A DNA stretch of 40,537 bases from the NCBI GenBank assembly GCA_003278545.1, contig QCEF01000011.1, positions 1 through 40,537 on the forward strand. The letters run 5' to 3'. The notes below the pieces were generated by a model. That model was not told the origin of the DNA and made no database searches. It saw only the letters and a list, made by a program, of their open reading frames with translations. This stretch comes from Prochlorococcus sp. AG-355-N16 (GTDB lineage: Bacteria; Cyanobacteriota; Cyanobacteriia; PCC-6307; Cyanobiaceae). Below, in pieces: positions 1 to 40,537 of this stretch. A program made the translations under genes and the position numbers. Within the stretch, counting starts at the first letter, position 1. Every line of letters starts with the position of its first letter.

Positions 1-31
1 GAAGACATTAAATCAAAAATAACAATAAGAT

Positions 32-286
32 ATGAGCTTAAAAAATTTACCCTTTACCAAAAGATCAAATCAAGCAAAAAATACGGAGCAAATCAAATAT
101 TCTTTTAAAGAAAGTTTTAAAAGAGAAAAAATATCTCTTTTGGATGATTCGTTATTAATCAAAAATTATAATGATTCTCTCAAATCACCCCAATCTAGGA
201 GATTTTACAAAACATTAGAGAATGAAAACTATCATGACACAATAATGGTCCAAAATATTTTACCTCTAGATAAACTTTCTATTTAA
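32..286 (+). CDS. Hypothetical protein, 84 aa
   Basis: I do not recognise this protein. It is basic and hydrophilic, rich in Lys, Ser and Asn, with no membrane segment, signal peptide or cysteine motif. The start is an ATG without a clear Shine-Dalgarno (SD) sequence, which is common in this genome. Another frame is open from base 1 to a TAA at 106-108 and could be the tail of an upstream gene cut by the window edge, but nothing supports that beyond its being open. A riboswitch lies about 85 bases downstream on the same strand. Confidence 0.5.
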   Translation: MSLKNLPFTKRSNQAKNTEQIKYSFKESFKREKISLLDDSLLIKNYNDSLKSPQSRRFYKTLENENYHDTIMVQNILPLDKLSI

Positions 287-371
287 AATTATTTTATTAA
301 AAACTATTTTTAAATATTTCTTAAATATATCTTAAATCCATACTTGTTTTTCGAATGTTAGGTTATTCTCG

Positions 372-430
372 ACGTTCATCCAATTTATTTGGACGCATTA
401 CATGAGAATAGGGAACGGGATTCTCATTAA
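372..430 (+). promoter_or_regulatory. Glutamine-II (downstream-peptide) riboswitch, copy 1
   Basis: The layout matches the downstream-peptide RNA, a glutamine riboswitch class known from marine picocyanobacteria. P1 pairs CGTTC (373-377) with GAACG (413-417). A hairpin inside pairs TCCAA (379-383) with TTGGA (389-393), followed by the CGCA linker. A pseudoknot pairs TGAGAAT (403-409) with ATTCTCA (420-426). The same elements in the same order recur at 38953-39029. The upstream strand TATTCTC (364-370) could pair with 404-410 instead, so an alternative fold competes with the pseudoknot. The element precedes the small frameshifted gene starting at 443. Glutamine as ligand is inferred from the class. 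Confidence 0.75.
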
Positions 431-442
431 CTGCATAAGATC

Positions 443-603
443 ATGAATGAGCTCTCTCAAATAAGAGAAAAAATCACAAGAGCCAGGAGGCCCAAATCTT
501 TGCAACTAAAAATGGAGAAGTAACTCGATATAGACAATCAGTATTTGAAGAAAGAATCAAGCAAGCACAAAAAGAAATAAAATTGAGTAACTCAAAAGAT
601 TAA
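443..603 (+). pseudogene. Frameshifted small protein downstream of the riboswitch (about 53 aa if restored)
   Basis: An ATG at 443 begins MNELSQIREKITRARRPK and then meets a stop at 521-523, giving only 26 codons. A second frame takes over at about 494, reading IFATKNGEVTRYRQSVFEER and onward, and stops at 601-603. One extra A in the AAA run at 494-496 would join the two halves as ...RRPK-IFATKNG..., a continuous basic protein of about 53 residues. The join point, the natural composition of both halves and the riboswitch directly upstream suggest a real gene with a one-base deletion. Sequencing error or programmed slippage would look the same. No known domain is recognised. Confidence 0.55.
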
Positions 604-688
604 ATTTCTTTTTTGTCTAAATCTATTTTGTATCAGCTACATTCTTGGAGAAATCACAATAAGCCATTAATTCTGAATCTCAATCTAT

Positions 689-1744
689 CTACTTTAATAG
701 TTCTACTGCTACGACAAGATTTCCTAATAATCCGTTCAAAATATTTAGTTGTTCTTTGCTACCAAATGCTATTAATACCTGACCTGGCTGAAGTATGAAA
801 TTACCGCCAGGATTAGTAAATAGCTTTTCATTTTCTTTAATGGCTAATATTTTTGCTCCACTTTTTTTACCTATTCCAAGTTCAGAAAGTGATCTTTTCT
901 CTGCTGTTTCAAAAAGACTAATATCATTACTTAATTCAAATTCTTCAATTTCACATTCACTTCCTGCAAGCAGATCAAGAAAGTCAATAGCGATAGGTCT
1001 TAAAGCCATTGATGCCATTGCTCTTCCTGCTGCAATATAAGGACTTACAACTATACTTGCCCCAGCTAATCTCAACTTACTTGCGGCCTCTTCAGTTCCA
1101 GCTCTTGCAATTACTCTTATAGAACTTCTTATCCCTTTAGCACTTAAAACGACATATAAATTTGCAGCATCGTTAGGTAAGGTGACGACCAAACTTTTGC
1201 ATTTTTCTAATCCTGCTAGTTTTAAAGTCTCATCTAGAGTGGCGTCGGCGCAAAGAACTTCTAAACCATTTTCTTCAGCAATCTTTTTTCTATCTTCATC
1301 GCTCTCAACCACAATAATAGGAATATTTTGCGTTTTTATTTGGTTAGAAATTTCCTGACCTACCCTCCCATATCCGCACAAAATTACATGATTTTCCATT
1401 TTTCTAAGAAGTCTTTTAAAACGTAATTCGTTTACTCTTTGAAAATAGCCGGATTCGAATAATCTAACAGCTTTTTGAAAGGTAAATTGAATAAAGATCA
1501 ATCCGCCAACGATTACTAAAACAGTAACGATCCTGCCTTCAGGACTTAAAGGTTGAACTTCTCCAAAACCAATAGTGGTTATTGTGATCAGAACCATCCA
1601 TAAGCAATCACTCCATTCCCATCCTTCTGTTATTCGATAGCCAATTGCACCTAAAAAAAACAGAAAGAATAAAGAATAAATAAGACCAAACCAAGGCCTT
1701 AAATAGTCTTTAATAAAATAGAACTCAAATAATCTAAGCTTCAT
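689..1744 (-). CDS. Two-TM potassium channel with TrkA-type RCK domain
   Basis: This is a probable K+ channel of the inner membrane gated by a cytoplasmic nucleotide- or ion-sensing domain. Two hydrophobic segments (about residues 20-38 and 70-90) flank a pore loop carrying the selectivity filter TIGFG at 57-61. A Rossmann-like TrkA_N/RCK domain follows, with GYGRVG at 124-129 and an acidic pair near 147-151. A TrkA_C domain occupies roughly residues 270-345. At 351 aa the length suits the MthK/Kch-like family. The gene stands alone, convergent with the riboswitch-controlled fragment and divergent from nothing obvious. Specificity for K+ is inferred from the filter. Confidence 0.9.
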   Translation of the reverse strand: MKLRLFEFYFIKDYLRPWFGLIYSLFFLFFLGAIGYRITEGWEWSDCLWMVLITITTIGFGEVQPLSPEGRIVTVLVIVGGLIFIQFTFQKAVRLFESGYFQRVNELRFKRLLRKMENHVILCGYGRVGQEISNQIKTQNIPIIVVESDEDRKKIAEENGLEVLCADATLDETLKLAGLEKCKSLVVTLPNDAANLYVVLSAKGIRSSIRVIARAGTEEAASKLRLAGASIVVSPYIAAGRAMASMALRPIAIDFLDLLAGSECEIEEFELSNDISLFETAEKRSLSELGIGKKSGAKILAIKENEKLFTNPGGNFILQPGQVLIAFGSKEQLNILNGLLGNLVVAVELLK

Positions 1745-1927
1745 ATTCCTTATTATCGTTAACTATTCAAAAATTTCAAAAAAATTTTCTATTATGTTCC
1801 TAAAACTATTTATTTGTTTAAGTGAAATATATATTAAGCAGGATAATAATATTTATTTTCGTGGCTCTATGCATTAAACAAATGATTACTGTCTCAGGTC
1901 TTATTTAATGCTTTATTAAAAATTAAT

Positions 1928-2059
1928 TCAAGGTTTTACTTGTACCGATTCAATTAGAAAATCAGAAGCTGCTTTTAACCAATCAGCGACTGTAAGACGA
2001 AGGTCAGGTTGAGAATATACAAGCGCGACAATAATTCCAACTAAGATTATCTTTACCAT
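1928..2059 (-). CDS. Small protein with N-terminal hydrophobic segment, 43 aa
   Basis: The ORF starts with MVKIILVGIIVALVYSQP, a single hydrophobic segment, then an amphipathic tail of about 25 residues containing DWLKAASDFLIES. It may be a bitopic membrane protein or an exported peptide. No SD is obvious. Function is unknown. Codon use resembles the neighbouring genes, and no competing longer frame lies on the other strand. Confidence 0.5.
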   Translation of the reverse strand: MVKIILVGIIVALVYSQPDLRLTVADWLKAASDFLIESVQVKP

Positions 2060-2136
2060 GGCATTTCAAATATTCTTATGAATTAAAGCACACCTATTTA
2101 GTAAAAAGAACCTAAAATTTATAAAAAATAGATTTA

Positions 2137-2535
2137 TTAAAATTTTTCTAATTGATTAAACAAGTATTCCACTCTTCTTAGATTAACGCCTAAATCTGAT
2201 TGCCCTAATCTTGCTGCAGATCTTATCTGAATAATTCCTTTTGATCTATCTACATAACTTCTTACATCTAGCTTTAAAATTTCAAGATCGTCAGGAAATC
2301 TAAAAATCAAGCTTCTACAAACACCTCTCCAATAATTCCTTCCACTTTCAATAACTTCTGTCCGAGGTAACCCTTCTGCCAAAGAAACAAGTTGAATAAA
2401 CTTCTGATCAACATTTATTAGTTTCTTTTCTATTAAGACACTGTTTAATGGATTGGTTATTGGAGCAAGACCTTGAATGGAGGAAACCATATTTTTTTTG
2501 AGCGATGTAGATGTTCTAACCGATTTCACATACAA
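2137..2535 (-). CDS. DUF1499 family protein
   Basis: The C-terminal half carries the DUF1499 signature: a CRSLIFRFPDDLE segment near residues 73-85 followed by GIIQIRSAARLGQSDLGVN near 100-118 and a final RRVEYL helix. Family members are about 110-150 aa; their role is unknown. The N-terminal PNCVSS-type motif seen in many members is degenerate here (PLNSVLIEKK). The start at 2535 may be too long, because an internal ATG at 2490 (MVSSIQGLAP) is also plausible. Confidence 0.7.
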   Translation of the reverse strand: MYVKSVRTSTSLKKNMVSSIQGLAPITNPLNSVLIEKKLINVDQKFIQLVSLAEGLPRTEVIESGRNYWRGVCRSLIFRFPDDLEILKLDVRSYVDRSKGIIQIRSAARLGQSDLGVNLRRVEYLFNQLEKF

Positions 2536-2674
2536 AGTGAGAGAAAAAAAGTAAAGAATTTTCCCATAAATTTAATCTCTTTATAAAGATTTCTTATTTT
2601 GTGATCAAAATTCTAAAATTTGAGATTTTTTATTGTTTTTTTTGATAGAGATGGTTGCCTACTTTGTTCACTAT

Positions 2675-2749
2675 TTAGTTTCCTAACCAATAAAAAAATC
2701 CCACAAACAAAAAAATTTCAACAATAATTCCAATCTTTATTAAACTCAT
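2675..2749 (-). CDS. Candidate 24-aa membrane microprotein
   Basis: The short frame reads MSLIKIGIIVEIFLFVGFF and ends YWLGN, almost entirely one hydrophobic helix. A GGGGAT stretch sits about seven bases before the ATG and may serve as ribosome binding site. It does not match any small photosystem or cytochrome b6f subunit I know. The rest of the gap from 2536 to 2845 is AT-rich and shows nothing else I can support. Confidence 0.35.
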   Translation of the reverse strand: MSLIKIGIIVEIFLFVGFFYWLGN

Positions 2750-2845
2750 TTTTTATCCCCTTTTTTCTTGTGGGTGCCCTCTATGTATGGCACAAGGATA
2801 TTTAATAACCATTTTTTAAATGAACTTAACGGTTTCATAATCTAT

Positions 2846-3229
2846 TTACTTGCCTTTTCTCCACATACTCCTCCCTTTAATGAGATCCTCTACATTTGGC
2901 CAAGCTGCTATTAATTCTTTAAGTGCCTTTCTATTAGGAGTATAGAAAACACATGACAATGCACTTATTACATAAAGTATGAACCATAACTTACTTTCTA
3001 AATAAGCTAAAAACAAAGAGAAAAGAAAACTTCCAATAAAGAAAAAGAAAAATGACCTATTTAGTATTTCTAATGGAGTTCTTTTAAGTCTGTAAAATTT
3101 AATCTTTTTACTATCTCCTTCAGTATCTTTCTGAAATTTACTTTCGTACGAATTAATTATTTCTTCTTCTAGAACTTTTTCATACTCTAAATTATCAATT
3201 GGATCACTACTATCCTTTTTATTTATCAT
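2846..3229 (-). CDS. Hypothetical membrane protein, 127 aa
   Basis: The N-terminal 50 residues are charged and probably cytoplasmic, ending in a basic stretch FYRLKRTP. Two adjacent hydrophobic segments follow (about 58-77 and 80-97) separated by only a short ESK turn, which suggests a hairpin in the membrane. A basic tail ends the protein (GRSMWRKGK). I recognise no family and the neighbours give no functional hint. Confidence 0.6.
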   Translation of the reverse strand: MINKKDSSDPIDNLEYEKVLEEEIINSYESKFQKDTEGDSKKIKFYRLKRTPLEILNRSFFFFFIGSFLFSLFLAYLESKLWFILYVISALSCVFYTPNRKALKELIAAWPNVEDLIKGRSMWRKGK

Positions 3230-3512
3230 TGGTATCTATACAGTACAAATATGGTAACTAATTTAGGGTATTTTAAAAAGTATCGAATTTTATCTGTTAA
3301 ATGGAGCTATACGAACAGATCATGGTTTTGAAAATACTTCAAGATTGTCTTATTTATAAAAGATAAATTAGAAAAAAAATTCTTTTTCATTTTCCCAAGT
3401 CTTTCGGTCATCTAAAAAAATAACTTCTATAAACTTCATAGCATTAATTAAATTGGGAGGCAATATCTAAATCTACAGTTAAAATAGTTTAGAGATTCTA
3501 ATAATAATCTAT

Positions 3513-3824
3513 ATGCAAAGGTATTTGATTTCCTACGAATTTACTGATGGCGAGGATCAAGAAGAAGGCGCAGAAATGCTAATTAATTGGTACGAATCAG
3601 GTGGCCCCCAAAACAGACCTGAAAACTATGAGGTTCATTCTTGGATTTTTATGGTTCAAAATGGGATTGGACATTCTGTAGTGAGTGCAGATTCTCTTGA
3701 GACAATATGGAAGCAATGGCATCCCTGGAGAAGGTTAATGGATATAAGTATTCAGCCTTGTATGGATCTTGATGAGACCGTCGGATTATTCAAAAAACAA
3801 AAAATGAATACACGGATAGTATAA
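3513..3824 (+). CDS. DUF3303-like protein
   Basis: This is a small soluble protein of 103 aa. The pattern fits DUF3303: an N-terminal beta strand (MQRYLISYEF), a segment around ENYEVHSWIFMVQNGIGHSV, a helix with DSLETIWKQWHPW and a final strand ISIQPCMD. It probably adopts a dimeric ferredoxin-like fold as in related alpha-beta barrel domains. The function is unknown. The gene stands alone on the plus strand. Confidence 0.65.
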   Translation: MQRYLISYEFTDGEDQEEGAEMLINWYESGGPQNRPENYEVHSWIFMVQNGIGHSVVSADSLETIWKQWHPWRRLMDISIQPCMDLDETVGLFKKQKMNTRIV

Positions 3825-3919
3825 AAGTATTTCTGACTTCCAAATATAAATTTCTTTTTAGTAGCACCCAATACTACATACATATTTCACTGCGTTAAAA
3901 AGGGTTAGATTAATTTTCC

Positions 3920-4114
3920 ATGATGAATGATTCTTATCACATTTACTTCAAAGGAGAAATTCTTTTCAAGAATTTAAGTAAAGATGAATTTGAATTTGTT
4001 TGGGGAAAACTTTATACATCTTATATAAATGCCCTAAATAAAGATCTTACCTATGAATTAATTAGCGAAAAAAATATTATGGAGCCGGCCTTTAACCTTG
4101 AGCCATCTTACTAA
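3920..4114 (+). CDS. Hypothetical protein, 64 aa
   Basis: It is a small soluble acidic protein beginning MMNDSYHIYFKGEILFKNLS, predicted alpha/beta, with no cysteine motif or membrane segment. A second ATG lies one codon downstream. It converges with the minus-strand gene at 4135, with 20 bases between the stops. The family is not recognised. Confidence 0.55.
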   Translation: MMNDSYHIYFKGEILFKNLSKDEFEFVWGKLYTSYINALNKDLTYELISEKNIMEPAFNLEPSY

Positions 4115-4134
4115 ATCAAGATCTAAATCCTAGA

Positions 4135-4377
4135 TTATGAATAAAACAAGAAAAGCCGTCTCTCTTTTATTTTGAGATAATCTTTTTCTTCTTTGCTTAT
4201 ATCCAAAGCAATTTTATTTGCCTCAATTTCGACGTACGAACTATATGTTTCAAAGATCTCATCTTTTTTAAATAGGGCGACAATACCAATATCTGTTATG
4301 AACCAAATAAAATGATCAGTTTCTCCAATCGGCTCTTCTTTTAAAGAATCAATAATCAAATCACAAGTTGAATCCAT
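4135..4377 (-). CDS. Hypothetical protein, 80 aa
   Basis: It is acidic, begins MDSTCDLIIDSLKEEPIG and contains a hydrophobic strand FIWFITDIGIVALF, probably part of a soluble alpha/beta fold rather than a membrane helix. The stop of the upstream gene (4399) is 21 bases from this start, so the two may be co-transcribed. The function is unknown. Confidence 0.55.
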   Translation of the reverse strand: MDSTCDLIIDSLKEEPIGETDHFIWFITDIGIVALFKKDEIFETYSSYVEIEANKIALDISKEEKDYLKIKERRLFLFYS

Positions 4378-4398
4378 TTAATTAATCTGAGAGGGGTC

Positions 4399-4635
4399 TT
4401 AATTGCCCCCATTGCAATACCTTACGGCCTCAGAATTGGTGCCACCATCTTCAATTATTTCTGCAACACATTTATTAAAAAGTTTAGATTCCTTTTTTAC
4501 TGAACAGAAGCCAAAAGCGATTGCAGCTAAAGCTATTGCCGATACGAAATTAGAACCTAGTTGTATAAAACCATAGGCAAACATAATGTTTTTCTTTCCA
4601 GAACATTTTTTTGAATCCTTTTTTTCTTCTGTCAT
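4399..4635 (-). CDS. Hypothetical single-TM protein with Cys-rich tail, 78 aa
   Basis: A lysine-rich head (residues 1-16) is followed by a hydrophobic stretch of about residues 18-45 rich in Ala and Ile. The tail contains NKCVAEII and ends RYCNGGN, so two cysteines could form a disulfide if the tail is periplasmic. A similar plan (short head, one TM, tail with two spaced cysteines) is seen at 12064-12321, but the similarity is too weak to call them homologs. Confidence 0.55.
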   Translation of the reverse strand: MTEEKKDSKKCSGKKNIMFAYGFIQLGSNFVSAIALAAIAFGFCSVKKESKLFNKCVAEIIEDGGTNSEAVRYCNGGN

Positions 4636-4995
4636 TTTAAATATTTAACTCATACAAACCTATTTGATTAATCTTGCGTTTGGGAAGTCTTGCCATAGAG
4701 AAAACCGAATTAAACAATTTTTAATCAGCTATGACAAAAATTAAAAATTTCAAGTTTAGATTGATTTTTCTTCATTTTATTTTTCAATTTGATACATCAT
4801 GAAGAAAAAACTTTTTTAATTTTTTATCAACATGAGCTTCTGGTATAGATATTTTATTTTATTTAAAAAGTAATGATCCCACTGTTATAACAAGAGATTA
4901 TGATACTTTTTAAACTATATTTTATTTTTTTTGATGAAGTATTAATACTTAAAAAAATTTCCAGAAAAGCTTGTTTTGGGAATGCTCCCGAAGAG

Positions 4996-5107
4996 TTATC
5001 CACTTTTTAAGCGTTTTTCAACAGGGTTTTCCACAATATGTTGATTAAATTTGAATTTCTATGTGCAAAATAAAATATTATCTTCTTTTAAGAAAAAACT
5101 ATCCACA
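4996..5107 (+). other. Cluster of three DnaA-box-like sequences
   Basis: Three nine-base matches on the same strand lie within 112 bases: TTATCCACT at 4996-5004, TTTTCCACA at 5027-5035 and CTATCCACA at 5099-5107. The middle one is the form I associate with cyanobacterial DnaA boxes; the others each differ from TTATCCACA by one base. They sit in the gene-poor, very AT-rich gap 4636-5168, in which I see no other gene. No dnaA, dnaN or other origin-linked gene is in the window, so this is a candidate DnaA-binding site and not a demonstrated origin. Confidence 0.4.
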
Positions 5108-5168
5108 TTTTTTTTTGGGGATCACTATGATCGTAATTGTATTTTGAATAATTCTAAGTACAAATCCT

Positions 5169-5294
5169 ATGAATCTAAATGAGACAAAAAAAGATTTAAA
5201 TCTCGAAAACAAAAAAGAGTTGGGAAAATCTAAGCTTAAAGTTCTTACTAATGAAAATGATTTTTTAGTTAAAAACCTTAAAAAGGCTGGATAA
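5169..5294 (+). CDS. Candidate 41-aa basic hydrophilic peptide
   Basis: The frame begins MNLNETKKDLNLENKKELG, is dominated by Lys, Glu, Asn and Leu, and has no membrane segment. It could be a short coiled or disordered protein, but such composition arises easily in AT-rich DNA. The following stretch 5295-5582 holds no gene I can support. Confidence 0.3.
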   Translation: MNLNETKKDLNLENKKELGKSKLKVLTNENDFLVKNLKKAG

Positions 5295-5582
5295 TCTACT
5301 AGAGCTTATAAATAATTAAATAACAAATTTTCTAAACTTTCTTTCTAAAACTAAATAATTCTTTCTTGAATGTTCATAAGAAAGTTTAAGTTTATCAAAT
5401 ATAAAATTTCTATTAAAAATACAAGTTAATAATCCTGATACCGAACATATAAAAAAAATCCTAGTTATATTATCAAAATCTCAGTAAGAGATCAGATTAG
5501 CAATATAAACGGGAAATTTAAAATTTTTAAATTTTTTTAAACCTCTAGTTTTTCCTATACTTGTTTTTCGTTTCTATAAAAT

Positions 5583-5834
5583 ATGAATATCCAAGAACTT
5601 AAAGTCAACTACAAAAAGCTTTTAAACAAAGCTGCCAAAGCAAACGGTCGTAAAGAAACTGTTTCTTACTTAAATCGTGCTGCTAAAATTAAATCAAAAA
5701 TCTATTCAAACACTAAATTAAATTGTTTTAGATGTAACGGAACAGGTTTTCTAAGAATCTCTTTAGATGAGACTAAGACATGTCTATCTTGCTATGGGAA
5801 GGGTTTTTTAATTAAAGAAATTCAGCAGGTTTAA
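5583..5834 (+). CDS. Small protein with DnaJ-type zinc-finger motif pair, 83 aa
   Basis: The C-terminal half carries two CxxCxGxGF motifs, C48-x2-C51 followed by NGTGF and C67-x2-C70 followed by YGKGF. This is the repeat unit of the DnaJ cysteine-rich domain, enough to bind one zinc ion. The N-terminal half is a basic helical region (residues 5-40) without a J-domain HPD motif. Such minimal zinc-finger proteins often bind unfolded or assembling proteins, but that role is inferred here. The ATG is 15 bases upstream of the next gene's region, and the next small gene starts 15 bases after the stop. Confidence 0.65.
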   Translation: MNIQELKVNYKKLLNKAAKANGRKETVSYLNRAAKIKSKIYSNTKLNCFRCNGTGFLRISLDETKTCLSCYGKGFLIKEIQQV

Positions 5835-5849
5835 AAAATTTGATTGTTC

Positions 5850-6005
5850 ATGAAAGATCTCATTCAAGCTCATAAAAAATTAATTAAAACAGTAAAAGAA
5901 CAAATGGGATTTTCTGATTATGGGATGTACTGGTTGGCTTTCCTGGAAGGGGGTTTAACTATATGGTTACTGGATAGAATATTTTTCCACTGGTTGAAGT
6001 TTTAA
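5850..6005 (+). CDS. Small membrane protein, 51 aa
   Basis: The frame starts MKDLIQAHKKLIKTVKEQMG, an amphipathic basic helix, followed by a hydrophobic aromatic segment containing YWLAFLEGGLTIWLLDRIFF. This looks like a tail-anchored or peripheral thylakoid protein. It begins 15 bases after the zinc-motif gene and precedes a run of further membrane microproteins on the same strand. It matches no family known to me. Confidence 0.5.
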   Translation: MKDLIQAHKKLIKTVKEQMGFSDYGMYWLAFLEGGLTIWLLDRIFFHWLKF

Positions 6006-6095
6006 TTTATATTTATGTCAAAAAATTCTGCAGGTATTAAATAAATTAATTTATCGAAACCATTTAAAAAGTTGTAGCATAGTAAAAAAACCAAT

Positions 6096-6323
6096 ATGCA
6101 ACTACTGGGATTAATTCTTCTTCTAGCGAGTAGCTGGTACTTATGGAAATTAACATCAAACTTTCTTGATGAACCAACAAAAAAAGAGCTGACTAATAGT
6201 TTTAATAACCTCAAAAATAAATTCACTGAGGGCAAACAAAACTTTTCTAAAGCAAAAATAAGCGAAGCTTGGGAAAAGTACAAAGAAGAAGGTGGTGCTT
6301 TATCTAATAAAGAAAAAAGCTAG
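6096..6323 (+). CDS. Small N-anchored protein, 75 aa
   Basis: A short hydrophobic N-terminus (MQLLGLILLLASSWYLWKL) anchors a charged helical tail rich in Lys and Glu, with no cysteines. The stop TAG at 6321-6323 overlaps the GTG start of the next gene (TAGTG), which implies translational coupling. The role is unknown. Confidence 0.6.
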   Translation: MQLLGLILLLASSWYLWKLTSNFLDEPTKKELTNSFNNLKNKFTEGKQNFSKAKISEAWEKYKEEGGALSNKEKS

Positions 6324-6577
6324 TGGACTTTTTTATTATTACAGGTCTTACAAAAGATATTTCAAGAATTGATCTAATTGGTATTTTGTTTGGTCATTTA
6401 ATTTTTGGTGTTGCATTGACACAGCTTTTAGATTGGACGTGGTTAAAGAACCTTATGAGTGAAGAAGATAAAAGAAGAATGCTTAAAAGTTATACATGGA
6501 AAGACTTATTAGTAGATGGAGCTATTGTTACGGTAGTTCTAGGGATAATTTTTTTGATAATTAGCATTTTTCTATAA
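6323..6577 (+). CDS. Small two-TM protein, 84 aa
   Basis: It starts at a GTG that overlaps the preceding stop. Two hydrophobic segments (about 20-40 and 64-83) flank a charged loop with LMSEEDKRRMLKSYTWKDLL. The stop TAA at 6575-6577 abuts the ATG of the next microprotein with no gap. The family is unknown. Confidence 0.6.
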   Translation: MDFFIITGLTKDISRIDLIGILFGHLIFGVALTQLLDWTWLKNLMSEEDKRRMLKSYTWKDLLVDGAIVTVVLGIIFLIISIFL

Positions 6578-6667
6578 ATGAACGTAACTTACATACTTTT
6601 AGTTTTTTTAATGATATCAATTGCGATTTTCACTCAAATAATCAATTCCTCCGATAAATCAAAATAA
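6578..6667 (+). CDS. Membrane microprotein, 29 aa
   Basis: The frame MNVTYILLVFLMISIAIFTQ plus a short polar tail (IINSSDKSK) is one transmembrane helix. Its ATG follows the previous stop directly (TAAATG), and its own stop is followed directly by the next ATG. The precise packing is the main reason to believe it is translated. It does not match the Psa, Psb or Pet small subunits I can recall. Confidence 0.5.
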   Translation: MNVTYILLVFLMISIAIFTQIINSSDKSK

Positions 6668-6769
6668 ATGACTGAAGTGACTAGTAACTCCTCAACTGGA
6701 TGGTACTTAATCGCTTTGGTAAGTACTTTATCTTTTTTAGCATTAATTTACTTCGGCCAAAAAAGATAG
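6668..6769 (+). CDS. Membrane microprotein, 33 aa
   Basis: A polar N-terminus (MTEVTSNSSTG) leads into one hydrophobic helix (WYLIALVSTLSFLALIYFG) and a basic end (QKR), giving a predicted cytoplasmic C-terminus. The ATG abuts the preceding stop. A terminator hairpin follows 37 bases later, so this is the last gene of the run beginning at 5583 or 6096. Confidence 0.5.
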   Translation: MTEVTSNSSTGWYLIALVSTLSFLALIYFGQKR

Positions 6770-6806
6770 AGTAAAGTTTTAAAGACTATTTAAATTCATA
6801 AAAAAA

Positions 6807-6836
6807 CTCTGCAACTTCATGAGGTGCAGAGCTTTT
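6807..6836. terminator. Bidirectional rho-independent terminator
   Basis: CTCTGCA (6807-6813) pairs with TGCAGAG (6825-6831), with two further inner pairs. The right side is followed by CTTTT on the plus strand, and the left side is preceded by six A on plus, which is a run of T on the minus strand. It can end the microprotein operon on the plus strand and a small transcript (6855-6990) on the minus strand. Confidence 0.65.
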
Positions 6837-6854
6837 AATTATTAAGTAACTGAT

Positions 6855-6977
6855 TTATATAAATCTGTTGATTATGAAACCTTTTTTCTTAATCAAAGAA
6901 AAAGAGACCGATGAATGTGATGAAGATACTGAATTCACGGCCCCTTTGATAACCGCATTTTTCGGTAGATACGACAA
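6855..6977 (-). CDS. Candidate 40-aa peptide with near-perfect SD
   Basis: A TTG start at 6977 is preceded by AAAGGAGGTGATTCA, with AGGAGG at 6985-6990 and seven bases of spacing. This is almost the full complement of the 16S rRNA 3' end, in a genome where most genes have no SD. The 40-codon frame begins MSYLPKNAVIKGAVNSVSSS and ends at a TAA just before the terminator at 6807-6836. It is Ser/Val rich and not recognised. A plus-strand frame of 46 codons (6874-7014) overlaps it, and only one of the two is likely to be real. Confidence 0.4.
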   Translation of the reverse strand: MSYLPKNAVIKGAVNSVSSSHSSVSFSLIKKKGFIINRFI

Positions 6978-7108
6978 TGAATCACCTCCTTTACTAATGT
7001 TTTTTTTAAGATAACTAAAAGAATGAAACAAGGAAAGAAATTCGTTAAAAATTTAAAAGTTTTTTAACAAATTAACGATATAAATCTCTTAAAAATAAAA
7101 ATATAGTT

Positions 7109-7774
7109 TTACCAAGGCAAAACTTCTCCATTAGCATGCCAAAACGTACCTGAGTTATTTTCATTTAAAGAATCTATACGTTTTAAAAGGCCATTTGCTG
7201 ATTCTTCAGGACTAATTCCATTTCTTGTAAAGCCAGTCATTCTTGTACTCACTAACCCAGGATGCAAAATAGCAACATAAATATCTTCTCTTGATAAATC
7301 TATAGAAAGTGATTTTGCTGCCATGGACAAAGCGACTTTGGACATTCTGTAACCATAAGAACTTCCAGATGTATTATCTTCAATAGATCCCATTCTACTT
7401 GTGATAAAAGCAACTTTAGAAGATCTTTTTAAAAAATGTTTAAGTGATTGAGTCATATATATTGGGCTCAATGCATTGACTTCAAATTGCCGCAAAATAC
7501 TTTTTTTATCTAAGTTGTCGAAAGAATTAAATTCATAAATTCCTGCATTATGAATTAAGCAATCTAAATTAACTCCAGATAGTTTTTTACACAAATTTGT
7601 TATCGACTCATCAGAAGAAATTTCTATATTCTCTTCAATTCTCACTCCTAAATCTCTAAGTTCTTTTGAGGCTTTCCTACATGTCGCAATTACATTATCT
7701 CCCCTCTTATGAATTTGCCTACATAGTTCCAATCCAATACCCCTATTCGATCCTGTAATTAGATAAGTAGACAT
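7109..7774 (-). CDS. Short-chain dehydrogenase/reductase (SDR)
   Basis: This is an NAD(P)-dependent oxidoreductase of the classical SDR fold. The cofactor motif TGSNRGIG lies at residues 7-14, NAG at 76-78, and the catalytic Tyr and Lys in YRMSK at 142-146 with Ser in the preceding VAFITSRMGS strand. At 221 aa it is short for the family but ends with a usual HPGLVSTRMTG segment and a compact tail. The substrate cannot be told. It belongs to the group of carbonyl reductase-like SDRs common in marine cyanobacteria. Confidence 0.9.
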   Translation of the reverse strand: MSTYLITGSNRGIGLELCRQIHKRGDNVIATCRKASKELRDLGVRIEENIEISSDESITNLCKKLSGVNLDCLIHNAGIYEFNSFDNLDKKSILRQFEVNALSPIYMTQSLKHFLKRSSKVAFITSRMGSIEDNTSGSSYGYRMSKVALSMAAKSLSIDLSREDIYVAILHPGLVSTRMTGFTRNGISPEESANGLLKRIDSLNENNSGTFWHANGEVLPW

Positions 7775-7948
7775 CTCTAAACTAAAAAATAAAAAATTAA
7801 CCTAAATCCAAATATAAAAGAAAACGAACTAGAAATAGAAAAAATTTATAAAATTCCTAATTAGATTTTTTAAGGTTATGATGAGTTATGAAATTTAAAA
7901 GATTTTATAAAAGAAAGCAAAGATATTATTATCATCAGAATTTAATGC

Positions 7949-8155
7949 ATGGAAAGTTTTAATCAAGAATTCTTACAAGAGCTTATTAGGTTAACGTGGA
8001 GAAATCCTGCTTTCATGGCCATAGCTATTGCTTTAGTTTGGCTTATCCCACAATTATTTATCAGAAAAATAATGGCAAAAAAATATGAAAGAAGAAAAAT
8101 AGAAATTCAGAAAAATAAAATTCAGAAGCTTTACCCAACTAATACACCTAAATAA
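7949..8155 (+). CDS. Small single-TM protein, 68 aa
   Basis: A polar N-terminus of about 18 residues precedes a hydrophobic segment (FMAIAIALVWLIPQLFI) and a strongly basic tail (KKYERRKIEIQKNKIQK). The positive-inside rule places the tail in the cytoplasm. No family is recognised. Confidence 0.55.
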   Translation: MESFNQEFLQELIRLTWRNPAFMAIAIALVWLIPQLFIRKIMAKKYERRKIEIQKNKIQKLYPTNTPK

Positions 8156-8218
8156 GATTTTTATTTATAAGATGATCTAATAAATCAAAAAAAAATACTT
8201 TTTGCATCTAAGTAAAAT

Positions 8219-8410
8219 ATGACCTACAAAATAATTAGAATTGATGGGAAAGACGACGAATTAACAGCTCAAAGTTTTGATAAGTATTCAGATGCTTACG
8301 ATTTGTTAGAGGAACTATATGGAGATTTATGTTGTTCAGATGCTGATTATGGAGACATAACCTATTACGATATTGTGGAAAATAATTTAAAAAATATTAA
8401 TGGAGAATAA
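8219..8410 (+). CDS. Hypothetical acidic protein, 63 aa
   Basis: It is a soluble, very acidic protein starting MTYKIIRIDGKDDELTAQSF with a DLLEELYGDLCCSDADYGD segment in the middle. Its end overlaps the start of the next gene by 11 bases, so the two are probably translated together. The function is unknown. Confidence 0.6.
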   Translation: MTYKIIRIDGKDDELTAQSFDKYSDAYDLLEELYGDLCCSDADYGDITYYDIVENNLKNINGE

Positions 8411-8609
8411 AAAATGGGCTCCCTCCCAAGAAGAAAATTTAGGGGTAATAACGAGTGTATATGAATCCATTAAAGAAGAACTTTCAGAACTTCAAAAAAT
8501 AACTGGATGTCCCGATTCATTTATTTATGATTTCACAGGCAAGATTCAGAATGAATGGCATCCTGAATCTTGCCACTCCATAGTTAGAAATAATAAAAAG
8601 AAAAATTAG
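8400..8609 (+). CDS. Hypothetical protein, 69 aa (paralog of 10358-10540)
   Basis: The segment YESIKEELSELQKITGC... to KIQNEW aligns without gaps over 33 residues with YEEIKNICINLQKDTDA... to LIMNEW in the gene at 10358, sharing Y-E-x-IK, LQK-x-T and a closing NEW. They form a small helical family I cannot name. The last third of the gene contains a perfect 12-base inverted repeat (8538-8574). It overlaps the upstream gene. Confidence 0.6.
   Translation: MENKKWAPSQEENLGVITSVYESIKEELSELQKITGCPDSFIYDFTGKIQNEWHPESCHSIVRNNKKKN
8538..8574. repeat. Perfect 12-bp inverted repeat inside a coding region
   Basis: GGCAAGATTCAG (8538-8549) is the exact reverse complement of CTGAATCTTGCC (8563-8574), separated by 13 bases. 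It lies within the 3' part of the 8400-8609 gene and is not followed by a T run, so it does not look like a terminator. In RNA it would form a strong hairpin covering the codons for TGKIQ to ESCH. Confidence 0.7.
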
Positions 8610-8679
8610 AAAATATTAAATCTTCAACACGAATTTATAAAATTTCTCTAATATAATTTGAATTTAAAAATACTCAATC

Positions 8680-8766
8680 ATGATTATTAGAATACTAGGT
8701 ATCGTACTTATCCTTGGTACGATTGCATATTATGGTTTAGTTATAACTGGTCAAAGCAACCTTTAG
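8680..8766 (+). CDS. Membrane microprotein, 28 aa
   Basis: The frame MIIRILGIVLILGTIAYYG continues with LVITGQSNL and is essentially one transmembrane helix with a positive N-terminal side. It stands between two other plus-strand genes, 24 bases before the next ATG. It does not match known photosynthetic small subunits. Confidence 0.45.
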   Translation: MIIRILGIVLILGTIAYYGLVITGQSNL

Positions 8767-8790
8767 TTTTTTAACTTTTAAAAATTTCTC

Positions 8791-9003
8791 ATGAAATGGC
8801 CTCCTACTTTGTGTTGGACAGCACCAAAAACTATTAATGGTAATAGGCATTTTCAAGTTAAAGCTTATGGTGGGAAAAATGAAAATAGATGGGTTGATAT
8901 TTTTCCTACCAAAAATAAAAAAGATATTAAAAGGATCTCATGGGCAAAACTAAAATCAGAATGGACTACTGGATGGTTAAGACTCCCAAAAGATAAAGAT
9001 TAA
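8791..9003 (+). CDS. Trp-rich small protein, TIGR02450-like
   Basis: Of 70 residues seven are Trp. The pattern CWTAPKTINGNRHFQVKAYG, then a basic stretch, ISWAKLKSEW and TTGWLRLP follows the layout of the TIGR02450 Trp-rich family (WTA...HF.V...W..L...W..GW) as I remember it. The protein is soluble and basic; family function is unknown. The assignment is from memory of the pattern and not from a search. Confidence 0.6.
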   Translation: MKWPPTLCWTAPKTINGNRHFQVKAYGGKNENRWVDIFPTKNKKDIKRISWAKLKSEWTTGWLRLPKDKD

Positions 9004-9104
9004 TTTGTCTATGTAAACAAATATTATTAACCAGAAAATTGTAAAAAATAATACCTAACTCAAAAAAAATAACTTCTAAAATTTTTTTTAAATTGCTGTT
9101 TAAT

Positions 9105-9278
9105 ATGAAGTCAGAACCGAAGAAAAAACTCCCTAATAAAAAAGTTATAAGTTCAGCAAAATTTGAGGCTAAAGAACAATTTACAAAATCTGCATTAGAA
9201 AATTTAAAAACAGAAAATGAAAGACTTGTTAATTCTCTAAAAAAATCTGGGGAGATTAAAGAATCAAAAAGAAAATAG
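9105..9278 (+). CDS. Hypothetical basic helical protein, 57 aa
   Basis: A Lys-rich protein, probably a single long helix, starting MKSEPKKKLPNKKVISSAKF. I chose the ATG at 9105 over an in-frame TTG at 9093. It has no cysteine or membrane segment. The function is unknown. Confidence 0.5.
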   Translation: MKSEPKKKLPNKKVISSAKFEAKEQFTKSALENLKTENERLVNSLKKSGEIKESKRK

Positions 9279-9329
9279 ACTTACAGTATTTAAAATTTTT
9301 TATTATTATATAAATTTATAGATGGAGAA

Positions 9330-9449
9330 ATGATTGAAAAAATCTCTCTAGCAAATTCTCATTTACCTCAACTTATTGGGTTCGTGCTGATGTCAATTGG
9401 TTACACATTAGGCAATAAATTCTACCTTCCGGAAATCAACCAAAAATAA
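9330..9449 (+). CDS. Membrane microprotein, 39 aa
   Basis: The frame begins MIEKISLANSHLPQLIGFVL and continues through MSIGYTLGNKFYLPEINQK, with one hydrophobic segment in the middle. GGAG at 9324-9327 is only two bases from the ATG, too close to be a clear SD. The stretch 9450-9798 downstream holds no gene I can support; it is AT-rich and probably contains the promoter of the Hli gene. Confidence 0.45.
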   Translation: MIEKISLANSHLPQLIGFVLMSIGYTLGNKFYLPEINQK

Positions 9450-9798
9450 TAATTTCTAGTTATTAAAGAAATCTTAAATAAATAACATTGAAAATATACT
9501 TTTTATAAAATCTTTCAATATTTTCTGCTTTGAAGTAAAAACATGAAAGCTAATTTTGTAATTCAATTAAACTAGTCTTAGGATATAGCTGACACATAAA
9601 TGTAACAGTAAAGTCCTTAAAAATGTGAAATCCAAAGAAAAAGTAAGAATTCATACTAATTTTTTTAAAATATGTTACATTCTTTAATAATTCAAGTTAA
9701 GGTTTCCTCTGTCAATAAAGCAGAAATCAGGAAATGTTTGATGTATACAAATGTCATTTACTATTTGGCTTACCAATTGATCACATATAAATCTAAAA

Positions 9799-10053
9799 AT
9801 GGATGCACTCACTAGTTTTATAGTTGTTATTATCGCAATTACAATCCAATTCTCTTTATACGCAATCAAAAGGTTGCAGGAACCTTTAGAACCAAATTAT
9901 TTAATAAATAAAAATTCGAAAAAAATAAAAAACTATATGGGTAAATTCTGGAAAAATGCCGAAATAACAAATGGAAGATTAGCTATGATTGGTTTTTTAG
10001 CTTTGATTATAAACTACGGTTTTTTTGGGTGGATAATACCTGGTTTTATTTAA
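9799..10053 (+). CDS. hli: High-light-inducible protein (Hli/Scp family)
   Basis: The C-terminal part has the chlorophyll-binding motif AEITNGRLAMIGFLA (residues 54-68) with the ExxNxR ligands Glu55, Asn58 and Arg60, followed by INYGFFGWIIPGFI. Hli proteins bind chlorophyll and carotenoid in thylakoids, protect photosystem assembly and dissipate light energy; they are usually 35-70 aa with one TM. This one is 84 aa with an additional N-terminal hydrophobic segment (about 6-22), giving a possible two-TM form. It stands alone on the plus strand, with a roughly 350-base leader region. Confidence 0.9.
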   Translation: MDALTSFIVVIIAITIQFSLYAIKRLQEPLEPNYLINKNSKKIKNYMGKFWKNAEITNGRLAMIGFLALIINYGFFGWIIPGFI

Positions 10054-10153
10054 ACTATCAATACATTTAAGTCTTAAAGAAAAAAATAAATCACTCGTTC
10101 AAAACAAACTCTCCTTTTAAAAAAAAAATTTTTATTATAAGTAAAAAAAACAA

Positions 10154-10351
10154 TTGAGTAATTCTGATTTTGATAAAAATGGATTGGACAGCTATGGAAT
10201 ACATTGGCTTCAATATGCTGCGTTTGTTGTCTCTGGTTTTGCTATATTTACAACCTGGGCATTTTTTTATGATGAAAGGTTCCACAACTTTGTAATGAAT
10301 ATTTTCAGGATTATTAACTGCAGTGGGTTCAACTGTAATGGAGCATTTTAA
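10154..10351 (+). CDS. Hypothetical single-TM protein, 65 aa
   Basis: It starts at a TTG (MSNSDFDKNGLDSYGIHWLQ); no ATG is available. One hydrophobic segment lies at about residues 19-38, and two cysteines close the protein (CSGFNC). It sits six bases before the next gene. A long frame on the opposite strand covers the same bases but has no coding look. Confidence 0.45.
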   Translation: MSNSDFDKNGLDSYGIHWLQYAAFVVSGFAIFTTWAFFYDERFHNFVMNIFRIINCSGFNCNGAF

Positions 10352-10357
10352 AATTCT

Positions 10358-10540
10358 ATGGCTAATCCAGATCAAAAAACAATATTAATTGATAGTGCTT
10401 ATGAGGAAATAAAAAACATTTGTATAAATCTTCAAAAAGATACTGATGCTTCGAATTCAGAACTTAAAAATTTACTAAAACTAATTATGAATGAATGGGA
10501 AGAAAAAGAAGAACAAAAAACTGGTTTTGGATTCAGGTAA
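10358..10540 (+). CDS. Hypothetical protein, 60 aa (paralog of 8400-8609)
   Basis: A small helical acidic protein. Residues from YEEIKNICINLQK to NEWEEKEEQ align gap-free with the gene at 8400. The C-terminus KTGFGFR differs. Its function is unknown. It probably forms an operon with the upstream TTG-start gene. Confidence 0.6.
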   Translation: MANPDQKTILIDSAYEEIKNICINLQKDTDASNSELKNLLKLIMNEWEEKEEQKTGFGFR

Positions 10541-10650
10541 AATTAGTCACTATCCAATAAGAGACTTAGACATAAAATCATCTAGATATAAAGAGGTTTT
10601 TTACTTAAAAAATTTTATATTTTTAATTTCATATTTTTTAGAAAGAAATT

Positions 10651-10685
10651 AAAAAGGAATGAATCTTAAATAGAAGATTCATTCC
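10651..10685 (-). terminator. Minus-strand rho-independent terminator
   Basis: GGAATGAATCTT (10656-10667) and AAGATTCATTCC (10674-10685) form a perfect 12-bp stem with a six-base loop. Five A on the plus strand at 10651-10655 give a T run after the stem on the minus strand; no T run follows on plus. It would end a minus-strand transcript that includes the 13-codon frame at 10712-10753. Confidence 0.75.
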
Positions 10686-10711
10686 AGATTTAGCATTAGT
10701 ATTGTCTAGAT

Positions 10712-10753
10712 TTAAATTTTATAATTTAACTCCTCTGGTGGACTGTCAATCAT
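10712..10753 (-). CDS. Candidate 13-codon mini-ORF with strong SD
   Basis: AGGAGG (10760-10765) precedes an ATG by six bases. The frame reads MIDSPPEELNYKI and stops. A TAATAT -10-like element lies upstream around 10790 and a strong terminator downstream at 10651-10685, so the stretch resembles a complete short transcription unit. It could be a peptide gene or a small RNA whose SD-like segment has another role. Confidence 0.3.
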   Translation of the reverse strand: MIDSPPEELNYKI

Positions 10754-10803
10754 TAGATCCCTCCTATTCAACAAGTTAAACCTACGCCTTACATATTAAG
10801 AAA

Positions 10804-10829
10804 GTAAATCAGTAAAAATGCTGATTTAC
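10804..10829. terminator. Hairpin, probable minus-strand terminator
   Basis: GTAAATCAG (10804-10812) pairs with CTGATTTAC (10821-10829). It directly follows the stop of the 33-codon minus-strand gene at 10836. The trailing sequence on minus (TTTCTTAATAT) is only moderately T-rich. Confidence 0.5.
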
Positions 10830-10835
10830 TATTTT

Positions 10836-10937
10836 CTAAAATGTTTGAATTAAAGATGCCAATTCTGGTGCATCTAATAAAAGTGCAAAAAATGTAAGCA
10901 CAACTAATAAAAATATGGAAAAGTAAAATTGAATCAT
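10836..10937 (-). CDS. Membrane microprotein, 33 aa
   Basis: The frame MIQFYFSIFLLVVLTFFALL followed by LDAPELASLIQTF is one transmembrane helix plus a short acidic tail. A hairpin follows directly after the stop, as expected for a monocistronic gene. It is not one of the small photosystem proteins I can recall. Confidence 0.5.
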   Translation of the reverse strand: MIQFYFSIFLLVVLTFFALLLDAPELASLIQTF

Positions 10938-11037
10938 GCTTAAAAATTACTTAAAAAGAATTTTTTAAGTTGTATAAAATAATGCTTTGTTTACATAATT
11001 AAATATCTCTAACTAGAGAAGTTTTTTTAGAGAATAA

Positions 11038-11271
11038 TTAAGATGCTTCCGGAGAAAATATCGTCCTATTTTTTTGCCAATACTCACAACCTTTAAGTAA
11101 ATGATCACCCTGTGGTATGCGTTTTTCGTATTTTGGACAGATTAAGATAGTAGCAAAAGTTTCTGTAGTGCTGTAGCGAAAGTGATTGCAAGTAATACAA
11201 ATCTTTGTTCGTTTTCGTTTTAGGGTAGATTCTTTAAGATATTCCCATTTTGACGGATTTACCTTGATCAT
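11038..11271 (-). CDS. Four-Cys putative zinc-binding protein, 77 aa
   Basis: Cysteines at 25, 28, 45 and 62 (CITCNHFRY, LICPKYEKRIPQG, GCEYW) are arranged like a small zinc ribbon or treble clef. The head is basic, which is compatible with nucleic-acid binding but does not prove it. It starts two bases after the DUF1651 gene and should be co-transcribed with it from the promoter at 11588-11616. The family is not named. Confidence 0.6.
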   Translation of the reverse strand: MIKVNPSKWEYLKESTLKRKRTKICITCNHFRYSTTETFATILICPKYEKRIPQGDHLLKGCEYWQKNRTIFSPEAS

Positions 11272-11273
11272 GA

Positions 11274-11564
11274 TTACTGGAATTTATTAGTAACAATTTG
11301 CCAACCTCCTGAAATTAATTCATTCCATGTTTCACAAGCACACTCAATAGAATGAAGTCTTGAATTTTTAATTTGGGCTGGTTCACCTAACTCATTTGCA
11401 TAGAAAAGGTGAGTATATACTTTTAAGTTATTAGATTCAGATTTCTTATAACTCTCAAAAAAAATTAATAAACCACTTTTTTTGTTAAACAACCAGCCAG
11501 TTGGGGGGTCAATAAGGCTGCCACTATAAAAATAAGTCCGAACATTGGCGACTCCTAAAGTCAT
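11274..11564 (-). CDS. DUF1651 family protein (copy 1)
   Basis: The protein has the DUF1651 plan: MTLGVANVRT, then PPTGWLFNKKSGLLIFF, a strand pair with YTHLFYANELGEPAQIK, and a C-terminal helix with ACETWNELISGGWQ. It aligns over its whole length with the gene at 13711-14010, which begins MTLGGANVWT. DUF1651 is common in marine picocyanobacteria and of unknown function. Its promoter is a sigma-70 type element with a LexA-like palindrome at the start site, shared with the paralog. It heads a two-gene operon. Confidence 0.75.
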   Translation of the reverse strand: MTLGVANVRTYFYSGSLIDPPTGWLFNKKSGLLIFFESYKKSESNNLKVYTHLFYANELGEPAQIKNSRLHSIECACETWNELISGGWQIVTNKFQ

Positions 11565-11570
11565 GAAGAT

Positions 11571-11616
11571 AATACAGTTGTACTATTAATATAAATGTAC
11601 TACTTTTGGATGTCAA
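11571..11616 (-). promoter_or_regulatory. Promoter with LexA-box-like palindrome (copy 1)
   Basis: On the minus strand, TTGACA (11611-11616) and TATATT (11588-11593) are separated by 17 bases. Right after the -10 is AGTACAACTGTATT (11571-11584), which fits the cyanobacterial LexA box RGTACNNNDGTWCB except for one base. The box would cover the transcription start. The same layout occurs at 14019-14065. Confidence 0.55.
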
Positions 11617-11757
11617 GTAATCCTCCAAGTAATTATTTAAATACTAAAATTACTTTCTCAGAAATAATCAGCGGTAAACTTCTTATTTGGTAATAGTGTA
11701 TACAAGTAACATCTTGAAAAGGAAAATAACATTAAAGAGTATATCCAAAAGAATGCA

Positions 11758-11994
11758 ATGTATCGAAATCCCTTCTATTTAGGATGGAATAAAGGTTGGT
11801 CTTTTTTATTTTTTTTAGAGGGCGGCATTGCAAAAATTGAAGCAAAAGGATTTGGCATATCTATTACAACAAAAGTTGAAAAGGGAGAATCACCCTTAGA
11901 ATCTGCGGATAGATTAGTCTCGAAAGAGCAAAGGATTAGAAAGTCAAGATATTATTCTTGGGTTAGATCTATTAATGAAAAAACAATAAATTAA
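11758..11994 (+). CDS. Hypothetical protein, 78 aa
   Basis: It begins MYRNPFYLGWNKGWSFLFFL, has a glycine-containing strand (GGIAKIEAKGFGISITT) and a charged C-terminal helix. It may be membrane-associated through the N-terminal aromatic stretch. No family is recognised. It is divergent from the DUF1651 operon. Confidence 0.5.
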   Translation: MYRNPFYLGWNKGWSFLFFLEGGIAKIEAKGFGISITTKVEKGESPLESADRLVSKEQRIRKSRYYSWVRSINEKTIN

Positions 11995-12022
11995 GCAATC
12001 CTTCAATTACTAAAGTAATTTA

Positions 12023-12050
12023 TTGACAATCAATTTAAAATAGATATTAA
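12023..12050 (+). promoter_or_regulatory. Sigma-70 type promoter of the ligase-like operon
   Basis: TTGACA (12023-12028) and TATTAA (12045-12050) are 16 bases apart. The expected start lies only about seven bases before the GTG at 12064, so the first gene would have a very short leader. No LexA-like box is present here, unlike the flanking DUF1651 promoters. Confidence 0.45.
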
Positions 12051-12063
12051 TTATTTATTTTTC

Positions 12064-12321
12064 GTGTCTAAGAAATTTTATGAATGGTGGAAAAACCATA
12101 GAAAAGTTGTAACCTATGGAGCTTTTATAATCTTGTTTGGTTTTTATTTATCTCCTGCGCTCAAAGAAGCAAAATACAAAAACCAATGTATTAAGTACTC
12201 TACTAAAGGAGCTTTAACTAAATTTAATAAGGACAATATAGGAGAAACTTTACTAGCGGAAACAGGTTTGAACATCGATGAACTAGCAAAGATTGAAGGT
12301 TATAAGAATTGCATTAATTAA
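12064..12321 (+). CDS. Hypothetical single-TM protein, 85 aa
   Basis: It begins at GTG (MSKKFYEWWKNHRKVVTYGA) with a basic head, one TM (about 17-32) and a tail with two cysteines (NQC and KNC near the end). The tail is probably periplasmic. It is the first gene of a four-gene run that includes the ligase-like protein. The family is not recognised. Confidence 0.55.
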   Translation: MSKKFYEWWKNHRKVVTYGAFIILFGFYLSPALKEAKYKNQCIKYSTKGALTKFNKDNIGETLLAETGLNIDELAKIEGYKNCIN

Positions 12322-12351
12322 AAGTTCGCAAAAAATACGTTGAGTTTTGTA

Positions 12352-12558
12352 ATGATTAAAGGCATGTTTAAACTTATTTTATTAATATTATTATTTGGAT
12401 TTATATCAATAAGTCCAAAAACAAGATATTTGGTTGGCACAACTCTAAAAGAAATTTCTTCATTTCTTTTATGGACTGTTGAATATGAAGATAGAGAAAA
12501 ATGGATCATAGATAAACCAAGTTGGATACCTAGTCAAAAACTTAAGCCATCGTATTAA
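12352..12558 (+). CDS. Hypothetical N-anchored protein, 68 aa
   Basis: I chose the ATG at 12352 (MIKGMFKLILLILLFGFISI) rather than an in-frame TTG at 12340. A single N-terminal hydrophobic segment precedes a soluble tail with EYEDREKWIIDKPSWIP. The stop abuts the ATG of the ligase-like gene (TAAATG), implying translational coupling. Confidence 0.5.
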   Translation: MIKGMFKLILLILLFGFISISPKTRYLVGTTLKEISSFLLWTVEYEDREKWIIDKPSWIPSQKLKPSY

Positions 12559-13308
12559 ATGAAGACTTATTTAGAAGAACGAATTGAATGGTATGACGAT
12601 AATTATAGAAATGGTAATGCTTTAATCTCTGATAAGCAGTTCGACCAACTTGAAAAAAATTTATTAAGAACAAACCCTAATTGTGATTACTTTAAAAAGA
12701 AAAATAAACTAGTTTTACCTTCATTAGAAAAGGATTCAATAGATGAATTTTTGAAAGGATTATTAGCAGATACCAGATTATTAATTGAGCCGAAAATAGA
12801 TGGTTGTGCTGTTGCTTTGCAATATAGGGATGGAACCTTGGAGAAAGCAATCTCAAGAAAAGGGACAGACGTTACTAGTAAACTTATTAGAGTCCAAGAC
12901 ATTCCCAATAATCTCCCTTTACGAGGAGTTCTTCAAGTTAGAGGTGAATTATATGCACCCAACCAAAGTCCAAATATCTCCCAGAGAATCGCTTCTGGAT
13001 TTCTAAGAGCTAAAGAAGGATTTTCTGAAAGTCTTAGCTTCTGCGCATTTCAAATACTTAATTCAACACTTAACCAATATGAGTCCAAAAAGAGTCTTTC
13101 AAAGCTTGGCTTCACGATCCCTCAGGATATTTCATGCAACTTTACGAGCCAAGTTGAAGTATTTAGAAAACAATGGCTAGAAGGGGATCTTTTTAATAAA
13201 TATCCAACAGATGGAATAGTAGTAAAAATAAATTCTAGAAAATTACAATTGATTAGAGAAAAATCAAATTTAGTTTATCCTTATTGGCAAGTGGCAATAA
13301 AACGTTAA
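12559..13308 (+). CDS. Minimal NAD+-dependent DNA ligase-like protein (adenylation domain only)
   Basis: The 249 residues cover domain Ia and the nucleotidyltransferase domain of LigA and then stop. Domain Ia is seen at 8-40 (EWYDDNYRNGNALISDKQFD). Motif I, EPKIDG, is at 77-82 with Lys79 as the AMP-accepting lysine. RGELY at 128-132, PTDGIVVKIN at 216-225 and the motif V match WQVAIK at 243-248 are intact. The OB fold, zinc finger, HhH and BRCT domains of a normal ligase of about 670 aa are missing. All adenylation residues being kept argues against simple decay. It may adenylate itself but is unlikely to seal nicks alone. It sits in an operon of small membrane proteins. Confidence 0.85.
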   Translation: MKTYLEERIEWYDDNYRNGNALISDKQFDQLEKNLLRTNPNCDYFKKKNKLVLPSLEKDSIDEFLKGLLADTRLLIEPKIDGCAVALQYRDGTLEKAISRKGTDVTSKLIRVQDIPNNLPLRGVLQVRGELYAPNQSPNISQRIASGFLRAKEGFSESLSFCAFQILNSTLNQYESKKSLSKLGFTIPQDISCNFTSQVEVFRKQWLEGDLFNKYPTDGIVVKINSRKLQLIREKSNLVYPYWQVAIKR

Positions 13309-13421
13309 TGGAATTAATACACCAGATTTTTCCTACTTGGCATATTTACTTGGATATGTTTTTGGTTGGCTTTACAACTTACGGTTTTCTGAGAATTAAG
13401 AAAAAAATAAAAACTAAATAA
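13308..13421 (+). CDS. Small membrane protein, 37 aa
   Basis: The ATG overlaps the stop of the ligase-like gene (TAATG). The frame MELIHQIFPTWHIYLDMFLV continues with GFTTYGFLRIKKKIKTK: one hydrophobic segment and a strongly basic cytoplasmic tail. The overlap is the main support. It may act with the ligase-like protein, but that is a guess from coupling. Confidence 0.45.
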   Translation: MELIHQIFPTWHIYLDMFLVGFTTYGFLRIKKKIKTK

Positions 13422-13431
13422 AGTTTTTAAA

Positions 13432-13584
13432 TCATCCGTGGTTCTTAAGCATGGATTTAAGTTGTTCGGTATCTAATTGTTCAAGATAATTTCTCATTGC
13501 CAACCAAGATCTTCTGCTTTCTAACTTTCCACTTTGTTTAAATAGATTTGCGGAAACTTGATCTATCAATTCTTTATGAGTCAT
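13432..13584 (-). CDS. Hypothetical protein, 50 aa
   Basis: A helical soluble protein starting MTHKELIDQVSANLFKQSGK with a YLEQLDTEQLKSMLK tail. I chose the ATG at 13584, which overlaps the preceding gene by 11 bases, over an upstream in-frame ATG at 13620. It is the third gene of the DUF1651 copy-2 operon. The family is unknown. Confidence 0.5.
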   Translation of the reverse strand: MTHKELIDQVSANLFKQSGKLESRRSWLAMRNYLEQLDTEQLKSMLKNHG

Positions 13585-13714
13585 ATTTATATTCTTCATC
13601 AAGTTCAATGACAACACCATTAAAAAATTCTGCTAATAATTTTGATGGATCTTGCATAGAAATCTTTCTATCTACTTTTGATAATTTCTTTTTGATTGGA
13701 TTTAAGTTAGTCAT
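13574..13714 (-). CDS. Hypothetical protein, 46 aa
   Basis: The frame begins MTNLNPIKKKLSKVDRKISM and ends with an acidic tail (ELDEEYKYDS). Its ATG overlaps the stop of the DUF1651 gene as ATGA (13711-13714), and its end overlaps the next start. The nested overlaps indicate one coupled operon. No family is recognised. Confidence 0.5.
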   Translation of the reverse strand: MTNLNPIKKKLSKVDRKISMQDPSKLLAEFFNGVVIELDEEYKYDS

Positions 13715-14010
13715 ACAGATTCAGGTAATTCAAGTTCTTCAAAAGTCCAACCTTCTAATTGAAGGTCATGCCATTTATCCCAAGCATTATCCAAATACAT
13801 TTGAGTGGATGATTTAATTGCCATTGGCTCACCAAGATCATTTGCATAATATGTATGAGCAAAAATTCTCATACTATTTCTTGGAGATTTTTTATTCCTT
13901 ATAAATAAAATTAATCTGCTGCGGTCTGGGCTAAGCAACCAACCACTTGGGGACTCATTACGATAACCGTAAGAAAAATTAGTCCAAACATTAGCTCCTC
14001 CTAAAGTCAT
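13711..14010 (-). CDS. DUF1651 family protein (copy 2)
   Basis: A 99-aa paralog of the 11274-11564 gene: MTLGGANVWT, SPSGWLLSPDRSRLILFIRN, AHTYYANDLGEPMAIK and AWDKWHDLQLEGWTFEELE align in order. It is the first gene of a three-gene overlapping operon whose other members differ from the partner of copy 1. Regulation is probably shared with copy 1 through the LexA-like box at 14019-14032. The function is unknown. Confidence 0.75.
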   Translation of the reverse strand: MTLGGANVWTNFSYGYRNESPSGWLLSPDRSRLILFIRNKKSPRNSMRIFAHTYYANDLGEPMAIKSSTQMYLDNAWDKWHDLQLEGWTFEELELPESV

Positions 14011-14018
14011 TACTTAAT

Positions 14019-14065
14019 AATACATGTGTACTACTAATATAAATACATTAGAAATGGATCGTCAA
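14019..14065 (-). promoter_or_regulatory. Promoter with LexA-box-like palindrome (copy 2)
   Basis: On the minus strand, TTGACG (14060-14065) and TATATT (14036-14041) are 18 bases apart. AGTACACATGTATT (14019-14032) follows, differing from RGTACNNNDGTWCB at a single position. It corresponds element by element to the promoter at 11571-11616. Confidence 0.55.
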
Positions 14066-14157
14066 GTATTTTGGGAAATAAATTATTTACACTGATAGAG
14101 AGTAAAAACAGCTCAGTTATTCCAAAAAATAAAATACCCACCAAAAGCCTGTTTTAG

Positions 14158-14350
14158 CACGCATTTTGATAGGTAAAACCGGATCCCCGTCAGTTCTCTG
14201 CTGCATCGACCTGGAAATGCCAGAAGAGGATTCAAAGTGGGCTTTCGTTTCCGATTACAAGATCGGTTTACTACCGCATCACGACAGTCTCCTCATGTCG
14301 AAAGAGAGTCAGATCAGAGCACATAAAGAAGAACTTAACCAAAGATCCAG
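14158..14350 (-). ncRNA. ssaA: Probable 6S RNA
   Basis: This stretch is far richer in G and C than its surroundings and has no convincing reading frame. It lies directly downstream of purK on the same strand, the known location of the 6S RNA gene in cyanobacteria, where a purK-6S precursor has been described. The minus-strand RNA folds as an elongated hairpin with bulges: TCTCT/AGAGA, TCGAC/GTCGA and GAGGA/TCCTC pair from the outside inwards around a large apical arm that includes CCGAT/ATCGG. 6S RNA binds the RNA polymerase holoenzyme. Ends are approximate; both strands fold, so orientation rests on the purK synteny. Confidence 0.7.
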
Positions 14351-14373
14351 TAATCCAACTCTAACTTATTTTT

Positions 14374-15564
14374 TTATACATTTGGAGATGGCCAAACGTC
14401 TCTTACCATAGTTAATAAAATTTGAGCTTCATCATATCTTTCTGAATGCGTTTTACCATTTAATAAAAATGTGATGTGAGCCATTTTTCTTCCCAGAATT
14501 TCGCGAGATTTGCCATAACAATGAATATTAGAACCCTTAATTTCAGATAGCATTTTAATTCTGGTTTCCATTGAGATTGGGAAATTCTTTCTTAACCCCA
14601 GTAGATTTATCATAATTGCACCTTCACAGTTCATTTTAATTTCAGGTGGCATTATCCCAGAAGAAATACAAACATATTGATCAAACTGACTTGAAGTGCA
14701 AGCTTCAATAGAGAAATGAGCTGAGTTATGTGTTCTAGGAGCTATTTCATTAATTAAAAGACCATCATCTCCAAAGAAGAATTCAATAGCTAAAACTCCA
14801 ACGTAATTAAGTTCATTGACTATTGAAGAGAAAATATTTATTGCAAATAAGTTCAAATCATATTCATTTATTCCAGGTGCAAGAACCCAATCACAAACAT
14901 GGTTTGATTGGAACGTCTCAACTATTGGAAAGAATCTTATCTTACCGGTTCTATCTCTCGAACCAACAAGAGCCAGTTCTTTTTCATACTCTATCCATTC
15001 TTCTATTAACCATTCATTAGAACTATTCTCTGTTAAAAAAGAATCTAAATCTTCTTTTGTCTTTATTTTTCTGTTCCCTTTGCCGTCATATCCACCTTTA
15101 TTTGATTTTGCCATTAAAGGAAAAGTCCAATTATTGATTTCCTCAACCGAGAGATTTTTAAAATCTTCAATACTTATCCATTTTGGGCAGGGAATATTCA
15201 TTCTGTCTATTAATTTTTTTTGAGAAAACCTATCTACTAATGGCTTAATTGCATTAAGGCTTGGAACAAAAATATCGTTGTTGTCAATTAAATTTAATTT
15301 ATCAATTTTTATCCATTCATTTTCAAAAATTATTTTTTCACACTCATTAATTAATGATTTATTACCTCTTATCTTTAAAGGATCAGCTTCTATGACATGA
15401 TCTGCTTTTAAACCAGCAGGATCATCACAAGATTTTGTTTGCACACATACTTCTAGATCTCTTTTTTTTGCTGCCTCGGTTAACATCAAAGCCAGTTGAC
15501 CACCTCCAATTATTCCTAGGGAATAATTTTTCTTAGTATCTTTTATATTTTTTTTAAAACTCAT
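14374..15564 (-). CDS. purK: N5-carboxyaminoimidazole ribonucleotide synthase PurK
   Basis: PurK uses ATP and bicarbonate to carboxylate aminoimidazole ribonucleotide in purine synthesis. It is an ATP-grasp enzyme in the cytoplasm. The N-terminal nucleotide loop GIIGGGQLALML is at about 17-28. The ATP-grasp core includes a KSNKGGYDGKGNRK loop and EWIEYEKELALV. The catalytic block EFFFGDDGLLINEIAPRTHN is followed by SAHFSIEACTSSQFDQ. The length of 396 aa is normal. The 6S RNA gene lies downstream and aroB is divergent upstream. Confidence 0.95.
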   Translation of the reverse strand: MSFKKNIKDTKKNYSLGIIGGGQLALMLTEAAKKRDLEVCVQTKSCDDPAGLKADHVIEADPLKIRGNKSLINECEKIIFENEWIKIDKLNLIDNNDIFVPSLNAIKPLVDRFSQKKLIDRMNIPCPKWISIEDFKNLSVEEINNWTFPLMAKSNKGGYDGKGNRKIKTKEDLDSFLTENSSNEWLIEEWIEYEKELALVGSRDRTGKIRFFPIVETFQSNHVCDWVLAPGINEYDLNLFAINIFSSIVNELNYVGVLAIEFFFGDDGLLINEIAPRTHNSAHFSIEACTSSQFDQYVCISSGIMPPEIKMNCEGAIMINLLGLRKNFPISMETRIKMLSEIKGSNIHCYGKSREILGRKMAHITFLLNGKTHSERYDEAQILLTMVRDVWPSPNV

Positions 15565-15689
15565 AGCATGATTTTATTACCATTTCTAATTCTTAACAAC
15601 TGAATTTTTAAGGATCTAGAGCTTAGATTTTGCTAATATATAAAGTATTTAATACCAAATATTTATAAATTTTAACTAGGGAATCAATT

Positions 15690-16781
15690 GTGAATAAGAG
15701 AAAAATATTAGTCCCATTAGGTGATAAGTCATACGAAGTAACTCTAGAAGCGGGGATACTGAATAATATCAGCGAAGAACTTTTAAAAATTGGAATAACA
15801 AAGACTAGAAAAATACTTGTGATTTCAAATGAAGAAATATCAAATTTGTATGGAGAAAAATTTTTAAATAATTTAAAAAATAATAAATTTCAGGCCAAAA
15901 TGTTCCTTATCAAGGCTGGAGAATCATATAAAAACTTAAAAACCTTAAGTGAAATATATGATGTAGCATTTGAATTTGGCTTAGATAGAAATTCAATAAT
16001 TATTGCCCTTGGAGGAGGTATTGTTGGAGATGTAAGTGGTTTTGCAGCTGCGACTTGGCTGAGAGGTATCGAATATATTCAGATTCCAACAACATTATTA
16101 TCAATGGTTGATTCATCTGTGGGAGGAAAAACAGGAGTAAATCATCCAAAAGGTAAGAATTTAATTGGAGCTTTCAATCAACCTAAAGCAGTTTTTATTG
16201 ATCCTGAAACTTTAAAAAGTTTGCCCAAAAGAGAATTTAGTGCAGGCATGGCCGAAGTAATAAAATACGGAGTAATAAGAGATAAAGAACTTTTCGAATA
16301 CTTAGAAATTGAAAAAACCAAGAATGAACTTATAAATCTCAAGAATGATTATCTAATTAAAATAATTAGTAGTTCAATCAAAACAAAGTCTCATATTGTT
16401 TCTCAAGACGAACATGAAAATGGTGTTAGAGCAATATTGAATTATGGTCATTCTTTTGGTCACGTTATTGAAAATTTATGTGGATACGGCGAGTTTCTAC
16501 ATGGTGAGGCGATATCAATTGGTATGAATATTGCGGGGAAAATAGCAATTGAGAAAGGGTTATGGTCTAAAGAAGAATTAGAGAGACAGCGAATTCTTTT
16601 AGAGAGTTATGATCTTCCTACCAAGATCCCCAAAATAAATAAAGAAGACGTTCTAACAATACTTATGGGCGATAAAAAAGTTCGTGATGGCAAAATGAGA
16701 TTTGTATTACCGAAAAAAATTGGTGCTGTTGATATATATGATGACGTAGAAGATTCATTATTTTTAAAGTTATTTTCTTAA
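15690..16781 (+). CDS. aroB: 3-dehydroquinate synthase AroB
   Basis: AroB converts DAHP to 3-dehydroquinate, the second step of the shikimate pathway, using NAD+ and a divalent metal. GGGIVGD at 108-114 binds NAD+, and the block [11 protein letters not shown] at 141-151 is diagnostic. Metal ligands are expected in [18 protein letters not shown] and FLHGEAI, all present. The start is GTG at 15690; no better ATG is found. At 363 aa it is full length. The 3' end overlaps the convergent methyltransferase gene by four bases. Confidence 0.95.
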
Positions 16782-17968
16782 CGTAAACAGGTTGAATTTA
16801 TATTCATTTTCTTCTCATTAAACTTTTTAAAAACAAACCACTTAAAATCACCTAAACAAACAGGATCTACGAGTCTAAGTAATGCCTCTCTTCTTAAAAG
16901 AGCATTTGATAAATTCTCCTTAAATTCTTTCTGAATCCCATAAAGTTTCTCTGCCAATCCAAGGGCCAACAAAGCCTCGCCTTGTTTAGTTATTCCAACA
17001 GTATCAAATCCAAGAGTCTCAGCATCATTAATTAAAGTTTCTATGCACACATGAGATGTTAAATCGCAATTCCCAGGAGAATCTAGGACATTATTATTCA
17101 TTTTTTGATTTTCATATGAAACTATCGTCCCATCAGAATTTTTAGAGGAGTAGTATTTTTTAGCTTCCTTAGCGTAATCAATTATCAATAAAATACCATT
17201 GTTAATTTTTCCATAAATAGCTTCTAACCAATTTGAGTTATCTACATGCCATTCTGTCGTCCATCCTTCAAGAGCATCTTCAGGCGGAATAGTTATTCCC
17301 AACTCACTTTTAGCAAGTTCAAAACTTTTTTCCAATTCACATGTAATTGGCATTTTATCAAAAAATAATTTATGAGATTTTTTGTCTATAGAAACTGCTT
17401 GTCGAATTAGTTTTCCCTTTGAGAAGGTTATTCTTTCTACTGGCAAAGCATCCAAAACTTCATTTGCTAGAACTATTCCATTTATATTATTTTCCTCTAC
17501 TTCATCCAAACCTTTCCATAAAATATCAATACCTAAGTTCAAAAATTCCTCCAATTTATTTTTTTGTTTTTCTACCATCCCTTCATTAGGTTCAATAATT
17601 ACAAAAGAAATACCTTCTAAAAAATTCTTGCTGTTTTCTAAAAAGTATTTAATTAATCCACTCATAAAGCTTCCATCTCCAGCTCCAAATTCAGTTACAG
17701 ATAATGTCTCATTAAATAAAAAACTACTTTTGAACTGAATCAACCAATCTTCTATTTGTTTTCCAACTAAAAAAGCAAAATCATCAGATAAAGATGGTGA
17801 TGTGACAAAATCTCCTCGAACGCCTAACTCAGCTTTACCGCTGCCGTAATAACCATTAATAGGATCATTTAATGCAAAATTCATAAAGTCATAAAAACTT
17901 ATAGTCCCACCCATTTTTATTATTTTTTTTATTAACCAATCTGGATTATTCGCGGGTAAGCTATTCAT
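16778..17968 (-). CDS. SAM-dependent methyltransferase, MidA/NDUFAF7 family
   Basis: A class I methyltransferase of the COG1565 (MidA) family, whose mitochondrial member methylates an arginine of a complex I subunit. The N-terminal family block [20 protein letters not shown] is present, followed by the SAM motif [10 protein letters not shown] and the [12 protein letters not shown] segment typical of the family. It is 396 aa, normal length. An NDH-1 subunit is a plausible target in a cyanobacterium, but this is inferred. It is convergent with aroB and divergent from the TPM gene, with 31 bases between starts. Confidence 0.85.
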
Positions 17969-17999
17969 CGGCGAAAATATAAAGAGACAAAACTTATTT

Positions 18000-18797
18000 A
18001 TGCCTTCAAAGATTAACTATTTATTAGGAATATTTCTATCTATATTAGTTTTAATTTCACATAAACCCGTTTTCGCTATAAATAATCCAAATCTCTTACC
18101 AGAAGAAAAAACACCAGTTATTGATTTAGCTAAAACATTAAGCCCTAATCAGAAAAAATCTTTAGAGGAAAAGCTCAACAATCTAGAAATTGAAAGTGGG
18201 TGGAAAATTAAATATTTATCTCAGTTTGAAAGTTCTCCTGGTAGTGCAATAAAGGACTATTGGGATTTAGATGAGACAAGTTTGTTGATAGTTGCGGATC
18301 CTAGAGGGGGAAATTTGCTGAACTTTAACGTAGGAGAGGCTTATTTTAATTTTATGCCAAGGTTATTTTGGGTTGAACTTCAAACAAGATTTGGCAACCA
18401 ATACTATGTTAAAGATCATGGTGAGGATGGTGCAGTATTAGATGCAATTGATTCAGTAAAGATTTGCCTCGAAAGAGGAGGATGCCAAGTTGTCCCTGGC
18501 CTACCCAAAGAGCAATATATATGGACTTTATGTACATCGATTCTTGGAGGTTTAGTAGCAGGTTTCGCATCTGCCCCAAGAAAAGAAGGTCAAGTCATAT
18601 CAATTGGATTTTTAGCTCTTCTTTCTCCTTTATGGGGAATGTTATTTGGAATTTTTGGTTTGGCACCAATAATATCCAGAACAAATGATTTATTACCTTT
18701 ATTTAAAAATGGTTTAGCTTTTACAGCTGCAGGAATTGCGGGTTATATCTTATCTCAAACATTATTTTCAAGATATGAAAAGCCCAAAAATACTTAA
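18000..18797 (+). CDS. TPM domain membrane protein (Psb32-like)
   Basis: A signal or anchor segment (about 5-26, ending VFAINN) precedes a TPM (DUF477) domain at roughly 37-160: PVIDLAKTLSPNQKKSLEEK, a DETSLLIVADPRGG strand and a LWVELQTRFG-like helix (FWVELQTRFG). The C-terminal part has two or three hydrophobic segments (about 175-195, 200-225, 235-255). TPM proteins such as Psb32 help photosystem II repair in thylakoids; that role is likely but not shown. Two cysteines (CLERGGC) lie just before the membrane part. Confidence 0.8.
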   Translation: MPSKINYLLGIFLSILVLISHKPVFAINNPNLLPEEKTPVIDLAKTLSPNQKKSLEEKLNNLEIESGWKIKYLSQFESSPGSAIKDYWDLDETSLLIVADPRGGNLLNFNVGEAYFNFMPRLFWVELQTRFGNQYYVKDHGEDGAVLDAIDSVKICLERGGCQVVPGLPKEQYIWTLCTSILGGLVAGFASAPRKEGQVISIGFLALLSPLWGMLFGIFGLAPIISRTNDLLPLFKNGLAFTAAGIAGYILSQTLFSRYEKPKNT

Positions 18798-18820
18798 AAT
18801 ATGATCAGAGATATTTAATC

Positions 18821-19654
18821 CTAAAAAAATTTATCTTCTTCACGAATTACACCAGACTCTGAATACCATCGATGAGAAACAAGCCTTAATTCCTTATTTT
18901 CAAACTCAATCCATGAAAAGTTAATTAGCAATTTTCCATCTTCATCAGTTTTATATCTTGGTACCACCGCAGTGTTGAAATAAATCGTTCCTTTGCTATC
19001 AATTTTAAACATCTCTCTTAAACCAAGATTTCTTTTAAGCCGGTTGTGCATATGACCAAAAATTACAAGATCAACTTTTCTTCTCTTTTGTATTTGAGAA
19101 ATAGCAGCAGACAAATCTCTATCTCCCCAATCTAAAGAGGGTAATTTCCAGTCTTTCCCACAAATGCTTTTAGGTTCTGAACCTAAACCTGAGGGACCAG
19201 CATGAGACATAATTATTAGAGGTATTTCTTCAACAGTCTCTTCTGAACATTTGATAATTTTATTTATTGAATCTTGTTCGGTTATAGGTCCATAAACACC
19301 TTTAACTTCTTTTGAAAGATAATAACCTCCGCCAGAACTACATGGTCTAGCAGACAATAAATTTATTTGATTATTAAAAACTTTCAAATCCCATGCACAA
19401 TATTTTTCACCAAGAACACGTATCTGCTTTGAGAGAGTTTCGCCTGTAGAATCTTTTCCTCTATCATGATTTCCTAAAATCACAAAAGTAGGAATTTTGA
19501 TCTCATTGATTTTTTTAATTATTTTGACACTACCATCAGAAATATCACCAACAAATAAAACAATATTTGGTTTGATAATCGATAAAACTTTCAAGTCTAA
19601 TTCAGACCATTGACCATGACAGTCACCAACAATAGCAATTTTTAAATTTGTCAG
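18821..19654 (-). CDS. Metallophosphoesterase (TIGR04168-like), non-canonical start
   Basis: A calcineurin-type phosphoesterase. Motifs in order are GDCHGQW, FVGDISDG, LGNHDRG, MSHAGPSGLG and FGHMHN, giving the full two-metal site. It resembles the cyanobacterial/plant TIGR04168 group. The first motif GDCHG (needed for metal binding) lies upstream of the first ATG, GTG or TTG (a TTG at 19594). The frame is closed by TAA shortly above. The start must therefore be CTG at 19654 (MTNLKIAIVGDCHG) or ATT at 19657. About 277 aa. The substrate is unknown. It is divergent from nadA. Confidence 0.8.
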   Translation of the reverse strand: MTNLKIAIVGDCHGQWSELDLKVLSIIKPNIVLFVGDISDGSVKIIKKINEIKIPTFVILGNHDRGKDSTGETLSKQIRVLGEKYCAWDLKVFNNQINLLSARPCSSGGGYYLSKEVKGVYGPITEQDSINKIIKCSEETVEEIPLIIMSHAGPSGLGSEPKSICGKDWKLPSLDWGDRDLSAAISQIQKRRKVDLVIFGHMHNRLKRNLGLREMFKIDSKGTIYFNTAVVPRYKTDEDGKLLINFSWIEFENKELRLVSHRWYSESGVIREEDKFF

Positions 19655-19757
19655 AATTTTTTCTGTTTAAAGGCATATAATCTATTTAGAGATATTCTAA
19701 ATCCTGACCAGTATAACTTCTACTGCAAAACAGAAATCAGTTCAAAACGAAGAGGAT

Positions 19758-20672
19758 TTGATTTCTGAAATAAAGGAGCGTTGCAAAAAAGCTAATGCAA
19801 TTATTCTTGCGCACTATTATCAAGCACCAGAGATTCAGGAAATTGCAGATTTTATTGGAGATTCATTAGATCTTTCTAGGAAAGCTGCAAATAATGACGC
19901 AGATATAATAATTTTTTGCGGTGTGCACTTTATGGCCGAAACTGCAAAAATACTTAGCCCTAATAAAACAGTCCTATTACCAGATATTGACGCAGGATGC
20001 TCATTAGCAGACGATTGTCCTTCAGATAAATTTCAAAAATTCAGAGAAGAAAATCCAGATCACTATGTCGTAAGTTATATAAATTGCACTGCAGAAGTAA
20101 AAGCTCAAAGTGATCTGATATGTACAAGCAGTAATGCAGTCTCATTAATTAAAAAGATACCTGAAGATAAAAAGATAATATTTGCGCCAGATCAGAACCT
20201 TGGGAGATGGGTACAGAAAAATTCAGGAAGAGATCTTAAATTATGGCCTGGCAGCTGCATTGTTCATGAATCATTTAGTGAAGAAGCACTTCTAAAATTA
20301 AAATATCAAAATCCAGGATCAAAAGTAATTGCTCATCCTGAATGTAGTCAAAATTTACTAATTCTCTCAGACTTTATTGGATCAACAAGTAAGCTGCTTG
20401 ATTTCGTAAGTAAAGATCCATCTAAGACTTACATGGTACTAACTGAACCTGGAATAATTCATCAAATGAAAAAGAAAGAACCTAATAAAATTTTTATTGA
20501 AGTACCAGATGTAGAAGGTTGTAAATGTAACGAGTGTCCATATATGAAATTAAATACTTTAGAAAAAATTCTTGATTGTTTGAAAAATAATTCCCCGTCT
20601 ATCGAACTAGACCCAGAAATAATAAGAAGAGCCTATGTGCCAATAAAGAGAATGCTAGATATGAGTAATTAA
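19758..20672 (+). CDS. nadA: Quinolinate synthase NadA
   Basis: NadA condenses iminoaspartate with dihydroxyacetone phosphate to quinolinate in NAD synthesis, using a [4Fe-4S] cluster. Cys81 (IDAGC), Cys167 (WPGSC) and a third in GCKCNEC (255-260) are the expected ligands. HYYQAPEIQEIADFIGDSLD, FMAETAKIL and HPECSQ are conserved blocks. I used the TTG at 19758, giving 304 aa, close to the compact NadA length; an upstream CTG (19707 region) would add a short tail. The stop overlaps the convergent ctp gene. Confidence 0.93.
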   Translation: MISEIKERCKKANAIILAHYYQAPEIQEIADFIGDSLDLSRKAANNDADIIIFCGVHFMAETAKILSPNKTVLLPDIDAGCSLADDCPSDKFQKFREENPDHYVVSYINCTAEVKAQSDLICTSSNAVSLIKKIPEDKKIIFAPDQNLGRWVQKNSGRDLKLWPGSCIVHESFSEEALLKLKYQNPGSKVIAHPECSQNLLILSDFIGSTSKLLDFVSKDPSKTYMVLTEPGIIHQMKKKEPNKIFIEVPDVEGCKCNECPYMKLNTLEKILDCLKNNSPSIELDPEIIRRAYVPIKRMLDMSN

Positions 20673-21988
20673 TTTAATGAAAATACTTTATCTTCCTTAT
20701 TAATTTTTAGGAATGCATTAAGGTTTGTGGTGTCGGGCTTAAATTCGCTTATCTGATTCTTTCTATTAATTATATTTATTAGCTCTTTTTCACCAGCTCT
20801 ATATTGTTTATCTTTTCTAGTTCCTATCTCTCTTTGAAGTATAGGGTTTATATTCATTCTTACTTCTATGTCTGGAATAATTCCAGATTTGTTTATATCA
20901 GTGCCTTTCGGAGTTAAATACTTAGCGACTGTAACAGTTAGACCTGATCCATCAACTAATGTTCTCATAGATTGAACTAGACCTTTACCAAATGTTTTCT
21001 TCCCAACTAATTTTCCTCTTTTATTATCTTTTATTGCACCAGAAACTATTTCACTAGCACTAGCAGAACCCTCATTAACTAAGACAACTAAGGGCTTTTT
21101 TGTTAGAGCTTGACCATTTCCTTTTTTTGTTTCTTTTAAACCATCTTTACTTACTGTACTTACTATTACTCCTTTGTTAATGAAGTGCCTTGAGATATCA
21201 ATGCTTGATTCTAATAAACCTCCAGGATTACTTCTTAAGTCAAGAACATATCCTGCGACTTTTTTTGTTTCTAAATCCTTAATAGCATCTCTAGTTTCTT
21301 TGGATGCATTTGCATTAAATTGTTTAATTCTTACATAGCCAATTGATAAGCCATTTTTGGTTTGATTGACTTTACTTGATACAGATTTTATTTCAATTTT
21401 TTCTCTTGATAAAGTCTTAAAAAAGGATTGAGAACCTCTAAGAATTTCAAGCTTTACTTTAGTACCTCTTTGTCCTCTTATTAATTTCACGGCATCCTCA
21501 ATATTCATACCTTCAGTAGAAATATCATCTATGGATAATATTTTATCTCTAGCTTTAATTCCAGCATCAAATGCAGGGGTGCCCTCTATGGGAGAAATAA
21601 TTATTAAATCATCAGATTCTTTATCTTTAACTATTTGGATACCAACTCCAGTTAATTCGCCAGAGGTATCAATTCTCATTTGATTAAATTCCTTAGGCTC
21701 TAAAAATCTTGTATAAGAATCATCTAAATTAGAAAGCATATCTCTAATCGCATCATATGCTTCATTGCTGTCTGAATATGTTTTTGATAAAACTTCTTTT
21801 CTTAGATTAATCCAATTGGACTTTTGAAATTTGCCGTTTGAATCAAGAAAATCTCTATATACAATTTGCCAAACATGATCAATTACTTCTTTATAACTAT
21901 TATTTAAAACTGTTGCCTCTGCAAAATTATTTAAAAATAACCCAGAAAAGGATGTCGCAAACAGAAATATATATTTTTTTTTAAGCAA
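20669..21988 (-). CDS. ctpA: Carboxyl-terminal processing protease (CtpA-like, S41A)
   Basis: An exported protease of the S41A family that trims C-termini; in cyanobacteria CtpA matures the D1 protein of photosystem II. An N-terminal signal (residues 4-25) precedes a helical region, a PDZ domain (about 105-190, GVGIQIV...AGIKARDKILSID) and the protease core. The catalytic pair is Ser310 in GSASASEIVSGA and Lys335 in TFGKGLVQ. Length of 439 aa is usual. Cyanobacteria have several Ctp paralogs, so CtpA versus CtpB/C is not certain. Confidence 0.9.
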   Translation of the reverse strand: MLKKKYIFLFATSFSGLFLNNFAEATVLNNSYKEVIDHVWQIVYRDFLDSNGKFQKSNWINLRKEVLSKTYSDSNEAYDAIRDMLSNLDDSYTRFLEPKEFNQMRIDTSGELTGVGIQIVKDKESDDLIIISPIEGTPAFDAGIKARDKILSIDDISTEGMNIEDAVKLIRGQRGTKVKLEILRGSQSFFKTLSREKIEIKSVSSKVNQTKNGLSIGYVRIKQFNANASKETRDAIKDLETKKVAGYVLDLRSNPGGLLESSIDISRHFINKGVIVSTVSKDGLKETKKGNGQALTKKPLVVLVNEGSASASEIVSGAIKDNKRGKLVGKKTFGKGLVQSMRTLVDGSGLTVTVAKYLTPKGTDINKSGIIPDIEVRMNINPILQREIGTRKDKQYRAGEKELINIINRKNQISEFKPDTTNLNAFLKINKEDKVFSLN

Positions 21989-22065
21989 TTTTCTTAATCT
22001 TTAAATAATTCGATATTTTTTATTATAAAAAGAATTTATTTATAATTCAAAAATTTGACAAATCC

Positions 22066-23283
22066 TTAAGGATCAATCCACTTCCCATCATCCTTAATAA
22101 GTTGGATTAAAGCATTAACACCCTCATCTTCAGGTACTCTTTTTATCTCTTCTTTTCTTCTATATAAGGCAATAGTTCCTTTACCTTTTCCAACATAACC
22201 ATAATCAGCATCTGCCATTTCTCCTGGCCCATTAACAATACATCCCATTATTGCTATATCTAGACCCGTCAAATGTGAGGTAGCGTTCCTAACTTTATCT
22301 ACAACTTCTTCTAGATTGAAAAGTGTTCTACCACAACTGGGGCAACTGATGTATTCAACCATTGTTTTTCTTAATCCTAAAGATTGCAAAATTGAATAGC
22401 ACACTGGTATTTCCTTTTCTGGAGCTTCTGTTAAGGAAACCCTGATGGTATCTCCTAATCCCTCTGCTAAAAGTGTTCCAATTCCAGCAGTACTTTTAAT
22501 CCTTCCATAATCACCATCACCAGCTTCGGTCACTCCTAAATGTAAGGGATAGTTATATCCTTCTGAGTCAAGCCTATCTGCAATCATTCTGTAAGCTGCC
22601 ATCATGACCGGAGCCCTAGAAGCTTTCATAGAAATAATTATGTTATGAAAATCAAGCTCATCACAAATTTTGACGAACTCCATCGCAGATTCTGTCATTC
22701 CTAATGGCGTATCTCCATAAGTAAAAAGCATCCTTTCAGATAGAGACCCATGATTAACTCCAATCCTTAGAGCTTTGTTTTCAGCCTTTAAAACTTCAAC
22801 TAAAGGGGTAAATCTTTTAAGTATTGTTTGCTTAATAGTTTCAAATTCCTCATCTGTATATTCAGTTCTTGTAGGGTCTGATTTTTCAAAAACAAACAAT
22901 CCAGGATTAATTCTTACTTTATCAACATGTTTTGCAACTTCCATTGCAATTTTCATACCATTATGGTGAACATCAGCCACCAAGGGGGTATTGATATTAT
23001 TTTCTAGTAATTTTGCCTTTATATCTCCTACTGCTTTGGCATGTGCTAAGGAAGGGACAGTTAACCTTACTATTTCACAACCCACGTCATGAAGTCGTTT
23101 GATAGCTAAGTAAGCATTTTCGACATCCATAGTATCTTCATTTATCATCGATTGAACTCTTACTGGATAATCACTTCCAATAGCTATATCACCCACCATT
23201 ACTGTTCTAGTTATCCTTCTCTCAATATGAGTTGAATATCTTTTGGAGAGACTATTAACCTCTTTAGATTGAGTTAATGACAT
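22066..23283 (-). CDS. ispG: 4-hydroxy-3-methylbut-2-enyl diphosphate synthase IspG
   Basis: IspG (GcpE) makes HMBPP from MEcPP in the plastid-type MEP pathway, using a [4Fe-4S] cluster and ferredoxin. The N-terminal TIM barrel block with [13 protein letters not shown] and [10 protein letters not shown] is present. The cluster ligands lie in [11 protein letters not shown] and [20 protein letters not shown]. The length of 405 aa fits the bacterial short form. It is in a minus-strand series with the ctp gene. Confidence 0.97.
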
Positions 23284-23318
23284 TAAAATTCTTGATATTC
23301 AAAAAGGATTTCACTAAA

Positions 23319-23822
23319 TTATACGGCATATAGTTTACCACTTACATTCTCTAGGTCTTTCAAAGTTAGATGATAAGGTTTATTGATTTCTTTTGAAGGA
23401 AATCTCAACAAATAAGATGGATGAAAAATTACCATAATTTCTCTCCCATCTTTTTTAATCCATTGACCTCTTAAATTACTTATAGGATCTTTAACTTCTA
23501 AAATAGCTCTCATAGCAGTTGAACCAGTAAGTAATACAAATTTTGGATCGACTAACTTTATTTGCTGTAATAACCAAGGTTTATGAATATTAATTTCTCT
23601 AGCAGTGGGTTTTCTATTATTTGGTGGACGACATTTAATTACATTACAAAAATAAACATCCTTTTTATAATCAATTCCAGCTTGTATTAATAATTCGTTT
23701 AATAACTTACCAGATTTACCTACATAAGGTTTTCCTTCTAAATCTTCCTGGGCTCCAGGTGCCTCACCAATTACTAACAAATCTGCAAATACACTTCCTC
23801 TCCCAATTACTAACCTTTTCAC
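23319..23822 (-). CDS. Family-4 type uracil-DNA glycosylase, Fe-S ligands degenerate
   Basis: Motif A GEAPGAQED (19-27) and motif B HPSYLLR (134-140) identify a type-4 UDG that removes uracil from DNA. The GTG start gives 167 aa; an in-frame stop lies upstream, so the normal N-terminal CxxC extension is absent. Of the four usual cluster cysteines only the one in IKCRPP (Cys64) remains; the position of the fourth (C-x-P-x-L) is His80 in HKPWLL. The enzyme probably folds without the [4Fe-4S] cluster. The catalytic parts look intact. Confidence 0.85.
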   Translation of the reverse strand: MKRLVIGRGSVFADLLVIGEAPGAQEDLEGKPYVGKSGKLLNELLIQAGIDYKKDVYFCNVIKCRPPNNRKPTAREINIHKPWLLQQIKLVDPKFVLLTGSTAMRAILEVKDPISNLRGQWIKKDGREIMVIFHPSYLLRFPSKEINKPYHLTLKDLENVSGKLYAV

Positions 23823-23984
23823 CGAAAATAAAAACTTTAAATATTTTTATCTTAAGAACTCAAAACATGAAAATAAAATAGATTAAGAAAATGAACTAAA
23901 TTAAACCATAGTGTGATAGTTTTATTTATTCTTAATTTATGCATTTGTCATTATTAAAAGTCATATTTGAAAAGTCATAAGTCA

Positions 23985-25163
23985 ATGAGTCAAGTTAATT
24001 TATCTGATCGGGCACTTTCAATTGAGCCTTCTCTTACATTGCAGATAAGTGCTAAAGCAAATCAATTATCTGCAGAAGGAGTAGATATTTGCAATTTAAG
24101 TGCAGGTGAACCTGATTTTGATGCCCCAAAAGAAGTTATAGAGGCTACAAGTAAAGCTATATATGATGGATTTACAAAGTACGGGCCCGCAGCGGGGAAT
24201 TTAGATCTCCGAAAAGCAATTGCAAATAAACTTCAAATTCAAAACGATTTAAATTATGAATTTGAAAATGTAATGGTCACAAATGGTGCTAAGCAAGCAA
24301 TATATAATCTTTTCCAAGTATTGTTAAATACTGGAGACGAAGTTATTATTCCTTCTCCATATTGGTTAAGTTATCCCCAGATGGTTAGATTGGCGGGTGG
24401 GGAGCCAATTTTTACAAATTCTTCTGCAGAAGATGGATTCAAAATAAATATAGAAGATTTGAAATCTAGAATCTCTTCAAAAACTAAATTTATAATTATC
24501 AATTCTCCTAATAACCCTACTGGAAGAGTTATGTCAAAGGAAGAATTATTACAAATTGCCGATTTAGCTAGAGAAAATCCAAATATCAATATTCTTTCTG
24601 ATGAGATTTACGAACTAATCCTTAAAAAAGAATTTAAACACTACAGTTTATCTTCATTAGCAAATGACTTAAAAAATAAAATTTTTATAATAAATGGGTT
24701 TGCGAAAGGATGGGCTATGACTGGCTGGAGGATAGGTTATTTAGTAGGTCCCAAAGATGTAATCAAAGCATCCTCAGCATTACAAAGTCAAAGTACAAGT
24801 AATGTTTGCTCTTTTGTTCAAAAAGGTGCTTTAGAGGCTTTAAAAATTAATAATGAGTTTTTCTCAATGATAAATAGCCATTATGATCAAAGAAGAAGAC
24901 TTCTCTATGAGGGCCTTAATAATATAAATGGGATTTATATTGAAGAGCCTAATGGAGCATTTTACGCATTTCCAAAATTACCCAACTCCTCAATTACTTC
25001 TGTTGATTTCTGCAATAAAGCTCTTCAAGATTACGGATTAGTTGTTGTACCTGGAAAAGCTTTTGGAGCTGATCAATGTATAAGAATATCTTGTGCAGCT
25101 TCAGAAATTAAAATAAAAGATGGACTTCAGAGGCTTGAAAAAACAATCTCTAAATACTATTAA
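23985..25163 (+). CDS. aspC: Class I aminotransferase, probable aspartate aminotransferase
   Basis: A PLP-dependent fold-type I enzyme, likely converting oxaloacetate and glutamate to aspartate and 2-oxoglutarate. Conserved blocks are LSAGEPDFDAP, NSPNNPTGRVM, LSDEIYELI and the PLP lysine in NGFAKGWAMTGWRIGY, with the substrate Arg in CIRISCAAS. I chose the ATG at 23985 (MSQVNLSDRALSIEPS), 392 aa, over an in-frame TTG at 23967. Substrate preference among related aminotransferases (aspartate, prephenate) is not decided by sequence alone. Confidence 0.9.
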   Translation: MSQVNLSDRALSIEPSLTLQISAKANQLSAEGVDICNLSAGEPDFDAPKEVIEATSKAIYDGFTKYGPAAGNLDLRKAIANKLQIQNDLNYEFENVMVTNGAKQAIYNLFQVLLNTGDEVIIPSPYWLSYPQMVRLAGGEPIFTNSSAEDGFKINIEDLKSRISSKTKFIIINSPNNPTGRVMSKEELLQIADLARENPNINILSDEIYELILKKEFKHYSLSSLANDLKNKIFIINGFAKGWAMTGWRIGYLVGPKDVIKASSALQSQSTSNVCSFVQKGALEALKINNEFFSMINSHYDQRRRLLYEGLNNINGIYIEEPNGAFYAFPKLPNSSITSVDFCNKALQDYGLVVVPGKAFGADQCIRISCAASEIKIKDGLQRLEKTISKYY

Positions 25164-25175
25164 TATAACTAAGTT

Positions 25176-26069
25176 ATGTTTAATTTAAAGAATTTACTAA
25201 TCAGTTCATCTCTATTATTTTCTGTTTTTTCATCACCTGTATTTTCAAATCCCAAAGTTTTAAAAGTTGGAGCAATACCTGATCAAAACCAAGATGTTTT
25301 GGACAAAAGATTTAATTTATTTTCAAAAGAATTATCCAAAAAACTTAATGTAGAAGTTAAATATATTCCTGTTATTAATTATGTTGCAGCAGTAACTGGA
25401 TTTAGAACTAAAGATTTAGATTTAGTTTGGTTTGGAGGTTTATCAGGAGTTCAAGCAAGATTACAAACACCTAATTCAATTGTCATAGCTCAAAGAGATA
25501 TCGATAAGGAATTTAAAAGTGTTTTTATAGTAAACAAAAATTTAGAACTTAAACCAATTTCAAACATTAAAGGACTTAAAAAACTTAAGAATTTAAGATT
25601 TACTTTTGGTTCTGAAAACTCAACTTCTGGAAGATTAATGCCAGAATATTTTTTAAATCAAGCAGGGGTAAAAATTAAACATTTTAAAGGGGAAAAAGCA
25701 GGGTTTAGTGGGAGTCATGATGCCACTATAGTTTTAGTTAATAGTGGGGCATTTGATGCTGGAGCTTTAAATAAACAGGTTTGGGAAAACAATCTTAAAA
25801 ATAATCCCAAAAGAACAAGTAATGTAGAATTATTCTGGATCACACCAGAATATGTTGACTACCATTGGGTAGCTCAAGGTGATCTTGAAAATAGATTCGG
25901 GGAAGGGTTTATAAAAGAACTTAAATCAGTAATTCTAAATTTAGATATAAAGCAAAAATCACATAAACAGATATTAGATATGTTCAATGCAAAAAGATTT
26001 ATAAAGGCAGAATCAAAACAATATAAAAATATAGAGGAAATCGGGAGGAAATTAAATAAAATTAGATGA
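25176..26069 (+). CDS. phnD: Phosphonate/phosphite ABC transporter substrate-binding protein (PhnD-like)
   Basis: A periplasmic binding protein with a signal peptide (ending near SSPVFSNP) and a PhnD-type two-lobe core: KVGAIPDQNQDVLDKR, VWFGGLSGVQAR, TFGSENSTSGRLMPEYF and SGSHDATIVLVNSGAFDAGA. Prochlorococcus PhnD1-type proteins have been shown to bind phosphite, so phosphite or a small phosphonate is the likely ligand. It overlaps the ATPase gene by four bases (ATGA), and the permease follows, giving a complete three-gene importer. No phosphonate-degrading gene is adjacent. Confidence 0.9.
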   Translation: MFNLKNLLISSSLLFSVFSSPVFSNPKVLKVGAIPDQNQDVLDKRFNLFSKELSKKLNVEVKYIPVINYVAAVTGFRTKDLDLVWFGGLSGVQARLQTPNSIVIAQRDIDKEFKSVFIVNKNLELKPISNIKGLKKLKNLRFTFGSENSTSGRLMPEYFLNQAGVKIKHFKGEKAGFSGSHDATIVLVNSGAFDAGALNKQVWENNLKNNPKRTSNVELFWITPEYVDYHWVAQGDLENRFGEGFIKELKSVILNLDIKQKSHKQILDMFNAKRFIKAESKQYKNIEEIGRKLNKIR

Positions 26070-26806
26070 ATAATACTGTCTTAGAATTAGAAAATATATC
26101 TTATAAATACAAAAATGATCTAATCCTAAATAAAATAAATTTAAAAATAAATTCTGGGGAAAAAATTGCACTTTTAGGTAAAAGCGGTTCAGGAAAAACT
26201 ACACTTATATCAGTACTTAATGGCACTATAAAGCCAACTCAAGGGGAGGTTAAATTATTCAATGAAAGTTTCGAGGAATTAGATAGAAAGCAGAAAAGTA
26301 AAATAACAACAATATGGCAAGATTTAAGATTAATAGAAGATCTCTCTGCAGAACAAAATGTTAATTGTGGACTACTAGCGGAAAACAATTTTTATTTCGC
26401 TTTTAAAAATTTACTAAATATAAGTTCTTTTAAAAAGGCGCATAAATATATGAAATTATGTAGACTTCATAACTCTATTTACGATAAAAAAATCAGAAAA
26501 CTATCTGGGGGGCAAAAACAAAGGGTGGCTATAGCTAGATCATTAATTCAAGAATCAAACATATTACTTGCAGATGAGCCTTTTAATAATCTAGATCCCA
26601 AATTGATAACAACAATTAAAAACCTTCTGCTAGAAAATGTAGATAAAAATAAAACAAAAAAATCCCCAAAGACGGCATTAGTTGCATTACATAGATTAGA
26701 TTTGCTGAACGATTTCGATAAAGTTATTGGAATAAGGGATGGTAAAATTTTTTTCAATATCAAAAGAAATAACTTAAAGAAGATTCATTTAGAGAAAATA
26801 TATTAA
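26066..26806 (+). CDS. phnC: Phosphonate/phosphite ABC transporter ATPase (PhnC-like)
   Basis: The cytoplasmic ATPase of the importer. Walker A GKSGSGKTT is at 38-46, Q-loop Gln85 in IWQD, signature LSGGQKQR at 146-153 and Walker B ILLADEP at 166-172, with the switch His in ALHRLD. At 246 aa it is full length. It is translationally coupled to the binding protein upstream and is four bases from the permease. Confidence 0.9.
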   Translation: MNNTVLELENISYKYKNDLILNKINLKINSGEKIALLGKSGSGKTTLISVLNGTIKPTQGEVKLFNESFEELDRKQKSKITTIWQDLRLIEDLSAEQNVNCGLLAENNFYFAFKNLLNISSFKKAHKYMKLCRLHNSIYDKKIRKLSGGQKQRVAIARSLIQESNILLADEPFNNLDPKLITTIKNLLLENVDKNKTKKSPKTALVALHRLDLLNDFDKVIGIRDGKIFFNIKRNNLKKIHLEKIY

Positions 26807-26810
26807 TTAG

Positions 26811-28313
26811 TTGAACAAATTAAAATTAAACTATACCTCATTATCTTTTCTTCCAATTTTGGTATGCATACCTCTAGGGTATCAATTAATAAACAATATT
26901 CATTTTGGAGGATTTAAATTATTCCAAGAATTCTTAATTTCTGCATTTAATCCCAAGATCGATAATGAAATTATTATTACCGTAATTAAGAGATTAAATG
27001 AAACTTTTTTAATTGGTTTTTTTAGTTGGTTAGTAAGTATTATTTTTGGAGCAATTTTTGGAATAATTTCCTCAAATATTTTTTATAAAATCTTTAATAT
27101 TCCAAATTTTTTCTACCGCATAGTAAGGTTTTTTCTAACAATAATTAGATCTATACACGAAGTGGTTTGGGGAATACTATTAATGCAAATATATGGAATA
27201 AATTTTTCGATAGGAATAATAGCTATATGTATACCTTATATTGCTGTAAATTCAAAAGTTTTTGCTGAGCAACTAGAAACTATTGACTACAAAAGTTTTG
27301 AATCTATAAATCAAATAAATGCACCTAAATTTTCTTCTTTACTAACTTTAATATGGAATCCAATAATAAATACATTTAAAAACTTTGGTTTATATCGATT
27401 AGAGTGTTCAATAAGAAGTACGGTGATTCTTGGACTTTTTGGGATTGGAGGAATAGGTACCAGTATTTTTTTATCTTTCCAAACTTTGAATTTTAGAGAG
27501 TTATGGACTTATTTATGGTCCTTAGCAATTTTGATAATTCTTCCTGGATTAATATTCAAAAAAATAAAATTTAACACTACGAATAAAATCCTATCTATTT
27601 TTTTTATTTCAGTTTTTTTCATAACAATTTTATTTTCTTTTTCATATTTTCTTTATTTTATTTTTAACAATAATTTTGAAAATTTTAATTCCGTTAGTTC
27701 TCTATTTAAATCAAGCTCAGATTTAGGATTATTTGATTTCTTAAAACTTATATTAGAAACAATAATTTTAAGTCTTTTATCAACAGGAATCGCAATTAGT
27801 TTACCTCCATTAGTAATAGGAATTTTTAACAACAATAATTCTAAAATTTTTATAAAAATTTTTGCATTTTTATTACGTTTAATACCTACCCCTGTAATAC
27901 TTCTAACTCTATTAACTTTTAATAATCCTTCTGTATCTTTAGCAGCTTTAACATTAGGTCTCCACAACGCTGGTATTACTAGCAAATTACTTTTTACAAA
28001 TCTAGATAGCCAAGACAAGAGAAATTATATTGCAATGAAATCCCTAGGAATCTCAAAAAAGACTAGTTGGCTATTAGGTTTATTTTCTCAACAAGCAAAA
28101 AGTTACTTAGCATATTGCGCTTATAGATCTGACATTATTATTAGAGAAACTGCAATTGTTGGGGTTATTGGAAGTGTTGGTCTAGGTTGGCAATTGCAAG
28201 AATCACTAAGTTCCTTCGCATGGCAAGAAGTTACCTTAGTTTTGATAGCTTATAGCTCCATCGCAATAGTTGGCGAATTAATAAATGGTAAAATCAAAAA
28301 TAGTTTAACTTGA
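26811..28313 (+). CDS. phnE: Phosphonate/phosphite ABC permease, fused double domain (PhnE-like)
   Basis: The 500-aa membrane protein contains two permease domains in tandem. The first ends around residue 255 and has the motif RSIHEVVWGILLMQIYG and GLFGIGGIGTSIFLS. The second, from about 310, has RLIPTPVILLTLLTF, SLGISKKTSWLLGLFSQQ and GVIGSVGLGWQLQ. A usual PhnE is one domain of about 270 aa acting as a dimer, so this is a natural fusion of two halves. The start is a TTG four bases after the ATPase stop. It is the last gene of the importer operon. Confidence 0.88.
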   Translation: MNKLKLNYTSLSFLPILVCIPLGYQLINNIHFGGFKLFQEFLISAFNPKIDNEIIITVIKRLNETFLIGFFSWLVSIIFGAIFGIISSNIFYKIFNIPNFFYRIVRFFLTIIRSIHEVVWGILLMQIYGINFSIGIIAICIPYIAVNSKVFAEQLETIDYKSFESINQINAPKFSSLLTLIWNPIINTFKNFGLYRLECSIRSTVILGLFGIGGIGTSIFLSFQTLNFRELWTYLWSLAILIILPGLIFKKIKFNTTNKILSIFFISVFFITILFSFSYFLYFIFNNNFENFNSVSSLFKSSSDLGLFDFLKLILETIILSLLSTGIAISLPPLVIGIFNNNNSKIFIKIFAFLLRLIPTPVILLTLLTFNNPSVSLAALTLGLHNAGITSKLLFTNLDSQDKRNYIAMKSLGISKKTSWLLGLFSQQAKSYLAYCAYRSDIIIRETAIVGVIGSVGLGWQLQESLSSFAWQEVTLVLIAYSSIAIVGELINGKIKNSLT

Positions 28314-28362
28314 TTTGTAAGAATAATTTGTTAAATCAAGTAATTATTTTTTTCCGGTTATA

Positions 28363-29007
28363 GTGATTAGTTTACCAAAACAGCTAGTTGTAATTGGAGA
28401 TAGCTCAGTTTATGGATGGGGAGATAATGAGGGTGGTGGATGGTGTGAGAGGCTTAGAAAAGATTGGTGCAATAACCACAATGGGCCAGTTATTTATCAA
28501 CTTGGCGTTAGGGGAGATGGGATAGAAAAAGTTTCATCTAGATGGGAAAAAGAATGGTCTTCTAGAGGAGAAACGAGAAGAAATAAACCTAAAGCAATAC
28601 TACTAAATGTAGGTCTTAACGACACAGCAGCAATTGGTCAGAAAAATGGAAGACATCAATTAGATATAAATGGATTTGAATATGGATTAGAGAGGCTAAT
28701 TAATGAAATGAACTCTCAAACAAATGTATTTGTTATTGGTCTTACACCAGTTGACGAAAGCAAAATGCCGTTCGCAGGATGTCTATGGTACTCAAATGAT
28801 TTTTGTAATTCTTATGAAAGGAGAATGGAGGAAGTATGCCTCAATCAGAATGTCCCATTTCTTCCTACTTTTAGAGAAATGTACTCTGATAAAAGGAGTA
28901 AAAATTGGATTACGCATGATGGAATTCATCTAAATTCCGAAGGTCATTTCTGGCTTTTCCAAAGACTTAAAAGCTGGGAGATTCTTTCAAAATGGAAGGA
29001 ATCCTAG
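28363..29007 (+). CDS. SGNH/GDSL hydrolase
   Basis: An esterase or lipase of the SGNH fold, 214 aa. Block I GDSS (12-15) has the nucleophile Ser, block II GVRGDG has the oxyanion Gly near 51, block III GLND (84-87) has Asn, and block V THDGIHLN (184-191) has the Asp186 and His189 pair. No signal peptide is seen, so it is probably cytoplasmic. The start is a GTG (MISLPKQLVVIGD). The substrate is unknown. Confidence 0.88.
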   Translation: MISLPKQLVVIGDSSVYGWGDNEGGGWCERLRKDWCNNHNGPVIYQLGVRGDGIEKVSSRWEKEWSSRGETRRNKPKAILLNVGLNDTAAIGQKNGRHQLDINGFEYGLERLINEMNSQTNVFVIGLTPVDESKMPFAGCLWYSNDFCNSYERRMEEVCLNQNVPFLPTFREMYSDKRSKNWITHDGIHLNSEGHFWLFQRLKSWEILSKWKES

Positions 29008-29023
29008 GTCTTTCCAAATATTA

Positions 29024-29767
29024 TTAATTTAAAAAATATGAATATAAAATAAGAGCAAAGATAGCAAAAACAGAAGCAATACTTGTCTGAATAGCATTTA
29101 CCAATTCATTACTTAATTTATATTTGTTTTGAAATTTAGCACCAATAATACTTTCAAAAAGTGTTGCCAAGAATCCAGAAACTACGACAACTATAAAATG
29201 ATATTTTGTAGAAATAATTGATAGACGAAGCATTATAAAAGCCATAAATATTGATCCCAAAAAACTAGCTAATGTTCCTTCTATACTTATTCCACCTTCA
29301 GTTCCTCTATCCACCTTTTTAAGTGAAGTAATTAAGTATGTGTCTTTACCAAATCTTTTCCCAATTTCGCTACCAAAAGTATCCGCCAACTTTGCAGCAA
29401 AACTTGCAGCAAAACCTACTTTAAAAATCACTATGTTGGCAGCATTAAATTTGGTCATAATGGCAAGAAATAATCCTGTAGCTGCAGAGCCCCATACATT
29501 CTCAGGACCTCTTCTCCCGCCTCTTTTTTCAGCAATTCCTTGTGCTTTTTTAAATTTAAAACCTATTTTGGTAACGAGAGATCCAAATATTAAATAAATT
29601 ACAACTGACATCCATCCCCGCCATGACAAACAACCCCACAAAATTGTTCCTAGAATACCTGCACTTATCCAACCACTTTTCGTCATCAAAGGAATCCTGC
29701 AAAATATATAAATCAAAATAAAATTAATGCAAAAACCTATAAAAAATTGATTTCTAATTAAATCCAT
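29024..29767 (-). CDS. DUF92 membrane protein, VTE6-like phytyl-phosphate kinase
   Basis: An integral membrane protein of 247 aa with about six hydrophobic segments. The family marks GWISAGILGTILWG, KRGGRRGPENVWGSAATG, KLADTFGSEIGKRFG and RGTEGGISIEGTLASF are present. The plant member VTE6 phosphorylates phytyl phosphate for tocopherol and chlorophyll phytol recycling, and the same step is likely here, by homology. It lies in a tight minus-strand row with rsmE and the DUF3531 gene. Confidence 0.85.
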   Translation of the reverse strand: MDLIRNQFFIGFCINFILIYIFCRIPLMTKSGWISAGILGTILWGCLSWRGWMSVVIYLIFGSLVTKIGFKFKKAQGIAEKRGGRRGPENVWGSAATGLFLAIMTKFNAANIVIFKVGFAASFAAKLADTFGSEIGKRFGKDTYLITSLKKVDRGTEGGISIEGTLASFLGSIFMAFIMLRLSIISTKYHFIVVVVSGFLATLFESIIGAKFQNKYKLSNELVNAIQTSIASVFAIFALILYSYFLN

Positions 29768-29773
29768 ATTTAT

Positions 29774-30547
29774 CTAATTCTTTAATTTCAAATCAATTCT
29801 CCACTGATTTAAAATTGATGATGCGTTAATACTAGCCGTTGAAGTTCTCAAGATAGTGTCGGAAAGCTTAACAAAGGTAATATTATTTTTTTTAAAAAAA
29901 TCAATTTCTTTAGCGGACCAACCTCCTTCAGGACCAATTACATTCCAAAAAATACCTCCTTTTTTGTTTCCAAATTCTTGTTGTTTTCTTAACCATTGAT
30001 TTAAGTCATATATTGTTTCTTCTCTAGTTATAGAAATTGAAACTCTTTCTTGATTATCTCTACTTTTTAGCCATTCAATAATATCAATTCCATTTAAAAT
30101 AGATGGTTTCCATAATCTCTCACTTTGCTCAACAGCTTCATTGATAATTGAATTCCATCTCAAAATTTTTCTAGAAAAATTTAAATTTTTGTTTACCTGT
30201 CTTTCTGAAAATAATGGCTGTATATAATCAATTCCTATTTCAGTACACATTTTTAAAATATCCTCAAAACCACTTTTTGGTATAACAACAGCTATTCCTA
30301 ATAAGTGAATTTCTTGTTCTTGAAATAAATAAGGTTTTTTTGATTTAATTATTTCTAAGCAATCATTTTTAACTTTTATAGCTTTCCATAATGAACCCTC
30401 TCCGTTAGCTATAAATATTTTTTTACCATTTTTTATCCTCATTACTTTATTTAAATAATGAGACTCCTCTTTAGAAAGTTCTAAATTATTGTTCTTAATA
30501 TTTTCAATTCTTTCATGGGAAATAATTAATCTTGTTAAGTCTTCCAT
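29774..30547 (-). CDS. rsmE: 16S rRNA m3U1498 methyltransferase RsmE
   Basis: RsmE methylates N3 of U1498 in 16S rRNA. It is a SPOUT-fold enzyme with an N-terminal PUA-like part (HYLNKVMRIKNGKKIFIANG). The core has GIAVVIPKSGFEDILKMCTE, IGIDYIQPLFSERQ and the SAM knot VIGPEGGWSAKEIDFF with LSDTILRTSTASIN. Length 257 aa is normal. Six bases separate it from the DUF92 gene, so the two are probably co-transcribed. Confidence 0.93.
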   Translation of the reverse strand: MEDLTRLIISHERIENIKNNNLELSKEESHYLNKVMRIKNGKKIFIANGEGSLWKAIKVKNDCLEIIKSKKPYLFQEQEIHLLGIAVVIPKSGFEDILKMCTEIGIDYIQPLFSERQVNKNLNFSRKILRWNSIINEAVEQSERLWKPSILNGIDIIEWLKSRDNQERVSISITREETIYDLNQWLRKQQEFGNKKGGIFWNVIGPEGGWSAKEIDFFKKNNITFVKLSDTILRTSTASINASSILNQWRIDLKLKN

Positions 30548-30556
30548 CTAAAACAC

Positions 30557-31000
30557 TTAATCTTTGAAAACTAAATCTTCATGTTCTTCAACTGACCAAT
30601 CATTATTTTCACCCCCAATAATTAACTCTTCAATTTTTACATAATTATTTGATATCTCATTCAAAGAATTAATTAATATATCTATTGAAATGGAGTCTGA
30701 AGTTCCAAAATCAACCCAACATCTTCCCCAAAGATTTTGATATTCCATAATTCCTAAATTATGCATTAAGGCTGGAAGAGATGCATTTTTTTGGTCATTA
30801 TCGTAGGACATCCAACTTAGATCGGAACCCTCTTCATGTGTTTGCAAATTTTCTGAATTAAATCCACCTAGCCTTCCTAAAACGTACCAACTATCCAAAA
30901 CACCATCTAAATAATTTTTTTCGTCTTGAGTTGGTGATGCTGAAAACCTGATCCATATCCAACAATTAAAAGGATCAACTTCCCTAAAAATAATATTCAT
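30557..31000 (-). CDS. DUF3531 family protein
   Basis: A soluble acidic protein of 147 aa conserved in cyanobacteria and plastids. It begins MNIIFREVDPFNCWIWIRFS and contains VLDSWYVLGRLGGFN and NLWGRCWVDFGTSDSISID, the blocks I associate with DUF3531. The function is unknown. It is nine bases upstream of rsmE on the same strand and probably shares its transcript. Confidence 0.8.
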   Translation of the reverse strand: MNIIFREVDPFNCWIWIRFSASPTQDEKNYLDGVLDSWYVLGRLGGFNSENLQTHEEGSDLSWMSYDNDQKNASLPALMHNLGIMEYQNLWGRCWVDFGTSDSISIDILINSLNEISNNYVKIEELIIGGENNDWSVEEHEDLVFKD

Positions 31001-31083
31001 ATTGACTTAAAACTTTTTAGATCTATAGCTATTATAAGTAAGTTATTACTAGATTAAAATTCATACCTATAACTTAATTAATA

Positions 31084-31731
31084 ATGCTTGACTTAAAAGA
31101 AATATCTTATCAACCCCAAACTAGTGAAAGAAAAATAATAGACAATTTAAATTTAAAAGTTCATGAAAATGAAATAATTTTAATTTGCGGCAATAGTGGT
31201 TCTGGGAAAACAACACTACTCGAAATAATAAGCGGATTAACAACTCCACAAAAAGGAAAAATTACTTGGAAGAATAAAATTTTATCTTCTAGAAAAAGAA
31301 GATGGTTTTGTGGAGTAGTATTCCAATTTCCTGAAAGATACTTTATAGGTACAACCATTGGGAAAGAATTAAAAATAGGCCATAAATCTTTAAGAGAAAA
31401 AAATATAGAGATAGTTTTAAATAAAGTTGGTTTGAAAAAAATTAATCTGACCCAACCACCAGAACAACTAAGTGGCGGACAACAAAGGCGATTAGCTGTA
31501 GCAGTTCAACTACTTAGAAACCCCTCAATTCTTTTACTTGATGAACCAACTGCTGGATTAGACTATTCAATGAGAAATGATGTAAAGAATTTAATTCTTG
31601 ATTTAAAAAATAAAAATACAATTATTATTGTTACTCATGAACCTGCCTTATTTGAGGGGATTCCTTCTAGGATATTATTCTTGGAAAAAGGGAAAATCAA
31701 AAATTTTATGAAAGAAAATCATGCAGGATAG
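31084..31731 (+). CDS. ABC transporter ATPase, ECF/CbiO-like
   Basis: A 215-aa ATPase: Walker [10 protein letters not shown] (36-44), Q-loop QFPERYFIG (81-89) typical of ECF-type ATPases, signature LSGGQQRR (129-136), Walker B ILLLDEP (149-155) and the switch His in VTHEP. No membrane partner is adjacent, so the substrate is unknown. The 3' end overlaps hslO by 11 bases, so they are co-transcribed. Confidence 0.88.
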
Positions 31732-32629
31732 GATAGTTCGAGCAACTGCAGCAAATGGAGGAATAAGATTAGTTGCGGTCTTAACAACAGAATCTTCTTT
31801 AGAAGCAAAAAAAAGACACGGTCTTTCTTATTTAACCACCTGTATCTTAGGGAGAGCATTTAGTGCTTCACTACTTTTGGCAAGCTCGATGAAGGTAATG
31901 CATGGGAGAGTTACTTTAAGAGTTAGATCTGACGGACCTTTAAAAGGATTACTAGTGGATGCAGGTAGAGACGGAAAAGTTAGGGGTTATGTAGGGAATC
32001 CTAATTTAGAATTAGACCTAGTCAAAAAAGGCAATAATAAATATTCTTTTGATTTTACAAACGCATTAGGTAGAGGATATCTAAATGTAATAAGAGATAG
32101 TGGATTTGGAGAACCCTTTACAAGCACTGTTGAATTAGTAAATGGAAATATTGCTGAAGACTTAGCTTCATATTTATATCATTCAGAGCAAACTCCCTCT
32201 GCTGTATTTATTGGCGAAAAAATTCAAAATAAAAGTTTTATTTGTAGTGGTGGCTTATTAGCTCAAGTTCTACCTAAAAAAGATACTGACCCACTACTAA
32301 TCTCACTACTCGAAGAAAGATGTAAAGAAATTAATTCTTTCAGTGAAGACCTATTTAAGTCAAAAGATAATCTTCTTTCGTTAATTAGAAATATATTTCC
32401 CGATATTGACGATAAATCAATCTCTGAAAAAGCACGTTCCCAAGAAGTGAGTTTTAAATGCAAGTGTTCCAAACAAAGAAGTTTAAATGCGATGAAAATG
32501 CTAGATAAGAGCGAGTTAGATGACATCCTCAAGAAAGATGGCAAAGCAGAGTTGGTTTGTGAATTTTGTAAAAATAAATATCTTATAAATTATGAAGAAA
32601 TTAAATCGATGATAGAAAATCAATCATAA
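31721..32629 (+). CDS. hslO: Redox-regulated chaperone Hsp33 (HslO)
   Basis: Hsp33 is a holdase switched on by oxidation and unfolding. The four zinc cysteines are Cys247 and Cys249 (FKCKC) and Cys280 and Cys283 (CEFC), the canonical CxC...CxxC pattern. The N-terminal domain begins [20 protein letters not shown] and includes [20 protein letters not shown]. At 302 aa it is full length. The start lies inside the ATPase gene. The last six bases overlap the convergent CPP1-like gene. Confidence 0.95.
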
Positions 32630-33298
32630 AAAAATTACGCCTAGCCATAAAATAACCATGGCCGGAATACTTTGAATTTTTTGTATTGATAAAGAGTTGT
32701 TTGATACTTCCTGAATGAAAGAATTATTTTCAAGCAATCCACCAAATATTAATCCGATCGATAGAAAGGTAACACTCCAACCCAAAGAACCTATAAATCT
32801 TTTCCCTGATTTAATTTGAGTATAGGTAAGTATTAATGTTGAGATGGATAGTAAAAGTCTAATATTAGAGTCTGGACTGATAAATAACAAAATTAAAAAT
32901 AATAGCCCAACTGATATTTTTATTGAAAGATTATCAAATGAGGGGGTAGTAATTTTTGGCAGACTATACTGACTTGAATTGTTGGAGTTATTATTTAAAT
33001 TTTTTATCTTAGAAAGAAGTGGGAAATTATTATTGGTAAATTGATTAATTTGTTTTTCTTTTTTTGAGGCACTCACAGCTTCATAGCTAACATTTCCTGA
33101 TTGCCTGGCTTTCAAACTCCCCATAAGTAATTGATCAAAGGAAGATTCTATTTTCGCTTTTAAAATTAAATCTTCACCAGCCTCTTTAACTTTAATATCT
33201 CTAGCTTTCTGAATATCCTCAAAAGCAGCACCTTCTTTTACACCTAAAATTTCATAAGGTGATTTTTCGTTATTATTTTTATTACTGTTTGGATCCAA
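32624..33298 (-). CDS. CPP1-like family protein (J-like domain, C-terminal membrane part)
   Basis: The N-terminus ([20 protein letters not shown], about 13-32) resembles a J domain without the HPD triad, as in CPP1 (chaperone-like protein of POR1), a plant factor that stabilises protochlorophyllide oxidoreductase. A disordered linker is followed by about four hydrophobic segments (roughly 127-220). At 224 aa it fits the DUF3353 family. A role in chlorophyll synthesis is likely by homology. Confidence 0.85.
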
Positions 33299-33349
33299 AT
33301 TTTTTTACCAATACTAACAGATTAACTAATTTTATAATCCATTAAGACT

Positions 33350-34987
33350 TTATAAAACAATTGGTTCGACTCCACTAACAACAGGCGCAACTTTGTTTAA
33401 ATTTAATTGATTATTGTCTTCAACAAATTGATTTAGATTCCACTCATTTTTGAAAAGAATAACTGGCCTATTCCAACAATCTTTAACTATTTTACAGTTG
33501 AATATTCTGCCTAGTTTTTCAATGGCTGGCCATCCATCAGAAATCCATCTAGCCAATTGATATGGCATTGCTTCAAGATTTGCATCTACACCATATTCAC
33601 TTTTTAATCTGTGAGTTACTACCTCCAACTGCAATTGACCAACGGCTGCAAGTATAGGGTCTCTTTTACTCTCATCAAAGTCATAAAGAATCTGAACGGC
33701 ACCTTCTTCTCGAAGTTCATTAACACCCTTTCTAAAGTTTTTAAATGCTGAGGGATTTGGATTTCTTAGCCAGCTGAATATTTCAGGACTAAAGGATGGT
33801 ATGCCCTCATATTCCAGATGAGCTCCAGTATAAAGAGTATCTCCAATAGAAAACATCCCTGGATTATTTAAACCAATAACATCTCCAGGATAGGCATCAT
33901 CGACTACTTCTCTATCTTGCCCAAATATTTTTTGTGGTCTTGATAATCTGATTGTTTTCCCAGTTCTGGAATGTTTAACTGACATATCCTTTTCAAATTT
34001 GCCACTACAAACTCTTATAAAAGCAACCCTATCTCTGTGCTTTGGATCCATATTTGCCTGAAGCTTAAAAACAAACCCACTAAATTCATCGCTTGCAGGT
34101 TCAATATCCCCTTTATTACTATTTCTTGAAGTAGGTTTTTGTGCCATTTTTAAAAAACTATCTAAAAATGGCCTTACACCAAAATTAGTCATAGCAGATC
34201 CAAAGAAAACTGGGGTTAAAGAGCCATTAAAAACTTTTTCTTTTTCAAATTCAGATCCTGCCTCATCAAGAACCTCCAATTCTTCAAGTGAGTTTTCAAG
34301 TAAATCTCTCTCTACATATTTTGATAGCTCTTTATCTTCAAGACTTAATCTTTTCTCATTCGATTGTTTCCCTCTCACTGCTTTATCAAATAAAATCACC
34401 TCTCTTGAAAATCTATCAATAACCCCTCTAAATTCCTCGCCACTTCCAATTGGCCAGTTTATAGGTAGAGTATTTAATCCAAGTTCTGATTCAATTTCAT
34501 CAAGTAAAGAAAATGGCTCTCTTCCTGGTCTATCCATTTTATTTATGAAAGTAAATATTGGAATTTTTCGCATCTTGCAAACTTCAAACAATTTTCTAGT
34601 TTGAGGTTCTAGTCCTTTAGCAGCATCTTCCAACATAACTGCATTATCAGCAGCAGCTAATGTTCTATAAGTATCTTCGGAGAAATCTTGGTGTCCTGGT
34701 GTATCTAATAGATTAATTACTGATCTTTCATATTCAAATTGCAATACAGTTGATGTAATAGAAATACCTCTTTGTTTCTCAAGTTCCATCCAGTCTGAGG
34801 TGGCTTTTCTCTGATTACCCCTAGCTTTTACAGCTCCTGCCTGTTGAATGGCACCTCCATACAAAAGAAGCTTCTCGGTAAGAGTAGTTTTCCCAGCATC
34901 TGGATGTGAAATAATAGCAAAATTTCTTCTTTTATTTACCGCATCCAGTATTTCTTTATTATTTAGAATTTTTGTACCTAAGCTCAT
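33350..34987 (-). CDS. prfC: Peptide chain release factor 3 (RF3)
   Basis: RF3 is the GTPase that recycles RF1 and RF2 after termination. G1 HPDAGKTT is at 28-35, the switch II motif DTPGHQDF at 95-102 and NKMD at 149-152. The RF3-specific [18 protein letters not shown] segment and the domain II and III blocks (RFSRE..., [19 protein letters not shown]) are present. The 545-aa length is usual. A methyltransferase gene lies upstream on the same strand. Confidence 0.96.
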
Positions 34988-35018
34988 TTATTTAATATGG
35001 GAGCCTTTCACTTAGTTT

Positions 35019-35714
35019 TTAAATATTACCATAGACTATTAAATAATTTTCACCTTCTTCAAACACATCTAAAGAGGATAGATCATTCTCTAAGGTGAAA
35101 TTTTTTAACTCTTTAAAAGTATAAGAAGCTCTTAAAGATGCATAATAATCATTAGTTAAAATCTCATTATATTTAGTTGAACATTGTGCTTTGAGTTCTA
35201 ATGCAGTCTTTTCATCTAATGGCCTTTTTAAGTCCTTGTGAAAATTTACAGTGATATTACTAGACAAACTTCTTATTGTGTTGAAGAAGTCTTCAAGATT
35301 GGTAATGTGATGAATCAAACTGTTGCTTACAAGTAAACTAATTTTTTTTTTAAGTAAAAAATTTTTTGATTTAATGTCTTTGATGTCAGAACAAATGTAG
35401 CGTAAATTTTTTAATTTTTTTTGATTATTAGAAATACTTTTATTATATTCTGCTCTCAAAATCATCTCTTTAGAACCATCTATTCCTATGACTGCAGTAT
35501 TAGGCCATTTTATTGCTAACTTCTCAGAAATATTTCCTGGGCCGCATCCTAAATCAACTATTAAATCTTTTTCACCTAAAGAAATATTTTTTTTCAAAAG
35601 ATATTGATTTATTTGATTAATTAGATTAACTTCCCCTTCTGAAAAATCAGCTTCGTCATAAGAAATGACCTGCTCTTTTTCTTCCATTAATTCAGGTTCG
35701 GGGACTCTTTCCAT
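35019..35714 (-). CDS. Class I SAM-dependent methyltransferase
   Basis: A 231-aa methyltransferase with motif I DLGCGPG at 54-60, an acidic loop IGIDGSKEMILRA (motif II), ICSDIKDI and LVSNSLIHHI (motif IV region). The type-11 fold is clear; the substrate is unknown. An acidic N-terminus (about 1-30) precedes the fold. It lies 31 bases upstream of prfC and may be co-transcribed, but no functional link follows from that. Confidence 0.85.
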   Translation of the reverse strand: MERVPEPELMEEKEQVISYDEADFSEGEVNLINQINQYLLKKNISLGEKDLIVDLGCGPGNISEKLAIKWPNTAVIGIDGSKEMILRAEYNKSISNNQKKLKNLRYICSDIKDIKSKNFLLKKKISLLVSNSLIHHITNLEDFFNTIRSLSSNITVNFHKDLKRPLDEKTALELKAQCSTKYNEILTNDYYASLRASYTFKELKNFTLENDLSSLDVFEEGENYLIVYGNI

Positions 35715-35777
35715 ATCCTTTCTTGAGACAAAGATTTCATATTAAACATAATTCTACACAAACCGTTAAATAGTGGT

Positions 35778-35814
35778 AAGAATAGTTGCAGACGCCACAG
35801 GTAGAGTTATTCTT
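35778..35814 (+). promoter_or_regulatory. Stem-loop in the nrdJ leader
   Basis: AAGAATA (35778-35784) is the reverse complement of TATTCTT (35808-35814), with a 23-base loop containing GTTGCAGACGCCACAGG. It is 33 bases before the likely GTG start of nrdJ, where a regulatory RNA could sit. It does not match the cobalamin riboswitch consensus that I know. A role in nrdJ control is a guess. Confidence 0.3.
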
Positions 35815-35847
35815 CCAGTACGGGTTATTTACATACGTTTTTTTATC

Positions 35848-38181
35848 GTGACTGTTGCACCAAATAAAGCTTCTTCAGAGAGCAATTCCAATGATCTTAA
35901 AAAAGATGATTTTCCAAAAACTGCCCCAGCTGCTTATCCAGTTTTTTTCAGATCTTATAGTAGAAAAACTTCATCTGGCAAAAGGGAGAACTGGAGCGAA
36001 GTAGGCGAAAGGAATTTAACGGGATTAAAAGAATTAGGAAAACTTTCTGAGGAAGAATTAATCCTAATGAGAGAGATGCAAAGTAACCAAAAAGCTCAAC
36101 CTTCAGGAAGATGGTTATGGATAGGCGGAACCCCTTGGATTAATAAGAACCAAAATTTCTCAGGAGCATACAACTGTACCTCAACAAACTTAATTGATTG
36201 GGAAGCCTTCGCATTGATGATGGACTTAGCAATGATGGGATGTGGAACAGGTGCAATAATTGAGCCTCATTTTATAAATAATCTACCTACGGTAATTAAC
36301 AAAATAAATATCAAATCAGTCAGTGAGGTGGGGATAACTCCTAAAGATCAAAGAGAGGAAAAGTCATCATTAGAAATTAAAGGAAAAGATCTTCATATCA
36401 AAGTTGGAGATAGCAGAAGAGGATGGGTAGATAGCTATAAATATCTTCTTGAGGCATCAAGTAACGAGAATCTTGAAAGAGAAATTGATGTTTATATTGA
36501 TTTGGAAGATATTAGGCCTGCTGGAGAATCATTAAAAGGTTTTGGTGGTATGGCAAATCCTATCAAATTGAAAGATCTTTACTCTAGAGTCGCATCACTT
36601 CTTGGAAAGGCAATTGGTAGGAAATTAAGTACCGTAGAATGTTGTTTATTAATTGATGAAGCTGCAGTAACTATAGTTGCTGGGAATATAAGAAGAAGTG
36701 CTGGAATGAGACAATTTGCTTCAGATGATAAGGAAGCCGCATCAGCAAAAGAAAATTTATGGAGTCAAGATGAGAATGGTAATTGGAGAATAGATCCTGA
36801 AAAAGATGCCCTCAGAATGGCCAATCATACTAGGGTTTACCATACAAAACCCACTTACCAAACTGTTTTGGATGCCGTAACAAAACAATTTCATTCAGGT
36901 GAGGGAGCCATTCAATTTGCTCCAGAAGCAATAGCAAGGTCAAATGCAGATATTCTCAAAGATGATGAATTGAGAAAGGAATTTATTGAAATCTACTCAG
37001 AACAAGGCAAGGATGAAGCTAGAAATTGGATAAATAGTAGTTATGGCCCTTTTTCAGAAGAAGAGTTAGACCACAGGATGAGTCGATATGGACTTAACCC
37101 TTGTGGGGAGATCTTGGGAAATGATTTCCATTGCAATTTGGCTGAAGTTCATTTAAATCAGATTGATCCAGGGAATTTTGAAGAGCAAAAAAAAGCTTTT
37201 AAAGCAGCCGCTCTTTCTGTAGCATGCTTACTTAATCATGAATTTGAAGTTGAGCGTTACAGAAAAAGTAGGGAATATGATCCTATTGTAGGAGTTAGTT
37301 TCACAGGATTATTTGATTTTTGTGTCCATGCCTTTGGGACGCCATGGTTGAAATGGTGGGAAGCAGGAAGGCCCAATAGCGAAGAAGGGAAGGCCTTCAA
37401 AGAAAAAGAAGCTAAATTCTTAGATTCTTGGAGAAAAATAGTAAAAGAAACTGTATGGGAGTATTGTGATAAGCATAATCTAAGGAGACCAAATAGATGC
37501 ACAACAGTTCAGCCAGCTGGAACTAAAAGTCTTCTTACTGGAGCAGCTCCAGGATGGCATCCTCCAAAGGCTCAAAGATTCATAAGAAGAATAACTTTCA
37601 GGAAAAATGACCCAATCGCTTTAGCTTGCATGGATTATGGTTACTCAGTTGTTCCATCTCAATCTGATAAAGATGAAAATGGTTGCTTGCTCGATAATCC
37701 ATTTGATCCAAGATGTACAGAATGGTTAGTTGAAATCCCTACAGAAGTTAGTTGGGCAAATATAGACGGCGCAGACCAAATAGATATCAATAATTTCTCA
37801 GCATTAGCTCAATTTGATTTTTACATGCAAGTGCAGAAATTTTACACAGAGCATAATACCTCTGCAACCGTAGAATTTAGAGAAAATGAAATCGAGGATT
37901 TAGCTAAGGCTATTCATAATGCAATAGAAAATAATGAGGGATATATTTCAGCAGCATTGCTAGCTAGATTTAGTGCTAACGCTACTTTCCCGAGATTACC
38001 CTTTGAACCAATAAGTAAAGAGGAATATATATCATTGCAGAATAAAGTAATAGAAAGGAAAGTCAATAACGATTTCTTTGACGCTCTTAATAAATATGAT
38101 GTTGGAGAACTATCAGAAGCAGGACCAGCAGGTTGTGATTCAGATAAATGCCTTCTCCCTCTGGCTAAACCGAAAGATTAA
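35848..38181 (+). CDS. nrdJ: Adenosylcobalamin-dependent ribonucleoside-triphosphate reductase NrdJ
   Basis: A class II, monomeric RTPR-type ribonucleotide reductase making dNTPs in the cytoplasm with B12. The active-site Cys419 and Glu421 are in NPCGE. The C-terminal redox pair is Cys763 and Cys768 in GCDSDKC, as in the Lactobacillus enzyme. Other blocks are YNCTSTNLIDWEAFALMMDL, GCGTGAIIEPHF and RRSAGMRQFA. The GTG at 35848 (MTVAPNKAS) gives 777 aa. An open frame continues upstream to 35773 but looks like leader. Confidence 0.95.
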   Translation: MTVAPNKASSESNSNDLKKDDFPKTAPAAYPVFFRSYSRKTSSGKRENWSEVGERNLTGLKELGKLSEEELILMREMQSNQKAQPSGRWLWIGGTPWINKNQNFSGAYNCTSTNLIDWEAFALMMDLAMMGCGTGAIIEPHFINNLPTVINKINIKSVSEVGITPKDQREEKSSLEIKGKDLHIKVGDSRRGWVDSYKYLLEASSNENLEREIDVYIDLEDIRPAGESLKGFGGMANPIKLKDLYSRVASLLGKAIGRKLSTVECCLLIDEAAVTIVAGNIRRSAGMRQFASDDKEAASAKENLWSQDENGNWRIDPEKDALRMANHTRVYHTKPTYQTVLDAVTKQFHSGEGAIQFAPEAIARSNADILKDDELRKEFIEIYSEQGKDEARNWINSSYGPFSEEELDHRMSRYGLNPCGEILGNDFHCNLAEVHLNQIDPGNFEEQKKAFKAAALSVACLLNHEFEVERYRKSREYDPIVGVSFTGLFDFCVHAFGTPWLKWWEAGRPNSEEGKAFKEKEAKFLDSWRKIVKETVWEYCDKHNLRRPNRCTTVQPAGTKSLLTGAAPGWHPPKAQRFIRRITFRKNDPIALACMDYGYSVVPSQSDKDENGCLLDNPFDPRCTEWLVEIPTEVSWANIDGADQIDINNFSALAQFDFYMQVQKFYTEHNTSATVEFRENEIEDLAKAIHNAIENNEGYISAALLARFSANATFPRLPFEPISKEEYISLQNKVIERKVNNDFFDALNKYDVGELSEAGPAGCDSDKCLLPLAKPKD

Positions 38182-38198
38182 ATTTTAAATTTTTTGTA

Positions 38199-38222
38199 AC
38201 TAATAAGTATTAATTAGTTTTT
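38199..38222 (+). terminator. Probable terminator of nrdJ
   Basis: ACTAAT (38199-38204) pairs with ATTAGT (38213-38218), followed by a short T run, 18 bases after the nrdJ stop. The stem is short and AT-rich, so it is weak. Confidence 0.45.
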
Positions 38223-38269
38223 AAAAATTTAATTTATGGCTACCTCTTTATTAGGGACATAAATTATTG

Positions 38270-38536
38270 ATGACTTTAAGCCTAAATATCGGGAACTTAT
38301 TTAATGATTCCTCAACTCATGCCTTAGTGGACGAGCTAAGAAAAAGAACATCAGAAGAGGATATCTTAGATTTTGAGGAAAAATTTAACTCCAGAAACGA
38401 AAAAAATCTACACATTTACATATGTAGATTTCTAAAAAATAGATCAATATCCAGAGGGCTAGCCTCTAGATGGTTAATGACCATAATTGAAAGCAAAGAA
38501 TCAAAAATTGATGCTTTGCAAAAATTAAATAATTAG
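38270..38536 (+). CDS. Hypothetical soluble protein, 88 aa
   Basis: A helical protein starting MTLSLNIGNLFNDSSTHALV, with ELRKRTSEEDILDFEEKFNS and a basic helix FLKNRSISRGLASRWL. I start at the ATG, one codon inside an in-frame TTG. No family is recognised. The stop overlaps the convergent gene by four bases. Confidence 0.55.
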   Translation: MTLSLNIGNLFNDSSTHALVDELRKRTSEEDILDFEEKFNSRNEKNLHIYICRFLKNRSISRGLASRWLMTIIESKESKIDALQKLNN

Positions 38537-38727
38537 GTCAGCCCTGATAGTTTCCATAGAGCAATTCCAAAAATTGAGAACCCCATAATAAAAGTAAAAG
38601 CCAAAGCATTTACCAATTGAACTTTATCATTCATCTTGTTTGCGAATGGTAATAATTGGGCAAATAATGGAGTCTCTTCAACTATTGCGGATTTTTTTAC
38701 TGTAGGTTTTTTGCTTCTAGAAAACAT
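38533..38727 (-). CDS. Small single-TM protein, 64 aa
   Basis: A basic, disordered N-terminus (MFSRSKKPTVKKSAIVEETP) and a polar helix lead to one hydrophobic segment (about 41-60, AFTFIMGFSIFGIALW) near the C-terminus. It looks like a tail-anchored thylakoid or inner-membrane protein. The function is unknown. It is divergent from the second riboswitch transcript. Confidence 0.55.
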   Translation of the reverse strand: MFSRSKKPTVKKSAIVEETPLFAQLLPFANKMNDKVQLVNALAFTFIMGFSIFGIALWKLSGLT

Positions 38728-38825
38728 AAAACAAATTTTATAATCTTAAGAATTTTACATTTAAAAGTTCATTAAATAAAAAATACTTCTCAAAAACGAA
38801 CAAAATGTAACCTGCAAGAAACTAC

Positions 38826-38851
38826 ATAAAGAAAAACATAAATTTCTTTAT
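38826..38851. repeat. 9-bp inverted repeat in a divergent promoter region
   Basis: ATAAAGAAA (38826-38834) and TTTCTTTAT (38843-38851) are perfect reverse complements with eight bases between. It lies between the minus-strand gene at 38533 and the riboswitch transcript and is not followed by a T run. It could be an operator. AT-rich composition makes chance occurrence possible. Confidence 0.35.
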
Positions 38852-38952
38852 TAAGAGCCAATTTCATTATTGAAGTATTAAGTTTATTTATTAAAGGCCT
38901 AGACAAATAATTTTCTTGAATGTTATTATAAAATTGTAGCAACCACTACCAA

Positions 38953-39029
38953 AACGTTCAACTTGCGTATAGCAAGCCGCAAATCGACTTAAGCCATGGA
39001 ACGGGGACTTAAGCGAAACCGGAGCTTAA
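38953..39029 (+). promoter_or_regulatory. Glutamine-II (downstream-peptide) riboswitch, copy 2
   Basis: P1 pairs CGTTC (38955-38959) with GAACG (38999-39003). The internal hairpin pairs CTTGC (38962-38966) with GCAAG (38972-38976), followed by CGCAAATCGA. The pseudoknot pairs CTTAAG (38988-38993) with CTTAAG (39008-39013). The region next to the SD can form a competing hairpin, TTAAGC (39009-39014) with GCTTAA (39024-39029), which would enclose the GGAG at 39021-39024. The start codon of the peptide follows at 39033. The likely logic is control of translation by glutamine. A TATAAA-like -10 lies near 38927. Confidence 0.85.
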
Positions 39030-39032
39030 AAA

Positions 39033-39134
39033 ATGACTCTAATTTACAGAGGCCAAAAGTACGTCCAAAACAAAGCAGCAGCTAAAAAGCAGCACATCGA
39101 ACTAACTTATAGAGGAAAAGCTTACACAAGCTAG
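39033..39134 (+). CDS. Riboswitch-controlled peptide, DUF4278-like, 33 aa
   Basis: The frame MTLIYRGQKYVQNKAAAKKQ ends HIELTYRGKAYTS. It contains two copies of a YRG-x-x-Y unit (IYRGQKY and TYRGKAY), the core of DUF4278 (LTYRGxxY), the family of PirA, a small regulator linked to PII and nitrogen metabolism in Synechocystis. A role in glutamine signalling fits the riboswitch directly upstream. GGAG lies eight bases from the ATG. A strong terminator follows. Confidence 0.8.
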   Translation: MTLIYRGQKYVQNKAAAKKQHIELTYRGKAYTS

Positions 39135-39152
39135 TTCATTTATCCAATAAAT

Positions 39153-39181
39153 AAAAAAACCACTTTTAGTGGTTTTTTTTT
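39153..39181 (+). terminator. Rho-independent terminator of the riboswitch-peptide transcript
   Basis: AAAACCAC (39156-39163) and GTGGTTTT (39169-39176) form an eight-bp stem with a five-base loop, followed by a long T run (to 39181). The unit promoter-riboswitch-peptide-terminator spans only about 240 bases. Confidence 0.85.
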
Positions 39182-39267
39182 GTCCAAACTTAATCTAAAA
39201 AATCACTTAATACTTCTAACAAGTATTAAAATAATATGATTTAATTTCATTTATATATTTGATAACT

Positions 39268-39417
39268 ATGACAGATCAGAAACCTTTATTTAAAGCACCT
39301 TATGACATAAAAGATGTAAGTACTCTTTTCGCCATAGTTGCCTTTGTTTTAATTATCGCTGCCATAGTTGGAAATAACTTATTTGGTTTATTTCAACAAA
39401 ATGTCAACTTCGGATGA
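39268..39417 (+). CDS. Small single-TM protein, 49 aa
   Basis: It starts MTDQKPLFKAPYDIKDVSTL, with one strong hydrophobic segment (about 19-36, TLFAIVAFVLIIAAIVG) and a short polar tail. It is probably an inner-membrane or thylakoid protein. The family is unknown. It lies about 100 bases upstream of the large surface protein. Confidence 0.6.
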   Translation: MTDQKPLFKAPYDIKDVSTLFAIVAFVLIIAAIVGNNLFGLFQQNVNFG

Positions 39418-39520
39418 TTTATTGGTAGCTTTTCTTGGTGAATCAATTTTAGTTTTTTTAATTTAGATTTTTACTTTAAAATAAGTAAAGCGATGATTTT
39501 TCAAAAGAAGGGTTATTTCA

Positions 39521-40537
39521 GTGGCAACCGGTCTTACAGCGAGATATATTTTTAGAGCTGGCTCAGCTGGTGCTTTTGGGACGATTCAAAGAGGTAATAG
39601 TTATATACCTTTTGCTCCAGCCAATTCAGACTACAGTTCATTTCTAGGTAGATTTGGTAACTTTATTGATGAGGGGGGATTTGATAATTCGCAAACTTAC
39701 TCATATCTTGGCATAGAAGATTACTTAACAGATAATTATAATGAATATATTTTTTTTGGTACTGATGATTCAAATATCAAAGCTGTTTTAAAAATTGAAA
39801 ATAATTCCTATAACGTAATTACTACAGATAACGATTTTAATGAAATAATAAATAAAATTGGATTCACTGAAGATGGAATTACCAGGATAAGTGGTGAACA
39901 ATCTTCAATCATTGCAGGTTCAATTCAGACAGATTTTATACCAAGACCTATAAATTTTGATTCAATCGCTATCAACGATTGGGTACTAAGTGGAAATGAT
40001 AAGTATTTTAGTATTAAGTTTACAACTGAAATTAACTATGAAGGTTCAATAACATCTAAATTTATAAATTCTGACAACAAAATAATTTCCGCTGTTTTAT
40101 CTTCAGTTAACTCATCATCCAAGCAAGCAACCTATAAATTTACTGCAACTGAAGATATCAAGCTCGAAACATTGAGGCTCCTAGATCTTAATACTACTTC
40201 AAATAATTATTTCTTTAATCCAAACGATAATACGAAAATCTTAGATGATGGAGATGCAGTTTTCGCAACATCGGGGACTACTTCAATAGGAGAGGCTTTA
40301 AGCATCACAGAATCTACAGCTGATCCTGATGGGACTGGTACTTTATCTTATATTTGGCAATCATCTTCTGATGAATCTACGTGGACTCAAATTGGAACTG
40401 ATTCAACTTATACACTTACTACTTCAGAAGAAGGTAAAAAAGTAAGGGCAATTATTTCTTATACAGATAGACAAGGGTTCTCAGAATCTATTAATACTTC
40501 TTCTGTAGAAATACCAATAGCAGATAATGGTGATGCT
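39521..40537 (+). CDS. Large repeat-containing surface/secreted protein, N-terminal 339 codons (truncated by window end)
   Basis: A GTG at 39521 with AGAAGGG about eight bases upstream opens a frame without a stop to the window end. Residues 1-245 (MATGLTARYIFRAGSAGAFG...) form an unrecognised domain without a Sec signal, as in type I-secreted giant proteins whose signal is C-terminal. From about 248 starts a repeat module (DDGDAVFATSG...ALSITESTADPDGTGTL... SYIWQSSSDESTW... TYTLTTSEEGKKVRAIISYT) of the Ig-like type that is tandemly repeated in giant cyanobacterial adhesins. A total length of thousands of residues is plausible but not visible here. Confidence 0.8.
   Translation, partial: MATGLTARYIFRAGSAGAFGTIQRGNSYIPFAPANSDYSSFLGRFGNFIDEGGFDNSQTYSYLGIEDYLTDNYNEYIFFGTDDSNIKAVLKIENNSYNVITTDNDFNEIINKIGFTEDGITRISGEQSSIIAGSIQTDFIPRPINFDSIAINDWVLSGNDKYFSIKFTTEINYEGSITSKFINSDNKIISAVLSSVNSSSKQATYKFTATEDIKLETLRLLDLNTTSNNYFFNPNDNTKILDDGDAVFATSGTTSIGEALSITESTADPDGTGTLSYIWQSSSDESTWTQIGTDSTYTLTTSEEGKKVRAIISYTDRQGFSESINTSSVEIPIADNGDA

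Follow-up and report, generated by a model that had tools for sequence, protein, structure and literature searches.

Domain organization and predicted fold

What can a protein do that carries the NAD+-binding and adenylation parts of a bacterial DNA ligase and then stops? The question is raised by one gene in the window (the whole analysed stretch of 40,537 nucleotides from Prochlorococcus sp. AG-355-N16, contig G000:C11 in our locus labels), whose product is hereafter called the solo protein.

12559..13308, + strand: solo NAD+ adenylation protein, 249 aa (open reading frame call, PF01653, structure model and orthologues); domain Ia at about residues 1-45, nucleotidyltransferase domain at about residues 50-249
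12793..12804, + strand: KIDG motif; K79 is the expected AMP-accepting lysine; K79, D81 and G82 are identical in 100 of 100 loci

The first-pass annotation had described an NAD+ ligase-like protein with only domain Ia and the adenylation domain, and this was borne out by family search, profile alignment and superposition of a model. The 249-aa protein matched PF01653 (DNA_ligase_aden) over residues 72-230 (E 1.8e-18, 67.5 bits against a cut-off of 27), a profile of 34 solo relatives aligned residues 10-314 of E. coli LigA (2owo) from domain Ia onward (E 3.5e-32), and the same profile matched the PR1 phage ligase subunit (E 1.1e-38). For the AlphaFold model (pLDDT 86.4, pTM 0.76), the best structural matches were LigA adenylation domains, with a top Z of 22.2; on E. 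coli 2owo (Z 21.0), residues 49-249 of the model were placed on residues 74-315. The score with TIGR00575, the curated LigA model, was 70.6 bits and thus below the cut-off of 444.45.

The C-terminus of the solo protein corresponds to residue 315 of E. coli LigA, one residue past the motif V lysine K248, which we take to be the equivalent of LigA K314. The domain Ia residues Y16, R17, D25, F28 and D29, which we assume from LigA to be functional positions, were present. E77, K79, D81, G82, E130 and K223 correspond to E113, K115, D117, G118, E173 and K290 of E. coli LigA, and F164 occupies the place of Y225, the adenine-stacking residue. The seven nucleotidyltransferase residues of E. coli LigA tabulated in PMC5052709 are all present in the solo protein, with F replacing Y at the adenine-stacking position. 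The earlier statement that the adenylation motifs are intact, including Lys79 and the motif V lysine, and that the protein ends right after motif V therefore holds (K248, end at residue 249). Compared with the LigA and two T5-type rows of the alignment, all 15 solo rows lack a loop of four residues behind R100.

No OB fold follows motif V, the reading frame ending after residue 249, and PF03120, the LigA-type OB domain, had zero matches at E 10 in the strain's own genome (95.5% complete, 23 contigs). The suggestion that a partner supplies the OB fold was thus not borne out in the searched genome.

Conservation of the window copy

A total of 100 orthologous loci with 91-100% identity were compared, in one set of 20 (including the window copy) and one of 80; ten loci of the first set have a 1-kb core identical to that of a locus in the second, and 90 coding sequences are distinct. 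All 100 loci had an ATG start and a stop after codon 249. Relative to the window copy, mean dN was 0.0216, mean dS 0.0851 and median dN/dS 0.27, with 137 of the 249 columns variable. Y16, R17, F28, E77, K79, D81, G82, E130, R150, F164, D218, K223 and K248 were identical in all 100 loci, and D25, D29, R100 and R143 in 98, 99, 99 and 95 of them. Because all loci end at the same codon, median dN/dS is 0.27 and the catalytic residues are invariant, the window gene is not a recent truncation. No full-length version was found at any of the 100 orthologous loci, and purifying selection on the catalytic residues is supported. Alignment and structure model together show a predicted complete domain Ia and nucleotidyltransferase unit without an OB fold, of conserved length and with conserved catalytic residues.

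Solo family and paralogues

Matches were detected in 51 of 60 related genomes and, within the own genus, in 36 of 37; in that survey the intact own-genus copies had open frames of 249-283 aa, and frames as long as a full ligase (mostly 680-760 aa) were seen only outside the genus. The own genome contains three intact solo loci, on contigs C11 (the window), C16 and C2, together with a fragment of the C-terminal part on C6. A branch with support 100/96 in a 39-row tree separates the solo proteins from LigA and the T5-type ligases. With the root on this branch, 9 of 11 viral rows diverged ahead of the Prochlorococcus copies, at unstarred support of 94/91 and 94/88, and the other two, L227 and L228, fell inside the Prochlorococcus copies.

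That the gene is a truncated, functionless ligase on its way to being lost is extremely improbable: broken solo copies do exist (L181, L185, G018 and the C6 fragment of the own genome), yet the window copy is intact at 249 aa in 100 of 100 loci with a median dN/dS of 0.27, and the solo proteins form a separate, divergent group in the tree.

The copy on C2 is a second fixed paralogue.

G000:C2:103023-103754: solo paralogue L151, between a photolyase-like FAD-binding gene and a short-chain dehydrogenase gene; L156, L166 and L167 are placed likewise

Catalytic positions are altered in L151 (E77Q, R100K, D218N and K248E), and L155 carries K248N. Because L151 is changed at several catalytic residues, the family probably has non-catalytic members too, and with L155 changed at K248 as well, adenylation is probably not required of all copies. 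Two genes named "DNA ligase", of 603 and 687 bp, are listed as LLI-specific in PMC6102989, and we infer that these are the short solo pair seen in g61 genomes.

Replicative ligases of the genus

The LigA OB domain was found in 133 of 151 family genomes; it was lacking in all 10 sampled genomes of the own genus and in 8 more, none of the latter above 96% completeness. Among 87 genus genomes of 90% completeness or more, a search with complete LigA was positive in three: G241, G224 and G223 (pieces, two frames). The 442-aa ATP ligase of the own genome (G000:C1:131103-132428; L286, L288) matched Pmar-Lig (6RAU) over its length with E 5e-283, and relatives of this protein at E 1e-60 or better were found in 80 of the 87 genomes (partial in G234). 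The seven genomes without one were the three LigA genomes and G034, G247, G248 and G271, in which neither LigA nor Pmar-Lig was found. Judged from this distribution, it looks as if the replicative LigA has been replaced by Pmar-Lig in the genus. This calls into question the printed assumption of a replicative NAD+ ligase beside the ATP ligases in Prochlorococcus, as most genus genomes appear to have Pmar-Lig instead.

Viral relatives and their neighbours

Scanning of viral contigs with a 15-row alignment yielded 45 loci: 27 with solo genes, 14 with T5-like frames (one of them truncated by the end of its contig) and 4 with longer ligases. The viral solo genes were intact in 26 of 27 cases, at 231-289 aa counted from the first start codon; L252 is broken (151 aa). 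A phrog_1924-like gene was present within 2 kb of all 27 (L227-L253), a count made with a profile built from five of the neighbours later counted (all five match phrog_1924) and on contigs of which some are near-duplicates, for example L245/L246 and L248/L249. It was located at most 250 bp upstream in 24 loci, just downstream behind a RusA-like gene in L227 and L228, and 1.8 kb downstream in L243. The PHROGs name for phrog_1924 is minor tail protein. In the viral contigs with annotated surroundings, replication-type genes lie near the solo gene, for a VRR-NUC nuclease and a VapE-like protein in L231, for a primase zinc ribbon in L250 and for RusA in L227; the 888-aa open reading frame at the primase position of L242 had no Pfam match. 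In the BFVD, the 193-aa uncharacterised protein G8EY44 of Synechococcus phage S-CAM8 resembled the solo model (TM 0.71 by its own length) and is perhaps an even shorter solo nucleotidyltransferase.

A constant neighbour could be the other half of a split enzyme, in which a separate non-homologous or very divergent OB or DNA-binding subunit completes a nick-sealing NAD+ ligase, as in the phages T5 and PR1. Such split ligases exist, the phrog_1924-like gene accompanies 27 of 27 viral solo genes, and R150, whose LigA counterpart we take to contact DNA, is identical in 100 of 100 loci. We nevertheless regard a split ligase as quite unlikely, with PF03120 unmatched in the searched genome and T5 LigA itself possessing an OB fold (972-base gene, InterPro note), before which the solo proteins stop. 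Moreover, phrog_1924 was absent from all 40 genomes searched, 25 of them of the own genus (the control matched only in E. coli), so it was rejected as a partner in Prochlorococcus, and a model of the phrog_1924-like protein (pLDDT 77.8) had no PDB match better than E 4.

According to PMC11357015, an NAD-ligase virus family is found only in low-light strains, which fits the ligase data for the genus.

The window operon and its flanks

In the window, the solo gene lies in a run of small same-strand open reading frames; the 110 loci in which these neighbours were counted include ten paralogous loci.

11758..11994, + strand: 78-aa open reading frame, first of the same-strand run; in 99 of 110 loci
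12064..12321, + strand: 85-aa open reading frame (up85), upstream operon member, one hydrophobic stretch by eye; in 99 of 110 loci
12352..12558, + strand: 68-aa open reading frame (72 aa from the TTG at 12340; up72), N-terminal part hydrophobic by eye, stop abutting the solo ATG; in 100 of 110 loci
13308..13421, + strand: 37-aa open reading frame (dn37), hydrophobic by eye, start overlapping the solo stop (TAATG); in 100 of 110 loci

Length and operon, whose conservation in relatives had been proposed as a check, were both conserved: all 100 orthologues end after residue 249, and up85, up72 and dn37 recur at the counts listed above. The 85-aa reading frame is weakly similar to small genes downstream of another solo copy and of a solo fragment. 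The first-pass annotation had also claimed translational coupling to small membrane proteins on both sides. Here the upstream stop (TAA) does abut the solo start (ATG) and the solo stop does overlap the next start (TAATG), suggesting that the solo gene is translationally coupled to the adjoining reading frames; their membrane character is a judgement of hydrophobicity by eye.

The flanking operons with SOS-box-like sites fared less well. LexA-box-like palindromes are present at 11571-11584 and 14019-14032, each with one mismatch to the search pattern, which follows what we take to be the cyanobacterial box. Both sites precede minus-strand DUF1651 genes that flank the solo operon, not the operon itself, and across the window 12 sites with at most two mismatches were found against 8.4 expected, which is not above chance. 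A defence-system library gave matches at E 0.01-0.02 only.

Recombinase-linked copies and tRNA islands

Outside the window, solo genes were found directly behind recombinase genes of two unrelated classes, a tyrosine integrase in six loci (L150, L154, L281, L282, L160 and L183) and a large serine recombinase in three (L165, L283 and L284). The integrase of L183 is a fragment, and the aligned stretch of L160 (G159) counts two internal stops. The L165 serine recombinase matched PF00239 and PF07508, and those of L283 and L284 are 45.8% and 47.4% identical to it. The recombinase stop overlaps the solo start in all nine linked loci, chosen from the matches and not at random, by four bases (ATGA) in eight and by one base (TAATG) in L283. 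Among the 15 solo loci tabulated for this overlap, chosen in the same way, six (the window, L155, L158, L153, L151 and L166) have no recombinase directly upstream. Outside this table, an integrase fragment was seen downstream of the solo gene in L159, L162 and L163, and about 450 bp upstream in L161.

Such overlaps with recombinase genes, and the small reading frames abutting the solo gene in the window operon, would also suit a protein AMPylator, in which AMP on K79 is transferred to another protein, for instance the recombinase or one of the small operon products. We consider this very unlikely; to our knowledge, the covalent nucleotidyltransferases of the ligase superfamily act on nucleic acids.

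In the solo tree, one starred group (99/91) comprised the tyrosine-linked copies L154 and L281 and the serine-linked copy L283, and L281 and L283 were sisters with 98/79, just below starred support. Given the starred branches, three or more label changes are needed for tyrosine, and two or more for serine. As the two labels interleave, the recombinase has, on this tree, been swapped while the solo gene was kept.

Identical tRNA-Pro(UGG) 3' ends of 24-51 bases were found 7-175 bp upstream of the integrase in all seven tyrosine loci, the seventh being L180, in which integrase and solo gene are both broken. Near the three serine recombinases no tRNA was found among the kinds tried (Pro, Thr, Val, Ser and Met), the query set being taken from the collected loci only, in pieces of at most 50 bases.

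One such element, on contig C16 of the own genome (L150, L285), is bounded as follows.

C16:1152-1202 and C16:9858-9905: tRNA-Pro fragments, bounds of the element
C16:11848-11924: intact tRNA-Pro

Its solo gene overlaps by four bases the gene of a 411-aa protein that matched the PHROG integrase family phrog_1 (E 3.9e-14) and no Pfam family at E 0.01, and the element encodes integrase, solo protein, an HTH protein, an HK97-type capsid-protease (PF05065, E 7e-39) and an AAA_25 ATPase. We take a tycheposon-like island to have a tyrosine integrase next to a 3' piece of a tRNA gene and another such piece at its far end. The C16 paralogue lies in such an island, with the integrase by a tRNA 3' fragment and the second fragment at the other end. 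In the window, no tRNA and no match to the L150 tyrosine or L165 serine recombinase was found, so the window copy is not placed in one. The open literature that was searched contained no report of a solo protein of domain Ia and adenylation domain coupled to a recombinase. The first-pass annotation had mentioned neither these recombinase-linked paralogues nor the viral relatives, nor the scarcity of LigA in the genus.

Probable exchange at the 3' end of the gene

The last part of the solo gene was also found on its own.

13222..13308, + strand: 3'-terminal 87-bp module, codon 222 to stop, motifs IV-V; recurs elsewhere in the genus without the rest of the gene

The loci noted for the lone module are L157, L164, L174, L175, L176, L177-L179, L273-L275 and L283. 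In total, 21 fragment copies were gathered, and 13 of the 21, which were measured, have a common left edge at codon 222, joined to varying upstream sequences. For these 13, mean identity to the nearest full-length copy was 0.36-0.39 up to base -1 (random level 0.35-0.41), rose to 0.87 over bases 0-14 and 0.97 over bases 15-29, was 0.82 from there to the stop, and fell to 0.63 and then 0.48 past it; 3 of the 13 (L174a, L176 and L275) keep 0.60-0.67 identity over the last 15 bases ahead of it. This edge is not clearly shared by the eight omitted copies: L276-L280 and L283b match from base 26 only, L152 extends further upstream, and L272b is weak. Fragments with other edges were observed in L180, L181 and L185.

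One downstream flank is joined at the module edge to different upstream flanks, as in L155 compared with L157/L164/L177 and with L178/L179, and in some cases the full-length solo gene is one of the alternative upstream partners. We read this as a probable exchange of upstream and downstream modules at the 87-bp edge. An attC-like hairpin in the module was tried as a candidate and was unsupported in four folded copies (z +0.73, -0.13, -1.58 and -0.59). DNA-level constraint on the module was weak, with 0.603 against 0.568 identical codons among identical residues in 11 full-length copies; in four photolyase-adjacent copies the module was less conserved than the remainder of the gene (0.69 against 0.84). 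An exact 36-base module pattern had no match in the viral contigs.

A bolder reading, which we hold to be unlikely, is a new kind of recombination accessory: on marine phage satellites, tyrosine and serine recombinases would have an NAD+-charged adenylyltransferase as their obligatory partner, the 87-bp 3' end of its gene would also be the site at which upstream and downstream modules are exchanged, and the host chromosome would later have captured the gene.

Proposed function

The reading that we prefer, tentatively and at slightly less than an even chance, is that the solo protein is a stand-alone NAD+ adenylylating module, spread with phages and phage-satellite-like elements as a partner of DNA breaking and rejoining machinery, and that the window copy descends from such a module, is immobile in the chromosome and has been retained by selection. 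Judging from LigA chemistry, NAD+ would bind between domain Ia and the nucleotidyltransferase domain; given the complete machinery and LigA biochemistry, K79 would accept AMP and NMN would leave. On mobile elements, AMP might then be passed to DNA ends held by the recombinase complex, or these ends might be sealed, and the chromosomal operon might perform an equivalent DNA-end function for the host. Delivery to ends held by a recombinase is proposed because the solo protein alone cannot clamp a nick; the OB domain of known ligases covers the nick and places it in the active site, as stated in PMC5052709. Entry titles of 1TA8 and 3UQ8 indicate that isolated LigA adenylation domains of bacteria are known with NAD+ or as the adenylate.

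A DNA-end role is favoured because the recurrent company of solo genes is DNA recombination and replication machinery. Against a partnership counts that the window copy itself is not adjacent to a recombinase. The solo protein might instead be an NAD+/NMN sensor or switch, in which reversible adenylylation of K79 reports the NAD+ state, for example its depletion by anti-phage defence, and gates the recombinase or the membrane proteins with no need of an AMP acceptor. Phage proteins consisting of domain Ia alone are interpreted as NAD+ sensors in PMC9503650, a LigA fragment serves as a genetically encoded sensor according to the title of 8JYD, and the degenerate fixed paralogue L151 might bind without catalysing. 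This sensor is unlikely in our view: none of the 100 window orthologues differs at K223, K248 or E130, residues that a pure binder would not obviously need, and no NAD+-metabolism genes were noticed in an unsystematic look at the neighbourhoods. A DNA-end role with a recombinase or host complex is thus ranked ahead of the NAD+ sensor, the split ligase and the protein AMPylator.

If the preferred reading is correct, site-specific recombination and the biology of phage satellites would gain an NAD+-driven step, in a photosynthetic organism that is among the most abundant, and the name "NAD-dependent DNA ligase" on phage and Prochlorococcus proteins that are without half a ligase would be accounted for.

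Comparison with known systems

Tycheposons, reportedly described by Hackl in 2023, are said to be tyrosine recombinase islands at tRNA genes in Prochlorococcus. The pairs of tyrosine integrase and solo gene likewise lie beside tRNA-Pro 3' ends, whereas the window copy is outside such an island. The picocyanobacterial integrase element described in PMC10187409 uses tRNA-Phe or tRNA-Cys, and the word "ligase" does not appear in the main text of that source. Phage solo NLig-Ia proteins are, like the solo protein, a piece of an NAD+ ligase standing alone, but they are described in PMC9503650 as domain Ia without the catalytic module, which the window protein keeps.

With LigA, the solo protein has in common the fold, the domain order of Ia and adenylation domain (PF01653), the KxDG and later adenylation motifs and the NAD+-binding domain Ia, but it is without the OB, zinc, HhH and BRCT domains and the four-residue loop after R100. 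Subunit A of the heterodimeric T5/PR1 NAD+ ligases is likewise a short NAD+ ligase chain starting with domain Ia; that of T5, however, has about 323 aa, contains an OB fold and has ligB adjacent according to the annotation of L211, whereas the solo protein has no OB fold, its operon reading frames encode only 37-85 aa, and it falls on the other side of the tree branch. Truncated T4 RNA ligase 2, which is engineered, belongs to the ATP family of RNA ligases and, unlike the solo protein, has no NAD+ domain, is a case of a ligase nucleotidyltransferase domain that is able to work without its C-terminal domain.
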